From: Paraburkholderia sp. SOS3
GTDB lineage: Bacteria; Pseudomonadota; Gammaproteobacteria; Burkholderiales; Burkholderiaceae
Reading direction: 5' to 3'
Length of the DNA: 64,000 nt
Assembly (NCBI RefSeq): GCF_001922345.1
Contig: NZ_CP018811.1
Span: forward strand, 3,224,001-3,288,000
The notes below the pieces were generated by a model. The model saw nothing but the letters and a program-made list of their open reading frames with translations, searched no databases and was not told the origin of the DNA. The position numbers were made by a program, and so were the translations under genes. Of this stretch, positions 1 through 64,000 are shown in pieces (the first letter of the stretch is position 1; each line of letters opens with the position of its first letter).

Positions 1-933
1 GGCCGGAAACACGCGATGCACGACCGGCTTGATGGTCCCGTCTTCGAGATGCGGCCACACACGCTCCTTGAGCTGCGCGGCGATCTTCGCCTTGAATTCG
101 ACAGGCCGCGGACGCAGCGTCGAACCCGTGATGGTGAGCCGGCGGCGCATGACGTCGCTCAGGTTCACTTCCGCCTTCGCGCCGCCCAGCAGCGCGATGA
201 TCGCGACGCGGCCGCCATCGGCGAGCGCCTTCAGTTCGCGCGCGATATAGCTGCCCGCGACCATGTCGAGAATCACGTCGACGCCGCGGTCGTTCGTCAG
301 TGATTTCACCACTTCGACGAAGTCTTCGGTCTTGTAGTTGATCGCGCGCTCGGCGCCGAGCGCTTCGCACGCGCGGCATTTGTCGTCGGAACCCGCGGTC
401 GCGAATACGCGAAAGCCGAGCGCATGGGCGATCTGGATCGCCGTCACGCCGATGCCGCTCGAGCCGCCTTGCACGAGAAACGTCTCGTTCGCGCCGCCTT
501 CGCCCTTGCCCAGTTGCGCGCGGTCGAACACGTTGCTCCAGACCGTAAAGAACGTTTCCGGCAGCGACGCGGCTTCGATGTCGGTCAGTCCCTTCGGCAC
601 CGGCAGACACTGCGCGAGCGGCACTGCGGCAAATTCCGCATAACCGCCGCCCGCGAGCAGCCCGCATACGCGATCGCCCATCTTGAGGCCGAACGGATTG
701 TGCTTTGCGTCGATCGTGCCGCCGACGATCTCACCGGCCACCTCGAGCCCCGGCAGATCGGACGCGCCCGGCGGCGGCGCATACGAACCCTTGCGCTGGA
801 ACACGTCGGGCCGGTTCACGCCGGACGCAGCCACCTTGACCAGCACTTCGCCCGCTTTCACTTCCGGCATCGGACGCTCGGCAAGCTTCAATACTTCCGG
901 CGCGCCGAACTCGGTAATTTCGATCGCTTTCAT
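1..933 (-). CDS. NAD(P)H quinone oxidoreductase, PIG3/QorB-like (3' end outside window)
   Basis: A zinc-free medium-chain reductase that should reduce quinones with NADPH in the cytoplasm. The start ATG is at 933 and reads MKAIEITEFGAPEVL; 311 codons are visible and the last dozen or so lie beyond the window edge. A nucleotide-binding loop GGSSGIG falls at residues 156-162. The N-terminal half has the VFQRKGSYAPPPG stretch typical of the PIG3 branch. It lies downstream of pnp on the same strand but is separated from it by a strong terminator, so it is probably its own unit. It differs from the second quinone reductase at 35878. Family assignment is firm; the physiological substrate is unknown. 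Confidence 0.88.
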   Translation of the reverse strand, partial: MKAIEITEFGAPEVLKLAERPMPEVKAGEVLVKVAASGVNRPDVFQRKGSYAPPPGASDLPGLEVAGEIVGGTIDAKHNPFGLKMGDRVCGLLAGGGYAEFAAVPLAQCLPVPKGLTDIEAASLPETFFTVWSNVFDRAQLGKGEGGANETFLVQGGSSGIGVTAIQIAHALGFRVFATAGSDDKCRACEALGAERAINYKTEDFVEVVKSLTNDRGVDVILDMVAGSYIARELKALADGGRVAIIALLGGAKAEVNLSDVMRRRLTITGSTLRPRPVEFKAKIAAQLKERVWPHLEDGTIKPVVHRVFPA

Positions 934-963
934 CGCTGTCGTCTCCAAAGGTGGGGATTGCGC

Positions 964-1011
964 TGAAAACTGCGGGAACAATTGCGGCAACGACTGCGGC
1001 AACAGCTGCGG
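964..1011. repeat. Four tandem 12-bp repeats
   Basis: Four units of 12 bases (964-975, 976-987, 988-999, 1000-1011) each end in TGCGG; the first half of the unit varies around NAACNN. They lie between the quinone oxidoreductase start and the pnp terminator, in the upstream region of the former. No gene is seen in 934-1036. Confidence 0.8.
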
Positions 1012-1036
1012 GTTCGCAATGCAATCCACCCTACAT

Positions 1037-1072
1037 GAAAAACGGCCGGCGCGCATTCACGCTGCCGGCCGT
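1037..1072 (-). terminator. Intrinsic terminator of pnp
   Basis: On the minus strand, 15 bases after the pnp stop, a perfect 9-bp stem ACGGCCGGC / GCCGGCCGT (1064-1072 and 1042-1050, loop 13) is followed directly by TTTTTC. This is a textbook rho-independent terminator. Confidence 0.9.
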
Positions 1073-1087
1073 CTGTTCGAGCCTCGC

Positions 1088-3229
1088 TTACTGCGGGGTC
1101 GATTCGGGTTGCGTCGCGGCGCCGTCGTTCAGCAGCGCCTTTGCCGACAACCGCACGCGGCCCTTTTCATCCGTCTGGATGACCTTGACCTTCACCTGCT
1201 GGCCTTCCTTCAGATAGTCGTTGATGTCCTTGATGCGCTCGTTCGCGATCTCGGAGATATGCAGCAGACCGTCCTTGCCCGGCAGGATATTCACGATCGC
1301 GCCGAAGTCGAGCAGCTTGAGCACCGTGCCTTCGTAGATCTGGCCGACTTCGACTTCCATCGTGATGTTTTCGATGCGTTTCTTCGCTTCGGCCATGCCT
1401 TCCGCGCTCGTGCTCGCGATCGTCACGACGCCGTCGTCGGAGATGTCGATCGTCGTGCCCGTTTCTTCGGTCAGCGCGCGGATCACCGAGCCGCCCTTGC
1501 CGATCACGTCGCGAATCTTTTCCGGATTGATCTTGATCGTGATCATGCGCGGGGCGAACTCGGACAGTTGCGTGTTCGCGCCCGACACGGCCGAGGTCAT
1601 CTTGCCAAGGATATGCATGCGGCCTTCCTTCGCCTGGGCGAGCGCGACCTGCATGATTTCCTTCGTGATGCCCTGGATCTTGATGTCCATCTGCAGCGCG
1701 GTCACGCCGTCGGCGGTACCGGCCACCTTGAAGTCCATGTCGCCGAGATGATCTTCGTCGCCGAGGATGTCGGTCAACACCGCGAACTTGTTGCCTTCGA
1801 GGATCAGGCCCATCGCGATGCCGGCGACGTGCGCCTTCATCGGCACGCCGGCGTCCATCAGCGCGAGACAGCCGCCGCACACCGACGCCATCGACGACGA
1901 ACCGTTCGACTCGGTGATTTCCGACACGACGCGAATCGAATAGCCGAATTCGTCGGCGCTCGGCAGGCACGCGACGAGCGCGCGCTTGGCCAGACGCCCG
2001 TGGCCGATTTCGCGGCGCTTCGGCGACCCGACGCGGCCCGTTTCGCCGGTCGCGAACGGCGGCATGTTGTAGTGGAGCATGAAGCGGTCGCGGTATTCGC
2101 CTTCGAGCGCGTCGATGATCTGCTCGTCGCCCTTCGTGCCGAGCGTCGCGACGACGAGCGCCTGCGTTTCGCCGCGCGTGAAGAGCGCCGAACCGTGCGT
2201 GCGCGGCAGCACGCCCGTGCGGATCTCGATCGGACGCACGGTGCGCGTATCGCGGCCGTCGATGCGCGGCTCGCCGTTCAGGATTTGCGAACGGACGATC
2301 TTCGCTTCGATATCGAACAGCACATTGCCGACCGTCGCCTTATCGGCCGCAACGCCGCCCGTTGCGAGCGCTTCTGCTTCGAGCTTCGCCGACGTCGCTG
2401 CGTAGACTTCCTTCAGCTTCGCCGAACGCGCCTGCTTGTCACGCGTTTGATAAGCGGAAAGCAGTTCGTTGTAAGCGATTTCGTTGACGCGCGCGATCAG
2501 CGCTTCGTTCTTCGGCGCCGGCTGCCAGTCCCACTCGGGCTTGCCGCCTTCGCGCACGAGTTCGTGGATCGCGTCGATCGCCGTTTGCATCTGCTCGTGG
2601 CCGAACACGACCGCGCCGAGCATCACGTCTTCGGGCAGTTGGTCCGCTTCGGATTCGACCATCAGCACGGCACGCTCGGTACCGGCGACGACGAGGTCCA
2701 GACGCGATTCCTTGATCTGCGAGCGCGTCGGGTTCAGCACGTATTCGTTGTTGATGTACGCGACACGCGCGGCGCCGACCGGGCCGTTGAACGGCAGGCC
2801 CGACACCGCGAGCGCAGCCGATGCGCCGATCAGCGCGGGGATGTCGGCCGGCACGTCCGGGTTGATCGACATCACGTGGATGACGACCTGCACTTCGTTA
2901 TAGAAGCCTTCCGGGAAAAGCGGACGCAGCGGACGATCGATGAGGCGCGAGATCAGCGTTTCGCCTTCCGACGGACGGCCTTCGCGGCGGAAGAAACCGC
3001 CCGGAATCTTGCCTGCCGAGTAGGTCTTTTCGATGTAGTCGACCGTCAGCGGAAAGAAATCCTGGCCCGGCTTGGCGGTCTTCGCACCGACGACGGTGGC
3101 GAGCACGACCGTATCTTCGACGTCAACGAGCACGGCACCGCTCGCCTGGCGGGCGATTTCGCCCGTCTCGAGGCGAACCGTATGCTGCCCCCACTTAAAT
3201 TCTTTGACGATCTTGTTAAACATAGACAT
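1088..3229 (-). CDS. pnp: Polynucleotide phosphorylase
   Basis: A 713-residue 3'-5' exoribonuclease that phosphorolyses RNA and acts in mRNA decay, usually as a trimer; the length matches the family. Two RNase PH-type domains fill the first ~550 residues, and the acidic stretch [11 protein letters not shown] near residues 485-500 carries the expected catalytic aspartates. A KH domain with the GKGG loop (about 553-612) and an S1 domain (about 620-690) follow, then a short polar tail. The start ATG at 3229 has GGAGGACAA upstream and is preferred over the internal ATG two codons later. rpsO lies upstream on the same strand, the usual rpsO-pnp arrangement. The long leader may hold an autoregulatory hairpin. 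Confidence 0.98.
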
Positions 3230-3621
3230 TTGTCCTCCATTGATCTTTTCGTCAAGCCGTACACGCCAATGCGCGACGGCTACGCTTGAGCCGGTGCCGC
3301 AGGGGAAGAGGAGTGTTATGCCATTCCAGAGGGCCGCGCGGCGTGCGCGAACCGCTGGAATGACACAGCGCTCTTCCCTGAAGCCCGGCTGATTGCTGTT
3401 GCTCTTGCCTTGCTATTGCTTTCTGATCTTGCCTGCTTCTTGCCTGCTATCGGTTGCCTGCTATTGGAACCGACAGATCGGAACTGCCAGGAGCCGCCCG
3501 CGAGGCCTGAATGCGCACGGAATTTCGATTGATACGGCGACCCGTTTTGCGCACCGTTCAAAAACAAAATGCCTGCATCAGCGGAACTGACACAGGCACT
3601 TTGCTGAAAAGAACGACCCGC
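3230..3621 (-). other. rpsO-pnp intercistronic region / pnp leader (no gene)
   Basis: No coding gene seen. On the minus strand it holds, in order, the rpsO terminator (3560-3603), three copies of AGCAGGCAA (plus-strand TTGCCTGCT at 3429, 3440 and 3454) in a purine-rich stretch, and a hairpin with 8-bp arms CATTCCAG/CTGGAATG (3322-3329 and 3355-3362) about 100 bases before the pnp start. In E. coli, pnp is autoregulated through an RNase III-cut leader hairpin; a similar role here is inference. Confidence 0.6.
3560..3603 (-). terminator. Intrinsic terminator of rpsO
   Basis: Minus strand, just after the rpsO stop: outer stem GTGCCTG / CAGGCAT and inner stem TCAG / CTGA around a TTCCG loop, followed by TTTTGTTTTTG. 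Read-through to pnp may still occur, as in other rpsO-pnp operons. Confidence 0.8.
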
Positions 3622-3891
3622 TTACTTACGCAGACCCAGCTTCTCGATCAGCGAACGATAACGATCGGCGTCCTTGCCCTTCAGGTAGTCGAGCAGCTTG
3701 CGACGGCGGCTCACCATGCGCAGCAGACCGCGGCGGCTGTGATGGTCTTTCGTGTGGGCCTTGAAGTGAGCCGTCAGCTCGTTGATGCGCGACGTGAGCA
3801 GTGCGACCTGCACTTCGGGGGAGCCGGTGTCGTTGGCGCCGCGAGCGAATTGCGCGACGACGTCGGATTTTTTGATTTCAGCAACAGTCAT
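3622..3891 (-). CDS. rpsO: 30S ribosomal protein S15
   Basis: The 89-residue S15 protein binds 16S rRNA early in assembly of the small subunit platform. Length and sequence are standard for the family, including the GSPEVQ motif and the [14 protein letters not shown] segment that contacts RNA. Start ATG at 3891. It is followed by its own terminator and then pnp. A possible sigma-70 promoter lies about 170 bases upstream, leaving a long leader with self-complementary repeats, which could serve S15 autoregulation (inference). Confidence 0.98.
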
Positions 3892-4239
3892 TTGATTTCC
3901 TTTGATTCAACAGGCGGTCACGGAAGAAGAGCCGTGCCGTGGGTTACAGCGAAACCGCTGGATTCTACGCTACAACGTGGCATACGAAAACCATGCGCCT
4001 GCTGCATTGGCCATGTCATCGCACTTGCCATGGCATTTGCCATGTTTTGCAACGAGGCGCGTATTGTAGCACAGCCCGAAAGCCCGGCGAATCGTGGTCT
4101 TTCGGACAGGTCGGACACCGCAGCCGCGTGCTCGCCCCGCCGAATTGCTATGCGGTTTGAAAATCTTTCGCCGCATCACATGTCAAAATGATGCCTGTCC
4201 GCGATAGAAATTATCGTGAAAACGCATCTGGAGAGATTC
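3892..4239. other. Divergent region rpsO / lipoprotein gene (no gene)
   Basis: No gene seen. On the minus strand the rpsO leader contains a 14-base palindrome of the form ATGGCA-AA-TGCCAT, followed by a second ATGGCAAGTGC copy (roughly 4010-4050). On the plus strand a short dyad CGATA/TATCG (4202-4216) lies just before the lipoprotein ribosome site. Confidence 0.5.
4063..4091 (-). promoter_or_regulatory. Probable rpsO promoter
   Basis: Minus strand -10 TACAAT (4063-4068) with a weak -35 TTCGCC (4086-4091) at 17-base spacing. Predicted start near 4056 gives a leader of about 165 bases. Confidence 0.5.
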
Positions 4240-4785
4240 ATGTTCAATCGCCTTTCAACAGCATACGCAGCGATTGCGCGGTACGCGCGCGGCCGGCGCA
4301 TGCTGGTTGCCTGCGTCGGCACGCTCGCGCTGGCAGGCTGCGCGCAACCGTGGCAGGGCTATCAGCCAGGCGCCGACCAGTCGACGGTGCTCTCGCGCCT
4401 CGGGCCGCCACGCGAAGTCTACGATCTGCCCAACGGCGGCAAACGGCTCATGTGGCCGACGCAGCCGATGGGCGAATACACGACAGCCGCCGACATCGAC
4501 GCAAACGGCAAGATTGTCAGCGTGCGCCAGGTGCTGCAGCCGAGCGAATTCTATCGCGCGGAAATCGGCAAATGGACGCGCGCCGACGTGCTCGTCAACT
4601 TCGGCCGCCCCGAGGAAACCTCGTATTTTCCGCTGATGAAGCGTGAGGTGTGGACCTACCGGTATTACGAGGACAACGTCTGGTACATGCTGTACAGCTT
4701 CTATTTCGACGATCAGGGCATCCTGCGGCTCACGCAGAAGACGCCCGATCCGCTGCACGACCCGGACCGCCGCAGCCTGTTCTGA
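4240..4785 (+). CDS. BamE/SmpA-like outer-membrane lipoprotein
   Basis: A predicted lipoprotein of 181 residues. The start ATG at 4240 has GGAGAG five bases upstream and is preferred over the GTG at 4216, which lacks such a site. A basic N-terminus precedes a hydrophobic segment ending in the lipobox LAGC, with the lipidated cysteine at residue 34. The mature part contains two BamE/OmlA-like stretches (GADQSTVLSRLGPPREVY and WTRADVLVNFGRPEE), the pattern of small outer-membrane assembly lipoproteins. It may act with the BAM complex, but whether it is the principal BamE of this organism cannot be decided here. It converges on leuA, and the two share a bidirectional terminator. Confidence 0.75.
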   Translation: MFNRLSTAYAAIARYARGRRMLVACVGTLALAGCAQPWQGYQPGADQSTVLSRLGPPREVYDLPNGGKRLMWPTQPMGEYTTAADIDANGKIVSVRQVLQPSEFYRAEIGKWTRADVLVNFGRPEETSYFPLMKREVWTYRYYEDNVWYMLYSFYFDDQGILRLTQKTPDPLHDPDRRSLF

Positions 4786-4805
4786 GCGCACGCGGCGCTG
4801 GCATG

Positions 4806-4850
4806 AAAAACCCCGTGCGGACTTTGGAGTCCACACGGGGTTTCGTTTTT
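4806..4850. terminator. Bidirectional terminator between lipoprotein gene and leuA
   Basis: A stem ACCCCGTG-GGACT / AGTCC-CACGGGGT with a short TTGG loop is flanked by AAAAA on the left and TTTCGTTTTT on the right. It can therefore stop transcription from both convergent genes. Confidence 0.92.
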
Positions 4851-4881
4851 ACCGCTGGCGCGATAACGCCGGCGTCAGTGC

Positions 4882-6426
4882 TTACGAGCGCTGTGGATTG
4901 AGCTTGTCCACACCGGTGTAAAGGCGGTTCAGCGCCGCGATATATGCCTTCGCCGAAGCCGCGACGATATCGGGATCGGTGCCGACGCCGTTGACCACTC
5001 GCCCGGCCTTCGACAACCGCACGGTCACCTCGCCCTGCGCCTGCGTGCCGGTCGTAATCGCGTTCACCGAATACAGCAGGAATTCCGCGCCGCTGCCGAC
5101 TTCGCTTTCGATCGCGTTCATCGTCGCGTCGACGGGACCATTGCCGCGCGCTTCGGCCGTGACCTCCTTGCCTTCGACCGAGAACACGATCCGCGCATGC
5201 GGCTGCTCACCCGTCTCCGAGCGCTGCGAGAGCGACACGAACTTGTAATGCTCCTTCTCCTGCGCTTCGGCCGATTCCTCGGTGACGATCGCGATGATGT
5301 CCTCGTCGAAAATTTCGGCTTTGCGGTCGGCGAGTTCCTTGAAGCGCGAGAACGCGGTGTTGAGTTCGGCTTCGCTGTCGAGCGAAATGCCCAGTTCCTG
5401 CAGACGCTGCTTGAACGCATTGCGGCCCGAGAGCTTGCCGAGCACGATCTTGTTCGCGGTCCAGCCCACATCTTCCGCGCGCATGATTTCGTAGGTATCG
5501 CGCGCCTTCAGCACGCCGTCCTGGTGAATACCCGACGCATGCGCAAAGGCGTTCGCGCCGACCACCGCCTTGTTCGGCTGCACGACGAAACCGGTGATTT
5601 GCGACACGAGCTTCGAGGTCGGCACGATCTGCGTCGTATCGAGGCCGACGTCGAGGCTGAAATAGTCCTTGCGCGTTTTCACGGCCATGACGATTTCTTC
5701 GAGCGACGTATTGCCCGCGCGCTCGCCGAGACCGTTGATCGTGCACTCGACCTGACGCGCCCCGCCGATCTGCACGCCGGCCAGCGAATTGGCGACCGCC
5801 ATGCCGAGATCGTTATGGCAGTGCACGGAAAACACGGCCTTGTCCGAGTTCGGAATGCGCTCGCGCAGCGTCTTCACGAGATTGCCGTAGAGCTCCGGTA
5901 CGCCGTAGCCGACCGTGTCCGCGATATTGATGGTCGTCGCGCCTTCGGCGATCACCGCTTCGAGCACGCGGCACAGGAAGTCCATATCCGAGCGGCTGCC
6001 GTCTTCGGGCGAGAACTCGACGTCGTTCGTGAATTTGCGCGCGAAGCGCACCGCGAGTTTCGCCTGCTCGAACACCTGCTCCGGCGTCATCCGCAACTTC
6101 TTTTCCATGTGCAGCGGCGACGTCGCGATAAACGTATGGATGCGGAAATGATCGGCGGGCTTCAACGCGTCGGCGGCGCGCTGAATGTCTTTGTCGTTCG
6201 CGCGGGCGAGCGAGCAGACGGTGCTGTCCTTGATTGTCGACGCAATCGTCTGGATCGCATCGAAGTCGCCGTTCGAGCTTGCCGCAAAGCCGGCTTCGAT
6301 CACGTCCACCTTCATCCGCTCGAGCTGCTTCGCGATACGGATTTTCTCTTCCTTCGTCATCGACGCGCCGGGCGACTGCTCGCCGTCACGCAACGTCGTG
6401 TCGAAAATGATCAGCTTGTCTGCCAT
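4882..6426 (-). CDS. leuA: 2-isopropylmalate synthase
   Basis: Catalyses the first committed step of leucine synthesis, condensing acetyl-CoA with 2-oxoisovalerate. The protein has 514 residues, the usual length of the bacterial long form. The [12 protein letters not shown] signature at residues 9-20 and HCHNDLG near residue 200 mark the HMGL-like TIM barrel with its metal site. The C-terminal third (from about 390) is the leucine-sensing allosteric domain. Start ATG at 6426 has CAGGAGACC upstream. A strong promoter and a leucine-rich leader ORF lie upstream (6536-6655), suggesting control by attenuation. The gene is in the same orientation as pssA, psd and the ilv genes. Confidence 0.98.
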
Positions 6427-6535
6427 CTCAGGTCTCCTGGGGATCCGGTCAATTCAAATCGAAAAGGAATACGGGTGTTTGCGCCACCGGCTGGCGACGC
6501 TAACAGGAGACGAGGCAGACGGGAGGCGAAAACGA

Positions 6536-6619
6536 TCAGCGCGACAGGCGCGCCGAAGCTAGCGAGCGTAGTAGCGCGCCGGCTTGAAGAGTCAGGAAGG
6601 GGAACTTGGAAAGTGCCAT
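6536..6619 (-). CDS. Putative leuA leader peptide (27 aa, Leu-rich)
   Basis: A 27-residue ORF that starts MALSKFPFLTLQAG and ends ALLRSLASARLSR. Seven residues are leucine. Three of these (16, 17 and 20) use CTA, the rarest leucine codon in such GC-rich DNA, and two use CTT. It begins about 7 bases after a good -10 box, so the mRNA may be leaderless or nearly so. The ORF lies between promoter and leuA. A hairpin GGCGCGC/GCGCGCC encloses the CTA codons and competes with a terminator-like hairpin at the stop codon. These are the hallmarks of a transcription attenuator sensing charged tRNA-Leu. The exact switching scheme is not clear from one sequence. Confidence 0.6.
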   Translation of the reverse strand: MALSKFPFLTLQAGALLRSLASARLSR

Positions 6620-6626
6620 GCCAGCG

Positions 6627-6655
6627 ACTATAGCGAGATTCATCGATTCGCGCAA
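6627..6655 (-). promoter_or_regulatory. leuA sigma-70 promoter
   Basis: Minus strand -35 TTGCGC (6650-6655), 17-base spacer, -10 TATAGT (6627-6632), then the discriminator CGCTGG. Predicted start at about 6619-6620, the A of the leader ATG. The stretch TAT-A-GTCGCTGG is almost the same as at the ilv promoter (12271-12282). Confidence 0.75.
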
Positions 6656-6925
6656 TTCACGATAACGGCCGGCGCGACCGCTCCACAGCCGCTTGTTCGA
6701 CGGTCGACACGGCGCGCGCCATATGGCGTAACGGTCCCCCGGCAACGTGCAGCAGGCGGCAATAGGCGCAGGCAAACGCGGCGATTGAAAAGCAGAATCA
6801 AGCGGAAAGAAGCAGAAACGGCTGCTTTGGCGCGGCGGGCGCGTCGCACCCGCCCTGAGCTCAAAGGCAGCCGTCGACCATGACCGCGTGACGGGCGTCG
6901 CAGCCGATCACAGCGGCGCCGACGG

Positions 6926-7807
6926 CTACGGCTGCCGCTGCGAAGAACGCGCGGGATTGCTACGGCCGCGCAGCGTTTGGTACCCCCAGAACACATAGCC
7001 CGAGAGGCCATACAGCACGAACAGTCCGAACAGCATGAGCGGCGGATCGGACGACACGAGCACGAACAGCATCACAATCAGAAGCGTCGCCGCGAACGGC
7101 ACGCGATGCCGGATATCGAGCGCCTTGCCGCTATAAAACGGCGCGTTCGACACCATCGTCACGCCCGCGTAGATCGTCAGTGCGAACGCGACCCACGGCA
7201 GCCAGCCAAGCTTGAGCGGCACGCGGTTGTCGGTGGCGAGCCAGACGAAGCCCGCGATCAGCGCGGCCGCAGCCGGGCTCGGCATGCCCTGGAAAAAGCG
7301 CTTGTCGACAACGCCGATATTCGTGTTGAAGCGCGCGAGCCGCAGCGCCGCGCCCGAGCAGTAGACGAACGCCGCGAGCCACCCCCAGCGTCCAAGGTCT
7401 TTCAGCACCCATTCGTACATGACCAGCGCCGGCGCCACGCCGAACGACACCATGTCGGACAGGCTGTCGAACTGCTCGCCGAACGCGCTTTGCGTATGCG
7501 TGATACGCGCGACGCGCCCGTCCATTCCATCGAGCACCATCGCGACGAAGATCGCGATCGCCGCGACTTCGAAACGCACGTTCATCGCCTGCACGACCGC
7601 GAAGAAGCCGCAGAAGAGCGCCGCGGTGGTGAATGCATTCGGCAGCAGGTAAATGCCGCGCTTGCGCAGGAATTGCTGACGCGCGGCGCGCCGGCTGTCG
7701 ATTACGACCGGCACGGGGTCGCCCGTCGGCTTGTTGCGGCGGAACGGTCTGATCGGCCGCGGTTGCGGTGCGGCGCTGCTGCGTGGTCGACGCGGTTTCA
7801 GGGCCAT
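6926..7807 (-). CDS. pssA: CDP-diacylglycerol-serine O-phosphatidyltransferase
   Basis: Integral inner-membrane enzyme making phosphatidylserine, the precursor of phosphatidylethanolamine. The CDP-alcohol phosphatidyltransferase motif is complete: DGRVAR at 96-101, G110, D114 and D118. I place the start at ATG 7807 (MALKPRRP), which has GGAGACTCCG upstream. That gives 293 residues, with an N-terminal basic, proline-rich extension of about 45 residues before the first membrane span; six or more spans follow. psd lies immediately upstream (20 bases), so the two enzymes of the pathway are made from one transcript. Confidence 0.95.
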   Translation of the reverse strand: MALKPRRPRSSAAPQPRPIRPFRRNKPTGDPVPVVIDSRRAARQQFLRKRGIYLLPNAFTTAALFCGFFAVVQAMNVRFEVAAIAIFVAMVLDGMDGRVARITHTQSAFGEQFDSLSDMVSFGVAPALVMYEWVLKDLGRWGWLAAFVYCSGAALRLARFNTNIGVVDKRFFQGMPSPAAAALIAGFVWLATDNRVPLKLGWLPWVAFALTIYAGVTMVSNAPFYSGKALDIRHRVPFAATLLIVMLFVLVSSDPPLMLFGLFVLYGLSGYVFWGYQTLRGRSNPARSSQRQP

Positions 7808-7827
7808 CGGAGTCTCCGTGAGCCGCT

Positions 7828-8466
7828 TTATAGTTCGGCCAGAATGGTTGACGAGGCCGATACCTTCTCGCCGATCGTCACGCGCGGACGGCTGCCCATC
7901 GGCAGGTACACGTCGACGCGCGAACCGAAGCGGATAAAGCCGTAGCGCTGGCCTCGCGTAAGCGGCTCTCCCGCACGGACGTAGCAAAGAATGCGCCGCG
8001 CGATGAGTCCGGCGATCTGCACCGACGTCACTGTCGCCCCGCTTGCCGTTTCGATGACGATCGCATTGCGCTCGTTTTCGAGCGACGCTTTGTCGACGGC
8101 GGCATTCAGATACGAGCCCGGAAAGTATTCGACCTTCTGGATCGCGCCATCGACCGGCGAGCGCTGCGAATGCACGTTGAACACATTCATGAACACGCTG
8201 ATCTTCAGCGCCTCGCGCTTCGCATACGGGTCATGCGCGGTCTCGACAGCGACGATACGACCGTCGGCCGGGCACAGCACTGCGTTCGGCTGCGTCGGAA
8301 TGGGCCTCGCCGGATCGCGGAAGAATTGAACGACGAAAATGACGAGCAGCCAGAAAAGCCACGCAATGCCGAACCCGAGGAAGGCATGGACCAACAGCGC
8401 GACGACAACGGCGATTCCGATAAACGGCCAGCCTTCGCGTGCGATGATCGGGTGAGGGTAATTCAT
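7828..8466 (-). CDS. psd: Phosphatidylserine decarboxylase proenzyme
   Basis: Converts phosphatidylserine to phosphatidylethanolamine at the inner membrane. The protein is 212 residues from ATG 8466 ([13 protein letters not shown]), the short 'type II/archaeal-like' form common in Burkholderiales. Two hydrophobic segments near the N-terminus (about 14-47) anchor it. The self-cleavage site that creates the pyruvoyl group is the Gly-Ser pair at 181-182 in RFGSRVD. It is followed by pssA. Confidence 0.95.
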
Positions 8467-8594
8467 GGATGGCTTCAGTGTTTTCGTAAAACCGTAGGAT
8501 AGCAAAAGCCGCCCAGGGTTCAGCACGCTGGACGGCTTGGAGGGACGGCGCAGCGCAACGGCTGCGCCCGACATGGCATACGCTGGCGGAATGA

Positions 8595-8615
8595 CCCCGG
8601 AGAAAAGCCCCGGGG
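8595..8615 (-). terminator. Hairpin after ilvC
   Basis: A 6-bp stem CCCCGG/CCGGGG with a 9-base loop lies 20 bases past the ilvC stop. There is no T-run, so if it ends transcription it is weak or needs Rho. It may equally protect the ilvC 3' end. Confidence 0.35.
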
Positions 8616-8635
8616 AAACAACCGCACCGCCGGTC

Positions 8636-9694
<1,059 letters not shown>

Positions 9695-9748
9695 TTACTG
9701 CGCGGCCGAGCGCGCGGTTGGCGCGCCCGGCCATGATCGATGGCGTCG

Positions 9749-10240
9749 TCAAACCTTGAGGATACGCTCGCCGCGCCCGATGCCCGAACCGCCCGTGCGG
9801 ACCGTTTCGAGAATCGCGGTCGCATCGATTCCTTCGATAAACGCGTCGAGCTTGTCGCTCGCGCCCGTCAGCTCGATCGTGTAGGTCTTTTCGGTGACGT
9901 CGATGATGCGGCCGCGGAAAATGTCCGACATCCGCTTCATCTCTTCACGCTCCTTGCCGACCGCGCGCACCTTGATCAGCATCAGCTCGCGCTCGATGTG
10001 GGCGCCCTCGGTCAGGTCGACCACTTTCACCACCTCGATCAGGCGGTTCAGATGCTTCGTGATCTGCTCGATCACGTCGTCCGAGCCAATGGAAACGATG
10101 GTCATGCGCGACAGCGAACGGTCTTCGGTCGGCGCCACCGTCAAGGTTTCGATGTTGTAGCCGCGTGCCGAGAAGAGCCCGACGACGCGCGACAACGCGC
10201 CCGGTTCGTTTTCGAGCAGCACGGAAATGATGTGTCTCAT
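9749..10240 (-). CDS. ilvH: Acetolactate synthase small (regulatory) subunit
   Basis: Regulatory subunit giving valine feedback sensitivity to acetolactate synthase. The start at ATG 10240 (MRHIISVLLENEPGAL) yields 163 residues, the family length; the longer upstream reading has no support. An N-terminal ACT domain (about 4-78) binds valine, and a C-terminal ALS_ss_C domain follows. It lies 124 bases after ilvI, with a small hairpin in the gap. Confidence 0.97.
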   Translation of the reverse strand: MRHIISVLLENEPGALSRVVGLFSARGYNIETLTVAPTEDRSLSRMTIVSIGSDDVIEQITKHLNRLIEVVKVVDLTEGAHIERELMLIKVRAVGKEREEMKRMSDIFRGRIIDVTEKTYTIELTGASDKLDAFIEGIDATAILETVRTGGSGIGRGERILKV

Positions 10241-10305
10241 GATCGCTTCTTCCAGATATCCAAGTATCGATTTATCCGCACCGGCCGCGCCGCTCCGCCT
10301 GCATT

Positions 10306-10324
10306 GCGCCTTTTGTGAAGGCGC
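10306..10324 (-). repeat. Intra-operon hairpin between ilvI and ilvH
   Basis: Perfect 7-bp stem GCGCCTT/AAGGCGC with a 5-base loop in the 124-base gap. No T-tract follows, so mRNA processing or stability is more likely than termination. Confidence 0.5.
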
Positions 10325-10364
10325 GCATGGCGAAGCCAACGCTCAGTGACAAAAGCCGGCGCCG

Positions 10365-12128
10365 TTATAGATCTTCCGCACCGAGCAGCATCTCCGTGAT
10401 GCCCTTGCCGGCCTGTACCATCGGCCAGACGTTCTCGGTAGGATCGGTCTGGAAGTCGAGAAATACCGTGCGATCCTTCAGACGCAGCGCTTCCTTCAGC
10501 GCGCCTTCCACATCCGACGTTTTCTCGATGCGCATGCCGACATGGCCATACGCTTCGGCAAGCTTCACGAAATCGGGCAGCGCATCCATGTACGAATGCG
10601 AATAGCGCTTGCTGTATTCGATCTGCTGCCACTGGCGCACCATGCCCAGATAGCGGTTGTTCAGCGAAATGATCTTGACCGGCGTGTCGTACTGCTTGCA
10701 CGTCGACAGTTCCTGGATGCACATCTGGATCGAGCCTTCGCCCGTGATGCACACGACTTCATCGTCCGGATGCGCGATCTTCACGCCCATCGCGGCCGGC
10801 AGACCGAAGCCCATCGTGCCGAGGCCGCCCGAGTTGATCCAGCGGCGCGGCTTGTTGAAGCGGTAGAACTGCGCGGCCCACATCTGATGCTGGCCGACGT
10901 CCGAGCAGACAAACGCGTTGCCGTCGGTCAGTTCCCAGAGCTTCTCGACCACATATTGCGGCTTGATGATTTCGCTCTTGCGGTCGTACTTGAGGCAGTC
11001 TTTCGAACGCCAGCCTTCGATGTCCTTCCACCACGCGGCAAGCGCTTCGGTATCCGGGCCGTGGTCGGCCGTCTGCAGCTGTTCGATCAGTTCCTTCAGC
11101 ACTTCCTTCACGTCGCCGACGATCGGGATGTCGACCTTCACGCGCTTCGAAATGGATGAAGGATCGATGTCGATATGAATGATCTTGCGCGGCCGCGACG
11201 CGAAGTGCGCCGGATCGCCGATCACGCGGTCGTCGAAACGCGCACCGATTGCGATCAGCACGTCGCAGTGCTGCATCGCCATATTCGCTTCGTACGTGCC
11301 GTGCATGCCGAGCATGCCGACGAATTTCTTGTCGCTCGCGCGATAGCCGCCGAGACCCATCAGCGTATTCGTGACCGGGTAGCCGAGCAGATCGACGAAC
11401 TGGTTCAGTTCGCGCGCCGCGTCCGCGAGGATGATGCCGCCGCCGGTGTAGATATACGGGCGCTTCGCCGTCAGCAACAGCGACACCGCCTTGCGGATCT
11501 GGCCCGAGTGGCCTTTCGTGACCGGGTTATACGAGCGCAACGCGACGGCTTTGATCGGCTCGTAGTGGCAAGGCGCTTTCGAGACGTCTTTCGGAATGTC
11601 GATCAGCACCGGACCGGGCCGGCCGGTACGCGCGATATAGAACGCTTTCTTGACGGTGGCGGCCAGTTCGCGCACATCCTTCACGAGGAAGTTGTGCTTC
11701 ACGCAAGGCCGCGTGATGCCGACCGTATCGCACTCCTGGAACGCATCCTGGCCGATTGCCGCAGTGGGCACCTGGCCGGTGATGATCACCATCGGGATCG
11801 AATCCATGTACGCGGTGGCGATGCCGGTAACCGCGTTCGTGACGCCAGGGCCCGACGTGACGAGGCAGACGCCGACCTTGCCGGTCGAGCGCGAATAGGC
11901 GTCGGCGGCGTGAACCGCGGCCTGCTCGTGGCGCACGAGCACGTGCTGGAATTTGTCCTGCTTGTAGAGCTCGTCGTAGATGTAGAGTACCGAGCCGCCA
12001 GGATAGCCCCAGACAAACTCGACGTCTTCGTCGGCCAGCGCGCGCATGAGCACGGTGGCGCCGATCGAGTCAGCTTCGGGATGGGGAGTGGTATCCGACG
12101 TGGAGAATTCCGCGCTGGGCATATTCAT
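10365..12128 (-). CDS. ilvI: Acetolactate synthase large (catalytic) subunit
   Basis: Thiamine-diphosphate enzyme that condenses pyruvate with pyruvate or 2-oxobutyrate, the first shared step of branched-chain amino acid synthesis. It has 587 residues and the three usual domains: TPP-binding Pyr domain, FAD-binding middle and C-terminal PP domain. The catalytic glutamate lies in the RHEQAAVHAAD segment. The TPP motif reads GEGS (463-466) and ends in NN, with Glu where many homologues have Asp. Start ATG 12128 has GAAAGGTGAACG upstream; an ATG two codons further on is an alternative. First gene of ilvI-ilvH-ilvC, behind a strong promoter. Confidence 0.97.
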   Translation of the reverse strand: MNMPSAEFSTSDTTPHPEADSIGATVLMRALADEDVEFVWGYPGGSVLYIYDELYKQDKFQHVLVRHEQAAVHAADAYSRSTGKVGVCLVTSGPGVTNAVTGIATAYMDSIPMVIITGQVPTAAIGQDAFQECDTVGITRPCVKHNFLVKDVRELAATVKKAFYIARTGRPGPVLIDIPKDVSKAPCHYEPIKAVALRSYNPVTKGHSGQIRKAVSLLLTAKRPYIYTGGGIILADAARELNQFVDLLGYPVTNTLMGLGGYRASDKKFVGMLGMHGTYEANMAMQHCDVLIAIGARFDDRVIGDPAHFASRPRKIIHIDIDPSSISKRVKVDIPIVGDVKEVLKELIEQLQTADHGPDTEALAAWWKDIEGWRSKDCLKYDRKSEIIKPQYVVEKLWELTDGNAFVCSDVGQHQMWAAQFYRFNKPRRWINSGGLGTMGFGLPAAMGVKIAHPDDEVVCITGEGSIQMCIQELSTCKQYDTPVKIISLNNRYLGMVRQWQQIEYSKRYSHSYMDALPDFVKLAEAYGHVGMRIEKTSDVEGALKEALRLKDRTVFLDFQTDPTENVWPMVQAGKGITEMLLGAEDL

Positions 12129-12602
12129 CGTTCACCTTTCGAATTTTCGGCAAAAAATTGATCGGGTGCTCTCTGCCGGGCTTGTGGCTCGGGTTCAAGC
12201 GGCGCGTCCAGTTTGACCGGCGGACTTCTTGGGCCCGCCTCAAATGAGACTAGTCACTTTATGTTGCGAACCAGCGACAATAGCGTTAAGCGGCGTTTCG
12301 GTCAAGAAAATATTTCCGCGCCGGGGATGCATCCGGCATTACGTTCATGCTCCGCAATTGTGCCGCGCTAACCGCTTGCTTCGCGCGTCCCGGCCTGCGC
12401 TTACTGCCTGTTTTTCCAACGTTTTTCTCCCAAACGTTTGCGACGCGGTTTGCACGAGGCTGCCCGATTTCTCCCGGCCGGCGCCGATTTTTGTTAGCAT
12501 CCGCGAGTTTTACGACATTTTTCGGCCGTTGCTTCACGTGTACCCAGCCGGCTTTTTCTCACCGTTTCCAGCGCACGCGCCCGCTTCGCCCACTCAGCAC
12601 GG
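12129..12602. other. Divergent region ilvI / sigma factor gene
   Basis: No gene seen. It holds the ilv promoter and about 140 bases of ilv leader on the minus strand. The leader has a dyad around GACTAGTC (12241-12263) and a GGCGG/CCGCC hairpin but no convincing leader peptide or terminator. On the plus strand nothing stronger than a TTAGCA -10-like site near 12495 is visible for the sigma gene. Confidence 0.5.
12277..12305 (-). promoter_or_regulatory. ilvIHC sigma-70 promoter
   Basis: Minus strand -35 TTGACC (12300-12305), 17-base spacer, -10 TATTGT (12277-12282), discriminator CGCTGG. The -10/discriminator block matches the leuA promoter at 11 of 12 positions. Confidence 0.8.
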
Positions 12603-13166
12603 ATGGCATCAGACAAAGAACTCGCCGATTTTCTGGCGGGCGTCGAAAGGCGCGCGTTCAAGCAGACGGTGTACGCCGTGCGGGACGACGACGCTGCACT
12701 CGACATCGTGCAGGACGCCATGATCAAGCTCGCCGAGAAGTACGGCGACCGTCCTCCGCCTGAGCTTCCACTTTTGTTTCAGCGTATTCTTCAGAATGCG
12801 ACGCACGATTATTTTCGTCGCCAGAAGGTGCGCAACACGTGGGTGAGTCTCTTCTCGTCGCTCGCCAACTCGGACGACGACGAATTCGACCCGCTCGAGA
12901 CCATCGATGTTCAGGACGGCGCGCCCGGCGCGGAAAGCGGCGAAGAGCGCCTTGCGCGCGAGCAGATTCTGCAGTTGATCGACGACGAAATCCAACGGTT
13001 GCCGGCACGTCAACGGGAGGCGTTTCTGATGCGTTACTGGGAAGATATGGATGTCGCCGAGACTGCCGCCGCGATGGGCTGCTCCGAAGGCAGTGTGAAG
13101 ACCCACTGCTCGCGAGCCACCCATACGCTGGCCCAGGCGCTCAAGGCCAAAGGAATCACGCTATGA
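12603..13166 (+). CDS. ECF-like RNA polymerase sigma factor
   Basis: A 187-residue sigma-70 family protein with only regions 2 and 4. Region 2 spans about 15-80 (QDAMIKLAEKYGD, then FQRILQNATHDYFRRQ). Region 4 lies near 125-183, with LPARQREAFLMRYWEDM followed by a helix-turn-helix (VAETAAAMGCSEGSVKTH). A long acidic linker joins them. The start ATG at 12603 is the first in frame. The stop overlaps the next start in an ATGA, so it is translationally coupled to the DUF3619 gene. No classic zinc-binding anti-sigma gene is adjacent. Target promoters and signal are unknown. Confidence 0.88.
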   Translation: MASDKELADFLAGVERRAFKQTVYAVRDDDAALDIVQDAMIKLAEKYGDRPPPELPLLFQRILQNATHDYFRRQKVRNTWVSLFSSLANSDDDEFDPLETIDVQDGAPGAESGEERLAREQILQLIDDEIQRLPARQREAFLMRYWEDMDVAETAAAMGCSEGSVKTHCSRATHTLAQALKAKGITL

Positions 13167-13588
13167 GCCCCGCTCACGATAAGGAAATCGAGTTCGCGTG
13201 GCAGGTGCGGCGCGCCCTCGACGAAAGCGCCGCCCGCATCCCGCCCGCCACGGTCGACCGGCTCGCCGCCGCGCGCCGCACCGCGCTCGCGCGCAAGAAG
13301 CCGGAAGCCGTGCGCGCGCCGGCCTTCGTGCCGGTGCTCGTGCCGGCTCCGGCGGGCGTCATGCCGGCCACCGGCCCGGCGCCGCGCCGCGCGTCGAAAC
13401 TGCGCCGCTTCGCGCTCGCATGGCCGATCGCCGCGCTCGTCGTCAGCCTCGTGGCGATCGCGTACTGGGAAGACCAGCAGCGCACCGCCGAGCTGGCCGA
13501 TATCGACGCCGCGATGCTCAGCGACGACCTTCCGCTTTCCGCCTACCTCGATCACGGTTTCAACGCGTATCTGTCGCATGCGCGGTAG
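13163..13588 (+). CDS. DUF3619 single-span membrane protein; candidate anti-sigma factor
   Basis: A 141-residue protein beginning MSPAHDKEIEFAWQVRRALD. The first ~80 residues are hydrophilic and basic, with a Pro/Ala/Val-rich part at 51-75. One membrane span follows (about 84-101), then a short acidic tail ending NAYLSHAR. Positive residues before the span suggest the N-terminus is cytoplasmic. The ATG overlaps the sigma factor stop (ATGA). A cytoplasmic domain, one span and coupling to a sigma gene are the architecture of an anti-sigma factor. That function is inference; DUF3619 has no assigned role that I know of. Confidence 0.7.
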   Translation: MSPAHDKEIEFAWQVRRALDESAARIPPATVDRLAAARRTALARKKPEAVRAPAFVPVLVPAPAGVMPATGPAPRRASKLRRFALAWPIAALVVSLVAIAYWEDQQRTAELADIDAAMLSDDLPLSAYLDHGFNAYLSHAR

Positions 13589-13606
13589 GACTGGGAGAAG
13601 CGACGG

Positions 13607-14428
13607 GTGAATTACAAGCGCGGCCTTGCCGTTGTCTCCGGATGTGTGATCGCCGCCGTGGTTGCGTTCGCCGCCACCTATCCGCGCTTTCATGCGCCGG
13701 CGCCCGTGCATGCCGCGGCCGGCACGCCCGCCAGCGCGACGCCTGTCGCGCCGAAGCCCGCGGCGCCCGCGCTCGCGGTCGAGATTCCCGGCTTGCGGAA
13801 CAACGGCCCGCTTGCGTGGGCACGGCTCACGAATGCCGAGCATATCGCGCTCGCGCCTTTCGCCACGCAGTGGGATTCGTTCAGCGACGAGCGCAAGCGC
13901 AAATGGTTGAAGATTGCGGCGCGCTACCCGAAGATGACGGCCGAAGCGCAAAAGCGCCTGCACGAGCAGATGACCGAGTGGGTCAGGATGACGCCCGAGC
14001 AGCGCCGCATCGCGCGCGAGAACTATCAGATTTCGAAGGGGCTGTCGCGCGAAACGCGGCAGAACGCCTGGAAAGCCTATCAGTTGCTGCCGGAAGAACA
14101 GAAGGAACGACTCGCGGCGAGCGAGCATAGGCGGCGGCCGACTGTCGTCAGCGCGCCGCCGTCCGGCAAGAGGGAACTCAAGGACATCAACCGGCTCGTC
14201 AACGGCAAGGAACGCCCCGCAAGCGGCGCAGCCGGCAAACCCGCGCCGGGCGCTTCAGGCGTGTCGGGCGTGCCAGGCGCGGGCGGCGCACCGGCCGCTC
14301 TCGCGTCGACGGCGGTCGCCGCATCGCAGCCGGTCCTGCCCGCGATCCCGTCCGCCGCGAGCTTCGTGCCGGCGACGCCCACGCCGGTTTCGCCGGCCGA
14401 TGCGCCGGCCGCGTTCCACGGCTCGTAA
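13607..14428 (+). CDS. DUF3106 envelope protein
   Basis: A 273-residue protein starting at GTG 13607 with GGGAGA upstream. An N-terminal hydrophobic segment (about 6-24) acts as signal or anchor. An Ala/Pro-rich linker follows, and then the DUF3106 core at about 65-165, rich in W, K, R and E (WDSFSDERKRKWLKIAARYP, MTPEQRRIARENYQ, LPEEQKERL). This core resembles small helical periplasmic stress or metal-sensing proteins. The last ~75 residues are low-complexity Ala/Gly/Pro/Ser. It begins 18 bases after the DUF3619 gene, so it belongs to the sigma factor operon. Function unknown. Confidence 0.75.
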   Translation: MNYKRGLAVVSGCVIAAVVAFAATYPRFHAPAPVHAAAGTPASATPVAPKPAAPALAVEIPGLRNNGPLAWARLTNAEHIALAPFATQWDSFSDERKRKWLKIAARYPKMTAEAQKRLHEQMTEWVRMTPEQRRIARENYQISKGLSRETRQNAWKAYQLLPEEQKERLAASEHRRRPTVVSAPPSGKRELKDINRLVNGKERPASGAAGKPAPGASGVSGVPGAGGAPAALASTAVAASQPVLPAIPSAASFVPATPTPVSPADAPAAFHGS

Positions 14429-14617
14429 GCGGCCGGCAACGTGCCATGGCGGCGGCCGCCGCATAGGCGCGGCGCACACGGCGCACACGATGCGTGCGCG
14501 CCTCCGGGCATCTCCGTTTTCTGGGTCTTTTCCCTGATTCACGCTGCGGGACTTTTCCGTGATGCTCGCGGCTGATGCTGGCCTCGATCCTCCTCTGGTG
14601 CGCGCCGACCCGATTCG

Positions 14618-15217
14618 ATGAAACCATCCGCTTCCGCTCCGAACGCCGCGCTTGCTTCGGCCGACTTGCCGCCTGAACCCGCGATCAGTCGGCAGACGCC
14701 GCCGGAACCGAAAACAGGCGCGGACACGCCATCGCCCGCACCGGCCCCCACCGTCCGCCGCCGCCTTGCAACGCTCGTCTACGAAGGCGTGATCCTGTTC
14801 GGCATTGTGTTTATCGCCGGCTATCTGTTCAGCACGCTCACGCAGCAGCGCAACGGGCTCGTCCATCGCGACTGGCTTGCGGCGTGGATCGGCATCGTCG
14901 TCGGCGTGTATTTCGTCTGGTGCTGGACGCACGGCGGACAAACGCTGCCGATGAAAACATGGCGCCTGCGCGTCGTGCGCGCGAAAGACGGCGCACCGCT
15001 GTCGTGGCCGCGCGCGCTGGCGCGCTACGTGCTCGCATGGCTCTGGTTCCTGCCGCCGCTCGCGCTGCATCCGCTCTTCGAGCTCACGGTGCCGCACACG
15101 CTCGCCGTCGCGGGCCTCTGGTTTATTGCGTGGGCCGCTGTCGCACGGCTTTTCGCAGACCGTCAGTTTCTGCACGACCGGCTCGCGGGCACGCGCATCG
15201 AGTCGGTCACGCGCTGA
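14618..15217 (+). CDS. RDD family membrane protein
   Basis: A 199-residue inner-membrane protein starting MKPSASAPNAAL. The first ~45 residues are a disordered Pro/Ala-rich tail. An RDD-type domain with three or more hydrophobic segments follows: about 52-70, 88-105 and 130-170. The R/D pattern is RRRLATLVYEG near 46-56, then GQTLPMKTWRLRVV, and FLHDRLAGTR at the end. RDD proteins are thought to be transport-related, but the substrate is unknown. It lies 190 bases downstream of the DUF3106 gene on the same strand and may share its regulation. Confidence 0.8.
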   Translation: MKPSASAPNAALASADLPPEPAISRQTPPEPKTGADTPSPAPAPTVRRRLATLVYEGVILFGIVFIAGYLFSTLTQQRNGLVHRDWLAAWIGIVVGVYFVWCWTHGGQTLPMKTWRLRVVRAKDGAPLSWPRALARYVLAWLWFLPPLALHPLFELTVPHTLAVAGLWFIAWAAVARLFADRQFLHDRLAGTRIESVTR

Positions 15218-15515
15218 GACGCCGGCGCCGTTCCACCGCGTGCCGCCCGGCAGCGGCAACGGCAACGATAGCGGCGCGTCGGGCACCACACGAGGCGCAC
15301 GCGAGTCCGCAAGCGAATGCCAGTGCTGCAAGCCGCACCGCTTCGAGGCTTTTCCGCCACTGCGCACATTGCATCCGTGTGACCGCAACGGTGAGCCTCG
15401 CCGCTGTATCGCGCGCACCACACGTCGGGTTGCGTAAAAAGAAATTCTCGTGACTGTCACGGCTCCGTCATGACGCAACTGTGCAATGCGGGTACTGCAA
15501 CCCGACGCGCGAGCC
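15218..15515 (+). other. Upstream region of plcP
   Basis: No gene supported. The last 60 bases contain the Pho box and -10 described separately. The first ~230 bases (remnant of RDD 3' region, Arg/Ala-rich in all frames) show nothing I can assign. Confidence 0.5.
15454..15487 (+). promoter_or_regulatory. Pho box and promoter of the plcP cassette
   Basis: Two 7-base PhoB half-sites CTGTCAC (15454-15460) and CCGTCAT (15465-15471) are separated by 4 bases, the canonical 11-base period; each has one or no mismatch to CTGTCA. A -10-like TGCAAT (15482-15487) begins after a 10-base gap, the same gap as in the E. coli phoA promoter, and no -35 is present. Predicted start near 15494. This rules out the ATG at 15486 as start of plcP and favours 15516. 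Confidence 0.75.
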
Positions 15516-16457
15516 ATGGACCCAAAAACGTCCGCGACTTCCCTGTTCCGCCAGACTGGCCCGAGCGTCGACCCCGTCGGCTTCGGGCCCAACAGCCCCT
15601 CTGCCGCTGCGATTCCTCTGCCTCCGATTTCCGCCATTCCCTCCTCCAGCGACGCACCGCACGACGACAATCCCGATGAAGTGCATCGCTACCGGACCAT
15701 CTGGCTCTCGGATATTCACCTTGGATCGAACGGTTGTCAGGCATCCTACCTACTCGATTTTCTCCGGCATAACGAGTCGGAATACCTGTATCTCGTCGGC
15801 GACATCATCGACGGATGGCAGTTGAGGAAGGGCTGGTACTGGCCGCAGGCGCACAACGACGTCGTGCAGAAAATCCTGCGCAAGGCGCGCAAAGGCACGC
15901 AGGTGGTCTACGTGCCCGGCAATCACGACGAAGCCGCGCGCCAGTTCTGCGATCTTGCATTCGGCGATATCCACGTGCGCGGCGAAGCGTTCCACACGAC
16001 GCTCGCGGGCCAGCGGTTGTGGATCGTGCACGGCGACCTGTTCGACGGCGTGATCCAGCATGCGAAGTGGCTCGCCTATCTCGGCGACACGCTCTACACG
16101 CTGATTCTCGTGCTGAACCGCTGGTTCAACCGCATCCGCAGCAAGCTCGGCTTCCAGTACTGGTCGCTGTCGCAGTACCTCAAGCATCAGGTGAAGAACG
16201 CCGTGAATTTCATCTCGTCGTTCGAACGCGTGATGACCGACGAAGCGCGTCGCCGCGGCTGCGACGGCGTCGTCTGCGGCCATATTCACAAGGCCGAGAT
16301 TCGCGATATCGACGGCGTGCTGTATTGCAACGACGGCGACTGGGTCGAAAGCCTCTCCGCGCTCGTCGAGACTTACGAAGGCGAACTGAAGGTCGTCTAC
16401 TGGACCGTGATGCGCGCGCCGCCGGTCAGCGCGCAGAAGGCGCGCGCGACCGCGTAG
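15516..16457 (+). CDS. plcP: PlcP-type phospholipase C (metallophosphoesterase)
   Basis: A 313-residue calcineurin-like phosphoesterase. All metal-site motifs are present: SDIHLG (65-70), GDIIDG (95-100), GNHDE (135-139), HGD (172-174) and GHIH (255-258). The block with GCQASYLLDFL and WYWPQAHNDVVQK resembles, from memory, PlcP of Sinorhizobium meliloti, which splits phospholipids to diacylglycerol and phosphohead groups during phosphate limitation. Lipid A LpxH is a relative, but its first motif is usually SDLHLS. The first ~55 residues are a Pro/Ser-rich extension of unknown role. The start at 15516 is chosen because the Pho promoter overlaps the upstream ATG. An Agt-type glycosyltransferase and diacylglycerol kinase follow. 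Confidence 0.78.
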   Translation: MDPKTSATSLFRQTGPSVDPVGFGPNSPSAAAIPLPPISAIPSSSDAPHDDNPDEVHRYRTIWLSDIHLGSNGCQASYLLDFLRHNESEYLYLVGDIIDGWQLRKGWYWPQAHNDVVQKILRKARKGTQVVYVPGNHDEAARQFCDLAFGDIHVRGEAFHTTLAGQRLWIVHGDLFDGVIQHAKWLAYLGDTLYTLILVLNRWFNRIRSKLGFQYWSLSQYLKHQVKNAVNFISSFERVMTDEARRRGCDGVVCGHIHKAEIRDIDGVLYCNDGDWVESLSALVETYEGELKVVYWTVMRAPPVSAQKARATA

Positions 16458-16470
16458 TGCGCGCGAGCAC

Positions 16471-16522
16471 GGCTCTCGCGCCGTTGCCCTGAGAGACATC
16501 GCAGGCACACAGCGCGAGAGCC
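16471..16522. repeat. Inverted repeat between plcP and the glycosyltransferase gene
   Basis: Perfect 11-bp arms GGCTCTCGCGC (16471-16481) and GCGCGAGAGCC (16512-16522) with a 30-base loop. No T-run follows, so it is more likely an mRNA stability or processing hairpin between two co-transcribed genes than a terminator. Confidence 0.65.
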
Positions 16523-16574
16523 ATGCTCCCTCGTTTACCCGTCTGTCCCACTTCTTTCGACAAGGGCCACACCG

Positions 16575-17609
16575 ATGAAGATCATGATCGTCACCGATGC
16601 ATGGGAGCCGCAGGTCAATGGCGTGGTTCGCACGCTGAAGAACACGACGCGCGAACTGACCGCGCTCGGCCATCGCATCGAAATGCTCACGCCGCTCGAG
16701 TTCAAAACGATTCCGTGCCCGACCTATCCCGAGATTCGCCTGTCGCTGTTCCCGAAGCGCCATTTGCATCGTCGCATCGACGAATTCGCGCCCGACGCGC
16801 TGCATATCGCGACCGAAGGCCCGCTCGGACTCGCGGCGCGCGCCTATGCGATCAAACACAAGCTGCCATTCACGACCGCCTACCACACGCGCTTTCCCGA
16901 GTATGTCCAGGCGCGCTTCGGCGTGCCGCTCGCGTGGACGTATCGCTTCCTGCACTGGTTCCACAAGGCATCGCTCGCGGTGATGGCACCGACGCCGGTC
17001 GTGAAATCGGACCTCGAAAAATTCGGCTTCACGAACGTCGTGCTGTGGACGCGCGGCGTCGATCTCGACATCTTTCATCAGATGGACTCGAAGGTGCTCA
17101 ATACCGCGCGGCCGATCTTTCTGTACGTCGGGCGCGTCGCCGTCGAGAAGAACGTCGAGGCGTTTCTGAAGATCGATCTGCCCGGTTCGAAATGGGTCGC
17201 CGGCGAAGGCCCCGCGCTCGCCGAACTGAAATCGCGCTATCCCGAAGTCAATTATCTCGGCGTGCTGTCGCAGCCCGAACTCGCGAAAGTCTATGCGGCC
17301 GCCGACGTATTCGTGTTCCCGAGCCGCACCGACACGTTCGGCCTCGTGCTGCTCGAGGCGCTCGCCTGCGGCACGCCGGTCGCCGCCTATCCGGTGACGG
17401 GCCCGATCGACGTGCTCGGCGATGGCGGCGCGGGCGCGATGAACGAGGACCTGCGCGAAGCGTGCCTCGATGCGCTGAAGATCGACCGCGACCACGCGCG
17501 CGCATGGGCCGAGCGTTTCTCGTGGGCTGCGGCCTCCGAGCAATTCGCCGCGCACCTGAAACCGCTGCCGCGCACCGCGTATCCGCGTGAAGAAAGCGCC
17601 GCCGCATAA
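16575..17609 (+). CDS. GT4 glycosyltransferase, Agt-like (diacylglycerol glycosylation)
   Basis: A 344-residue GT-B fold enzyme of family GT4. The N-terminal acceptor domain starts MKIMIVTDAWEPQVNGV. The C-terminal nucleotide-sugar domain has YVGRVAVEKN (184-193) and the EX7E-type end SRTDTFGLVLLE (250-261). GT4 enzymes of this type (SqdX/Agt group) transfer glucose or glucuronate to diacylglycerol to make phosphorus-free glycolipids. Sugar and acceptor specificity are inferred from the neighbours: plcP upstream makes diacylglycerol and dgkA downstream consumes it. A role in mannosyl- or other glycolipid synthesis is possible. ATG at 16575; the ribosome site is weak. Confidence 0.75.
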   Translation: MKIMIVTDAWEPQVNGVVRTLKNTTRELTALGHRIEMLTPLEFKTIPCPTYPEIRLSLFPKRHLHRRIDEFAPDALHIATEGPLGLAARAYAIKHKLPFTTAYHTRFPEYVQARFGVPLAWTYRFLHWFHKASLAVMAPTPVVKSDLEKFGFTNVVLWTRGVDLDIFHQMDSKVLNTARPIFLYVGRVAVEKNVEAFLKIDLPGSKWVAGEGPALAELKSRYPEVNYLGVLSQPELAKVYAAADVFVFPSRTDTFGLVLLEALACGTPVAAYPVTGPIDVLGDGGAGAMNEDLREACLDALKIDRDHARAWAERFSWAAASEQFAAHLKPLPRTAYPREESAAA

Positions 17610-17907
17610 CGCGCGGCTCACGCGAGCCAACCGGTCACTTCCCATGCGAGCCAGACACCCGCATTTGCTGCGCGCTTCGCAACGCGCGCAGCACGATGAC
17701 GAAGCGCATAGCGCCGGCGACGATCCGTTCGCCGACATCCACGAACACGAACACGGCCGCGACGAACGCGCCGCGCATCGCGAGCCTGCGCAGAACGGAA
17801 CCGCCACGCACGCTTTCGACGAGCGCGCGCGCATCGAGCGCACCGCGGCGGCCGACCCGGCGAGCATGCGCTATGCTGGGCATCCGACCACGCCGAGGAA
17901 GCCCGCG
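17610..17907 (+). other. Gap between glycosyltransferase gene and dgkA
   Basis: About 300 bases with no gene I accept. The dgkA frame stays open back to 17587 and could give an N-terminal extension from ATG 17644, but that stretch is His/Arg/Ala-rich low complexity and lacks a ribosome site. A good site, GAGGAAG, lies just before ATG 17908. Confidence 0.5.
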
Positions 17908-18387
17908 ATGCATTCCGAGCCGTCCCCGCGCCGCGAGTCCGACGCGCACGAACCGCTTGGCCCCGACGATCCGCTCGCGCCCCTGCCTTTCAATCCGTAC
18001 AAGGGCAACCGCGGCCTCACGCGCGCATGGCATGCGATGAAGAATTCGCTTGCCGGCTTTCGCGTTGCGATTCGCGAGGAAAGCGCATTTCGTCAGGAAC
18101 TGACGCTCGCGGCGATTCTCGTGCCGTGCGGTCTCGCCGTGCCCGTCGATCCGGTCTCGCGCGTGCTGCTGCTCGGCTCGGTGCTGCTCGTGCTGATCGT
18201 CGAACTGCTGAATTCGAGCGTCGAAGCCGCGATCGACCGCATCTCGCTCGAGCGTCACGAACTGTCGCGGCGCGCGAAGGATCTCGGCAGCGCGGCCGTG
18301 ATGGTCGCGCTCTTCATGTGCGTGATGACGTGGGCGCTGATCGTCGGCCCGCTGATCGCGCGGTGGATCGGCGTGCTGTTTCACTGA
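17908..18387 (+). CDS. dgkA: Diacylglycerol kinase
   Basis: Small integral-membrane kinase that phosphorylates diacylglycerol to phosphatidic acid, returning it to phospholipid synthesis. From ATG 17908 (GAGGAAG seven bases upstream) it has 159 residues; the first ~30 are a polar extension and the rest is the DagK fold. The active-site motif ELLNSSVEAAID is at 99-110, with catalytic E99 and E106-type residues and N102. Three membrane spans are at about 65-80, 85-102 and 128-158. Placed after PlcP and Agt, it completes a lipid turnover cassette. Confidence 0.93.
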   Translation: MHSEPSPRRESDAHEPLGPDDPLAPLPFNPYKGNRGLTRAWHAMKNSLAGFRVAIREESAFRQELTLAAILVPCGLAVPVDPVSRVLLLGSVLLVLIVELLNSSVEAAIDRISLERHELSRRAKDLGSAAVMVALFMCVMTWALIVGPLIARWIGVLFH

Positions 18388-18508
18388 AAAACGGCGAGCG
18401 CGCCGCGAAGCCGTTCGCTGCCGCTTGCCTTCGCATGCGTTCACTTGCCTTATCTCGCGGCGCGCTGCCTGATGCGTCGCTTCGCCGCCACGTTCGTCTC
18501 GGGTAAAA

Positions 18509-18576
18509 CCCTGACCGCCCGGTCGGGGATTCGAACGGTCGGTTTATAATCTTCAAATAATCTCAGCGAACGCTGA
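18509..18576 (+). promoter_or_regulatory. TetR-gene promoter with two operator-like palindromes
   Basis: A perfect -10 TATAAT sits at 18545-18550. A near-perfect 20-base palindrome CCCTGACCGC-CCGGTCGGGG (18509-18528; core GACCG/CGGTC) covers the -35 region, and a 14-base palindrome TCAGCG-AA-CGCTGA (18563-18576) follows the expected start. TetR proteins commonly bind such sites and repress their own gene. Confidence 0.6.
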
Positions 18577-18594
18577 TCGGACGTTTACACCTGC

Positions 18595-18644
18595 ACCGGG
18601 CGGACGCGCCGCAGTCGCATGCGGCTTTTTCGTGTCGGCCCGGT
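18595..18644 (+). terminator. Leader hairpin with terminator-like core before the TetR gene
   Basis: Outer stem ACCGGGC/GCCCGGT (18595-18601 and 18638-18644) encloses a GCCGCA/TGCGGC hairpin (18608-18613 and 18620-18625) followed by TTTTT. It lies between promoter and start codon, so it could act as an attenuator, or it may end transcription from dgkA. Confidence 0.55.
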
Positions 18645-18666
18645 CATTATCTGAGGGCAGGACGAC

Positions 18667-19461
18667 ATGGAAGCCAAACCTCCCCGTCGCACGCGCGAAC
18701 GGATACTCGAACTGTCTTTGAAGCTCTTCAACGAGATCGGCGAGCCGAACGTCACGACCACGACCATCGCCGAAGAGATGGAGATCAGCCCCGGCAATCT
18801 GTACTACCACTTCCGCAACAAAGACGACATCATCAACAGCATCTTCGGCCAGTTCGAGCAGGAGATCGAAAAGCGGCTGCGCCTGCCCGACGACCATCGC
18901 GTGACGATCGACGAGATGTGGTCGTATCTGCAGTACATGGTCGAATTCACGTGGCGCTATCGCTTTCTCTACCGCGATCTCAACGATCTGCTCGCGCGCA
19001 ACCGTATGCTCGAGATGCACTTCAAGCAGATCATCAGCCACAAGGTGCGTTTCGCGAGCCAGTTCTGCGAGCAGCTCGTCGAAGACGGCGAGATGGTCGC
19101 GACACCCGACGAACTGCGCGTGATCACGACCAACATCGGCGTGATCGGCACGTACTGGCTGTCGTATCAGTTCGTCATGAATCCGCGCAAGTACAATGAC
19201 CCGGAGTCGATCCGCGCGGACCTGCATCAGGTCAGCGTGCAGATCGTGTCGGTAATGGCCCCGTATCTGCGCGGCCGCTCGCGCCAGCTATTCGACGATC
19301 TCGTGTCGGGCAAGCTGCCGAAGCGCGAGTTCTACGACTACCTGCCGCCGCGCGATGCGGCGCCGTCGGCATCGGCGGCTGCGCCGGTTGCCGCGTCGGC
19401 CAACGGTGCTGCCGCAGCGGGCACGGAAGTCGCGCGCGAACGCAGTACGGTCAAACCTTGA
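18667..19461 (+). CDS. TetR family transcriptional regulator
   Basis: A 264-residue regulator. The N-terminal helix-turn-helix covers about 10-55: RERILELSLKLFNEIG, then TTIAEEMEISPGNLYYHFRNKDD. The ligand-binding domain (about 60-225) is unusually rich in aromatic and Arg residues (WSYLQYMVEFTWRYRFLYRDL), fitting a large hydrophobic ligand such as an acyl chain. The last ~40 residues are an Ala-rich tail. Start ATG 18667 with GAGGGCAGGA upstream. It is preceded by two palindromes suited to autoregulation and followed 39 bases later by the LOG gene, likely co-transcribed. Ligand unknown. Confidence 0.85.
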   Translation: MEAKPPRRTRERILELSLKLFNEIGEPNVTTTTIAEEMEISPGNLYYHFRNKDDIINSIFGQFEQEIEKRLRLPDDHRVTIDEMWSYLQYMVEFTWRYRFLYRDLNDLLARNRMLEMHFKQIISHKVRFASQFCEQLVEDGEMVATPDELRVITTNIGVIGTYWLSYQFVMNPRKYNDPESIRADLHQVSVQIVSVMAPYLRGRSRQLFDDLVSGKLPKREFYDYLPPRDAAPSASAAAPVAASANGAAAAGTEVARERSTVKP

Positions 19462-19500
19462 GTGCGCATCGCACGCATCCTGAAGCAGGAAGTCCACTTG

Positions 19501-20085
19501 ATGAAAGCAGTGTGTGTCTATTGCGGCTCCGCGAAAGGAGCCAACCCCATTTATGCAGAAGCGGCGCACGCGTTCGGCCGTGCCCTCGTCGACGCGAATC
19601 TGGCGCTCGTGTACGGCGGCGGCAAGGTCGGCCTGATGGGCATGATCGCCGACTCGGTGATGGCGGCCGGCGGCCGCGCGATCGGCGTGATTCCGGAGCT
19701 GCTCGTCGACAAGGAAATCGGCCATCACGGCCTGACCGAACTGCACGTCGTGTCCGATATGCATGAGCGCAAGAAGCTGATGGCGGACCTCTCCGATGCG
19801 TTCGTCGCATTGCCGGGCGGCGCCGGTACGCTCGAAGAGCTGTTCGAGGTCTACACGTGGGCGCAGCTCGGTTATCACCGCAAGCCCGTCGGCATACTCA
19901 ATATCGCGGGCTTCTACGACCCGCTGATCGCGATGCTCGAGCACACGGTGCGCGAAGGCTTCATGCAGCAGACCTACTTCGAGACGCTGCAGATCGACAA
20001 CGAGGCAGCAGCGTTGCTCGGCAAGCTGCAACACTACCGCCCGCTCGCGCAGGACAAGTGGTCGCAGCACCGCGACAAGGTTTGA
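19501..20085 (+). CDS. LOG family protein (nucleoside 5'-monophosphate phosphoribohydrolase)
   Basis: A 194-residue Rossmann-fold protein of the Lonely-Guy type, which hydrolyses AMP or cytokinin riboside monophosphate to base and ribose 5-phosphate. The catalytic signature is intact: HERKK at 88-92 and PGGAGTLEE at 105-113. GGGKVGLMG near 39-47 binds phosphate. The start at ATG 19501 (AGGAAG upstream) is preferred over readings that begin inside the TetR gene. Sequence alone cannot separate AMP nucleosidase-like from cytokinin-producing activity. Confidence 0.9.
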   Translation: MKAVCVYCGSAKGANPIYAEAAHAFGRALVDANLALVYGGGKVGLMGMIADSVMAAGGRAIGVIPELLVDKEIGHHGLTELHVVSDMHERKKLMADLSDAFVALPGGAGTLEELFEVYTWAQLGYHRKPVGILNIAGFYDPLIAMLEHTVREGFMQQTYFETLQIDNEAAALLGKLQHYRPLAQDKWSQHRDKV

Positions 20086-20140
20086 CGCGCTCCACTTGCG
20101 CGCAAGCCTTGATCCCCTTCATTGAACCGATGAGGCAACC

Positions 20141-20887
20141 ATGACGAAAGTCGTTCTGATCACAGGAGCGAGCCGCGGCATCGGCCGCGCGACCGCGCGG
20201 CTCGCTGCCGCGCTCGGCTGGTCGGTGGGCATCAACTATTCGAGTAACGAAGCGGCCGCGCGCGAAACGGCGGCACTCGTCGAAAGCGCCGGCGCACGCG
20301 CGCATCTGCTGCCCGGCAATGTGGCCGAAGAACCCGCGGTGATCGCGATGTTCGACGAATGCATGCGCGTGTTCGGACGGCTCGACGGCTTCGTCAATAA
20401 CGCGGGCATCGTCGCGCCCGGCATGCCGCTCGCCGATATGGACGCCGCGCGCATGAAGCGGATTTTCGACACCAATGTCTATGGCGCCTATCTGTGCGCG
20501 CGCGAGGCGGTGCGGCGCATGGCGAAGGACCGCGGCGGCCATGGCGGCGCGATCGTCAATCTGTCGTCCGCGGCCGCGCGGCTCGGCGCGGCGAACGAAT
20601 ATGTCGACTATGCCGGCTCGAAGGCCGCCATCGATACGCTGACCATCGGTCTTTCGAGGGAAATCGGCCCGCACGGCGTGCGCGTGAACGCGGTGCGCCC
20701 CGGTCTCATCGATACCGAGATTCACGCGAGCGGCGGCCGGCCCGATCGCGCAGCGGTGCTCGGCGCGCAGACGCCGCTTGGTCGCGCGGGCAGCGCGGAG
20801 GAAGTGGCGGAGACGATCGTATGGCTGTTGAGCGACGCATCGTCGTATGTGACCGGCGCGATAATCGACGTGACGGGCGGCCGGTGA
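20141..20887 (+). CDS. Short-chain dehydrogenase/reductase
   Basis: A 248-residue classical SDR. The cofactor motif TGASRGIG is at 8-15, NNAG near 86-89, and the active-site Ser and YAGSK (Tyr-x3-Lys) near 142-162. The R in the SRGIG loop suggests NADP(H). It ends VTGAIIDVTGGR like FabG or sugar dehydrogenases. Start ATG 20141, 55 bases after the LOG gene and possibly in the same transcript. The substrate cannot be predicted; 3-oxoacyl or sugar/aldehyde reduction are typical. Confidence 0.88.
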   Translation: MTKVVLITGASRGIGRATARLAAALGWSVGINYSSNEAAARETAALVESAGARAHLLPGNVAEEPAVIAMFDECMRVFGRLDGFVNNAGIVAPGMPLADMDAARMKRIFDTNVYGAYLCAREAVRRMAKDRGGHGGAIVNLSSAAARLGAANEYVDYAGSKAAIDTLTIGLSREIGPHGVRVNAVRPGLIDTEIHASGGRPDRAAVLGAQTPLGRAGSAEEVAETIVWLLSDASSYVTGAIIDVTGGR

Positions 20888-21004
20888 TTGCGAGGACTTG
20901 CGCGGCCGCCGTCCGCCGGGCGCACGGCCGCCTTGCCGCTGGCTGCACCGCTCGACCATTAGAAAAACGCGTTCGGAGCGCGCTGGAATCGTGCCGGAAC
21001 TGCG

Positions 21005-21643
21005 CTAGAACCGCGATCCGCGCTCGCGCAGAAACGCGATCTCCTCTTCGGTCGATTGACGGCCCAGCAACGCATTGCGATGTGGAAAGCGCCCGAAGCG
21101 TTCGATGACCTTCGCGTGCCGCACGGCCGACTGCGCGTACGATGCGTCGAGTCCCTGCGCTTCCAGCTCCCGATAAAGCCGCATCGATTCGCGCTGGGCT
21201 TCCATCGTTTCGTCGTGCTCGAACGGGATATACGCGAATGCGCGATGGTAGAGCGTCGGCAGCAACACGTCGCTACCCTCTTCGATCATATGCCGCGCAA
21301 TGTTCAGCGCCTGCGCATCGCCGTCGTACATACGCGCCGAACCCCGATGACAATTGCGCGTGAACTGGTCGAGCACGATGACGAGCGCGACGGACCCCAG
21401 CGGCGTCGCAAGCCATGCGTCGAGTTCATGCGCGAGCGCCGCTTCGATCAGTGAACCGAAACGCTCGCGCAGCATCGCGTCGAACGCGCCGCTGCGTTTG
21501 AACCAGCACTTGCGGTCCGTGCCATATTCGCCTGAAGCTGGCACGCCGAACCAGCAATCGAGCACGTCGCGCGAGCGCGCATCGAGCGAGGCATAGTCGG
21601 CTTGCGGCGAATACGCCTGCGCGCGGTTCGAACGCTCGCTCAC
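21005..21643 (-). CDS. DUF924 family protein
   Basis: A 212-residue protein of the DUF924/YbaA-like all-helical family. It has the conserved block LVIVLDQFTRNCHRGSARMYDGDAQAL (shown here in part: VLDQFTRN, DGDAQAL) and PFEHDE, which form a TPR-like fold. The start is a GTG at 21643 that overlaps the alaX stop in GTGA, so the two are translationally coupled; longer readings overlap alaX. It converges on the SDR gene. Biochemical function is unknown to me. Confidence 0.8.
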   Translation of the reverse strand: MSERSNRAQAYSPQADYASLDARSRDVLDCWFGVPASGEYGTDRKCWFKRSGAFDAMLRERFGSLIEAALAHELDAWLATPLGSVALVIVLDQFTRNCHRGSARMYDGDAQALNIARHMIEEGSDVLLPTLYHRAFAYIPFEHDETMEAQRESMRLYRELEAQGLDASYAQSAVRHAKVIERFGRFPHRNALLGRQSTEEEIAFLRERGSRF

Positions 21644-22371
21644 ACGAGTTCCAGCACGAGCCGGCGCGTGCGCGCACTCTTCTTTTCGAGCTTCGCGACG
21701 CGCAGTGCGCCGATTTCTTCCGTATTGCGTACATGCGTGCCGCCGCACGGCTGCAGATCGACACCTTCGATACGCAACAGACGCACGCGGCCGAGTCCCA
21801 TCGGCGGCTTCACGCTCATCGTGCGCACGAGCTCGGGCCGCGCGGCCATTTCGTCGTCGGTGATCCATTCGGTCGCGACGTCATGCGCGCCGCCGACGAG
21901 CTCGGCGAGCCGCGCTTCGACATGCTCGCGCTCGATCGGCTCGACCGTCGCGAAGTCGAGCCGCGCATAGTCGGTCGTGATGCTGCAGCCATCGACCGCA
22001 TAAGGCAGCACCGCGCACATCAGATGGCTCGCCGTGTGCAGCCGCATATGACGGTAACGGCGCGCCCAGTCGATTTCCGCGCGCACGCGCGCGCCCGCGC
22101 CGAGGCGCGCAAGCAGGGCTTCCTGGCCCGGCGCCGGCACGTGCACCGCGTCGTCGGGCGTCGCGCCTTCGAACTTCGCCTTGCGCGTGTCGGCGATCCC
22201 GATGCGCGTGCCGTCCGCGAGCACGAGCGCGCCCGCATCGCCGGCCTGACCGCCGCCAAGCGGATAGAACACAGTCTGGTCGAGATGAATGCCGTGTTCG
22301 TCGACGGCCGTGATCGTCGCGTCGCAGCCTGTCAGATATGCGTCTTCGCGAAAAAGTGCACGCGTCGCCAT
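21640..22371 (-). CDS. alaX: Alanyl-tRNA editing protein AlaX
   Basis: A free-standing editing domain that deacylates Ser- or Gly-mischarged tRNA-Ala. The protein has 243 residues from ATG 22371, with AAGGAGA upstream. The zinc/catalytic residues are all present: HTASH (112-116) and CGGTH (209-213). The glycine-rich loop YPLGGGQAGD (36-45) corresponds to that in AlaRS. This length fits the AlaX-M type with an N-terminal barrel. The stop overlaps the DUF924 start. Confidence 0.93.
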   Translation of the reverse strand: MATRALFREDAYLTGCDATITAVDEHGIHLDQTVFYPLGGGQAGDAGALVLADGTRIGIADTRKAKFEGATPDDAVHVPAPGQEALLARLGAGARVRAEIDWARRYRHMRLHTASHLMCAVLPYAVDGCSITTDYARLDFATVEPIEREHVEARLAELVGGAHDVATEWITDDEMAARPELVRTMSVKPPMGLGRVRLLRIEGVDLQPCGGTHVRNTEEIGALRVAKLEKKSARTRRLVLELV

Positions 22372-22472
22372 GGGGGAATCTCCTTGGTATCGTGATTCGG
22401 TTCGTGCGTCATGTTCGGTACCCGAAGCATGTGCCGGCGGCGGCATCGCGCGTGCTTCAGGCCCGACTCGGC

Positions 22473-22490
22473 TCTACCGTGGACGGTAGA
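22473..22490. repeat. Perfect 18-bp palindrome between alaX and globin genes
   Basis: TCTACCGT-GG-ACGGTAGA, 8-bp arms. It is 10 bases past the globin stop and about 100 bases before the alaX start (minus strand). No T-run, so operator or 3'-end hairpin are both possible. Confidence 0.55.
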
Positions 22491-22500
22491 ACACATGTGC

Positions 22501-22911
22501 TCAGCCAGGCCGGTTACGCATCCAGTCCGCCGTGTCGAAGAACGAATGCAGCAGCCGTTCGCGCAGCGTGTCGGACAAACCGACGTCCTGCATCGCCCAC
22601 GCCATGCAGCGCAGCCACTGATCGCGCTCGCTCGACGCGATCGCGAACGGCAGATGCCGCGCGCGCAGCCGCGGATGGCCGAAGCGGTCCTCATAGTGGC
22701 TCGGGCCGCCGAGCCAGCCGCACAGGAACCAGAAGAACTTGTCGCGCGAGCCTTCGAGCGTCGGCGGATGCAGCGCGCGGATGCCCGCGAAATCGGGCTC
22801 GAGGTCCATCAGGTCGTAAAAGCGGTCGACGAGTTCGCGCACGCGCGCCTCGCCGCCCACGAGTTCGAACGCCGTCGGTGGGGCGATCGTCGTGTCGTTA
22901 GAGTCGGTCAT
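22501..22911 (-). CDS. Group II truncated haemoglobin
   Basis: A 136-residue 2-on-2 globin of the trHb2 (GlbO-like) group. The proximal haem ligand is H86 in HPRLRARH, followed by LPF. FYDLMD near 31-36 marks helix B, and W99 occupies the position of the conserved Trp G8. Such globins bind oxygen, NO or peroxides and are linked to oxidative or nitrosative stress. Start ATG 22911. It lies 45 bases after the FtsX-like permease start region on the same strand, and the 3' flank holds a palindrome. Confidence 0.93.
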   Translation of the reverse strand: MTDSNDTTIAPPTAFELVGGEARVRELVDRFYDLMDLEPDFAGIRALHPPTLEGSRDKFFWFLCGWLGGPSHYEDRFGHPRLRARHLPFAIASSERDQWLRCMAWAMQDVGLSDTLRERLLHSFFDTADWMRNRPG

Positions 22912-22956
22912 ACGGGGAAAAGCCAGTTCATTGCAAATGAAGAAGTGTGACGCGCT

Positions 22957-25497
22957 TCACGCGTCGCGCAGCGATTGAAGCGCCGGCCGCATCAGCACAT
23001 GCCGCAGGCTCAGCCAGCCGCCGAGTCCCGCGCACGCGATTCCGGCGGCGATGCCGGCCGGCAGCAGCCACGGATCGAACTCCAGATAGAAGTCGAATAC
23101 GCGCGTGGCGAGCAGCGAACCGACCGCCTGCGCGCCAAGCGCGGCCATCAGGCCGGACAGCGCGCCCACCGCGACGAATTCGGCGATCTGCACCGCCCGC
23201 ACCTGCCGGTGCGACGCGCCGAGCGCGCGCAGCAGCGCCGATTCTCGCATGCGTTCGTCGCGCGTGCCCGCCAGCGCCGCGTACAGCACGAGTACGCCCG
23301 CGACGAGCGTAAACAGGAACAGGAACTGCACCGCATCGATGACCTGCTCCATCACCGTCTGCACCTGGGCGAGAATCGGCGCGGTGTCGATCGCGGTCAG
23401 GTTCGGATAGGCGGCGATCAGACCATCGATGGCCGAGCGCCGCTCGGGCGGCACATGAAAGCTCGTGATGAACGTCGCGGGGAAATCCTTCAGCGCGGCC
23501 GGCGGCATCAGCACGAAGAAGTTCACCTTGAACGAGCCCCAGTCGAGCTTGCGCGTACTCGTGACCGGCGCCTCGATCGACAGACCCGTTACGTCGAAGC
23601 GCAGCGTGTCGCCGGGCTTGACGCCGATCAGCTTCGCGAGCCCCTGCTCGATCGAGATTTCCGGTTTGTCCGTAGCGCCGTACCACCGGCCGGCCTCGAT
23701 CCGGTTGTCGTCGGGCAGTTGCGTCGTGTACGACAGGTTGAACTCGCGGTCGACGAGGCGCCGTGCATCCTCGCTTTTGTAGTCGTCGGGGTTGACCGGC
23801 TTGCCGTTGATCGCGGTGAGCCGGCCGCGCACCATCGGCGACAGGTCGACCTTGGCGAAGCCGTGCTGCGCAAGATACTGCGTGACCGGCACGCGCTGAT
23901 CGGGCTGGATATCGATGATGAATTCGTTCGGCGCGTCGGGCGGCGTCGATTTGCGCCAGCCCGCGACGAGATCGTCGCGCGTCATCGCGATCAGCAGCAG
24001 GCACATCAGGCCGATCGCGAGCGCGGTGATCTGCAGCGCGCTCGCATTCGCGCGCCGCTCGAGCGACGCGAGCGCATAACGCCAGCCGACGCCGACCGCG
24101 AAACGCTCGCTGCGCACGACGCGCGCCGCGCCCCACAGCGCCACGCGCGCAACGCAGACGAACACGAGCAGCCCGCCCGCGAATCCGCCCGCGACGATCC
24201 CGCCTAGCTTCAGTTCGCCGGCCGCGAGCACGAGCAGAGCCGCGAACAGCACGACGCCTAGCGCATACGCGGCCCACGCGGTGCGGCCCGCTTCGCCCCA
24301 TTCGCGGCGCAGCACGCGCACCGGCGGCACGCGCGTCAACGGCAGCAGTGGCGGCAGTGCGAAACCGAGCAGCAGCACGAGCCCCGCCGCAATGCCTTCG
24401 AAGGCCGGCCACGCGCCCGGATACGGCAGAACGACGCCGATCAGGCCGCCGAGCCAGCGCAGCAGCACGAAGTGCCCGACAAAGCCGAGCACGACGCCGA
24501 CGAGTCCGCCGATGACGCCGAGCCCGACGAACTCGATCGTAAAGAGCGCGCGCAGCGTGCGCTGGCTCACGCCGAGGCAGCGCATCGCCGCGCAGCTGTC
24601 GAGGTGCCGGCGCATGTAGCGATGCGCGGCCATCGCGATCGCGACCGCCGCGAGCAGCGCGGTCAGCAGCGACACGAGCGTAAGGAAGTGGCGCGCGCGA
24701 TCGAGCGTCTGGCGCACCTGCGGCTGACCGTCCTGCAGCGATTCGAGCGCGACGCCGCGCATCTTGCCGCCGTCGACGTGTTCGTGCGCCCATTTCGCAT
24801 AGGTCTCGACCGACGCGTCGCTGCCCGCGACGAGCAGCCGGTACGTGACGCGGCTACCGTAGGTGATGAGCCCGGTCGACGCGACGTCGGCATCGTTCAT
24901 CATGAGCCGCGGCGAGAAATTGACGAAGGCGAAGCCGCGATCGAGCTCCTTCGTGATCACCGCGCCGATCCTGAAATCGCGACCGCCGACTTTCACGCTG
25001 TCGCCAACCTGCACCTTCAGCGCGTCGAGCAGTTGCTCGTCGACCCAGACGGTCCCGGGCGGCGGAATCGAGCGGGCCGCTTCGTCGGGCGCCCCGGGCT
25101 TCGGTGCGATCCGCAGCGCGCCGCGCAACGGATAGCCGGGCGACACCGCCTTGATCGCGGCAAGCCGCGACATCGGCTGCGCGGCCGTCGAGTTGACCAT
25201 GCTAGGAAAAATCGCCGTAGTCGCGGTCTCCAGACCGAGCGACTTCGCCTCTTGCGCGAATTGCGAATTGACCGGGTGATCGGCGCGCACGACAAAGTCG
25301 GCGGCGATCATCCGGCGCGCATCGCGTTCGAGCCCCTGATGCAGCCGGTCGGCGAGAAAGCCGACGCTCGTCAGCGCGGCCACCGCGAGCACGAGTGCGA
25401 GCAGCAGCATCGTCAGCTCGCCGGCGCGCCAGTCGCGCGCCGTCATCAGCGCCGCCTGGCGCAGCAGGTCGCCGGTCGCGACGCGCCGGCGCGGCAC
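22957..25497 (-). CDS. FtsX-like ABC transporter permease (YbbP/LolCE type), no adjacent ATPase
   Basis: About 846 residues with the duplicated MacB/FtsX permease layout. There is one N-terminal span (LLLALVLAVAALTSVG), a large periplasmic region, three spans near 265-400, a second region of four spans separated by another periplasmic domain, and a C-terminal three-span FtsX domain. Start is uncertain: GTG 25497 keeps the LLRQAALMTARDWRAGEL segment common to the family, while ATG 25446 would cut into it. Partners normally are an ATP-binding subunit such as YbbA, but none is adjacent; DUF4126 is upstream and a globin downstream. Likely handles lipids or lipoproteins in the envelope (inference). 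Confidence 0.85.
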   Translation of the reverse strand: MPRRRVATGDLLRQAALMTARDWRAGELTMLLLALVLAVAALTSVGFLADRLHQGLERDARRMIAADFVVRADHPVNSQFAQEAKSLGLETATTAIFPSMVNSTAAQPMSRLAAIKAVSPGYPLRGALRIAPKPGAPDEAARSIPPPGTVWVDEQLLDALKVQVGDSVKVGGRDFRIGAVITKELDRGFAFVNFSPRLMMNDADVASTGLITYGSRVTYRLLVAGSDASVETYAKWAHEHVDGGKMRGVALESLQDGQPQVRQTLDRARHFLTLVSLLTALLAAVAIAMAAHRYMRRHLDSCAAMRCLGVSQRTLRALFTIEFVGLGVIGGLVGVVLGFVGHFVLLRWLGGLIGVVLPYPGAWPAFEGIAAGLVLLLGFALPPLLPLTRVPPVRVLRREWGEAGRTAWAAYALGVVLFAALLVLAAGELKLGGIVAGGFAGGLLVFVCVARVALWGAARVVRSERFAVGVGWRYALASLERRANASALQITALAIGLMCLLLIAMTRDDLVAGWRKSTPPDAPNEFIIDIQPDQRVPVTQYLAQHGFAKVDLSPMVRGRLTAINGKPVNPDDYKSEDARRLVDREFNLSYTTQLPDDNRIEAGRWYGATDKPEISIEQGLAKLIGVKPGDTLRFDVTGLSIEAPVTSTRKLDWGSFKVNFFVLMPPAALKDFPATFITSFHVPPERRSAIDGLIAAYPNLTAIDTAPILAQVQTVMEQVIDAVQFLFLFTLVAGVLVLYAALAGTRDERMRESALLRALGASHRQVRAVQIAEFVAVGALSGLMAALGAQAVGSLLATRVFDFYLEFDPWLLPAGIAAGIACAGLGGWLSLRHVLMRPALQSLRDA

Positions 25498-25547
25498 GGG
25501 CAGCGAGCGCTGCGCTACGTGTTTTCCTGCTTCACGGGCCGGCGCGC

Positions 25548-26159
25548 TCAATCGTGCCGGCTCCGCGCAAGACGCGACACCATATGCGTCGCCATGCCGC
25601 GGAAGCCGCCCTGCACGCCGCGCCACAGCCGCGGCAGCACCCAGCTCACGACGACGAGAAAACCGACCAGCAGCACGAGGAAGATGACCGGCGCGAACAG
25701 CGCGAGCAGCAGGCCGCCGAACACCATGCCTTCCTCGGCCGTCGACGTGACGACGTTCGACACCGGCTCGGGCGACAGGTTGATCAATGCGCGCGTACCG
25801 GCCTTCGTCAGATGCGCGGTGCCGGCGAGCGTGCCGCCCGCGAGCGCGGCCACCGTCAGCAACGCCGGATCGGCATGGCCGAGCGCACCGGCCGCGAGCA
25901 CGGCGCCGGCCGGAATGCGGATAAACGTATGGATCGCATCCCACAGCGAATCGAACGCGGGAATCTTGTCGGCGAGGAATTCGGCAACCGTCAGCGCCCC
26001 GGCGACGCCGATTACCCATGACGAACTCAGCGCAGAGAGCGTGTCGGGAAGATGGATCACGCCAAAGCGTGCGAGCAGGCCCGCGATCAGCACGGTCAGA
26101 TAGAGGCGCAGTCCGCTGCCCCATGACAGGCCCGCTGCAAGCGAAAGGGGTTCAAGCAT
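25548..26159 (-). CDS. DUF4126 family membrane protein
   Basis: A 203-residue inner-membrane protein starting at ATG 26159 with GAAAGGGG upstream. Hydrophobic helices are seen near 5-30, 45-65, 80-105 and 150-185. It has the conserved family stretch GSGLRLYLTVLIAGLLARFG near the N-terminus, and ADKIPAFDSLWDAIHTFIRI in the middle. The end ALARSRHD-like tail is basic. Function unknown. The FtsX-like permease gene starts about 50 bases later and may be co-transcribed. Confidence 0.8.
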   Translation of the reverse strand: MLEPLSLAAGLSWGSGLRLYLTVLIAGLLARFGVIHLPDTLSALSSSWVIGVAGALTVAEFLADKIPAFDSLWDAIHTFIRIPAGAVLAAGALGHADPALLTVAALAGGTLAGTAHLTKAGTRALINLSPEPVSNVVTSTAEEGMVFGGLLLALFAPVIFLVLLVGFLVVVSWVLPRLWRGVQGGFRGMATHMVSRLARSRHD

Positions 26160-26525
26160 GGCGCGCCTCCGGAGACGCGCACGGTGCACGCCTCGTGCTC
26201 CTCGCGACCTGCGGTGCGAAGCGCGCCCGTGCGCCCCGCCCAGCCATTGCCGCCGAGTCCGCGCAGCGCCACGCCGCACGGTACGAGTTCAGGTTGGAAT
26301 TGGGTTCATTATAGCCACGTCGTTTCGGAATCCGCCGATTGAAAGGCAGAACTGCTGTGGCGAAAAGCGGACTATGCGCAGCAGATTCAAGGTTTTGCAG
26401 CGCCAGCCAGGCCGAACCGGATGAGTTGCGCGGGCAACCGGGTTGCCCGCGTGGCGTGCTCGATGCGTAATCGCCGAGCGCCTCGTCGACGCTCGGAGGT
26501 CGCTTGCAGACCGCTAAATGATCGC
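26160..26525 (-). other. Gap gdx / DUF4126: promoter and hairpin
   Basis: No gene seen. Minus-strand TATAAT (26308-26313) gives a likely promoter for the DUF4126 gene with a leader of about 140 bases; no good -35. A perfect palindrome with 11-bp arms CGCGGGCAACC/GGTTGCCCGCG lies at 26429-26451, about 75 bases past the gdx stop, without a T-run. Confidence 0.5.
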
Positions 26526-26846
26526 TCAATGACCTGACGACAGCTTGAGCCCGATCAATCCGACAACGATTAACAGCGCGCTGGCGATACGCGGCAGCGT
26601 TACCGCCTCGCCCATCATGACGATACCGAATACGAACGCGCCGACTGCGCCGATGCCGGTCCACACGGCGTACGCGGTGCCAAGCGGCAACTGGCGCATC
26701 GCGAGCGCGAGCAGCACGAAGCTGCCGAGCGCGGTGACGACGGTGAACACCGACGGCCACAGCCGCGTGAAACCATCGGAAGATTTGAGGCCGGCCGCCC
26801 AGGCAACTTCGAGCAGCCCCGCAATAAACAGAAGAAACCACGACAT
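26526..26846 (-). CDS. gdx: Guanidinium exporter, SMR family (Gdx/SugE)
   Basis: A 106-residue small multidrug resistance protein with four membrane spans. The essential glutamate E13 lies in span 1 ([11 protein letters not shown]), and [16 protein letters not shown] fills span 3. The WAAGLK and [13 protein letters not shown] ends match the SugE/Gdx branch, which exchanges guanidinium for protons, rather than EmrE. A guanidine-II riboswitch in the 5' leader confirms the branch and points to induction by guanidine. Start ATG 26846 with GTGGGAG about 10 bases upstream. Formerly annotated SugE. Confidence 0.93.
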
Positions 26847-26865
26847 CAGGACGCTCCCACACGGT

Positions 26866-26913
26866 AACTGGGGTCGTCCCCGTTGATTCCGAACGCGTAA
26901 GGCCGTCCTTACG
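26866..26913 (-). ncRNA. Guanidine-II (mini-ykkC) riboswitch
   Basis: Minus strand: hairpin P1 CGTAAGG-ACGG-CCTTACG (26896-26913; 7-bp stem) and, after an 11-base linker, hairpin P2 GGGG-ACGA-CCCC (26870-26881) extended by three pairs past a bulged A. Two stems capped by ACGR loops are the defining feature of this class. The ribosome site of gdx follows P2, fitting translational control by guanidine. Confidence 0.92.
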
Positions 26914-26921
26914 ATACCGTA

Positions 26922-26930
26922 ATTATATCA
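26922..26930 (-). promoter_or_regulatory. Extended -10 promoter of gdx
   Basis: Minus strand TGATATAAT, a perfect -10 with the extended TGn element; -35 is weak. Predicted start at about 26914, at the first base of riboswitch stem P1. Confidence 0.75.
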
Positions 26931-26991
26931 AACGGCATCTGATGAAAGGCGCACACATCCGCGAATCGATATAGTGCGCCGCACGCCGGCC

Positions 26992-27690
26992 TCAAGCCAC
27001 GCCGACCAGCCGATACCCGACGCCGGTTTCGGTCAGGATATGCTCGGGCTGCGCCGGGTCGCGCTCGAGCTTCTGCCGCAGATGCGCCATATAAATGCGC
27101 AGATAGTGGTGGCTTTCGACGTGCGACGGCCCCCAGACGTCGCGCAGCAGCTGCCGGTGCGTGAGCACGCGGCCCGCATGGCGCACGAGCGTCGCGAGCA
27201 GCCGGTACTCGATAGGCGTCAGATGCACGAGTTCGCCGTCGCGCCACACCTGGCGCAGCGCGAGGTCGACCGTCACCGCGCCGAAATGCGCCTGCGGCGA
27301 GTCGCTCGCGCCCGCATGATTGCGCCGGCGCAGGTGCGCGCGAATCCGCGCGAGCAGTTCCGAGACGCCGAACGGCTTGGTCAGATAGTCGTCGGCGCCC
27401 GCGTCGAGCGCGGCCACCTTCTCGCTTTCCTGCGTGCGCGCGGACAGCACGATCACCGGCAGATCGCTCCATCCGCGCAGCTCGCGGATCACATCGAGGC
27501 CGTCGGTATCGGGCAGGCCGAGGTCGACGATCACGAGGTCGGGCTTGCGCGTCGCCGCTTCGACAAGCCCCTGCTTGCCGGTCTGCGCGTCGTGCACGAC
27601 GATGCCCTCGCCTTCCAGCGACGCGCGCACGAAGCGGCGAATCTGTTTTTCGTCTTCGATCAGTACGACCGTGATGCTCGGGTCACTCAT
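26992..27690 (-). CDS. kdpE: KdpE response regulator
   Basis: A 232-residue OmpR/PhoB-type regulator. The receiver domain (about 5-120) has phospho-acceptor Asp in VIVDLGLPDTDG (near 55), with the K of LTKPF near 105. A winged-helix DNA-binding domain follows (about 130-230). It activates kdpFABC on low K+ or osmotic stress after phosphorylation by KdpD. It overlaps the end of kdpD by 8 bases, so both are produced from one message. The convergent-side gap to the gdx promoter is about 60 bases. Confidence 0.97.
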   Translation of the reverse strand: MSDPSITVVLIEDEKQIRRFVRASLEGEGIVVHDAQTGKQGLVEAATRKPDLVIVDLGLPDTDGLDVIRELRGWSDLPVIVLSARTQESEKVAALDAGADDYLTKPFGVSELLARIRAHLRRRNHAGASDSPQAHFGAVTVDLALRQVWRDGELVHLTPIEYRLLATLVRHAGRVLTHRQLLRDVWGPSHVESHHYLRIYMAHLRQKLERDPAQPEHILTETGVGYRLVGVA

Positions 27691-30664
27691 GGCCAGGTTT
27701 CGCTAATGTTGTCGTTGCCGTCGAAGCGGGCGAGCGGTCGCCGCCCGGCGGCTCGCGGCCCGACGATTCGCCACGCGGCACGTCGCCGTCCTGCGCCGCG
27801 CGGCCGTCATCATGGGCGCCGCTTTCTTCTTCGGACTCGTCTTCGAGCGCCTCCGGCACCGGCGGCGGCGTCTCGACCGGCAGCGTGAACCAGAAGCGCG
27901 CGCCTTCGATATGCCCGTCCGGCGCAACCCGATTGGCCGCACCGATCTTCCCGTCATGCGCGTCGACGATCGCACGGCAGATCGCGAGCCCGAGGCCGAT
28001 GCCGGGCTTCGCCGACTCCTTCTCGCCGCGCGTGAATTTTTCGAAGATACGCGACTCCATGCCGGTCGGCAGGCCCGGCCCGGAATCGTCGATGGTGACG
28101 CGCACGAACGGCTTGCCGTCCTGCTCGATCTGCTGCGCGCCGATCACGAGCGGCGTATCGGCCGGCGTGTACTTCGCCGCGTTTTCGAAGAGATTCGCAA
28201 ACAGCCGCTCCATCAGCACCGCGTCGAGCTGCAGCAGCGGCAGATCGGCCGGCAGCCGGACCTGCACCGGATGCCGCTCGAGCACGCGCCGGCATGTGCG
28301 CAGCGCCGCGCCGACCGTCTCCTCGAGCAGCGACCATTGCCGGTTCAGTTGCAACCCGCCCGCCTGCAACCGCGCCATATCGAGCAGATTCGTCACGATG
28401 CCGGCCATGCGCATCGACTCTTCGTGGATCGCATCGACGAGGTCGTCGATCGCCTGCGCCTGCGCGTGCGTCGCTTCTTCGAGCGCGCCTTCGGATGTCG
28501 CCTGCGCGGCGGCGCCTTCGGCCGCATTCTGCGCGGCGCGCGCCTGCGCGAGCATCGACGAAAAGCCGACGATCGTCGTGAGCGGCGTGCGCAGATCGTG
28601 CGAGATCGCCGACAGCAGCGAGTTGCGCAGCCGCTCCGATTCCATGTTGACGAGCGCATCGCGCGCGATTTCAACGTAATGCACGCGCTCGAGCGCGAGC
28701 GCGATCTGCGCGCCGAAGGCCTCGAGCATGCGCTGCTGCTCGGGCACGTCGAGTTCGCGTTCGTCGTGCATCTTCACCGCGAGCACGCCGCGCGTGCGCA
28801 TCGGCGCTTTCAGCGGCAGATAGAGCGCGACCGCGGCCGGCAGCGTATCGGTGCCGTGTCCGGCCGGCTTCTGCTGGTCGTATACCCACTGGCCGACGTC
28901 GATATCGAGCGCCGCGCCGTCCAGCATGATCTGCTGATCCGGATCGTCGACCTTCTGGCGGACCTGATCCGCGCTGTCCGGCAGCAGGATCGCGACACGC
29001 GCGCGGAACACCTCGCTCACGTGGCGGCTGCCGATGCCGATGATCTGCTCGGTCGTCAGCGCCGCCGCGAGTTCGCGCGCCATCGCGTACATCGCGCCGG
29101 TGCGCTGTTCGCGCCGCTGCGCGACGCTCGCCTCGCGGCGCAGGCTCGACGTCAGATGGCTGATCACGAGCGACGTGAGCAGCATGCCGAAGAAAGTCAG
29201 CAGGTATTGCGTGTCGGTGACCGACAACGACATGCGCGGCGGCACGAAGAAAAAGTCGAACGCGGCGACGCTCAGAAACGACAGCACCACGCCTGGCCCG
29301 CGCCCGAGCCGGACCGCAGCGAAAATCACGCCGAGCAGGTACAGCATGACGAGGTTCGCGAGATCGATATGCCCGATCAGCAGGCTCGCGATACACGTGA
29401 TCGCCGCGCAGATCGCCGCGGCCCACGCATAGGCGCTGCGCGGCGAGCGCCGTTCGCGCGCGGTGCGCAGCGCGTCGCGCCATGCGCTCGCGTCGGCGTC
29501 CTGTCCGCCGTCGCGTGCGCTGCCGCGTTCGGTCATCGCGCGGATCAGCGTCAGGTCGAGATCGTCGGCGCGCTCGGCGAGGCGTTCGGCGAACGGCCGC
29601 TGCAGCCGGCGCCGCAAGCCGCTGCGCGACGTGCCGCCCGCCACGAGCTTCGATACATTGCGCACGCGCGCGTAGCCGACGAGCGTGCCGATCGCGTCGG
29701 CGCCCGCGAGCGTCGCGGTTTCCGCGCCGAGTTCGGCCGCGAGCCGCAGCGCATTGAGCGTGCGTTCGCGGCGTTCGTCGGAGAGGCGCTGCAGCTTCGG
29801 CGTTTCGACGTACACCGCGATCCAGTCGGCCTTCAGCGCAGCCGCGAGACGCGCGGCCGCGCGCACCAGCATCGGCGCCTCGGGTCCGGGTCCCACGCAG
29901 ACGAGCAGCCGCTCGCGCGCCTGCCAGATCGGCTGGATCGAGCGGTCGGCACGGTACTCGCGCATCTGCGCATCGACGCGATCGGCCGTGCGCCGCAGCG
30001 CCAACTCGCGCAGTGCGATCAGATTGCCCTTGCGAAAGAAGTTGCGCACCGCGCGCTCGGCCTGCTGCGGCAGATAGACCTTGCCGTCGCGCATCCGGTC
30101 GAGCAGTTCTTCGGCGGGCAGATCGACGAGCGTCACTTCGTCGGCGCGGTCGAACACGCGATCGGGCACGGTCTCCCAGACGCGAATGCCGGTAATCTGT
30201 CCGACCACGTCGTTGAGGCTTTCAAGGTGCTGGACATTGACCGTCGTATAGACGTCGATGCCCGCGTCGAGCAGCTCGTAGACGTCCTGCCAGCGCTTCG
30301 CATGCCGCGCGCCGGTCACGTTCGAATGCGCGAGTTCGTCGACGAGAATCAGTTGCGGCTTGCGTTCGAGCGCCGCGTCGAGATCGAATTCGGCGAGCTG
30401 CCGTCCGCGATACGCGATGCGCGCAAGCGGCAACACGTCGAGTCCGTCGAGCAGCGCGGCCGTTTCGGAGCGGCCGTGCGTTTCGGCGATGCCGACCACG
30501 ACATCGACGCCTTCTTCCCTGCGCCGCCGCGCGGCCTGCAACATCGCATAGGTCTTGCCAACACCGGCGGATGCGCCGAAGAATACCTTCAGCTTGCCGC
30601 GCTGGCGTCGTTCTTCTTCGCGCTGCAGTTTGCCGAGCAACTCGTCGGGATCAGGTCGGTTCAT
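27683..30664 (-). CDS. kdpD: KdpD sensor histidine kinase
   Basis: A 993-residue membrane kinase/phosphatase for KdpE. Domains in order: N-terminal KdpD domain with Walker A GASAGVGKT (about 29-37); USP domain (about 250-370); four close membrane spans (about 405-500); GAF-like region; DHp with SAISHDLRTPLTT (His near 665-700); and the HATPase (DSGPGLP, GLGLAICR). It is longer than the E. coli form (894). An Ala-rich insert of about 20 residues follows the H-box helix, and there is an acidic/Gly-rich tail of about 70 residues. kdpC lies 194 bases upstream with a strong hairpin between. Confidence 0.97.
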   Translation of the reverse strand: MNRPDPDELLGKLQREEERRQRGKLKVFFGASAGVGKTYAMLQAARRRREEGVDVVVGIAETHGRSETAALLDGLDVLPLARIAYRGRQLAEFDLDAALERKPQLILVDELAHSNVTGARHAKRWQDVYELLDAGIDVYTTVNVQHLESLNDVVGQITGIRVWETVPDRVFDRADEVTLVDLPAEELLDRMRDGKVYLPQQAERAVRNFFRKGNLIALRELALRRTADRVDAQMREYRADRSIQPIWQARERLLVCVGPGPEAPMLVRAAARLAAALKADWIAVYVETPKLQRLSDERRERTLNALRLAAELGAETATLAGADAIGTLVGYARVRNVSKLVAGGTSRSGLRRRLQRPFAERLAERADDLDLTLIRAMTERGSARDGGQDADASAWRDALRTARERRSPRSAYAWAAAICAAITCIASLLIGHIDLANLVMLYLLGVIFAAVRLGRGPGVVLSFLSVAAFDFFFVPPRMSLSVTDTQYLLTFFGMLLTSLVISHLTSSLRREASVAQRREQRTGAMYAMARELAAALTTEQIIGIGSRHVSEVFRARVAILLPDSADQVRQKVDDPDQQIMLDGAALDIDVGQWVYDQQKPAGHGTDTLPAAVALYLPLKAPMRTRGVLAVKMHDERELDVPEQQRMLEAFGAQIALALERVHYVEIARDALVNMESERLRNSLLSAISHDLRTPLTTIVGFSSMLAQARAAQNAAEGAAAQATSEGALEEATHAQAQAIDDLVDAIHEESMRMAGIVTNLLDMARLQAGGLQLNRQWSLLEETVGAALRTCRRVLERHPVQVRLPADLPLLQLDAVLMERLFANLFENAAKYTPADTPLVIGAQQIEQDGKPFVRVTIDDSGPGLPTGMESRIFEKFTRGEKESAKPGIGLGLAICRAIVDAHDGKIGAANRVAPDGHIEGARFWFTLPVETPPPVPEALEDESEEESGAHDDGRAAQDGDVPRGESSGREPPGGDRSPASTATTTLAKPGHE

Positions 30665-30807
30665 GCTTGAAGGGGCTCGTCAATCGGACAGTCGACGCCA
30701 CCATGCAAACGTCAATCGCTCATGGTGACACGCCGGGTGCAAAGCAGCAAACAGGCGCCACGCATACGCCAGGACGGAGCGAACCACGCTGCGCCACAAA
30801 GACGATC

Positions 30808-30835
30808 GGGGCGGCGCCCGCATGAGCGCCGCCCC
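30808..30835. terminator. Strong hairpin between kdpC and kdpD
   Basis: Perfect 10-bp stem GGGGCGGCGC / GCGCCGCCCC with an 8-base loop, 24 bases after the kdpC stop (minus strand), followed by GATCGTCTTTG with only a short T-stretch. It may partly terminate or stabilise the kdpFABC message so that kdpDE is made in lower amount. Confidence 0.6.
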
Positions 30836-30858
30836 GGGCCTCCCGGCAGTTGCGCGAG

Positions 30859-31437
30859 TCAGCCGTGCTGCATCGCGTCGAGCGCGAGATTGAGCTCGAG
30901 CACGTTTACGCGCGACTCGCCGAAGATGCCGAACTGGCGGCCCGACGTGTACCGCTCGACGAGCGCCTGTACGTCGGACGGCTGCAGATTGCGCGCTTTG
31001 GCGACCCGCGCGACCTGGTACGCGGCCGCGGCCGGCGTGATCTCGGGGTCGAGACCGCTGCCCGACGACGTCACGAGATCGACGGGCACGGGCTGCGACA
31101 TATCGGTGCCGGCGGCCTTCAACGCATCGAGGCGGCCCTTCACGTTATCGGTCAGCGACGAATTCAGCGGACCGAGGTTCGACGCGCTCGAACCGCTCGC
31201 GTTGTACGGGTTCGGGCTCGTGGCCGACAGGCGCCCCCAGAAATACTTCGGCGCATCGAACTGCTGGCCGATCAGCGCGGAGCCGACCACCTTGCCGTTC
31301 TGCCCGATCAGGCTGCCGTTCGCCTCGTGGTTGAAGACAGCCTGACCGATGCCGGTCATCACGGCGGGATACGCGAGACCGGTGATCGCAGCGAGCACGA
31401 CGAACAGCACGATCAGTGGACGAAACATGGATTTCAT
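30859..31437 (-). CDS. kdpC: K+-transporting ATPase subunit C
   Basis: A 192-residue subunit with one N-terminal membrane span (about 5-28) and a periplasmic domain. It assists ATP and K+ binding in the KdpFABC pump. The family blocks [18 protein letters not shown] and [12 protein letters not shown] are present. Length is typical. Start ATG 31437, 30 bases after kdpB. Confidence 0.97.
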
Positions 31438-31467
31438 GATGGTTTCCTCAATTGAACATCGGGCGCA

Positions 31468-33552
31468 TCAGGCCCAGCCGCATGCGGCAATCACCATGTC
31501 GATCAGCTTGATGCACGGGAACGGCAGGATGATGCCGCCGAGGCCGTACACGAGCAGATTGCGGCGCAACAGCGAGGCGGCGCCGATCGGCCGGTACCTG
31601 ACGCCTTTCAGCGCGAGCGGAATCAGCATCACGATGATGATCGCGTTGAAAATCACCGCCGACAGAATGGCCGACGCCGGCGTGGTCAGATGCATGACGT
31701 CGAGCACACGCAGTTGCGGATACGTCGACGCGAATGCCGCCGGAATGATCGCGAAGTACTTCGCGACGTCGTTGGCGATCGAGAACGTGGTCAGCGAACC
31801 GCGCGTCATCAGCATCTGCTTGCCGATCTCGACGATCTCGATGAGCTTCGTCGGATTCGAATCGAGATCGACCATGTTGCCCGCTTCCTTCGCCGCCTGC
31901 GTCCCGGTGTTCATCGCGACCGCGACGTCGGCCTGCGCGAGCGCCGGTGCGTCGTTGGTGCCGTCGCCGGTCATCGCGACGAGGCGGCCTTCGGCCTGGT
32001 GCGCGCGGATCGTCGCGAGCTTCGCTTCCGGCGTCGCTTCCGCGAGGAAGTCGTCGACGCCCGCTTCGGCCGCGATCGCCGCGGCGGTCAGCCGGTTGTC
32101 GCCGGTCACCATCACGGTCTTGATGCCCATCTTGCGCAATTCGGCGAAACGCTCCTTGATGCCGCCCTTCACGACGTCCTTGAGCTCGATCACGCCGAGC
32201 ACGCGCGCCCCATGCGCGCCCTTCTCGGCCACCACGAGCGGCGTGCTGCCGCGCCGCGCGACTTCGGTGACGACGTGGTTCACTTCGGCCGGGAAACGGC
32301 CGCCGCGCGCTTCGACATAAGCCTTGACCGCATCGGAAGCGCCCTTGCGGATTTCGCGGTCCGCGAGGTCGACGCCGCTCATGCGCGTTTGCGCACTGAA
32401 TGCGATGAAAGTCGGATGCAGTGCCGCCATATCGCGCTGGCGGATATTGAAGCGTTGCTTCGCGAGCACGACGATGCTGCGGCCTTCCGGCGTTTCGTCG
32501 GCGAGCGATGCGAGCTGCGCGGCATCGGCGAACGCGTCTTCGGCGACACCGGGCGCCGGCACGAAAGCCGACGCCTGGCGGTTGCCGAGCGTGATCGTGC
32601 CGGTCTTGTCGAGCAGCAGCACGTCGACGTCGCCGGCCGCTTCGACCGCGCGGCCGGAGGTGGCGATCACGTTCGCCTGCATCATGCGGCTCATGCCGGC
32701 CACGCCGATCGCGGACAGCAAACCGCCGATCGTCGTCGGAATCAGGCAGACGAGCAGCGCGACGAGCACGGTGATCGTCACGACGTGGCCGGCCTTGACC
32801 GCTTCGACCGCGAACATCGAGAACGGCAGCAGCGTGGCCGTGGCAAGCAGCAGCACGATGCTCAACGCGACGAGCAGAATGGTCAGCGCGATTTCGTTCG
32901 GCGTTTTCTGACGCTTCGCGCCTTCGACCATCGCGATCATGCGGTCGAGGAACGCTTCGCCCGGATTCGCCGTGACGCGCACGACGATCCAGTCGGACAG
33001 CACGCGCGTGCCGCCCGTCACCGACGAGAAGTCGCCGCCCGATTCGCGGATCACCGGTGCGGATTCGCCGGTGATCGCCGATTCGTCGACCGACGCGACG
33101 CCCTCGATCACTTCGCCGTCGGCTGGAATCGTGTCGCCCGTTTCGACGAGCACGACGTCGCCCTTGCGCAGATCGGTTGCCGTCGTGATGCGGATCGGCG
33201 CCTTCGGATGCGGCTCGTTGAGCTTCTTGGCCATCACGTCTTTCTTCGCGCTGCGCAGCGACGCCGCCTGAGCCTTCGAACGGCCTTCGGCGAGCGCCTC
33301 CGCGAAGTTCGCGAAGAGCACCGTGAACCACAGCCACAGCGCGACGGCGAGAATGAAGCCGGCCGGCGCCTCGGCCTCGCCCGCGAGCGCAGCGATCCAC
33401 AGGATCGTGGTCAGGATGCTGCCGACGTACACGCAGAACATGACCGGATTGCGGAACTGCGTGCGCGGCGTCAGTTTCTTGAAGGAGTCCACGATCGCCG
33501 GGCGGATCAGCGCCGGGTCGAACATGGACCGGGTTGCGGAATGTTCAGTCAT
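31468..33552 (-). CDS. kdpB: K+-transporting P-type ATPase subunit B
   Basis: Catalytic subunit of the high-affinity K+ pump, a P1A-type ATPase. From ATG 33552 ([20 protein letters not shown] upstream) it has 694 residues; the longer in-frame reading lacks a site. Motifs: TGES in the actuator domain (near 168), phosphorylation motif DKTGT (near 317) and [11 protein letters not shown] near 530. Seven membrane spans. It works with KdpA (channel-like), KdpC and KdpF. Confidence 0.98.
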
Positions 33553-33588
33553 TTCTTCCTCGAATAATTCTGTCTGCAAGCCCCGCCA

Positions 33589-35394
33589 TCAATGGCCGAG
33601 AACCATCATCAGCTGCTCGACGCCCGGACCGAGCGCGAGCGCCGGTACGTAGGTCAGCGCGCCGACCAGCAGCACAGTGCCGAGCAGCAGCGCGACGAAG
33701 AGCGAGCCGTGCGTCGGCAGCGTGCCGCCCGTGACGCCAAGGCGCTTCTTTTCCGCGAGCGAGCCGGCGATCGCGAGCACCGCGATCAGCGAGCCGAAGC
33801 GGCCGAACCACATGCAGATACCGAGCGCCACGTTGTAGAACGGCGTGCTCACCGTCAGGCCGCCGAAGGCACTGCCGTTGTTGTTCGCGGCCGAGCTGAA
33901 CGCGTAGAGGATCTCCGAGAAGCCGTGCGGGCCCGGGTTCAGGATGCCGGCCTTGCCCGCATCCGTGAGCACGCCGACCGACGCGCCGACCAGCACGAGC
34001 AACGGCGTCAGCAGGATCACGATCGACACCATCTTCATTTCGTACGCTTCGATCTTCTTGCCGACGTATTCGGGCGTGCGGCCGATCATCAGGCCTGCGA
34101 CGAACACCGCCAGCAGCGCGAACGCGAGCGCACCATAGAGACCGGAACCGACGCCGCCGAACACCACTTCGCCGAGCTGGATCAACAGCATCGGTACGAG
34201 GCCGCCCAGCGGCGTGAGCGAGTCGTGCGCGTTATTGACCGCGCCGCACGAAGCCGCCGTGGTCGCGACCGAGAAGATGCCCGACTGCGCGATGCCGAAG
34301 CGCGTTTCCTTGCCTTCCATGTTGCCGCCGGACTGCAGCGCGCTCGCGGTCTGATCGACGTGCAACGCGGTGAACGCCGGATTGCCGACCTGCTCGGAAC
34401 CGATCTCGACGGCCACGCATACGGCGAACGCGATCGTCATGAAGGCGAGCAGCGCGACGCCCTGGCGCTTATCGGCGACCATCCGGCCGAACACGAGACA
34501 CAGCGCCGCCGGAATCAGCAGCATCGAGATCATCTGGACGAAGTTCGCGAACGGTGTCGGGTTCTCGAACGGATGCGCGGAGTTCGCGTTGAAGAAACCG
34601 CCGCCGTTCGTGCCGAGCATCTTGATCGCTTCCTGCGAGGCGACCGGGCCCATCGCGATCGTCTGCTTCGCGACCGGCGTATCGACCATCACCGGATTGC
34701 CCTTCGCGTCCTTCACCGGGTTGCCTTGCGCGTCGACCTTCGGCGCCGGATACGTGGTGGTCTGCAGCGTAGGCACATCTTCGTAGGCCTTGAAGTTCTG
34801 GATCACGCCCTGGCTCATGAGGACCACGGCAACGACGACCGACATCGGGATCAGCACGTACAGCGTCACGCGCGTGATATCGACCCAGAAGTTGCCGATG
34901 GTTTTGGCCGAATGACGCGCGAAGCCGCGGATCAGCGCGATCACGACGACGATGCCGGTGGCCGCCGACAGGAAGTTCTGCACGGTGAAGCCAAGCATCT
35001 GCGTCAGATAGCTGACCGTCTGCTCGCCCGAGTAGTCCTGCCAGTTCGTGTTCGTGACGAAGCTGATCGCGGTATCGAATGCGCCGTCGGGCGTCATCGC
35101 GCCAAGCGCCTGCGGATTGCCCGGCAAGAAGCCTTGCACGCGCAGGATCAGATACAGGACCGCGAGGCCGAGCACGTTGAAGGCGAGCGTCACGATCGTG
35201 TATTGCTTCCAGCCCATCTCGGCCGACGCATCGACGCCCGCGATGCGATACAACAGCTTTTCGAGCGGGCCGAACCAGCGCACGACACGCGACGAGCCGT
35301 CCATGACGCGCGTGATGTAGCCCGCGACCGGCACCGATAGCGCGAGCAGGACGACGATATAGACCGTCACCTGCAAGACATTGTTGGCGTTCAT
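33589..35394 (-). CDS. kdpA: K+-transporting ATPase subunit A
   Basis: The 601-residue K+-binding and translocating subunit, related to the SKT channel superfamily with four selectivity-filter-like loops (e.g. TNTNWQDYSGE, GTNGGGFFNANSAHPFENPT in two parts). About ten membrane spans. Start ATG 35394 overlaps the kdpF stop in ATGA, so the two are translationally coupled. Length matches homologues. Confidence 0.98.
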   Translation of the reverse strand: MNANNVLQVTVYIVVLLALSVPVAGYITRVMDGSSRVVRWFGPLEKLLYRIAGVDASAEMGWKQYTIVTLAFNVLGLAVLYLILRVQGFLPGNPQALGAMTPDGAFDTAISFVTNTNWQDYSGEQTVSYLTQMLGFTVQNFLSAATGIVVVIALIRGFARHSAKTIGNFWVDITRVTLYVLIPMSVVVAVVLMSQGVIQNFKAYEDVPTLQTTTYPAPKVDAQGNPVKDAKGNPVMVDTPVAKQTIAMGPVASQEAIKMLGTNGGGFFNANSAHPFENPTPFANFVQMISMLLIPAALCLVFGRMVADKRQGVALLAFMTIAFAVCVAVEIGSEQVGNPAFTALHVDQTASALQSGGNMEGKETRFGIAQSGIFSVATTAASCGAVNNAHDSLTPLGGLVPMLLIQLGEVVFGGVGSGLYGALAFALLAVFVAGLMIGRTPEYVGKKIEAYEMKMVSIVILLTPLLVLVGASVGVLTDAGKAGILNPGPHGFSEILYAFSSAANNNGSAFGGLTVSTPFYNVALGICMWFGRFGSLIAVLAIAGSLAEKKRLGVTGGTLPTHGSLFVALLLGTVLLVGALTYVPALALGPGVEQLMMVLGH

Positions 35395-35483
35395 TCAATG
35401 TCCTCCGCGCGCAGCAGCGCATAAACCAGATAAACGAAGAGGAACGCCGTCGCGGCGCCCGATAGCCAGAGGATCCAGTTCAT
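35391..35483 (-). CDS. kdpF: K+-transporting ATPase subunit F (small membrane protein)
   Basis: A 30-residue one-span protein reading MNWILWLSGAATAFL, then FVYLVYALLRAEDIE. It matches KdpF, which stabilises the KdpABC complex. It begins in an ATGA overlap with the 37-residue ORF before it and ends in an ATGA overlap with kdpA, so three genes are chained by coupling. Confidence 0.93.
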   Translation of the reverse strand: MNWILWLSGAATAFLFVYLVYALLRAEDIE

Positions 35484-35593
35484 GAGCGCGCTCCCTGTCC
35501 CCGCCGGAATTGCATCAGCTTCGAGCAGCCGGCGACGAGCCCGAAGGTGAGCACCGTGATGACCACGAGGCCCCCGACATACAGCACATCCAT
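35480..35593 (-). CDS. 37-residue membrane ORF at head of the kdp operon
   Basis: ATG 35593 to a TGA at 35480 that overlaps the kdpF start as ATGA. The peptide reads MDVLYVGGLVVITVLTFGLV, then AGCSKLMQFRRGQGARS: one hydrophobic span of about 20 residues followed by a basic tail. GGGGAACATGAG upstream can serve as ribosome site. The tight coupling with kdpF and hydrophobic make-up argue for a real gene. Possibly a second KdpF-like stabiliser. I do not recognise a named family. Confidence 0.7.
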   Translation of the reverse strand: MDVLYVGGLVVITVLTFGLVAGCSKLMQFRRGQGARS

Positions 35594-35629
35594 CTCATGT
35601 TCCCCATTGTTGGCTATGGATGCGGAACG

Positions 35630-35683
35630 TTATGCCGATTCGGATAAAGGCCTGGTCAAAGATCGTTGGAGCGATATAAAAAT
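35630..35683 (-). promoter_or_regulatory. kdp promoter and KdpE-like box
   Basis: Minus strand: ATTTTTATAT (35674-35683), very like the core ATTTTTATAC of the E. coli KdpE site, lies about 15 bases upstream of a -35 TTGACC (35654-35659). A poor -10 (GCATAA, 35630-35635) follows at 18 bases, as expected of an activator-dependent promoter. Confidence 0.55.
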
Positions 35684-35694
35684 GGCGTAAACAA

Positions 35695-35726
35695 AAAGCC
35701 GTTCCACAGTGACATGGAACGGCTTT
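35695..35726 (-). terminator. Terminator of the quinone oxidoreductase gene
   Basis: A 12-bp stem AAAGCCGTTCCA / TGGAACGGCTTT with an 8-base loop. On the minus strand it is followed by TTTTTGTTT; on the plus strand there is only CTTTGAAAG. It insulates kdp from the upstream gene on the same strand. The interval 35727-35877 shows nothing else. Confidence 0.88.
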
Positions 35727-35877
35727 GAAAGTGACGCGACGAGCGCAGCGAAAGCCCCGGAGGCCCGCGGCACAAGGCTGTGCGAGGCGCAGCGGCAACG
35801 CGTACGCTCGGTAGGAAGTAAGGATCCGCTAAGGAACCTTTAACACGGCGCTACGCGCGTTGATCCGGTTTCTTCGA

Positions 35878-36852
35878 TCAGGGCACGAGGATCGTCGAGC
35901 CCGTCGTGCGACGCGCTTCGAGGTCTTCATGCGCCTTGGCGACATCGGCGAGCGCGTAGCGCTGGTTGACGCTCGTTTTCACCTTGCCCGATACGAGCAC
36001 GTCGAACAGTTCGGCCGACATCGCTTCGAGGTCGCTGCGCTTGCCGATATAGGAAAACAGCGTCGGCCGCGTGAAAAACAGCGAGCCGCGGCTTGCGAGT
36101 TCCTGTGAATCGATCGGCGGCAACGGGCCCGACGAACTGCCGAACGAGACGAACATGCCAAGCGGCGCGAGACAGTCGAGCGACGCGATAAACGTGTCCT
36201 TGCCGATCGAGTCGTAGACGACCGGCACGCCCGCGCCGTTCGTCAGCTCGCGCACGCGCTTCGTGAAATTTTCGCGCGTGTAGACGATCGGGTAATCGCA
36301 GCCGTGCGCCTTCGCGAGTTCCGCTTTTTCATCCGAGCCGACCGTGCCGATCACGGTCACGCCGAGCGCCTTCGCCCACTGGCAGACCAGCAGGCCGACG
36401 CCGCCCGCGGCCGCCTGGATCAGGATCGTATCGCCGGCCTTCACGCGATACGTGCGGCGCAGCAGGTATTGCGCGGTCAGACCTTGCAGCATGACCGACG
36501 CCGCTTCGTCATAGCCGATCGCATCGGGAATCTTCACGACCTTCGCGGCCGGCATCACGCGCTCCTGCGCATACGCGCCCGGCGGTCGCTCCGCGTACGC
36601 GACGCGGTCGCCCTCCTTGAACTGCGTGACGCCTTCGCCGAGCGCGACGACTTCGCCGGCAGCTTCCATCCCGAGCCCGCCGGGCAGCGGCAACGGATAC
36701 AGGCCGTTGCGAAAGTACACGTCGATGTAGTTGAGGCCGACCGCATGCTGCCTGATGCGGATTTCACCCGCACCGGGGTCGCCCACCTCGACGTCGACCC
36801 ACTTCATCACGTCGGGACCGCCCGTCTTGTCGAATCGTATCGCCTTGACCAT
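35878..36852 (-). CDS. Quinone oxidoreductase (zeta-crystallin-like MDR)
   Basis: A 324-residue zinc-free NADPH:quinone reductase of the Qor type. The substrate lobe starts MVKAIRFDKTGGPDV. A cofactor loop AAAGGVGLL near 150-158 follows, with a GSDEKAELAK stretch (178-187) that reads the 2'-phosphate region. The end ARRTTGSTILVP is characteristic of Qor. Start ATG 36852. It is followed by a strong terminator. mgsA lies 30 bases upstream in the same orientation and may share the message. Confidence 0.92.
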   Translation of the reverse strand: MVKAIRFDKTGGPDVMKWVDVEVGDPGAGEIRIRQHAVGLNYIDVYFRNGLYPLPLPGGLGMEAAGEVVALGEGVTQFKEGDRVAYAERPPGAYAQERVMPAAKVVKIPDAIGYDEAASVMLQGLTAQYLLRRTYRVKAGDTILIQAAAGGVGLLVCQWAKALGVTVIGTVGSDEKAELAKAHGCDYPIVYTRENFTKRVRELTNGAGVPVVYDSIGKDTFIASLDCLAPLGMFVSFGSSSGPLPPIDSQELASRGSLFFTRPTLFSYIGKRSDLEAMSAELFDVLVSGKVKTSVNQRYALADVAKAHEDLEARRTTGSTILVP

Positions 36853-36882
36853 CGTTGCCGTTCTCCAGTTCGTCCAGCTCGT

Positions 36883-37272
36883 TCAGATGTGCTGCGTCAT
36901 ACGCAGCGCCAGTACATCGAGAATCATCCGTGCGGTCGAGATATTCGTCGCGCACGGTACGTTATGGACGTCGCAGGCGCGCACGAGCGCGTTGATATCG
37001 GGCTCGTGCGGCTGCGGCGTCATCGGGTCGCGCAGAAAAATCACCATGTCGACGCGGCCTTCGGCGAGTTGCGCGCCGATCTGCAGGTCGCCGCCGTTCG
37101 GGCCGGACAGCATCCGTTCGATTTCGAGTCCGTGCGCCGCCGTCACGCGCGCCCCCGTCGTACCGGTCGCAAGCAGATCGCAGCGCTTCAGCGTATCCAC
37201 ATATTCGCCGGCGAGTTTGACGATGTCGTCTTTCTTATGGTCGTGCGCGATCAGCGCGATGCGTGCTGTCAT
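36883..37272 (-). CDS. mgsA: Methylglyoxal synthase
   Basis: A 129-residue enzyme converting dihydroxyacetone phosphate to methylglyoxal and phosphate, a glycolysis bypass under phosphate shortage. Signature residues are visible: [10 protein letters not shown] (5-14), TGTTG near 36-40, [11 protein letters not shown] (56-66) with the catalytic Asp, and [14 protein letters not shown]. Start ATG 37272. Homohexamer in known members; length matches the short type. Confidence 0.96.
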
Positions 37273-37348
37273 CTATCGATTCCCCCTGATTTTTTCGTTG
37301 CTCGAGTGTGGTTGTCGTTGCGCGTGCGTTGCGTGCGCTGCAGGTCTG

Positions 37349-37380
37349 CCGGAGGCTGCCCGTTCCGGAGGTTGCCCGTT
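37349..37380. repeat. Two tandem 16-bp repeats
   Basis: CCGGAGGCTGCCCGTT (37349-37364) followed directly by CCGGAGGTTGCCCGTT (37365-37380), one mismatch. It lies in the gap between the SDR stop and mgsA. Confidence 0.8.
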
Positions 37381-38171
37381 CAGTAAGTGCCCGGATAAGC
37401 GCCGCCGTCGATCAGCAGATTTTGCCCCGTGATATAGCCCGCGTGCACGCTGCACAAGAATGCGCAGGTACGGCCGAATTCGTCCGATGTGCCGAAACGG
37501 CGCGCCGGAATGCCGGCCACGCGCCGCGTGCGCGCTTCTTCCATCGTGATGTTTTGCGCCTTCATCTGCGCAGCCATCGTCGCCGCGATGCGATCGGTAT
37601 CGAAGGCGCCGGGCAGCAGGTTGTTGATCGTCACGCCGTGCGGCGCGACCTTGCGCGCGACGCCGGCTACGAACCCGGTCAGGCCCGAACGCGCGCCATT
37701 GGAAAGACCCAGCGTATCGATCGGCGCCTTCACCGACGAACTCGTGATGTTGACGACGCGCCCGAAACCGCGCGAGATCATGCCGTCGATCGTGGCGCGA
37801 ATCAGCTCGATCGGCGTGAGCATGTTCGCTTCGAGCGCGCTGATCCAGTCGTCGTGCGTGAAGCTGCGAAAGTCGCCAGGCGGCGGACCGCCTGCGTTGG
37901 TCACGAGAATATCGGGCTGCGGACACGCGGCGAGCGCGGCCGCGCGGCCCTCGGGCGTCGTGATGTCGCACGCGATGGTCTTGACGGTTGCACCGCTTTT
38001 CGCGGCAACGGTCGCGCGAATTTCTTCGGCCGTGTTCTCGAGCGTATCAGCGGTGCGCGCGAGGATCACGATATGCACGCCTTCGGCTGCCAGCGCCTCG
38101 GCGCAACCGCGGCCAAGCCCCTTGCTCGCCGCGCAAACCAGCGCGGTGCGCCCTGCTATTCCAAGATCCAT
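37380..38171 (-). CDS. Short-chain dehydrogenase/reductase (3-oxoacyl-ACP reductase-like)
   Basis: A 263-residue SDR. The cofactor loop is CAASKGLGRG (12-21) and NAGG lies near 91-94. The catalytic region departs from the classical form: around the usual YxxxK it reads GLSNGARSGLTGF, lacking the expected Tyr. This is typical of the 'SDR family oxidoreductase' group annotated as 3-oxoacyl-ACP reductase in Burkholderia, so activity should be checked. Start ATG 38171. mgsA is about 107 bases downstream. Substrate unknown. Confidence 0.85.
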   Translation of the reverse strand: MDLGIAGRTALVCAASKGLGRGCAEALAAEGVHIVILARTADTLENTAEEIRATVAAKSGATVKTIACDITTPEGRAAALAACPQPDILVTNAGGPPPGDFRSFTHDDWISALEANMLTPIELIRATIDGMISRGFGRVVNITSSSVKAPIDTLGLSNGARSGLTGFVAGVARKVAPHGVTINNLLPGAFDTDRIAATMAAQMKAQNITMEEARTRRVAGIPARRFGTSDEFGRTCAFLCSVHAGYITGQNLLIDGGAYPGTY

Positions 38172-38520
38172 AAGATGCCTCCTCGTTGAATGCCGCTGTG
38201 GCGTTTGCCTGTCGTGTTTGCCTGTCGCGTTGCCTGAGCGTTTGCCCGTCGCGTCTCTGTCGTCGATGGGCGTTGCCCGTTGTGCGCACCGGACGCCCCG
38301 ACGGCAAGCGCCCGCAAATGCCCCCGATTCTAGAAGAATCGACGCGACGCTGCCGACGCTGACTTATTCGGTCAATCGCATTGAACGGTTCGCCAAATGG
38401 GTTCGCCAAATGGCCATCCTGGAAATCTCGTGTTTCTTCCGCCAATACTTTCGGTAAACTTGCAGGAGTGGCGCACCGGTCCGACGGTCCGTCTCCCATC
38501 CCTTCGCCTCGCGCCGCGCC
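38172..38520. other. Divergent region SDR / upp with repeats
   Basis: No gene seen. 38193-38262 is a degenerate tandem array around GCGTTTGCCTGTC. 38387-38412 is a clean tandem repeat (separate entry). A -10-like TAAACT at 38455-38460 could serve upp, without a good -35. Confidence 0.5.
38387..38412. repeat. Two tandem 13-bp repeats upstream of upp
   Basis: GGTTCGCCAAATG occurs twice without gap (38387-38399 and 38400-38412), about 45-70 bases before the possible upp -10. Could be a regulator site. Confidence 0.8.
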
Positions 38521-39171
38521 ATGACACAGGACAGCCGTTTTCCCAATCTGTTTATCCTCGACCACCCGCTGATCCAGCACAAACTCACCCATATGCGCGA
38601 CCGCGATACGTCGACGCGCACATTCCGCGAGTTGCTGCGCGAAATCACCTTGCTGATGGGCTACGAGATCACGCGCAACCTGCCCATGACCACGCGCCGC
38701 GTCACCACGCCGCTCGTCGAGGTCGATGCGCCGGTCATCGCCGGCAAAAAGCTCGCGATCGTCCCCGTGCTGCGCGCGGGCGTGGGCATGTCCGACGGGC
38801 TCATGGAGCTGATTCCGTCGGCGCGGGTCGGCCATATCGGCGTCTATCGCGACGTCGACCATCGGCCGGTCGAGTACCTCGTGCGGCTGCCCGATCTCGA
38901 AGACCGCATCTTTATTCTGTGCGACCCGATGGTCGCAACCGGCTACTCGGCCGTTCATGCGGTCGATGTGCTCAAGCGCCGCGGCGTGGCCGGCGAGAAC
39001 ATTTCATTTCTTGCGCTCGTCGCGGCGCCCGAAGGGGTCAAGGTCTTCCACGACGCGCATCCGGACGTGAAGCTCTTTGTCGCGTCGCTCGATTCGCATC
39101 TGGACGAGCACGCTTACATCATCCCGGGCCTCGGCGATGCCGGCGACCGGCTGTTCGGCACGAAGAACTAG
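38521..39171 (+). CDS. upp: Uracil phosphoribosyltransferase
   Basis: A 216-residue salvage enzyme joining uracil and PRPP to give UMP. The PRPP-binding loop is [10 protein letters not shown] near 138-147, and the uracil-binding end is [15 protein letters not shown] (last 15 residues). [15 protein letters not shown] near 81-95 is diagnostic for the family. Start ATG 38521. Standalone gene: no uraA transporter is adjacent. Confidence 0.97.
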
Positions 39172-39598
39172 CGCCTGAGCCCACCTGCCCGAACCGGGTG
39201 GCCTCGGGCGCCTGCGTGGGCGTCGCGCCCGCTCGGCCGGCGCGGGGCGCGTTCCGGCGGTTCTCTCGCAATGCCGCATACGCGCCACGCATCCGCCGCG
39301 CATCGGCGCCATGATAAAATCGCTATCCGCTCATCGAGCGGCTCGCCTTGCCTGCACTGCCCCGCACATCGCCGCCCCGCACATCGCGCTCTCACGCAGG
39401 CAGCGTACGGCACGCCGGGCACCGGGGCGGACACCGGGCGACACTGAGCGGACATCCGGCGAAACAGGTCCATCAAGGGTCCGCGCAGCCAGGCTTGGAC
39501 CGAGGCGCGTCTCGCGAAACGCGCCCACATTGCACACAATCACGCGACGACACATTGCACATGCGTGCGCCCCGCTGGCGCGCGCGCTGGAGAAAAGT
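39172..39598 (+). other. Gap upp / YebC gene: promoter and direct repeat
   Basis: No gene seen. Extended -10 TGATAAAAT (39312-39320) gives a probable promoter for the YebC-type gene with a leader of about 270 bases. A direct repeat CCCCGCACATCGC lies in the leader at 39360-39372 and 39375-39387. Confidence 0.5.
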
Positions 39599-40327
39599 AT
39601 GGCGGGTCATTCGAAATGGGCCAACATCAAGCATAAGAAAGCAGCGGCCGATGCCAAGAAGGGCAAGGTCTGGACGCGGCTCATCAAGGAAATTCAGGTT
39701 GCCGCGCGCATGGGCGGCGGAGAGATCGACTCGAACCCGCGTCTGCGGCTCGCGGTCGACAAGGCGTACGACGCGAACATGCCGAAGGACAACATCAACC
39801 GCGCGATCCAGCGCGGCACCGGCGGCGTCGACGGCGCGAACTACGAGGAAATCCGCTACGAAGGCTACGGCATCGGCGGCGCGGCGATCATCGTCGATAC
39901 GATGACCGACAACCGCACGCGCACGGTCGCCGAAGTACGGCACGCGTTTTCGAAGTTCGGCGGCAATATGGGCACGGACGGCTCGGTGTCGTTCATGTTC
40001 GATCACGTCGGCCAGTTCCTGTTCGCGCCCGGTACAGCCGAAGACAAGCTGATGGAAGCAGCGCTCGAAGCGGGCGCCGACGACGTCGTGACGAACGAAG
40101 ACGGCAGTATCGAAGTGCTGTGTCCGCCAAACGACTTCCCGAAGGTCAAGGCCGCGCTCGAAGCGGCAGGCTTCAAGGCCGAACTCGCCGAAGTCACGAT
40201 GAAGCCGCAGACGGAAGTCGAGTTCACCGGCGACGACGCGGTGAAAATGCAGAAGCTCCTCGATGCGCTCGAAAATCTCGACGACGTGCAAGAGGTGTAC
40301 ACGAACGCAGCGATCGTCGAAGAGTGA
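39599..40327 (+). CDS. YebC/PmpR family transcriptional or translational regulator
   Basis: A 242-residue member of the TACO1/YebC family. It starts [18 protein letters not shown], the invariant N-terminus, at ATG 39599 with GGAGAAAA upstream; upstream in-frame codons are not family-like. Three domains as in known structures, with [16 protein letters not shown] near 102-117. Family members bind DNA or act on ribosomes stalled at proline stretches. Standard length; single gene between upp and purD. Confidence 0.95.
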
Positions 40328-40532
40328 CGCGTTGACGCCGCACCGCCGTTCCATACCAGGCGGCGGTCCGGCATCGGTTTCGCGATTTGTGTTGGCTTCG
40401 TCACAGGCGTTCGATGCGAGTTATGCGAATCTTGCAGGTATTCACGGCCGGCGGCGCACCAGCAGCCCGCTCCAGCAGCACGCACCAGCAGCCTGGCCAG
40501 CCGTTCATGGTTGATAGCATTCGGGGAATCTC

Positions 40533-41807
40533 ATGAAGTTACTCGTCGTCGGATCCGGCGGTCGCGAACATGCGCTCGCGTGGAAGCTCGCGCAATCGCC
40601 GCGGGTCCAGCTCGTCTATGTCGCGCCGGGCAATGGCGGCACTGCGCAGGATGAGCGTCTGCGCAACATCGACATCGTCGATCTGAACGCGCTCGCCGAC
40701 TTCGCGGAGAAGGAACAGATCGCCTTCACGTTAGTCGGGCCGGAACAGCCGCTCGCGGCCGGCATCGTCAACCTGTTCCGTTCGCGCGGGCTCAAGATAT
40801 TCGGACCGTCGCGCGAGGCCGCGCAGCTCGAAAGCTCGAAGGATTTCGCGAAGGCATTCATGAAGCGCCACGCGATTCCGACCGCTGAATACGAAACGTT
40901 CTCCGACACGGCTGCCGCGCACGCGTATATCGACGCGAAAGGCGCGCCGATCGTGATCAAGGCCGACGGGCTGGCCGCGGGCAAGGGCGTCGTGGTCGCC
41001 CAGACGCTCGACGAGGCGCACGCGGCCGTCGACATGATGCTGTCGGACAATAAGCTCGGCGACGCCGGCGCACGCGTCGTCATCGAGGAATTCCTCGCCG
41101 GCGAAGAAGCGAGCTTTATCGTGATGGTCGACGGCAAGCACGTGCTGCCGCTTGCCTCGAGTCAGGACCACAAGCGTCTGCTGGACGGCGACGCAGGCCC
41201 GAACACGGGCGGCATGGGCGCCTACTCGCCCGCGCCGATCGTCACGCCGCAACTGCATGCGCGCGTGATGCGCGAAATCATTCTGCCGACCGTGCGCGGC
41301 ATGGAAAAGGAAGGCATCCGCTTTACCGGCTTCCTGTATGCGGGCCTGATGATCGATGCGCAGGGCAATCCGCGGACGCTCGAATTCAACTGCCGGATGG
41401 GCGACCCGGAGACCCAGCCGATCATGGCGCGCCTCAAGGGCGATTTTTCGAAGGTCGTCGAGCAGGCCATTGCCGGCACGCTCGACACCGTCGAGCTCGA
41501 ATGGGACCGGCGCACGGCGCTTGGCGTCGTACTCGCCGCGCACAACTATCCGGACACGCCGCGCAAGGGCGACCGGATCAACGGCATACCGGCCGAAACG
41601 GCCGATGCGGTGACGTTCCACGCGGGCACGACGCTCGCGAACGGCAAGCTCTCGACCTCGGGCGGACGTGTATTGTGCGTCGTCGGGCTCGCCGACTCGG
41701 TACGCAGCGCGCAGTCGGTCGCGTACGAGACGATCAACCAGATTTCGTTCGACGGGATGCAGTACCGGCGCGACATCGGTTATCGCGCGGTCAATCGCAA
41801 GCATTAG
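40533..41807 (+). CDS. purD: Phosphoribosylamine-glycine ligase
   Basis: ATP-grasp enzyme making GAR in purine synthesis, second step. It has 424 residues, the usual length. GSGGREHALAWKL at 7-19 is the diagnostic N-terminal motif, and GPEQPLAAG (70-78), DGLAAGKGV (146-154) and NTGGMGAYSPAP (224-235) follow. Start ATG 40533. It lies alone between the YebC-type gene and hemF, each some 200-330 bases away. Confidence 0.98.
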   Translation: MKLLVVGSGGREHALAWKLAQSPRVQLVYVAPGNGGTAQDERLRNIDIVDLNALADFAEKEQIAFTLVGPEQPLAAGIVNLFRSRGLKIFGPSREAAQLESSKDFAKAFMKRHAIPTAEYETFSDTAAAHAYIDAKGAPIVIKADGLAAGKGVVVAQTLDEAHAAVDMMLSDNKLGDAGARVVIEEFLAGEEASFIVMVDGKHVLPLASSQDHKRLLDGDAGPNTGGMGAYSPAPIVTPQLHARVMREIILPTVRGMEKEGIRFTGFLYAGLMIDAQGNPRTLEFNCRMGDPETQPIMARLKGDFSKVVEQAIAGTLDTVELEWDRRTALGVVLAAHNYPDTPRKGDRINGIPAETADAVTFHAGTTLANGKLSTSGGRVLCVVGLADSVRSAQSVAYETINQISFDGMQYRRDIGYRAVNRKH

Positions 41808-42137
41808 CAGGCAACGTAGAACACCGCAGGACATCGGTGGTCGGTCCGATCGCCTGCCCCGAGGCCGCTTCGCCGCTCCCCGAGTGCCCGACCGCCCCGC
41901 CGGCGCTAAACTTCGCTCATTCGTGCGACGAACGGATTTCGACAGGCGCGCCGACGCGCCGTTGAGCGCCGCGGCTCCTGCAAAACCGGCATTTACCGTT
42001 TATCGTCGGCATACGCATGACAGAATACGGCGCGTTGCCTGCCGACGCGGGCCGGTTTTATCGGGCGAGTGCCCGGTTTTCCTTTTGACGAACAATCCGC
42101 TGCGCGAATCGGCATCCCGCGCGGCCCCCACAGACCG
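41808..42137 (+). other. Gap purD / hemF
   Basis: 330 bases without a gene or a clear hairpin. A possible -35/-10 pair TTATCG/GAATAC occurs near 42000-42030 but is weak; I cannot define the hemF promoter. Confidence 0.4.
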
Positions 42138-43061
42138 ATGACAGATTCGACTTTCGACGCGGCGGCCGTGCGCAACTGGCTGCAGGGTCTGCAAACCCGC
42201 ATTGCCGATACGCTCGGCGCATTCGACGGCGTTGCGTTCGCGACCGACACCTGGCAGCGCGCCCCCGGCGGCAAGCTGCGCGGCGGAGGCTGCACGCGCA
42301 TTCTCGAAGGTGGGCGCTTTTTCGAGCGCGCGGGCATTGGCTTTTCCGACGTCGCCGGCGACGCGCTGCCCGCTTCGGCCAGCGCACTGCGCCCGCAACT
42401 GGCAGGCCGCGGCTTCGAAGCGGCAGGCGTTTCGCTCGTGCTGCACCCGCACAATCCGTACTGCCCGACCGTGCATATGAACGTGCGCATGCTCGTCGCG
42501 ACGAAGGAAGGCGAGGCGCCGGTGTTCTGGTTCGGCGGCGGCATGGATCTCACGCCCTTTTACGGCTACGAAGAAGACGCACAGCATTTTCACCGCACGT
42601 GCCGCGACGCGCTGCAGCCGTTCGGCGCGGACCTGTACCCGCGCTTCAAGCGCTGGTGCGACGACTACTTCTTCCTCAAGCATCGCAACGAAGCGCGCGG
42701 CATCGGCGGCATTTTCTTCGACGACTATTCGGAGCCAGGCTTCGAACAGTCGTTCGCGATGACGAAAAGCGTCGGCGACGCGTTTCTCGACGCCTATCTG
42801 CCGATCGTCGAAAAGCGCCGCAACCAGACCTACGGCGAGGCGCAACGCGAGTTTCAGGCGTACCGGCGCGGGCGCTACGTCGAATTCAATCTCGTGTTCG
42901 ACCGTGGCACACTGTTCGGGCTGCAAAGCGGCGGGCGCACCGAATCGATCCTGATGTCGATGCCGCCGGCCGCGAACTGGCGCTACGACTGGCAACCGGA
43001 ACCCGGTACGCCGGAAGCGCGCCTCTACACCGACTTCCTCGTACCGCGCGAATGGGTCTGA
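42138..43061 (+). CDS. hemF: Coproporphyrinogen III oxidase, oxygen-dependent
   Basis: Decarboxylates coproporphyrinogen III to protoporphyrinogen IX with O2 in haem synthesis. From ATG 42138 it has 307 residues, matching the family. The signature [14 protein letters not shown] is near 136-149, [13 protein letters not shown] near 106-118, and [20 protein letters not shown] (in two parts) near 235-255. The nadD gene begins 10 bases before its stop. Confidence 0.97.
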
Positions 43062-43876
43062 ACGAGACAGGCGCGCCGTCCGCGACGGCGCCACAGCCGC
43101 ATAGCTCAGCCACGGCGGGCAAGCCGCTTGCGCGCCGCGTCGGCGTACTCGGCGGCACGTTCGACCCGATCCACAACGGTCATCTCGCGCTCGCCCGCCG
43201 CTTTTCCGACGTGCTGCAACTGACCGACCTGATCCTGCTGCCCGCGGGACAGCCGTGGCAGAAAGCCGGCGTGTCCGGCGCGCCGCATCGGCTCGCGATG
43301 ACGCGCGCCGCCGCCGGCGCGCTGAACCTGCCGGGCGTGTCGGTCACGGTCGCGACCGACGAGATCGAGCACGATGGCCCGACCTATACGGTCGACACGT
43401 TGCGGCGCTGGCGCGAACGGGAAGGCGCGGACGCGTCGCTGTCGCTGCTGATCGGCGCGGATCAGCTCGTGCGCCTCGATACATGGCACGACTGGCAACG
43501 CCTGTTCGACTACGCACACATCTGCGCGGCGACGCGGCCGGGCTTCGACCGGTCGGCGGCGTCGCCAGCCGTCGCCGCGACGATCGCCGCGCGTTCGGCC
43601 AGTGCCGAGGTGCTGCGCGCAACCCCGGCAGGCCGCCTGCTGATCGATACGACACTTGCGTCCGACATTTCGGCAACCGATATCCGCGCGCAGTTGAGGC
43701 AACAGCTCGACGAACGCGAACGGTTAGCGAACGACGCCGCAAGCACGGCGGCCCATCGCGCGAGCGGCCACGGCACGGCCCGCGACGCGGCAGACCACAC
43801 CGACACCGGCCCGCAAAGCGAGGTGCCCGCCCCGGTGTGGGACTATATTGTTCAACATCACCTTTACCAATCGTAA
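43052..43876 (+). CDS. nadD: Nicotinate-nucleotide adenylyltransferase
   Basis: Makes nicotinate adenine dinucleotide in NAD synthesis. Start ATG 43052 overlaps hemF by 10 bases. 274 residues, longer than the usual ~215: an N-terminal extension of about 28 residues and a polar insert/tail (about 225-260, rich in Arg, Ala, His, Asp) account for it. The nucleotidyltransferase signature [11 protein letters not shown] is at 34-44, and SDISATDIR near 210-218. rsfS follows after 2 bases, a conserved pairing. Confidence 0.96.
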
Positions 43877-43878
43877 AA

Positions 43879-44328
43879 ATGGATATACGCAAGCTGCAAC
43901 GCACGATCGTCGACGCGCTCGAGGACGTCAAGGCACAAGACATCAAGGTATTCAACACCAGCCACCTGACCGAGCTGTTCGACCGCGTGATCATCGCGAG
44001 CGGCACGTCGAACCGGCAGACGAAAGCGCTCGCGTCCAGCGTGCGCGAGAAGGTGAAGGAGGCCGGCGGCGAGATCGTCAGCACAGAAGGCGAGGACATC
44101 GGCGAATGGGTGCTCGTCGACTGCGGCGATGCGGTCGTTCATATTCTGCAGCCGGCACTGCGCCAGTACTACAACCTCGAGGAAATCTGGGGCGACAAGC
44201 CCGTGCGCGTGAAGCTGGCCAACTCGAGCCCGTTCGGCGGTGCGCGCGTCGCCGACGATGAAGACGAAGAAGCCGAGGCCGTCGCGCGCCCGGCCCCGGC
44301 GCGCCGCGCGCCGGCGCGCCGCCGCTAG
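43879..44328 (+). CDS. rsfS: Ribosome silencing factor RsfS
   Basis: A 149-residue protein of the Iojap/RsfS family that binds L14 and blocks subunit joining when nutrients are short. The core is residues 1-112 (DVKAQDIKVFNTSHLT, ASGTSNRQTKALA). The last ~35 residues are an added acidic then Arg/Ala/Pro-rich tail ending RRAPARRR. It starts 2 bases after nadD. Confidence 0.96.
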   Translation: MDIRKLQRTIVDALEDVKAQDIKVFNTSHLTELFDRVIIASGTSNRQTKALASSVREKVKEAGGEIVSTEGEDIGEWVLVDCGDAVVHILQPALRQYYNLEEIWGDKPVRVKLANSSPFGGARVADDEDEEAEAVARPAPARRAPARRR

Positions 44329-44382
44329 GCGCATCGCATGGCTCGCGCGCGCCGGTGACGCGCGGCGCCACGCCCGTTTCCA

Positions 44383-44853
44383 ATGAAATTGCATATCCTG
44401 GCCGTCGGCCACAAGATGCCCGACTGGATCGCCAGCGGCTTCGACGAATACGCGAAGCGCATGCCGCCCGAACTGCGCATCGAACTGCGCGAACTCAAAC
44501 CGGAGCAACGCTCGTCCGGACGTCCCGCCGACAGCGCGATGGCCGCCGAGCGGCAGCGCATCGAAGCGGCGCTGCCGAAAAACGCCCGCATCGTCGCACT
44601 CGACGAACGCGGCAAGGACTGGACCACGATGCAGCTTGCCGGCGCCCTGCCCGGCTGGCAGCAGGACGGCCGCGACGTCGCGTTTCTGATCGGCGGCGCG
44701 GACGGACTCGATCCCGCCCTCAAGGCGCGCGCGGACCTGCTGCTACGGCTGTCGAGCCTCACGCTGCCGCATGCGATGGTGCGCGTGCTGCTCGCCGAAC
44801 AGCTTTATCGTGCGTGGACGATCACGCAAAATCATCCGTACCATCGCGCGTGA
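44383..44853 (+). CDS. rlmH: 23S rRNA (pseudouridine1915-N3)-methyltransferase
   Basis: A 156-residue SPOUT methyltransferase that methylates pseudouridine 1915 in helix 69. Family motifs: [10 protein letters not shown] (66-75), [11 protein letters not shown] (102-112) and the C-terminal trefoil knot segment [18 protein letters not shown] near 130-147. It has the normal length. Third gene of the nadD-rsfS-rlmH run. Confidence 0.97.
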
Positions 44854-44968
44854 ACGTGCGAGGCGGGTGGGCAACGCGCCAGGTTGCCACATCTGAAGCC
44901 GCTTGAACACGCTTTACCACGCTCGAGTCCGCTTGCGCTCGCCTGAACCCATTTGCCAGGATTGATTC

Positions 44969-45598
44969 ATGTCAACGTCGCCCAACGGTCTCTATCCGTT
45001 CGTTTATCTCGCTTCGCAAAGCCCGCGCAGACAGGAATTGCTGCAGCAACTCGGCGTGCGTTTCGAACTTCTGCTGCCGCGCCCGGACGAAGACGCCGAA
45101 GCGCTCGAAGCCGAACTGCCCGGCGAACGCGCCCACGATTACGTGATGCGCGTTTGCGTGGAGAAAGCGCGCGCCGCGCGCAAGCGCCTCGAAGCGAGCG
45201 GCCACGCCAGCGCGCCGATTCTCGTTGCGGACACAACGGTCACGATCGACGATGCGATCCTTGGCAAGCCGCGCGACGCCGGCGATGCGGTCCGGATGCT
45301 CACGCGCCTTGCTGGCCGCGCCCATGAAGTGCTGACCGCGGTAGCCGTCGTCGATGCGGCCGGCGCGCAGTTGCCCGCCGTACTCTCGACCTCGCGCGTG
45401 CGTTTCGCGCCGGTGACGCACGCTGCGCTCACGCGCTATGCGGCAAGCGGCGAACCGCTCGGCAAGGCCGGCGCGTACGGCGTGCAGGGGCGCGCCGCCG
45501 AGTTCATCGAACATATCGACGGGTCCTATTCGGGTATCATGGGTTTGCCGCTTTATGAGACCGCTGCGCTACTGCGCGCGGCGCGCATCGACTTCTAG
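44969..45598 (+). CDS. Maf family nucleotide pyrophosphatase (dTTP/UTP type)
   Basis: A 209-residue house-cleaning enzyme hydrolysing non-canonical or damaged nucleoside triphosphates. It has the start [16 protein letters not shown] near 13-28 with the S-x-R-R-x-E signature, ADTTV near 87-91 and [13 protein letters not shown] (97-109), and the Q in [11 protein letters not shown]. Those point to the YhdE-like Maf. Start ATG 44969. rng begins 9 bases after its stop, the conserved maf-rng pair. Confidence 0.95.
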
Positions 45599-45607
45599 AA
45601 CAACACC

Positions 45608-47089
45608 ATGAACGAAGAGATCCTGATCAACGTCACGCCGCAGGAGACGCGTGTCGCGTTGGTCCAGCAAGGTGCCGTACAGGAGCTTCACGTCGAACGC
45701 ACGCTGTCGCGCGGGCGGGTCGGCAATGTGTATCTCGGCAAGGTCGTGCGCGTGCTGCCGGGCATGCAATCCGCGTTCATCGATATCGGTCTCGAGCGCG
45801 CCGCGTTTCTTCATGTGGCCGACATCTGGCATCCGCGCATCGCGGGGCGTGCTCCGGGCGAGATGCCGCAGAACGTGCCGCATCAGCCGATCGAAAAGAT
45901 CGTTTTCGAAGGTCAGACGCTGATGGTGCAAGTGGTCAAGGATCCGATCGGCACGAAGGGCGCGCGGCTGTCTACGCAAGTCAGTATCGCCGGGCGCACG
46001 CTCGTTTATTTGCCGCAGGAACCGCATATCGGCATTTCGCAGAAGATCGAGAGCGAAGCCGAGCGTGAAGCGATCCGCGCGCGGCTCACGTCGGTGCTGC
46101 CGGTCGATGAAAAAGGCGGCTATATCGTGCGCACGATCGCCGAAGATGCGACAAGCGAAGAACTCGCCGCCGACGTGGCTTACTTGCGCAAAACGTGGGC
46201 GACGATCCAGTCGCAATCGCAGCGCTTGCCGGCGACGAGCCTGCTGTATCAGGATCTGAATCTCGCGCAGCGCGTACTGCGCGATTTCGTCAACGACGAT
46301 ACGTCGCGCATTCAGGTCGACTCGCGCGAGACGTTTCAGATGCTTTCCGAATTCGCGACAGAATTTACGCCCGCGGTGCTCGCGAAGCTGCATCACTATT
46401 CCGGCGAGCGGCCGCTTTTCGATCTGTACAACATCGAAACCGAAATTCAGCGCGCGTTATCGCGGCGCGTCGATCTGAAATCGGGCGGCTATCTTGTGAT
46501 CGACCAGACCGAGGCGATGACGACGATCGACGTCAATACCGGCGGCTACGTCGGTGCACGCAACTTCGACGATACGATCTTCAAGACGAACCTCGAAGCC
46601 GCGCACACGATCGCGCGGCAACTGCGGCTGCGCAATCTGGGCGGCGTGATCATCATCGATTTCATCGATATGGAGAACGTCGAACATCGCGACCAGGTGC
46701 TGTCCGAACTGAAGAAGGCGCTCGCGCGCGATCGCACGCGCGTGACCGTGAACGGCTTCTCGCAGCTGGGATTGGTGGAAATGACGCGCAAGCGCACGCG
46801 CGAATCGCTCGCGCACGTGCTGTGCGAGCCCTGCCCCGTATGCCAGGGTAAAGGGCAAGTCAAGACCGCGCGCACCGTTTGCTACGACGTGCTGCGCGAG
46901 ATTCTGCGCGAGTCGCGTCAATTCAATCCGCGCGAGTTTCGCGTGGTCGCATCGCAGCAGGTGATCGACCTGTTTCTCGAAGAGGAATCGCAGCACCTCG
47001 CGATGCTGATCGACTTTATCGGCAAGCCGGTGTCGCTGCAGGTTGAATCGAATCTGAGCCAGGAACAGTACGACATTGTGCTGATGTAG
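45608..47089 (+). CDS. rng: Ribonuclease G
   Basis: Single-strand endoribonuclease that matures the 5' end of 16S rRNA and degrades some mRNAs. It has 493 residues, close to E. coli (489). N-terminal S1 domain (about 35-125), 5'-sensor region, DNase I-like catalytic domain with VIDQTEAMTTIDVNTGGYVG (split at 300-319) holding the metal Asp residues, and zinc-link cysteines CEPCPVC near 408-414. Start ATG 45608; Maf is directly upstream. A tandem repeat array follows 10 bases after the stop. Confidence 0.97.
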   Translation: MNEEILINVTPQETRVALVQQGAVQELHVERTLSRGRVGNVYLGKVVRVLPGMQSAFIDIGLERAAFLHVADIWHPRIAGRAPGEMPQNVPHQPIEKIVFEGQTLMVQVVKDPIGTKGARLSTQVSIAGRTLVYLPQEPHIGISQKIESEAEREAIRARLTSVLPVDEKGGYIVRTIAEDATSEELAADVAYLRKTWATIQSQSQRLPATSLLYQDLNLAQRVLRDFVNDDTSRIQVDSRETFQMLSEFATEFTPAVLAKLHHYSGERPLFDLYNIETEIQRALSRRVDLKSGGYLVIDQTEAMTTIDVNTGGYVGARNFDDTIFKTNLEAAHTIARQLRLRNLGGVIIIDFIDMENVEHRDQVLSELKKALARDRTRVTVNGFSQLGLVEMTRKRTRESLAHVLCEPCPVCQGKGQVKTARTVCYDVLREILRESRQFNPREFRVVASQQVIDLFLEEESQHLAMLIDFIGKPVSLQVESNLSQEQYDIVLM

Positions 47090-47098
47090 GGCGGGAGA

Positions 47099-47182
47099 TC
47101 GCTTTTTGCATCGCTTTTTGCATCGCTTTTTGCATCGCTTTTTGCATCGCTTTTTGCATCGCTTCCTGCATCGCTTCCTGCA
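47099..47182. repeat. Tandem 12-bp repeat array after rng
   Basis: Seven head-to-tail copies: five of TCGCTTTTTGCA (47099-47158) and two of TCGCTTCCTGCA (47159-47182). The plus strand has T5 runs every 12 bases, which might also help end rng transcription. Open frames through it (HRFL or DAKS repeats) are by-products of the 12-base period. Confidence 0.95.
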
Positions 47183-47222
47183 CTACTTCTCACTCCGCCT
47201 GGCATCAGGCTTCACGATTGAC

Positions 47223-47507
47223 TCACAACGGCTGATGCTCACGCAGCCAATCGCGCAACGCGTCGTTCATGCGCGTTTGCCAGCCCTCTCCGGTCGCCCG
47301 GAAGCGTTCGATGATATCCGCGTCATAGCGGATCGAGACGAGCACTTTCGGCGACTCGAGCCGCGGCCGGCCGCGCGAGCCGAGCGGCTTCATCTGCCTG
47401 AATGCCTCGGCGGACACTTCGAAGGTGTCGGGGTCCGCCGCGATTGCGCGATTGATTGCCTCGTCTTCATCCGAAGTCGGCATGACGATCTTCGATTTGC
47501 TCGACAT
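47223..47507 (-). CDS. brnA: BrnA family antitoxin
   Basis: A 94-residue antitoxin. The N-terminal acidic half (SDEDEAINRAIAADPDTFEV) should bind and neutralise BrnT. The C-terminal ribbon-helix-helix (VLVSIRYDADIIERFRATG, then WQTRMNDALRDWL) binds DNA. The RGRP stretch near 45-49 is usual. Start ATG 47507 lies 41 bases inside the end of brnT, the normal overlapping arrangement. It should repress the pair by binding the operator upstream of brnT. Confidence 0.92.
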   Translation of the reverse strand: MSSKSKIVMPTSDEDEAINRAIAADPDTFEVSAEAFRQMKPLGSRGRPRLESPKVLVSIRYDADIIERFRATGEGWQTRMNDALRDWLREHQPL

Positions 47508-47760
47508 AATTTCTGACCTCTCGCTGGTTCGCCTTGCGCAGACTGATGATATGCATCGTGTCGTCTCGCTGCGTGAAGACGACACAGAACAGACGCTCGC
47601 CAATGACGCCGTAGCCGATTTCCCGAACTTCGCGGTAATCGCGGCACGTATCGACACAAGCCATCACTTCAGACCCGTCGAGATACGAGGCAGACGACAA
47701 ATCAACGCCATGTTTGGCGAGATTGCTCTCGTTCTTCAGCGAGTCGTAAGTCACGTGCAT
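47467..47760 (-). CDS. brnT: BrnT family ribonuclease toxin
   Basis: A type II toxin with a RelE-like fold that cleaves RNA. Length 97 residues from ATG 47760; two upstream in-frame ATGs (47781, 47766) overlap the predicted -10 and are less likely. Family motifs: LAKHGVD (14-20), GERLFCVVFTQRDD (54-67) and IISLRKANQRE (71-81). The position before IIS is His where an Arg is common. brnA follows with an overlap. Confidence 0.9.
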   Translation of the reverse strand: MHVTYDSLKNESNLAKHGVDLSSASYLDGSEVMACVDTCRDYREVREIGYGVIGERLFCVVFTQRDDTMHIISLRKANQREVRNYVEQIEDRHADFG

Positions 47761-47767
47761 TGGCATT

Positions 47768-47814
47768 ATTGTAGCTACCATAATTGGCGAATTGCAAGCT
47801 TCGATTGTAGCTAC
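47768..47814 (-). promoter_or_regulatory. brnTA promoter and paired operator-like sites
   Basis: Minus strand -35 TTGCAA (47792-47797), 18-base spacer, -10 TACAAT (47768-47773). The 11-base sequence ATTGTAGCTAC (core palindrome GTAGCTAC) occurs twice, at 47768-47778 over the -10 and at 47804-47814 upstream of the -35: a good pair of sites for BrnA repression. Confidence 0.65.
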
Positions 47815-47954
47815 GGTGAAAGCGGACTTCGCCTCGACCAGGTGGCATAGGACGAACTCGCGGTTACCGCGTAACCCTTGTCAGACGGGGCGCTTGGCCA
47901 GGTGGCACAGCGTTTGCTGAATCCGCTTACCTCACAGCACGCCGGACCACCGCC

Positions 47955-48170
47955 ATGCATGCCGATCGCATCGAAATCATCGAAGAGTCCACCGCCGAAG
48001 CACCGGGTTTCGGGCAATGCTTCGGGTCGTTCGCCGGGCCGGCTCCGGCGCCCGCCCGTGGCTCCGAGGCCGAGCCGGAACCGACTCCGGTCGGACTGCT
48101 CACCCTTGGTATCGCATGGCTATTCGGCCTCGAGGCGCTGCTCGCGGACGAGCGCCGGCCGAAACGCTAG
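47955..48170 (+). CDS. Hypothetical protein, 71 aa
   Basis: ATG 47955; peptide begins MHADRIEIIEESTAEAPGF, has a Pro/Ala/Glu-rich middle, then a hydrophobic segment GLLTLGIAWLFGLEALLAD and a basic end. The ribosome site is weak. Could be a small membrane-associated protein; no family recognised, and it may be spurious. Confidence 0.4.
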   Translation: MHADRIEIIEESTAEAPGFGQCFGSFAGPAPAPARGSEAEPEPTPVGLLTLGIAWLFGLEALLADERRPKR

Positions 48171-48330
48171 ACGAGGCATTGCCGCAACGCGCACCGCGCA
48201 TTTTCGTCAAGCACCGTGTAGACGTTACAAGCCGTTACATTTTGGGAAGATCCGCGCTGCCACCCGCCCGCCACGGGGATCGCCCGCGTCACCTAGACTT
48301 TGTATTGATCGGGATCGAACGGAGGCTGCC

Positions 48331-48501
48331 ATGGCTGAATCGATGGTAAGCGTCGTGATAGCAGTGGCGTTCATCGCTTTCGCGGCGATTCTTCTGGCTC
48401 ACCAGTTCAGACGCCATTCCCATCGCGGCAAAACGGCCGAGCGCACCGAAGGGCGCTTCGATCGCCGCCATCTGTGGGAACGGATGCGGCATCGGCATTG
48501 A
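48331..48501 (+). CDS. Small one-span membrane protein, 56 aa
   Basis: ATG 48331 with a strong GGAGG site six bases upstream. Residues 5-24 (MVSVVIAVAFIAFAAILLAH) form a membrane span, and the rest is His/Arg-rich (RRHSHRGK, RRHLWERMRHRH). Function unknown. Upstream, GTTACA occurs twice in GACGTTACAAGCCGTTACA (around 48223-48241). Confidence 0.6.
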   Translation: MAESMVSVVIAVAFIAFAAILLAHQFRRHSHRGKTAERTEGRFDRRHLWERMRHRH

Positions 48502-48555
48502 GGGAGCTCGCTGGCAGCACCCGCTGTGCAATATCGCGTTTGTAGCGAGGCCACC

Positions 48556-48909
48556 ATGTCCGACGATAACGTCAGCTCGCAAACGGTCGATCATGAAGCG
48601 GTCGGCTACGAAGGATTCGAGATCCACGTCTCGACGCGTCTCAAACGCAGCACCGACCGCTCGAACGGCGCGGGCTTTGCGTCGGCCGATGCACGCGAGC
48701 CTGCGCGCTACACGTACATCGGCTACGTTTGCCACCCGGGCGCTACGGTCGCGCTGCCCGGCCACACGGTGCCGTTTCATGCGGATGGCGACGACGCGTT
48801 CGCCACGGCGCAAGACGCATACGCCGAAGCGCTTAACGTCGGCCGCAGCATTATCGACGGCACGCATCCGGATCTTTCGGTCTTGTCGCTCGTGACAAGC
48901 GGCGCGTGA
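48556..48909 (+). CDS. Hypothetical protein, 117 aa
   Basis: ATG 48556 with GAGG nine bases upstream, starting MSDDNVSSQTVDHEAVGYEGF. Soluble and acidic, with the core YEGFEIHVSTRLKRS and a GYVCHPGATVALPG stretch followed by DAYAEALNVGRSIIDG. The pattern 'YEGFEIHV...TV.F..D' recalls small Burkholderia DUF proteins, but I cannot name the family. It lies 54 bases after the small membrane protein, likely the same transcript. Confidence 0.6.
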   Translation: MSDDNVSSQTVDHEAVGYEGFEIHVSTRLKRSTDRSNGAGFASADAREPARYTYIGYVCHPGATVALPGHTVPFHADGDDAFATAQDAYAEALNVGRSIIDGTHPDLSVLSLVTSGA

Positions 48910-49074
48910 AGCGGCGCGTGAAGCGGCGCGTCAGATTGATGTGCGCGCGAGCGTATAGCCGTATAGCCCGTGCGCACCCCCACGCCTCGCGTGCCGTTTC
49001 ATTTGCAAAGCCGGTCGAAAATATCAGCACGGGCCTCGGTATCCGGCAACCTGTGCGATCGCGCCGGCGACCCG

Positions 49075-50376
49075 TCAGCCGGTATAGCGCGATGCCTGCG
49101 GCATCTGCCCGCGCTCGCCGCGCTGCCGCTCGCCGCAGCCAAGCATCAGGCCCGCGAACGACCAGAATGCAAGCATGGTCGTTTGCCACATGAAATCGTC
49201 GGTTATGTTCTTGGTAATCATGCCGACGACAAGCGCGACGCCCGCCATCGCTATCCACAAGTTCACGCGCCGCAACTGCCAGAAACGCGCAATCAGCGCC
49301 GCGAACAGCACGATCTGCAACGCAAGCCCGATCAGTCCGGTTTGCAGCCACGTATTGAGAAACAGGTTGTGCGCATGCGTGAGCGCAACGGGCTCGAGCT
49401 TCAGCAGCGCTGCCGGCATCACGCTGTGATACGCGAGACCTGGCAGCGGCTTGCCGAAACCGATGCCGAGCCACTCGTGCGACTTTGCCGCCGACGAATA
49501 AAACGCCCACAGGCGCGGGCGCGTGTCGCCGGCCATCGTATCGTCGATGCCCGATAGCGCGCGCGGCAGATAGAGCGCGTGGCCGTCGACCGTGAGCGCG
49601 CCGCGAGGCGCCTGCACGATCGCCTCGCCGATTCGCAGACGCGAACTGAGTTCGAGCGTGCCGAGCCCCGCGACCGCGACGATCGCGATCGACACGGCGG
49701 CCAGCACCAGATGCCGGCGATAGAGCGGATAGAACGCGATCACGAGCGTCACCGCAACCGCGGGCCAGAAGAAGCGGTTCAAGGTCGCAAGACCGATGAA
49801 CAGGCACAGCACGATGCCGAGCGCCCCCACCGCCCGCCAGCGCGGCCGCGTCAGCAGCGTGCCGGCGAACAGCGTGAGCGCGAAGATCGCGAGCGTGCTC
49901 GTGTGGCCGACGCGCGCGTAGTAGTGCAACAGAAAGGTGTCGGCTGTCGGCGGCTGTAAACGGCCCCAGTAGACGACGCTCGTCAGCACGAGCACCGCAC
50001 AGGCGAGCCAGGCGATGCACACGAACCGCTCGGGGTGCGCGCTCTTTTTGCCGAGCACCCAGAACGCCCAGAATGCGACGAGCGGATAGAACACTTCGTC
50101 GAACCACGCGTGCAGGCTCACCGACGGCGCAAACGACCAGCCGATCGACGCAAGCGTCCACGCCGCCCATGCGGCGATCGGCAGTGCGAGCGGCCATTTC
50201 AAACCGCGCGCGCCACCGGTGCGGAACGCGGACCATGCGGCGGCAAGCGTGCCGATCGCCAGCACGGCCAGCGCGATATACACGATCGCCGTCATGTGCG
50301 CGAACATCAGAACGAACAGAAGCACCGGGCACGCGACCCAGAGTGCGCGCTCGAGGCGCGCTGCGATCAGGCTCAT
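49075..50376 (-). CDS. waaL: O-antigen ligase family protein
   Basis: A 433-residue polytopic inner-membrane protein (10-12 spans) of the Wzy/WaaL type. The ligase motif H[NSQ]x9GxxG is exact at residue 336: HNLFLNTWLQTGLIG. A large periplasmic loop precedes it. WaaL joins undecaprenyl-linked O-antigen to lipid A-core. Polymerase or other ligase roles are possible. Start ATG 50376 overlaps the stop of the GT9 gene in ATGA, so they are coupled; ATG is preferred to upstream codons inside GT9. Confidence 0.82.
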   Translation of the reverse strand: MSLIAARLERALWVACPVLLFVLMFAHMTAIVYIALAVLAIGTLAAAWSAFRTGGARGLKWPLALPIAAWAAWTLASIGWSFAPSVSLHAWFDEVFYPLVAFWAFWVLGKKSAHPERFVCIAWLACAVLVLTSVVYWGRLQPPTADTFLLHYYARVGHTSTLAIFALTLFAGTLLTRPRWRAVGALGIVLCLFIGLATLNRFFWPAVAVTLVIAFYPLYRRHLVLAAVSIAIVAVAGLGTLELSSRLRIGEAIVQAPRGALTVDGHALYLPRALSGIDDTMAGDTRPRLWAFYSSAAKSHEWLGIGFGKPLPGLAYHSVMPAALLKLEPVALTHAHNLFLNTWLQTGLIGLALQIVLFAALIARFWQLRRVNLWIAMAGVALVVGMITKNITDDFMWQTTMLAFWSFAGLMLGCGERQRGERGQMPQASRYTG

Positions 50377-51503
50377 TGCACCTTCACCAGAACGTTTTGC
50401 AGCGCATCGCACACCGCGGCGACGGACAGCCGGCCCATGCACTCCGCGTGGTCGCCGCGCCACGCGACACAGGTCGTCGCATTGCGGTCGCAGCGCCTCA
50501 CCCACTCGACCCTGCGACGGAAAATAACAGGCTCGTCGCGGCACGGCATGTCGGCGATCGTGACCGCGACAAACGGCACATTGCGCCAGTATCGGCCCGC
50601 GCCGTGAATCGACGCATTGCCGGGACCGAAGAGCGCGATGGTCGGCACGCCGACGAGGCGTCCCAGGTGCGCGACGCCGGTGTCGGGGCAGACGATCGCT
50701 TTCGCGCCGGCAAACAGATGCCACAATTCGCCGAGCCCGAGCCTGCCGGCAAGATCCGGATGACGCGGGTCGGGATCGATCGCGCGGATCAATGCGACTT
50801 CGCCGGGGCCGCCGCTCCATACCGGCATATAGCCGCGCGCTTCGACGAACCGCGCGACCTCGAGCCAGCGCGCGTCGGGCCAGCGCTTGACCGCGGTGCT
50901 CGCGCCCGGATGCAGTACGACGTAAGGCCGCGCGAGCTGATCTGCATCGGGAAGCTCGACATGGGACGGCGCCGGCCAATCGGCAGGATGATAGGCGCGC
51001 GGTTCGTCGCCGGGCACGAGGTCGGCCGTCAGGTCCGCCCATGCGGCCGGTACCTCCGGATAGGGCACAGCTTCGTCGACGGGCCAGTTTTTCCACGCGG
51101 GCACGTCATGCGCATGCGCGACGATCCACCGGCACCCGGCGGCAAGCGCGAGCCAGCTATGCCGGTTGTCTCCGGCTACGATGCCGAGGTCGTACGGGCC
51201 CGAACGCAGCACGCCGAGCACGCTCGCGAGATCGCGCGGATCGAATGGCAACGCGGTCACGCCGAACGGCCGGCCCGCATAGAGTGGCGCGATTGCCTTC
51301 GGGCACGCGAGCGCGATCTGCGCGTCGCGATACTGCGCGCGCAGCTTCGCGAGCAGCGGCGCCAGCAGCAGCGTATCACCGAGCAACAGATGATGTGCGA
51401 TCAAAATCCGTTGCGGATGCAACGGCTTGCGGCGCAGCGGCTTCGCAAGGAGCCGCGGCAGCGCGCGTGCAAAAATTCGAATACGTCCAGCTAGTCGACT
51501 CAT
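50373..51503 (-). CDS. Glycosyltransferase family 9 (heptosyltransferase-like)
   Basis: A 376-residue ADP-heptose:LPS heptosyltransferase-type enzyme acting on the core. It has HHLLLGDTLLLAPLLAKLR near 40-58 and a donor-binding domain with LHPGAS (about 190-195) and PDTGVAHLGRLVGVPTIALFG (split near 260-280). Start ATG 51503 (MSRLAGR) is chosen; an in-frame TTG at 51560 is possible. The end is coupled to the waaL gene. It may also transfer another heptose or glucose. Confidence 0.85.
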   Translation of the reverse strand: MSRLAGRIRIFARALPRLLAKPLRRKPLHPQRILIAHHLLLGDTLLLAPLLAKLRAQYRDAQIALACPKAIAPLYAGRPFGVTALPFDPRDLASVLGVLRSGPYDLGIVAGDNRHSWLALAAGCRWIVAHAHDVPAWKNWPVDEAVPYPEVPAAWADLTADLVPGDEPRAYHPADWPAPSHVELPDADQLARPYVVLHPGASTAVKRWPDARWLEVARFVEARGYMPVWSGGPGEVALIRAIDPDPRHPDLAGRLGLGELWHLFAGAKAIVCPDTGVAHLGRLVGVPTIALFGPGNASIHGAGRYWRNVPFVAVTIADMPCRDEPVIFRRRVEWVRRCDRNATTCVAWRGDHAECMGRLSVAAVCDALQNVLVKVQ

Positions 51504-51990
51504 CGGGGTATCGGCGAGTTCGTCCCGCCTGTCATCTTGCTGTACGCCGTTATCCGGCAAGAAGCCGCATTCCCCTGCTTACTTCTTCAGCGGTTTCAAT
51601 CTGAACGGCCGCTTCACGCGGCACGCGAACCGGGTATATCCCAAAAAGTCGGCACACATTTACAGCAGGCTTCGATGTTCGGCCGGTCCGTCAGTGCGAC
51701 CGTATGGCGATTCAAGCCAGGTGAGATGGCGCCTGACGGAATGTGCCTGACGAAACAAGCGAAATGCCGGAAACAACACGGAATTCGCCCGAACGACAGA
51801 CCGGAAAAAGGCCAAAACACGAACGACCGATCATAACATGTACCCTGCTCGAGCCACGACTTGAGCGGGCCTCGCGGCGTGCGCGAGCACCGTGCGGCCT
51901 CGCGCACGACGCGGCAAAAATCGGTGGAAAGCGACAACAAGCAACAACGAGCGACGGCAAGCAACAACGAGCGTCCGCAAGCGATAAGAA
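51504..51990 (-). other. Gap GT4 / GT9 genes: promoter, repeats
   Basis: No gene seen. Minus-strand extended -10 TGTTATGAT (51830-51838) could start a GT9-waaL transcript with a leader of about 320 bases. Near 51940-51970 the 14-base AGCAACAACGAGCG occurs twice in a purine-rich stretch between the GT4 stop and this promoter. Confidence 0.45.
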
Positions 51991-53079
51991 TCAACGGCGC
52001 CCGACGATGCGCGTCGCGGCGCGCAGCAGCGCCTCGACATGGCTTGCGATGCGCGTGTCGTAAAGCACGCCGCCGCGCGCGACGTCCGCCGACGAAGCCG
52101 AAGCCGCGCCACCCGTTTGCGCACGTTGCCGCGCAATACGCTCGAGCGTCGCGCGCAAGTCGGCCGCGTCGCCGGGTTCGAACGTATGCTTCGCGTGCGG
52201 CGCAATCGCCGTGCAGCAGCCGAGCGTGGTCGGAAAAACCACCGGCGTGCCGCACATCACCGATTCGATACCGACGAGGCCGAACGGCTCGTACTTCGAC
52301 GCGAGAATCGTGAAGTCCGCGGCGCGATAGCAGTCTTCGATATTTCTCGCGTAGCCGAGATGGCGCACGCGCGCATCGACGCGCTCGGGCGGACGTCCGG
52401 CAACGGCTAGCACGAAAGGCGCGTCGAGCTCGCGCAATGCGGCCTCGATCAGCGGCAAGCCCTTGCGGTCGTGGCTGCTCGACGGAAACAGCAGTACGAT
52501 TTCGTGATCGGCAAAACCGAACCGCTTGCGCAGTGCCGCGCGCTCGTCCGCGCCGACCGGAGAAAAGCGCGCGTCGTCCACAGGCGGATACAGCACTTCG
52601 ATCTTCGCATCGGCGATGCCGTAGAGTTCGCGCAGCTCGTCGCGCATCAGCTGCGAGTGCGCGACGATCAGTTTCGCATGCGCGTACTGGCTGCGTTCGA
52701 GCGCAATCTGCCTGACGTCGGAGCCTTTGTGCCGCCGGCCCGTCGCGCGCAGAAAGCCCAGGTGCGTGCCGCCGCAAATCGCAATTTCCGACGAATCGAC
52801 CCGATTGACGCCGATCAGCACGTCGACGCCGGCGTTGCGCCGCGCCGCGCGCAAACGGCGCGAAAACCAGCCGTCGCGCCACTTGCCCGGCAGAAAAGAC
52901 ACGTTGATCCGATGCGCGTGCACCATCGCGGCTTCCGGCAACGACGCGTCGAAGCGCCGCGCAAAAAACTCCGGCGTCACGCCGGCCGCAACGAAACCGC
53001 GCACGAGATCCATCGCGTAGCGCTCGAGGCCGCCGCTGTGTTTCAGCGCGTTACTGGAGATGCCGATCTTCACGGTCAC
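51991..53079 (-). CDS. GT4 glycosyltransferase, LPS cluster
   Basis: A 362-residue GT-B enzyme of family GT4. Start is a GTG at 53079 that overlaps the msbA stop (GTGA). It opens [20 protein letters not shown], has [11 protein letters not shown] near 160-170, [17 protein letters not shown] near 193-209, and the EX7E element [18 protein letters not shown]. Sugar and acceptor cannot be fixed; core oligosaccharide is likely from the neighbours (msbA, GT9, waaL, GT2). Confidence 0.85.
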
Positions 53080-54869
53080 GCGGCGTTCTGCTGGAACTGG
53101 ATCCGATGCAGATGCGCATAGAGCCCGTTATGCACCAGCAGTTCGCGATGCGTGCCGCGCTCGACGATGCGCCCCGCTTCCATCACGAGAATGCGGTCGG
53201 CGCGCTCGATCGTCGAGAGCCGGTGTGCGATGACGAGCGTCGTGCGGCCTTTCATCAGCGTTTCGAGCGCCGCCTGCACATGGCGCTCCGACTCGGAATC
53301 GAGCGCCGAGGTTGCTTCGTCGAGGATGAGGATCGGCGCATCCTTGTAAATCGCGCGCGCGATCGCAAGGCGCTGCCGCTGTCCGCCCGACAGCATCATG
53401 CCGTTATCGCCGACCAGCGTATCGATGCCGTTGGCCATCGCTTCCACGGTATCCCACAGGTTCGCCGCACGCAGCGCCGCTACGACGCGGTCGCGATCGG
53501 GCGTCTGCCCGTACGCGACGTTGCTCGCGATCGAGTCGTTGAACAGCACGACGTCCTGGCTCACCATCGCGATCTGGCTGCGCAGCGCATGAATGCCGTA
53601 CTCGGGCAACGCCACGCCATCGACGAGAATCTCGCCGCTCGACGGATCGAAAAAGCGCGGCAGCAGATTCACGAGCGTGGTCTTGCCGCTACCCGACGGC
53701 CCCGCGAGCGCGACCATTTCGCCGGGCGCGACCTTGAACGACACCTGATCGAGCGTCTGGCGCTGCATCGGCCCGCTCGTGCCATAGGCGAACGAAACGT
53801 CGCGAAACTCGACCTCGCCGCTCGCGCGGTCGAGCGGCAGTCCGCCGCCGGCCGGCTCGGGCGGTTCGTCGATGAGTCCGAAGATCAGCTCCGCGGCCGT
53901 CATGCCGCGCTGCAGCGGCTGGTTGACGTCCATCAGATGCTTGAGCGGCGAGATGATCAGCAGCATCGAGGTCACGAAGGCGACGAAGCCGCCGACCGTC
54001 GTCTGGTCGGCCGTCGATTGCACCACGGCAATGGTCACGACGACCGCCAGCGCGATCGACGCGAGAAATTGCGTGAGCGGCTGTGCGAGGCCGCCCGAGA
54101 CCTGCATCCGCATCGAATAGCCGCGCAGGCGCTTGCTCATTTCGGTGAAGCGGTCCATCTCGTACTGCTCGCCGTTGTGCACCTTGACGACCTTATAGCC
54201 GCCGACGGTTTCCTCGACGATGTACGACAGTTCGTTCGTGAGCAGCTGATGCTCGCGGTTCAGGCGCCGCAGCCGCCGGTTGATCTTGCCGACGAGCCAG
54301 CCGATGGTCGGCAGCAGCACGGCCACGATCAGCGTCAGGCGCCAGTTCAGATAGAACAGATAGCCGAGCAGGAACAGCACGGTCAGCGAATCGCGCACGA
54401 GCGTGACGAGCACGCCGAGCAGCACGTTCAGAATCTGGTTCACCTCGAACACGATCGCATTGATGACCGTGCTCGCCGTCTCGCGCTGGAAGAACGCAAC
54501 GCTGGTGTGAAGCATGCGTTCGAACATCTTGAGCCGCAGGTCGAGCAGCACGCGGTTCGACACGTACGCGAGCAGATAGCCGGACGCGTATTGCGACGTG
54601 CTGCGCACGAGCGCAAGGCCAATTATCGCCATCGGCACGAACCATTTGGCGCGGTCGCTGCCGTGCGCGCCGAAACCATGGTCGAGCAACGGCTTGAGCA
54701 GCGCGGGAATCGCGGCGTCGGTGGCGGCGCTTGCCGCCATCGCGGCGATTGCCCCGACGACGACCCAGAAAAGCGGCTTCAGGTACGGCCAGAGCTTGCG
54801 CCAAACGATCATGGCGGACGACGCCTGACCGGATCCGATCGGTTTGCTTAACGTAGGCTTTGCGCTCAA
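53076..54869 (-). CDS. msbA: Lipid A export ABC transporter MsbA
   Basis: A 597-residue homodimeric half-transporter that flips lipid A-core across the inner membrane. Six spans in the first ~330 residues and a nucleotide-binding domain: Walker [10 protein letters not shown] near 394-402, signature [14 protein letters not shown] near 500-513, Walker [10 protein letters not shown]. The start is uncertain: TTG 54869 has AGGAAG upstream and gives the family length; an ATG further upstream is possible. Coupled to the GT4 gene at its end. Confidence 0.93.
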
Positions 54870-55060
54870 GACTTCCTCAGAATTAGCGGACCGGCGCATG
54901 GCTCGACCATGGCCTTGCTGCGTGCATCGCATGCGCACCACAACCGCACCGCGGATGCGCGCAAATGCGTCACTTCGCTGTCCGGCAAACAAAAACAGCA
55001 TTGTATACTTGCGCGACCCCGCGACCCCGCGACCCAGCACGCCCACCGCCGCCATCACGC
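54870..55060. other. Divergent region msbA / GT2
   Basis: No gene. A plus-strand -10 TATACT (55004-55009) could drive the GT2 gene; the same palindromic GTATAC gives a minus-strand TACAAT that could drive msbA. Neither has a good -35. Tandem CGACCC-like units lie at 55014-55038. Confidence 0.45.
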
Positions 55061-55825
55061 ATGAACGAACCCTCTCTCGGTGTCGCGATCATCACGAAAA
55101 ACGCCGCTTTGCGGCTTGCGCAATGCTTGCAGTCGGTCGCGTTCGCCGACGAGATCGTCGTGATCGACGGCGGCAGCACCGATACGACCGTGGAGATCGC
55201 GCAGGCGCACGGCGCGCGCGTCGTGATCGACCCCGACTGGCCTGGTTTCGGCCCGCAAAAGAACCGCGCGCTCGACGCGCTCTCGACCACCTGGGTTCTG
55301 TCGATCGACGCCGACGAAGTCGTGACGCCGGAGCTCGCGGCATCGATTGCCGCCGCCCTCGCCGCACCGCGCGCGGACGTCTATGCGATCGACCGGCTGT
55401 CGTCGTTCTGCGGCCACTGGATTCGTCACTGCGGCTGGTATCCGGACTGGATTCCGCGTCTTTTCAGGCGCAGCGCCGCGCGCTTCTCCGATGACCTCGT
55501 GCACGAGCGGCTCGTATTCGACACACCGATCGAGCGGTTGTCGGGCAAGCTGCTGCATTACTCGTACGAAGACCTCGAAACCGTGCTGCGCAAGCTCGAC
55601 GCGTATTCGACGGCAGGCGCGATGCAACGTCATGCGGCAGGCCAGCGCGCCGGCTTCGGCAAGGCGCTTGCGCGCGGCGCATGGGCGTTCGTGCGAACGT
55701 ACGTGCTGCGCCTCGGCTTTCTCGACGGTCGCGCCGGCTTCATGATCGCGGTGTTCAACGCCGAAACGGTGTACTACCGGTTTCTGAAGCTCGCGCATCT
55801 CGGCACGCGAGCACCGCGCGGGTAG
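55061..55825 (+). CDS. Glycosyltransferase family 2 (WaaE/KdtX-like)
   Basis: A 254-residue GT-A enzyme. The nucleotide-sugar motif [11 protein letters not shown] (33-43) and a DxD-like SIDADE near 84-89 are present. The W/C-rich part [17 protein letters not shown], with RLFRR after it, matches the LPS core beta-1,4-glucosyltransferase (WaaE/LgtF) group that modifies the first heptose. Start ATG 55061. It is divergent from msbA, so it is regulated separately. The exact sugar is inferred. Confidence 0.86.
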
Positions 55826-55830
55826 CGACG

Positions 55831-55898
55831 CGCGCTGCGGGACAGCGCGCACGGCCCGCGCTGTTAAGCGACGGCTTCGACGGCTTCGACCGCTTCGA
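55831..55898. repeat. Hairpin and 9-bp tandem repeats between GT2 and dnaE
   Basis: Hairpin CGCGCTG/CAGCGCG (55831-55849, loop 5) just past the GT2 stop, then three tandem 9-base units CGGCTTCGA, CGGCTTCGA, CCGCTTCGA (55872-55898). The genes converge here. Confidence 0.6.
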
Positions 55899-55903
55899 CA
55901 CCT

Positions 55904-58900
55904 TCAATAGACGATTTCGATCGCGCTGTCGGCGAATTCGCCACGCAGCGCCGCGAGCAATTCATCGGTCGGCTTCACGCGCCACGCGTCGCCGAGGCGC
56001 ACTTCGCCTTCCGCATGTTCGCTGCGATAGACGATCTGCACGGCAAGGCCGTTCGGCGCCGGCGCCGAGGCGCGTTGCCCGCGGCCATTGTCGTAGCCGC
56101 CATGGCCGTTGCCACCGTTGCCATATGCGCGGCCGCCGCCGTTGGCGCCGCGCCCACGCGCACCGGAAGCAGAAGCAGAAGCCCGCTCGTCACCGGCCCC
56201 GCTCGCCGCATCGGCCGCCGCGCTGTACGCTTCGAGCACGCGCCGCAACGCATGCGCATCGGCATTGCCGTTCATCTGCACCTTCACGGCTTGCGCGTAG
56301 CGGCTGCGCGCGCCGCCGAGGTCCATCGGCGTATCGACAGTGAAACGGATGCCGCCCGTAAACGCATCGTTACGCGCCTGCCCGTGCACGACGAGCAGTT
56401 CGTCTTCCTTGAACAGTTGCTTGTTCGCTTCGAACTGCTCGTTGAAGATCGTCACTTCGCACTGGCCCGTGCCATCGTCGAGCAGCGCGATCAGCATCTT
56501 GCCGCGCTGCGTCATCTGCGTGCGCAGCGACGAGATCACGCCGGCCACGAGCTTGTCGCGGCCCTCCTTGAGCTCGCCGATCTTCTGCCGCACGAAGCGG
56601 CGCACCTCGTCCTTGTACGCATCGAACAGATGCCCCGACAGGTAGAAGCCGAGTGCGCTTTTTTCTTCCTGCAGCCGCCGCTTGTCGGACCATGCCGGCT
56701 CGTCGACGAGTTCGTGGCCTTGCGACGGCGAATCGTCGCCCATATCGAAGAGACCCGCCTGCATCGCGTTCGCGCTCGCCTGATCGGCCGCCTCCATCGC
56801 GAGCGACACCGACGCGAGCAGTTGCGCGCGATTCGCGTGCAGCGTGTCGAACGCGCCCGCGCGAATCAGCGCTTCGATCGTGCGGCGATTGACGATGCGC
56901 CGGTCGATGCGCGCGCAGAAATCGAACAGATCGGTAAAAGGTCTTTCCTCGCGCGCACGCAGGATTTCTTCGATCGCGTTCTGCCCGCTGCCCTTGATCG
57001 CGCCAAGCCCGTAGCGGATCGTGCGCGAGCGTTTGCCGTCGGCTTCGGCGACCGGCTCGAAGCGATACGCGGACAGATTGATGTCGGGCGGCAGCACCGA
57101 CATCTTGTTGGCGATGCAGTCTTCGAACAGGATCTTGACCTTGTCCGTGTCGTCCATCGCGAGCGACATGTTGGCCGCCATGAATTCGGCCGGATGGTGC
57201 GCCTTGAGCCACGCCGTGTAGTAGGCGAGCAGCGCGTACGCAGCCGCGTGCGACTTGTTGAAGCCGTAGCCCGCGAACTTCTCCATCAGGTCGAAGATCT
57301 CGTCGGACTTTGCGCGCGTGAGACCGTTTTTCGCGGCACCCTCGGCGAAAATCTCGCGATGCTTCGCCATTTCCTCGGGCTTTTTCTTGCCCATCGCGCG
57401 GCGCAGCAGGTCGGCGCCGCCGAGCGAATAGCCGCCGATGATCTGCGCCATCTGCATCACCTGCTCCTGGTAGACCATGATGCCGTAGGTCTCTTTCAGA
57501 ACAGGCTCGACGCGCGGGTCCGGATACTCGACCGTTTCGCGTCCATGCTTGCGCGCGCAGAAGCTCGGGATCAGGTCCATCGGCCCCGGGCGATACAGCG
57601 CGACGAGCGCGATGATGTCCTCGAAGCGGTCCGGCTGCGCGTCTTTCAGCATGCCTTGCATGCCGCGGCTTTCCAGCTGGAACACGGCGACCGTGTTGGC
57701 CTTCTTGAGGATCGTGAACGAGGCCGGATCGTCGAGCGGCACTTGTGCGAGCGACCAGTTCTCCTTCGACGGATCGAGCCTGCGGATATACCGCTCGGCC
57801 CAGTCGAGGATGGTCAGCGTGGTGAGGCCCAGAAAGTCGAACTTGACGAGGCCGACCGCTTCGACGTCGTCCTTGTCGTACTGGCTGACCACGCCGCTTT
57901 CGTCGCCTTGCGTGTAAAGCGGGCAAAAATCGGTGAGCTTGCCGGGCGCGATCAGCACGCCGCCCGCGTGCATGCCGACGTTACGCGTGAGGCCCTCGAC
58001 GCGCTGCGCGAGTTCGAGCAGCTGATGCACTTCGTCTTCGTTATCGAAGCGCTCCTGCAACAGCGGCTCTTCCTTCATCGCGTCGGCAATCGTCACATGC
58101 TTGCCGGGTTTGAACGGAATCAGCTTCGCGACGCCGTCGGTGAACATGTAGCCGAGATCGAGCACGCGGCCGATATCGCGCACCGCCGCCTTCGCGGCCA
58201 TCGTGCCGAACGTCGCGATCTGCGACACGGCATCGGCGCCGTACTTCTCCTTCACGTACTGGATCACGCGATCGCGGCCGTGCTGGCAGAAGTCGATATC
58301 GAAGTCGGGCATCGACACCCGCTCCGGATTCAGAAAACGTTCGAACAGCAGGTTGTAGCGCAGCGGATCGAGGTCGGTAATGCCAAGCGCGTACGCGACG
58401 AGCGAGCCCGCGCCCGAACCGCGGCCCGGACCGACCGGCACGCCGTTGTTCTTCGCCCAGTTGATGAAGTCCGCGACGATCAGGAAGTAGCCGGGAAAGC
58501 CCATCTTGATGATCGTGCCGCACTCGAAGTCGAGCCGCGCATAGTACGTTTCGCGCTGCGCGTCGCGCGTGGCCTCGTCGGGGAACAGCTGCTCGAGGCG
58601 CTTTTCGAGCCCTTCCTTCGACAACTGCACGAGGTAGTCGTCGAGCGACATGCCGTCCGGCGTCGGGAAAAGCGGCAGCTTCGGCTTGCCGAGTTCGAGC
58701 GTCAGGTTGCAGCGTTTCGCGATCTGAACCGTGTTCGCAAGCGCGGACGGAATGTCGGCGAACAGCGCGGCCATTTCATCCTGCGTACGAAAGTGCTGAC
58801 CGGTCGTGAAGCGCTTCGGGCGCCGCGGATTCGCGAGAATATCGCCTTCCGAAATGCACACGCGTGCCTCGTGCGCGGTGAAATCGTCGGGCGTCATGAA

Positions 58901-59512
58901 CTGCAGCGGATGCGTCGCGACGACCGGCAGTTTCAGCGACGCCGCAAGCGCGACCGCCTGCTGCACATACGCTTCGCCGCCCGGCTGGCCGCAGCGTTGC
59001 AGCTCGATATAGAAACCGTTCGGGAAAATGCGCGCCCAGCGCCCGGCATTGCGTCTGGCCGCTTCGTCGTTGCCGGCCGCGAATGCGATGCCGATGTCGC
59101 CCTGCTGTGCACCCGACAGCGCGAGCAGCCCTTCGGCAAGTCCGCCCTCGAGCCATGCGGCGTCGACTTCCGCGCGGCCGCGATACTGGTTCGTCAGCCA
59201 TGCCTTCGTCAGCAATTCGCAAAGATTCAGATAACCGCGCCGGTCCTTGACGAGCAGCAGCAGTCGCGACGGCTTGTCGCGGTCGGCCGGATTCATGATC
59301 CAGACATCGCAGCCGGCGATCGGTTTAACCCCTTTGCCGCGCGCTTCCTTATAGAAACGGACGAGGCCGAATGCATTGCCGAGGTCGGTGAGCGCGAGCG
59401 CGCCCTGAGCGTCTTTTGCCGCGGCGGCGACAACGTCTTCGAGACGCACGATGCCGTCGGCAATCGAGAACTCGGAGTGGACGCGGAGGTGGACGAAGCG
59501 GGGATCTGACAT
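55904..59512 (-). CDS. dnaE: DNA polymerase III subunit alpha
   Basis: Catalytic subunit of the replicative polymerase, 1202 residues. The N-terminal PHP domain (about 1-280) begins FVHLRVHSEFSIADG. The polymerase domain follows with the PDFDIDF catalytic pair, VGPGRGSGAGSL, and GVLIAPGKLTDF. Then come tandem HhH, OB-fold (about 990-1080) and a C-terminal domain. An unusual Gly/Asn/Arg/Ser-rich linker of about 57 residues lies at 1099-1155 before the last ~47 residues that bind the clamp-loader. Start ATG 59512. A single gene; it converges on GT2. Confidence 0.97.
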   Translation of the reverse strand: MSDPRFVHLRVHSEFSIADGIVRLEDVVAAAAKDAQGALALTDLGNAFGLVRFYKEARGKGVKPIAGCDVWIMNPADRDKPSRLLLLVKDRRGYLNLCELLTKAWLTNQYRGRAEVDAAWLEGGLAEGLLALSGAQQGDIGIAFAAGNDEAARRNAGRWARIFPNGFYIELQRCGQPGGEAYVQQAVALAASLKLPVVATHPLQFMTPDDFTAHEARVCISEGDILANPRRPKRFTTGQHFRTQDEMAALFADIPSALANTVQIAKRCNLTLELGKPKLPLFPTPDGMSLDDYLVQLSKEGLEKRLEQLFPDEATRDAQRETYYARLDFECGTIIKMGFPGYFLIVADFINWAKNNGVPVGPGRGSGAGSLVAYALGITDLDPLRYNLLFERFLNPERVSMPDFDIDFCQHGRDRVIQYVKEKYGADAVSQIATFGTMAAKAAVRDIGRVLDLGYMFTDGVAKLIPFKPGKHVTIADAMKEEPLLQERFDNEDEVHQLLELAQRVEGLTRNVGMHAGGVLIAPGKLTDFCPLYTQGDESGVVSQYDKDDVEAVGLVKFDFLGLTTLTILDWAERYIRRLDPSKENWSLAQVPLDDPASFTILKKANTVAVFQLESRGMQGMLKDAQPDRFEDIIALVALYRPGPMDLIPSFCARKHGRETVEYPDPRVEPVLKETYGIMVYQEQVMQMAQIIGGYSLGGADLLRRAMGKKKPEEMAKHREIFAEGAAKNGLTRAKSDEIFDLMEKFAGYGFNKSHAAAYALLAYYTAWLKAHHPAEFMAANMSLAMDDTDKVKILFEDCIANKMSVLPPDINLSAYRFEPVAEADGKRSRTIRYGLGAIKGSGQNAIEEILRAREERPFTDLFDFCARIDRRIVNRRTIEALIRAGAFDTLHANRAQLLASVSLAMEAADQASANAMQAGLFDMGDDSPSQGHELVDEPAWSDKRRLQEEKSALGFYLSGHLFDAYKDEVRRFVRQKIGELKEGRDKLVAGVISSLRTQMTQRGKMLIALLDDGTGQCEVTIFNEQFEANKQLFKEDELLVVHGQARNDAFTGGIRFTVDTPMDLGGARSRYAQAVKVQMNGNADAHALRRVLEAYSAAADAASGAGDERASASASGARGRGANGGGRAYGNGGNGHGGYDNGRGQRASAPAPNGLAVQIVYRSEHAEGEVRLGDAWRVKPTDELLAALRGEFADSAIEIVY

Positions 59513-59771
59513 GGGCGGTATTGTAACTCGCGCCCCCGCGCAATAGGCCGTTCGTTATAGGGCAAACGGCCGGTCAGATTGCCGGCCGTGCGGCGCCGCC
59601 GGTCGGCGGGCCCCGCGCCGCTTCCGGCGCATCCGCCGGATGAGGGATAATACGGGTTTGCCTGTTGCGGGCGGCCGTCCCCTCACCGCAGTTATCCGTG
59701 GTTCTGCGCGGGTTGTGCGCGATTTTCCACGGTTATGCGCGGTTTCCCGGACGGCAGCCCCCTGAATCACC
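59513..59771 (+). other. Divergent region dnaE / trhO
   Basis: No gene. A -10-like GATAAT (59646-59651) is the best plus-strand promoter candidate for trhO. Hairpin arms GGCCGTT/AACGGCC occur near 59547-59572. From 59690 to 59750 a T/G-rich stretch has three TGCGCG-based units and an inverted CCGTGG/CCACGG. Confidence 0.4.
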
Positions 59772-60635
59772 ATGAGTATTCTCAATCTTTCCGCCTACCA
59801 GTTCGTGACGCTCGATGCGATCGCGGCATGGCGTCCGCTCGTCACCGAACGCTGCAACGCGCTCGGCCTGCGCGGCACGATCCTGCTTGCGCCGGAGGGC
59901 ATCAATCTGTTTATCGCGGGCACGCATGACAACGTGCGCACGTTTATCGACTACATCCGCCGCGATCCGCTTTTCGAAGGCAAGTTCGCGAGCCTGCAGT
60001 TCAAGGAAAGCGTGTCCGACGCGCAGCCGTTTCGCCGGATGCTCGTCAAGCTCAAGCGCGAAATCATCACGATGAAGAAGCCTGCGATCCAGCCCGAGCT
60101 CGGCCGCGCGCCGTCGGTCGATGCGCGCACGCTGAAGGGCTGGCTCGATCGCGGCCACGACGATGCGGGGCGCCCGGTCGTGATGCTCGATACGCGCAAT
60201 GCGTTCGAGGTCGACGTCGGCACGTTCGATCACGCGCTCGACTACCGCATCACGAAGTTCAGCGAGTTTCCGGACGTGATCGAACGCAATCGCGCGGACC
60301 TCGAAGGCAAGACGATCGTGTCGTTCTGCACGGGCGGCATCCGCTGCGAGAAGGCCGCGATCCATATGAAGGACGTCGGCATCGACCACGTCTATCAGCT
60401 CGAGGGCGGCATTCTGAAGTACTTCGAGGAAGTGGGCGGCGCGCATTACCACGGCGAGTGCTTCGTGTTCGATTACCGCACCGCGCTCGACCCGACGCTC
60501 GCGCCGACGGCGACCGTGCAATGCTTCGGCTGCCGCGCGGTGGTCACGCCCGAAGGGCAGCAGTCGCCGCTCTACGTGCCGGGCAAAACCTGCGCTGCGT
60601 GCCATCCGCAGCGTGACGGCGCGCGCGCCGCCTGA
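59772..60635 (+). CDS. trhO: tRNA uridine(34) hydroxylase (rhodanese family)
   Basis: A 287-residue protein, formerly YceA, needed for O2-dependent hydroxylation of U34 in certain tRNAs. The N-terminal acylphosphatase-like region (about 1-95) has [10 protein letters not shown] at 37-46. The rhodanese domain (about 120-215) carries the active-site loop [10 protein letters not shown] near 183-192. The C-terminal segment holds CFGCR and CAACH, a possible zinc site. Start ATG 59772. gluQ follows on the same strand. Confidence 0.93.
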
Positions 60636-60717
60636 GCGACGGCGCGATGCGGCGCGACGCCACGCAGCACCAGACGATGCGATCGGTCGCGATGCGCGGC
60701 GCCGCATCCGCGCCGCG

Positions 60718-61620
60718 ATGACGTACCGCGGACGCTTCGCCCCCTCCCCCACCGGCCCGCTGCATTTCGGTTCGCTCGTCAGCGCGCTCGCCAGCTGGCT
60801 CGATGCGCGCGCGCACGGCGGCCGCTGGCTCGTGCGCATCGACGATATCGACGGACCACGCACGGTGCCCGGGGCCGCGGAAGATATCCTCGCGACGCTC
60901 GAATACTTCGGCATGCGCGCGGACGAACCGCCGGTCTGGCAAAGTCGGCGCACCGCGCGCTACGAACAGGCGTTCGCGCAACTGCAGGCCACCACGGACC
61001 TCGTTTATCCGTGCGGCTGCACAAGAAAGGAAATCGCCGATTCGCTCGTGCGCGCGCATGCGCGGCATACGACGCTCGCGTATCCGGGCACGTGCCGCGA
61101 CGGTCTGCACGGTAAGGCGCCGCGTGCGTGGCGCTTGCGCGTGCCCGACAGCGCCGCGCACGAACCGGAAGTCATCCGCTTCGACGACCGCTGGCAAGGC
61201 CCGCAAAGCCAGAACCTCGCAACCGAAGTCGGCGACTTCGTGCTGTTTCGCGCGGACGGCCAATGGGCATATCAGCTGGCGGTCGTCGTCGACGATGCCG
61301 ATGCCGGCATCACGCACGTCGTGCGCGGCGCCGATCTGCTCGATTCGACCGCGCGCCAGATTTATCTGCAGCGCTGCCTGCGCGTGCCGACACCGTCGTA
61401 TCTGCACGTGCCCGTGGTCGTCAACGAAGCAGGCGAGAAGCTCAGCAAGCAGACCGGCGCGCAGGCGCTCGATGCGAGCCGGCCGCTCGACGCGCTGCAT
61501 GCGGCGGCCAGCCATCTGGGGCTCGAACCCGGGGCCGGCGCGCGCGCTTCGCTCGACGCGTTTTACGCCGCCGCGATACCGGCATGGGCGCGGCGCCTCG
61601 CGGCGCTGCATCGACGCTGA
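60718..61620 (+). CDS. gluQ: Glutamyl-Q tRNA(Asp) synthetase
   Basis: A 300-residue enzyme that joins glutamate to queuosine in the tRNA-Asp anticodon. It begins [20 protein letters not shown] with HFGS (16-19) as HIGH-type signature; KLSKQ (242-246) is the KMSKS counterpart. A zinc-type Cys set lies near CGCTRKE and YPGTC. Start ATG 60718 is chosen on family length; the frame is open further upstream, but that overlaps trhO and is Arg-rich. No anticodon-binding domain, as usual for GluQRS. Confidence 0.95.
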
Positions 61621-61625
61621 CGCGA

Positions 61626-63215
61626 CTAGCGCAGCCGGAACTTGCCCACCATCTGCTTTAACGCGCGCGCCTGATCGTCGAGCGACTTCGCGGCCGCGCT
61701 CGCCTGCTCGACGAGCGCCGCGTTCTGCTGCGTGCCCGCATCCATCTGCGAAACCGCGAGGTTGATTTCTTCGATGCCCGAACTCTGCTCGGCCGACGCG
61801 GCGGAAATCTCGCCCATGATGTCGGTCACGCGCTTCACGGCCTTGACGACTTCGTCCATCGTCTGCCCCGCGTCCTGCGCCAGTTGCGAGCCGTTGTTCG
61901 CGCGCTCGACCGAGGCGCCGATCAGCGCCTTGATCTCCTTCGCGGCCGACGCGCTGCGCTGCGCGAGATTGCGCACTTCGCCCGCGACGACCGAGAAGCC
62001 GCGGCCATCTTCGCCCGCCCGCGCCGCTTCGACCGCCGCATTGAGCGCCAGGATGTTGGTCTGGAACGCGATGCCCTCGATCACGCCGATGATGTCGCCG
62101 ATGCTTTTGGCGCTGTCGTTGATCTCGTTCATCGTCGCGACCACGCGGCCGACCACGTCGCCGCCCTGCTCCGCGATCGACGATGCGTTATCGGCGAGCG
62201 TGCGCGCCTGCTTCGCGTTGTCGGCGTTCTGCCGTACCGTCGAGGTCAGTTGTTCCATGCTGCTCGCGGTACGCTCGAGCGCCACCGCCTGCTGTTCGGT
62301 GCGGTGCGACAGGTCGAGATTGCCCGTCGATATCTCGCTCGACGCGGATGCGATGGCCTCGGCGCTCGCGGCGATATCGGCGACCGTCGTCGACAGGCCG
62401 CTTTGCATGTCGGAGAGCGCGCATAGCATGCTCGACGTGTCGCGCTTGCCGAGCGCGATCGCATTCGACAGATCGCCCGCGGCGATGCGCGATGCGATTT
62501 CCTTCGCGTAGACGGGCTCGCCGCCGAGCTGCCGCACAAGACGGCGCACGACCCATTCGCCGATGACGAACGCAAGCACGATCAGCGCGAGCGTCGCGGC
62601 CGCGATCATCACGAACGACGAGCGGAAGATAAACGCGGACGCGCCGATCGTCGCCTTCGCGGCCGTGCCCTGCTGCGCGACGAGGCCGTCGACGAGTTTT
62701 TCGAGCTTGCCGGTTTCGACGAGCAGCGAGACATCCTGCATGCCGACCTGCCAGTTCATCTGCGACAGATCGAGCGACTGCGCCTGCACGAGCTTCACGA
62801 AGTCGCGCAGGTGCGTGCTCCACGTGGCGACGGCCGCGGCGAATTTCTTCTGCTGACCGATCGCCTCGGGCGTGCTCGCATACTGGCCGAGCGTATTGAG
62901 GTGAGCGCTCAGTGCCGCGAGCCCCTTGTCGATATCGGTGCCGAGTTCCTCGCGCTCTTTAGCGGTGGTCGCCGTAAGCAGCATTTTCTGCGCGCGGCTC
63001 GCGCGCAGCATCTCCCCGCGTGCTTCCTCGGCCGCGCGGTTCGCGATATAGCCCTGCTCGTAGATCGATTGCGTCGAGCCGTTCAGACGGCTGATCTGCG
63101 TCAGCGCGAATATGCCGATGGCGAGTGTGCCGGCCAGCAGCACGGCAAACGCGAGCCGCAGCGTTGCCTTCACCGATAGCCCGGCCCGCCGGGTCCCCAG
63201 TGCAACTGTTTTCAT
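61626..63215 (-). CDS. Methyl-accepting chemotaxis protein
   Basis: A 529-residue receptor. TM1 at about 18-38, a periplasmic four-helix-bundle-like sensor (about 40-190), TM2 at 195-217 and HAMP (about 218-270). The signalling domain follows, with the conserved tip [20 protein letters not shown] (split near 390-410). Ligand unknown. No C-terminal CheR-binding pentapeptide: it ends GKFRLR. Start ATG 63215. The upstream promoter looks sigma-70-like rather than FliA-type. It converges on gluQ, with only 5 bases between the stops. Confidence 0.95.
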
Positions 63216-63601
63216 CGTTCTTTCCCCGTTCCGACCGACGGAACGGTCGGCTCCGGCGGTCTTTCAACTTCATGACAGGTTGACGGCAAGAGCGGCGGTG
63301 GTCTTTAGGTCTGTGCCCGTCGCCGTGCGCGTTCCGGCTGTCGCCCCTGTGCGCCGCCTCGTGGGCCGCGCGACCGGTGTTATACACGGCCAAAATCCCG
63401 CAGTCAGCCCTTGCTGACGCGCAGCCCGCGTCCGGTTCGAGGCGCTTTTCGCGACGTGACCATGTCCGATTCGCGACAAATCTTGGCAGGACAACTGGCT
63501 CAGGCCACATTACAATCCATCGCATACGATCCTTCGTCGACATTGCAGCGGCATTGCCGGAACGCGAAGGCCGTGCCGATCACCCCAACTTCAAGCCCCC
63601 C
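63216..63601. other. Divergent region chemotaxis receptor / efflux gene
   Basis: No gene. Minus-strand hairpin CCGACCG/CGGTCGG (63231-63250) in the receptor leader; minus-strand promoter at 63379-63407. Plus-strand TACAAT at 63511-63516 may be the -10 of the efflux gene, but the nearest -35-like TTGGCA is 22 bases away. Confidence 0.5.
63379..63407 (-). promoter_or_regulatory. Chemotaxis receptor promoter (sigma-70 type)
   Basis: Minus strand -35 CTGACT (63402-63407), 17-base spacer, -10 TATAAC (63379-63384). Leader of about 157 bases, containing a 7-bp hairpin close to the ribosome site. Confidence 0.6.
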
Positions 63602-64000
63602 ATGGAAACGAGCCTCGACAAACGCGCCCTCGCCGGCGCCCAGGCTGGCGGCGCATCCACTCCCGTCGCGGCGAGCGCGGCAAAGGTGCCGCAAACCGTC
63701 TATTCGATCCTCGGCGCGATCAGCTTCTCGCATCTGATGAACGACATGATCCAGTCGCTGATCCTCGCGATCTATCCGATGCTGAAGTCGAACTTCGCGC
63801 TGTCGTTCGGGCAGATCGGCCTCATCACGCTGACCTATCAGATCACCGCGTCGCTGCTGCAGCCGCTCGTCGGTATCTATACGGACAAGCATCCGAAGCC
63901 GTACTCGCTGCCGGTCGGCATGGGTTTCACGCTGGCCGGCCTGCTGCTGATGTCGGTTGCGCCGAACTTCGGCATCCTGCTCGTCGCGGCTGCGCTGGTC
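63602..64000 (+). CDS. MFS transporter, fosmidomycin-resistance type (5' part only)
   Basis: Start ATG 63602; 133 codons reach the window edge. After a ~30-residue Ala-rich tail come the first spans: SILGAISFSHLMNDMIQSLI, then FGQIGLITLTYQITASLLQP, and GMGFTLAGLLLMSV. The HLMNDM pattern in span 1 is typical of the Fsr family, which exports fosmidomycin and related compounds. Substrate is inferred from the family; the gene continues beyond the window. Confidence 0.85.
   Translation, partial: METSLDKRALAGAQAGGASTPVAASAAKVPQTVYSILGAISFSHLMNDMIQSLILAIYPMLKSNFALSFGQIGLITLTYQITASLLQPLVGIYTDKHPKPYSLPVGMGFTLAGLLLMSVAPNFGILLVAAALV

Follow-up and report, generated by a model that had tools for sequence, protein, structure and literature searches.

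The closest described system is the PlcP-Agt1 pair of Pseudomonas aeruginosa (PA3219-PA3218), whose promoter carries a Pho box and in which deletion of Agt1 abolishes MGDG, according to the available part of PMC8528852. In the window, the whole 64,000-nucleotide stretch of Paraburkholderia sp. SOS3 DNA analysed here, three same-strand ORFs lie downstream of a Pho box (Table 1), encoding a metallophosphoesterase, a GT4 glycosyltransferase and a DAGK_prokar protein. The first two are likewise adjacent and in the same order as in P. aeruginosa, with protein identities of 53% and 51% respectively. The P. aeruginosa genes, however, overlap by 4 bases while those of the window do not, the window PlcP has about 50 extra residues ahead of the conserved core, and dgkA, which belongs to the window cluster, is missing from the annotated neighbourhood of plcP-agt1. 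The PlcP of Sinorhizobium meliloti has 49% identity and shares the metal-binding motifs, but neither agt nor dgkA is annotated beside its gene. For marine heterotrophs and methanotrophs, the available parts of two papers (PMC4796936, PMC9239053) describe some strains in which plcP adjoins an agt homologue, and the marine clusters carry Pho boxes as the window cluster does; the part available of PMC4796936 gives six arrangements of these clusters and does not name dgkA, whereas the window cluster includes it. On the whole, the cassette is a relative of the pathway proven in Pseudomonas and rhizobia, and the distinctive part of the Burkholderiaceae cluster is the diacylglycerol (DAG) kinase gene alongside plcP-agt.

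Table 1. Features of the plcP-agt-dgkA locus, in window coordinates
Feature	Position	Strand	Evidence
Pho box CTGTCAC-N4-CCGTCAT	15454..15471	+	exact pattern match; 12/14 to consensus; kept in relatives
-10-like hexamer TGCAAT	15482..15487	+	sequence; ten bases past Pho box
plcP, metallophosphoesterase, predicted intracellular phospholipase C	15516..16457	+	Pfam, homology, tree
agt, GT4 glycosyltransferase, predicted diacylglycerol glucosyltransferase (Agt1 type)	16575..17609	+	Pfam, homology
dgkA, diacylglycerol kinase	17644..18387	+	PF01219; start 17644, 17866 or 17908
Terminator-like hairpin with T-rich tail, after dgkA	18608..18625	+	consensus scan 15200-18700, weak evidence

Proposed pathway

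The original prediction read this locus as a cassette for lipid remodelling under phosphate starvation, and the grouping of the phosphoesterase with PlcP, the match to Agt1 and the conserved Pho box support that reading. Homology, separation from LpxH, the conserved box and synteny identify the genes, and it is highly probable that they form a plcP-agt-dgkA operon that PhoB activates and that remodels membrane lipids. The enzyme activities, the sugar, the induction, the single transcript and the role of DgkA are what we infer from the sequence, as follows. At low phosphate, PhoB~P would bind the box and the operon would be transcribed; PlcP would cut membrane phospholipids (PE and others) into DAG and a phosphoalcohol, the phosphate of which could be salvaged. 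Agt would then glycosylate DAG, most probably with glucose donated by UDP-glucose, to give a phosphorus-free glycolipid, while DgkA would turn surplus DAG into phosphatidic acid, thus preventing DAG build-up and letting phospholipid be remade.

Pho box and promoter region

The PhoB-type direct repeat followed by a -10 ten bases on, as originally predicted, is found exactly, with GGCT as the spacer between the half-sites CTGTCAC and CCGTCAT, so that the putative plcP promoter carries a Pho box. The motif is weak taken alone: the 7.5-Mb genome has 3 exact matches to the pattern CTGTCAYNNNNCNGTCAY and 0 to its reversed control, but at one mismatch the counts are 24 and 11, a ratio of only about two. 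Within the 64-kb window, two matches occur at no more than two mismatches, which is no excess over chance (shuffle mean 3.63). Of the 24 one-mismatch matches, 9 are inside a crude coding ORF, and when three proteins encoded downstream of such matches were run against Pfam, one proved to be a chemoreceptor. The one-mismatch pattern also matches 132 bases before the pstS match of the genome and before a Pho4-family phosphate transporter gene, and the plcP box scores at least as high as the pstS box. No phosphate gene could be linked to the remaining two exact matches, judged by adjoining ORFs only. For olsB of the same genome the best score is 9/14, which leaves a Pho box there unsupported.

The case for the Pho box rests instead on position, the predicted box being retained upstream of plcP across genera, and it is this positional conservation, not the motif score, that rules out a chance origin. 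Scores of at least 11/14 are reached in 59 of 80 loci, which share kinship and are not independent counts, whereas the same level is reached by 8 of 400 shuffles and, among regions upstream of neighbouring genes, by 2 of 229; 21 of the 80 loci score below 11 and five below 10. With scrambled half-sites (up to 100), the best one reaches at least 11/14 in 35% of loci, with a mean of 2.5%. The proven loci themselves are modest on this score, the best box being 10 in both P. aeruginosa and S. meliloti. Of the 39 Burkholderia s.l. loci, 38 have an AAT-type string no more than 18 bases past the best box, as do 7 of the 41 others, the strings having been picked post hoc with the alignment already seen. 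The plcP ORF reaches up to an ATG at 15486, which overlaps the -10; a better fit than this first ATG is 15516 (gccATGg), a start that most of the aligned Paraburkholderia loci retain.

Distribution in Burkholderiaceae

The cassette had been considered noteworthy for a Burkholderiaceae background. It is not unusual there, since plcP is present in 123 of the 150 sampled genomes of the family, and rarity is thereby ruled out. Adjacent plcP and agt are seen in 79 of 80 loci, with dgkA after agt in 62 of the 79. Given this distribution, together with the homology and the conserved box, the cassette is a family-wide further member of the known PlcP-Agt pathway. The prediction is accordingly broad: many free-living Burkholderiaceae may swap phospholipid for a glycosyl-DAG lipid under phosphate starvation. 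In the literature covered we found no report of such a swap in Burkholderiaceae, although a phosphorus-stress proteome of B. cenocepacia (Shropshire et al. 2021), which shares authors with the PlcP-Agt study of P. aeruginosa, may have these proteins on record. Burkholderia work on low phosphate concerns ornithine lipids in the available part of PMC7814305. In P. aeruginosa the same lipids influence survival of polymyxin B (PMC8528852, available part), which makes the lipid composition of relatives under starvation a matter of interest.

The diacylglycerol kinase gene

The third gene encodes a diacylglycerol kinase as predicted, matching DAGK_prokar (PF01219) with 109 bits against a cut-off of 22.3. 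Its in-frame ATGs are at 17644, 17866 and 17908, and a GTG at 17587 falls within agt, so the gap between agt and dgkA is 35 bases to the first ATG and up to 299 to the last, a length at which a separate dgkA promoter is possible. A somewhat unlikely alternative is that only plcP-agt form a Pho-controlled unit, with dgkA a housekeeping neighbour under its own promoter. By a hand cross-tally, the cassette gene is the only dgkA found in 26 of 35 plcP-linked genomes and dgkA occurs without plcP in 5 of 60 genomes; moreover, 12 of 79 loci lack a dgkA behind agt. However, in many loci the dgkA start overlaps the agt stop or is no more than about 20 bases away, a crude scan found no sigma-70-like site in the agt-dgkA gap, and the linkage is retained in 35 of 40 genomes having both plcP and dgkA. 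A dgkA-specific Pho box was rejected, the best score being 8/14 at the cassette gene and likewise at the second dgkA. In the scan of 15200-18700, the other plus-strand terminator candidates are an overlapping variant at 18613-18626 and one within the end of dgkA (18350-18373); over both strands, 8 candidates were obtained against 3.0 in shuffles.

From P. putida BIRD-1 at low phosphate, the available part of PMC5082522 reports PlcP and DagK both enriched; the proteins missing in the regulator mutant include PlcP and not DagK, and its discussion terms both Pho-dependent. As to the DAG recycling originally assigned to DgkA, it is probable, but not as a task of the cassette only, since an enzyme that is the sole DgkA in most linked genomes probably serves general DAG recycling as well. 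Going further than the plcP-agt-dgkA operon itself, a tentative and rather doubtful idea is that Burkholderiaceae have built the DAG kinase into Pho control, so that one PhoB switch would set DAG production and its two exits, to glycolipid or back to phosphatidic acid; this would be a self-balancing, reversible valve from phospholipid to glycolipid, and most linked genomes would have their only DgkA under phosphate control.

The glycosyltransferase and its product

The GT4 protein has the Pfam domains PF13439, PF13692 and PF00534, and its assignment to Agt is borne out by full-length similarity to P. aeruginosa Agt1 (51% across 336 aa), the closest proven relative found in a comparison that left out P. 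aeruginosa Agt2 and A. tumefaciens Agt. A glycosyl-DAG is the predicted product. Alternatively, the enzyme might use UDP-glucuronate or be promiscuous like A. tumefaciens Agt, with an acidic glycolipid or a mixture as the main product; both lipids are made by A. tumefaciens Agt (PMC3972451) and were obtained on heterologous expression of Pelagibacter agt (PMC4796936), as the available parts of these papers state. We consider this unlikely, for the loss of MGDG on deletion of that closest relative stands against it. A weak promoter-like site precedes agt at 16557-16585, the scan of 15200-18700 giving 1 such site against 0.5 expected.

Identity of the phosphoesterase

The phosphoesterase has the Pfam domains PF00149/PF12850, and the calcineurin-type metal motifs DxH, GDxxD, GNHD, HGD and GHxH are all intact. 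The S. meliloti reference adjoins luxR/luxI and the P. aeruginosa reference is a plcP-GT pair; they are 46.6% identical to each other, and this agreement with the 46% printed for PA3219 and S. meliloti PlcP (PMC8528852, available part) supports the identification of both reference loci. Pairwise identity to LpxH is 23-24% (E 0.007-0.014). In a tree of 23 sequences, the protein lies on the PlcP side with LpxH apart at a split support of 100/100, with a long-branch warning on five rows including both LpxH and with the branching within PlcP largely unresolved. A search of solved structures with the PlcP sequence gave no match at 1e-3. The sequence evidence makes this protein PlcP and not LpxH, as first proposed, and phospholipid (PE/PC) hydrolysis to DAG is predicted from homology. 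The sequence-based refuting condition set with the first proposal, a grouping with true LpxH in a genome that has no other lpxH, does not hold on either count.

That it is instead LpxH or a paralogue in lipid A synthesis, with the adjoining GT4 in envelope polysaccharide synthesis, is extremely improbable and as an identity is ruled out: although LpxH models match weakly (37.1 and 34.2 bits) and the annotation 'UDP-2,3-diacylglucosamine diphosphatase' stands at the match in 24 of the 32 plasmid records having one, these scores are far under the cut-offs (134 and 190.35), as are those of the proven PlcP loci (38-55 bits), the motifs of the protein are the PlcP-type GNHD, CGHIH and GDWVES, as against GNRD and HGHTH with no GDWVES in both LpxH rows, and a true LpxH is encoded elsewhere in the genome (TIGR01854, 226.5 bits against 35.1 for the phosphoesterase; cut-off 190.35). 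With most of the relatives in plasmid records (24 of 32) named as lipid A enzymes, the pathway is easily masked by a wrong name. Elsewhere in the window, the ORF at 6926-7987 reads by eye as pssA, a housekeeping gene.

Identity of the enzymes

On the whole, the window cassette is well supported as another instance of the PlcP-Agt pathway and is nothing unusual in its family; its built-in DgkA is a plausible, predicted twist on that pathway. Three genes on the same strand lie downstream (3') of the Pho box, the first encoding a metallophosphoesterase, the second a GT4 glycosyltransferase and the third a prokaryotic diacylglycerol kinase.

Features of the window discussed in the text
Feature	Position	Strand	Basis
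Pho box CTGTCAC-GGCT-CCGTCAT	15454-15471	+	sequence
TGCAAT	starts ten bases past the Pho box	+	sequence
plcP	15516-16457	+	
Pro-, Ser- and Ala-rich stretch of ~50 residues ahead of the conserved PlcP core	15516-15680	+	
agt	16575-17609	+	
dgkA	17644-18387	+	
pssA-like ORF	6926-7987		

Both yardstick loci come from searching plasmid records by protein sequence, which gave matches in 32 records. The first is a S. meliloti locus adjoining AHL synthase and LuxR genes, which we take to be SMc00171, the neighbour of sinR/sinI. The second is a P. aeruginosa phosphoesterase gene with a glycosyltransferase gene immediately 3', as in the published layout of PA3219-PA3218. Their phosphoesterases share 46.6% identity, and the accessible text of PMC8528852 prints 46% for PA3219 and S. 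meliloti PlcP. The window phosphoesterase shows 49% identity to the S. meliloti and 53% to the P. aeruginosa yardstick, and in a tree of 23 sequences it falls in a group of 21 rows holding both, with a split of 100/100 from the LpxH of the source genome and that of E. coli. The tree carries a long-branch warning on five rows, both LpxH included, and its PlcP side is largely unresolved, so the deeper placements are left unused. At the metal motifs the window protein has the PlcP-type residues GNHD, CGHIH and GDWVES, whereas the two LpxH sequences carry GNRD and HGHTH. The identification as PlcP in the original prediction is thus borne out. LpxH, with only 23-24% pairwise identity (E 0.007-0.014), is rejected: the two LpxH models, whose cut-offs are 134 and 190.35, give the window protein 37.1 and 34.2 bits, the protein groups apart from LpxH in the tree, and a separate gene of the source genome passes TIGR01854 with 226.5 bits. 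The N-terminal stretch ahead of the PlcP core has a similar length in many Burkholderia sensu lato loci, whereas the PlcP of Polynucleobacter, S. meliloti and P. aeruginosa is without it.

The Agt-type assignment of the GT4 is supported by 51% identity over 336 residues to the glycosyltransferase adjoining P. aeruginosa plcP. Identities of 39-53% are found to glycosyltransferases on Sphingomonas, Rhizobium, Roseomonas and Methylobacterium replicons, and by coordinates the glycosyltransferase directly follows the PlcP match in the Sphingomonas, the Methylobacterium and several Roseomonas records. No other close protein is found in the source genome, the best of 15 further matches having 36% over ~100 residues. 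Because deletion of agt1 in P. aeruginosa abolishes MGDG (accessible text of PMC8528852), glucose is predicted as the sugar of the window enzyme; this is the softest part of the assignment, the comparison being without P. aeruginosa Agt2 and A. tumefaciens Agt.

Conservation of the Pho box

The predicted direct repeat and a -10-like hexamer ten bases after it are present in the window. We scanned 350 bases (fewer at contig ends) ahead of the conserved PlcP core in 80 loci, and 59 of them have a box of at least 11/14, versus 8 of 400 shuffled sequences; the same threshold is reached ahead of agt in 1/79, dgkA in 0/62, tetR in 0/46 and RDD genes in 1/42. Scrambled half-sites reach it in 2.5% on average, the best one in 35% of loci. 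At 10/14 the box is present in 38 of 39 Burkholderia sensu lato loci, the one miss (L025) having only 199 bases of upstream sequence, and in 37 of 41 others; both yardstick loci score only 10/14. Among the best sites the box is retained while its distance to the core varies from 33 to 333 bases, and one locus without a convincing box has its best-scoring site at 29. The Burkholderia sensu lato alignment suggests a third half-site just 5' of the box and an AAT-type -10 after it.

In the source genome (G000; 7.5 Mb, three contigs, rated 100% complete), the exact pattern occurs 3 times versus 0 in the reversed-pattern control, and with one mismatch 24 times versus 11. The 24 sites include one ahead of pstS and one ahead of a Pho4-family transporter gene. 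The motif by itself is unspecific, since 9 of the 24 fall within a crude coding ORF and one sits ahead of a chemoreceptor gene. The plcP box (12/14) exceeds the best pstS box (11/14), and the best box of olsB is only 9/14.

Distribution and synteny

The cassette had been thought noteworthy in a Burkholderiaceae background; this does not hold, as plcP is present in 123 of 150 sampled genomes of the family (16 of 25 genera), and in 155 of 300 sampled from the order. The family genomes that lack plcP number 27; among the 20 of them that are listed, 16 are small (0.2-2.8 Mb) and the other four have 3.6, 4.1, 5.0 and 5.4 Mb. Among the loci compared, the plcP of Paraburkholderia solisilvae is nearest (95% identity). 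In the best 80 of 590 confirmed loci, a sample biased toward close kin, agt directly follows plcP in 79; dgkA comes next in 62 of these 79, is absent in 12, and the contig ends too early in 5. In many loci dgkA begins no more than ~20 bases from the agt stop or overlaps it, and the window dgkA has in-frame ATGs 35, 257 and 299 bases past agt. A crude scan detects no promoter in the agt-dgkA gap, and one weak site ahead of agt.

Crossing the two genes by hand over 60 genomes gives 40 with both, 5 with dgkA alone, none with plcP alone and 15 with neither. In 35 of the 40 the dgkA lies within ~2.5 kb of plcP (including G316, where plcP is broken), and in five genomes (G314, G315, G337, G342 and G343) elsewhere or on another contig. 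In 26 of the 35 linked genomes no further dgkA is found, so the plcP-adjoining kinase is usually the cell's only DAG kinase of the DgkA family; the other 9 linked genomes, the source genome included, have a second copy. In the source genome this copy (L201, C2:890500-893500) has 77% identity to the window copy and is preceded by a sulfatase-superfamily gene (PF00884). This superfamily takes in phosphoethanolamine transferases, which release DAG, and the gene is possibly another DAG-releasing envelope enzyme. The placement of dgkA in the plcP-agt unit suggests that DAG supply and removal are set jointly. In P. putida BIRD-1, PlcP and DagK are both enriched under low phosphate, according to the accessible part of PMC5082522.

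The literature searched, which takes in few subscription papers and covers, in part, PMC8528852, PMC4796936, PMC9239053, PMC7814305, PMC9804370, PMC5082522, PMC3972451, PMC12234433, PMC10543181, PMC9938194 and PMC9945222, yielded no description of plcP-agt or plcP-agt-dgkA in Burkholderiaceae. A Burkholderia cenocepacia phosphorus stress proteome paper by an overlapping author group, cited in the accessible text of PMC8528852, may already report induction of the PlcP-Agt-DgkA proteins; such a report would make the function firmer and take away the novelty. The three passages available that cite it, two being bare reference entries, make no mention of lipids.

Elsewhere in the window, the pssA-like ORF looks by eye like a CDP-alcohol phosphatidyltransferase, with leuA- and ilv-like minus-strand ORFs beside it; it reads as housekeeping, without special tie to the cassette. 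Two loci on Fuscovulum and Pannonibacter plasmids (L095 and L096) carry a distant PlcP-like branch (31-36% identity), and the annotated ceramide glucosyltransferase gene immediately 3' of the PlcP-like gene suggests a different lipid partner. In addition, a 278-kb Parabacteroides replicon (L093) encodes a PlcP-like protein of 45% identity followed by a glycosyltransferase gene, and the pair may thus extend to Bacteroidota.
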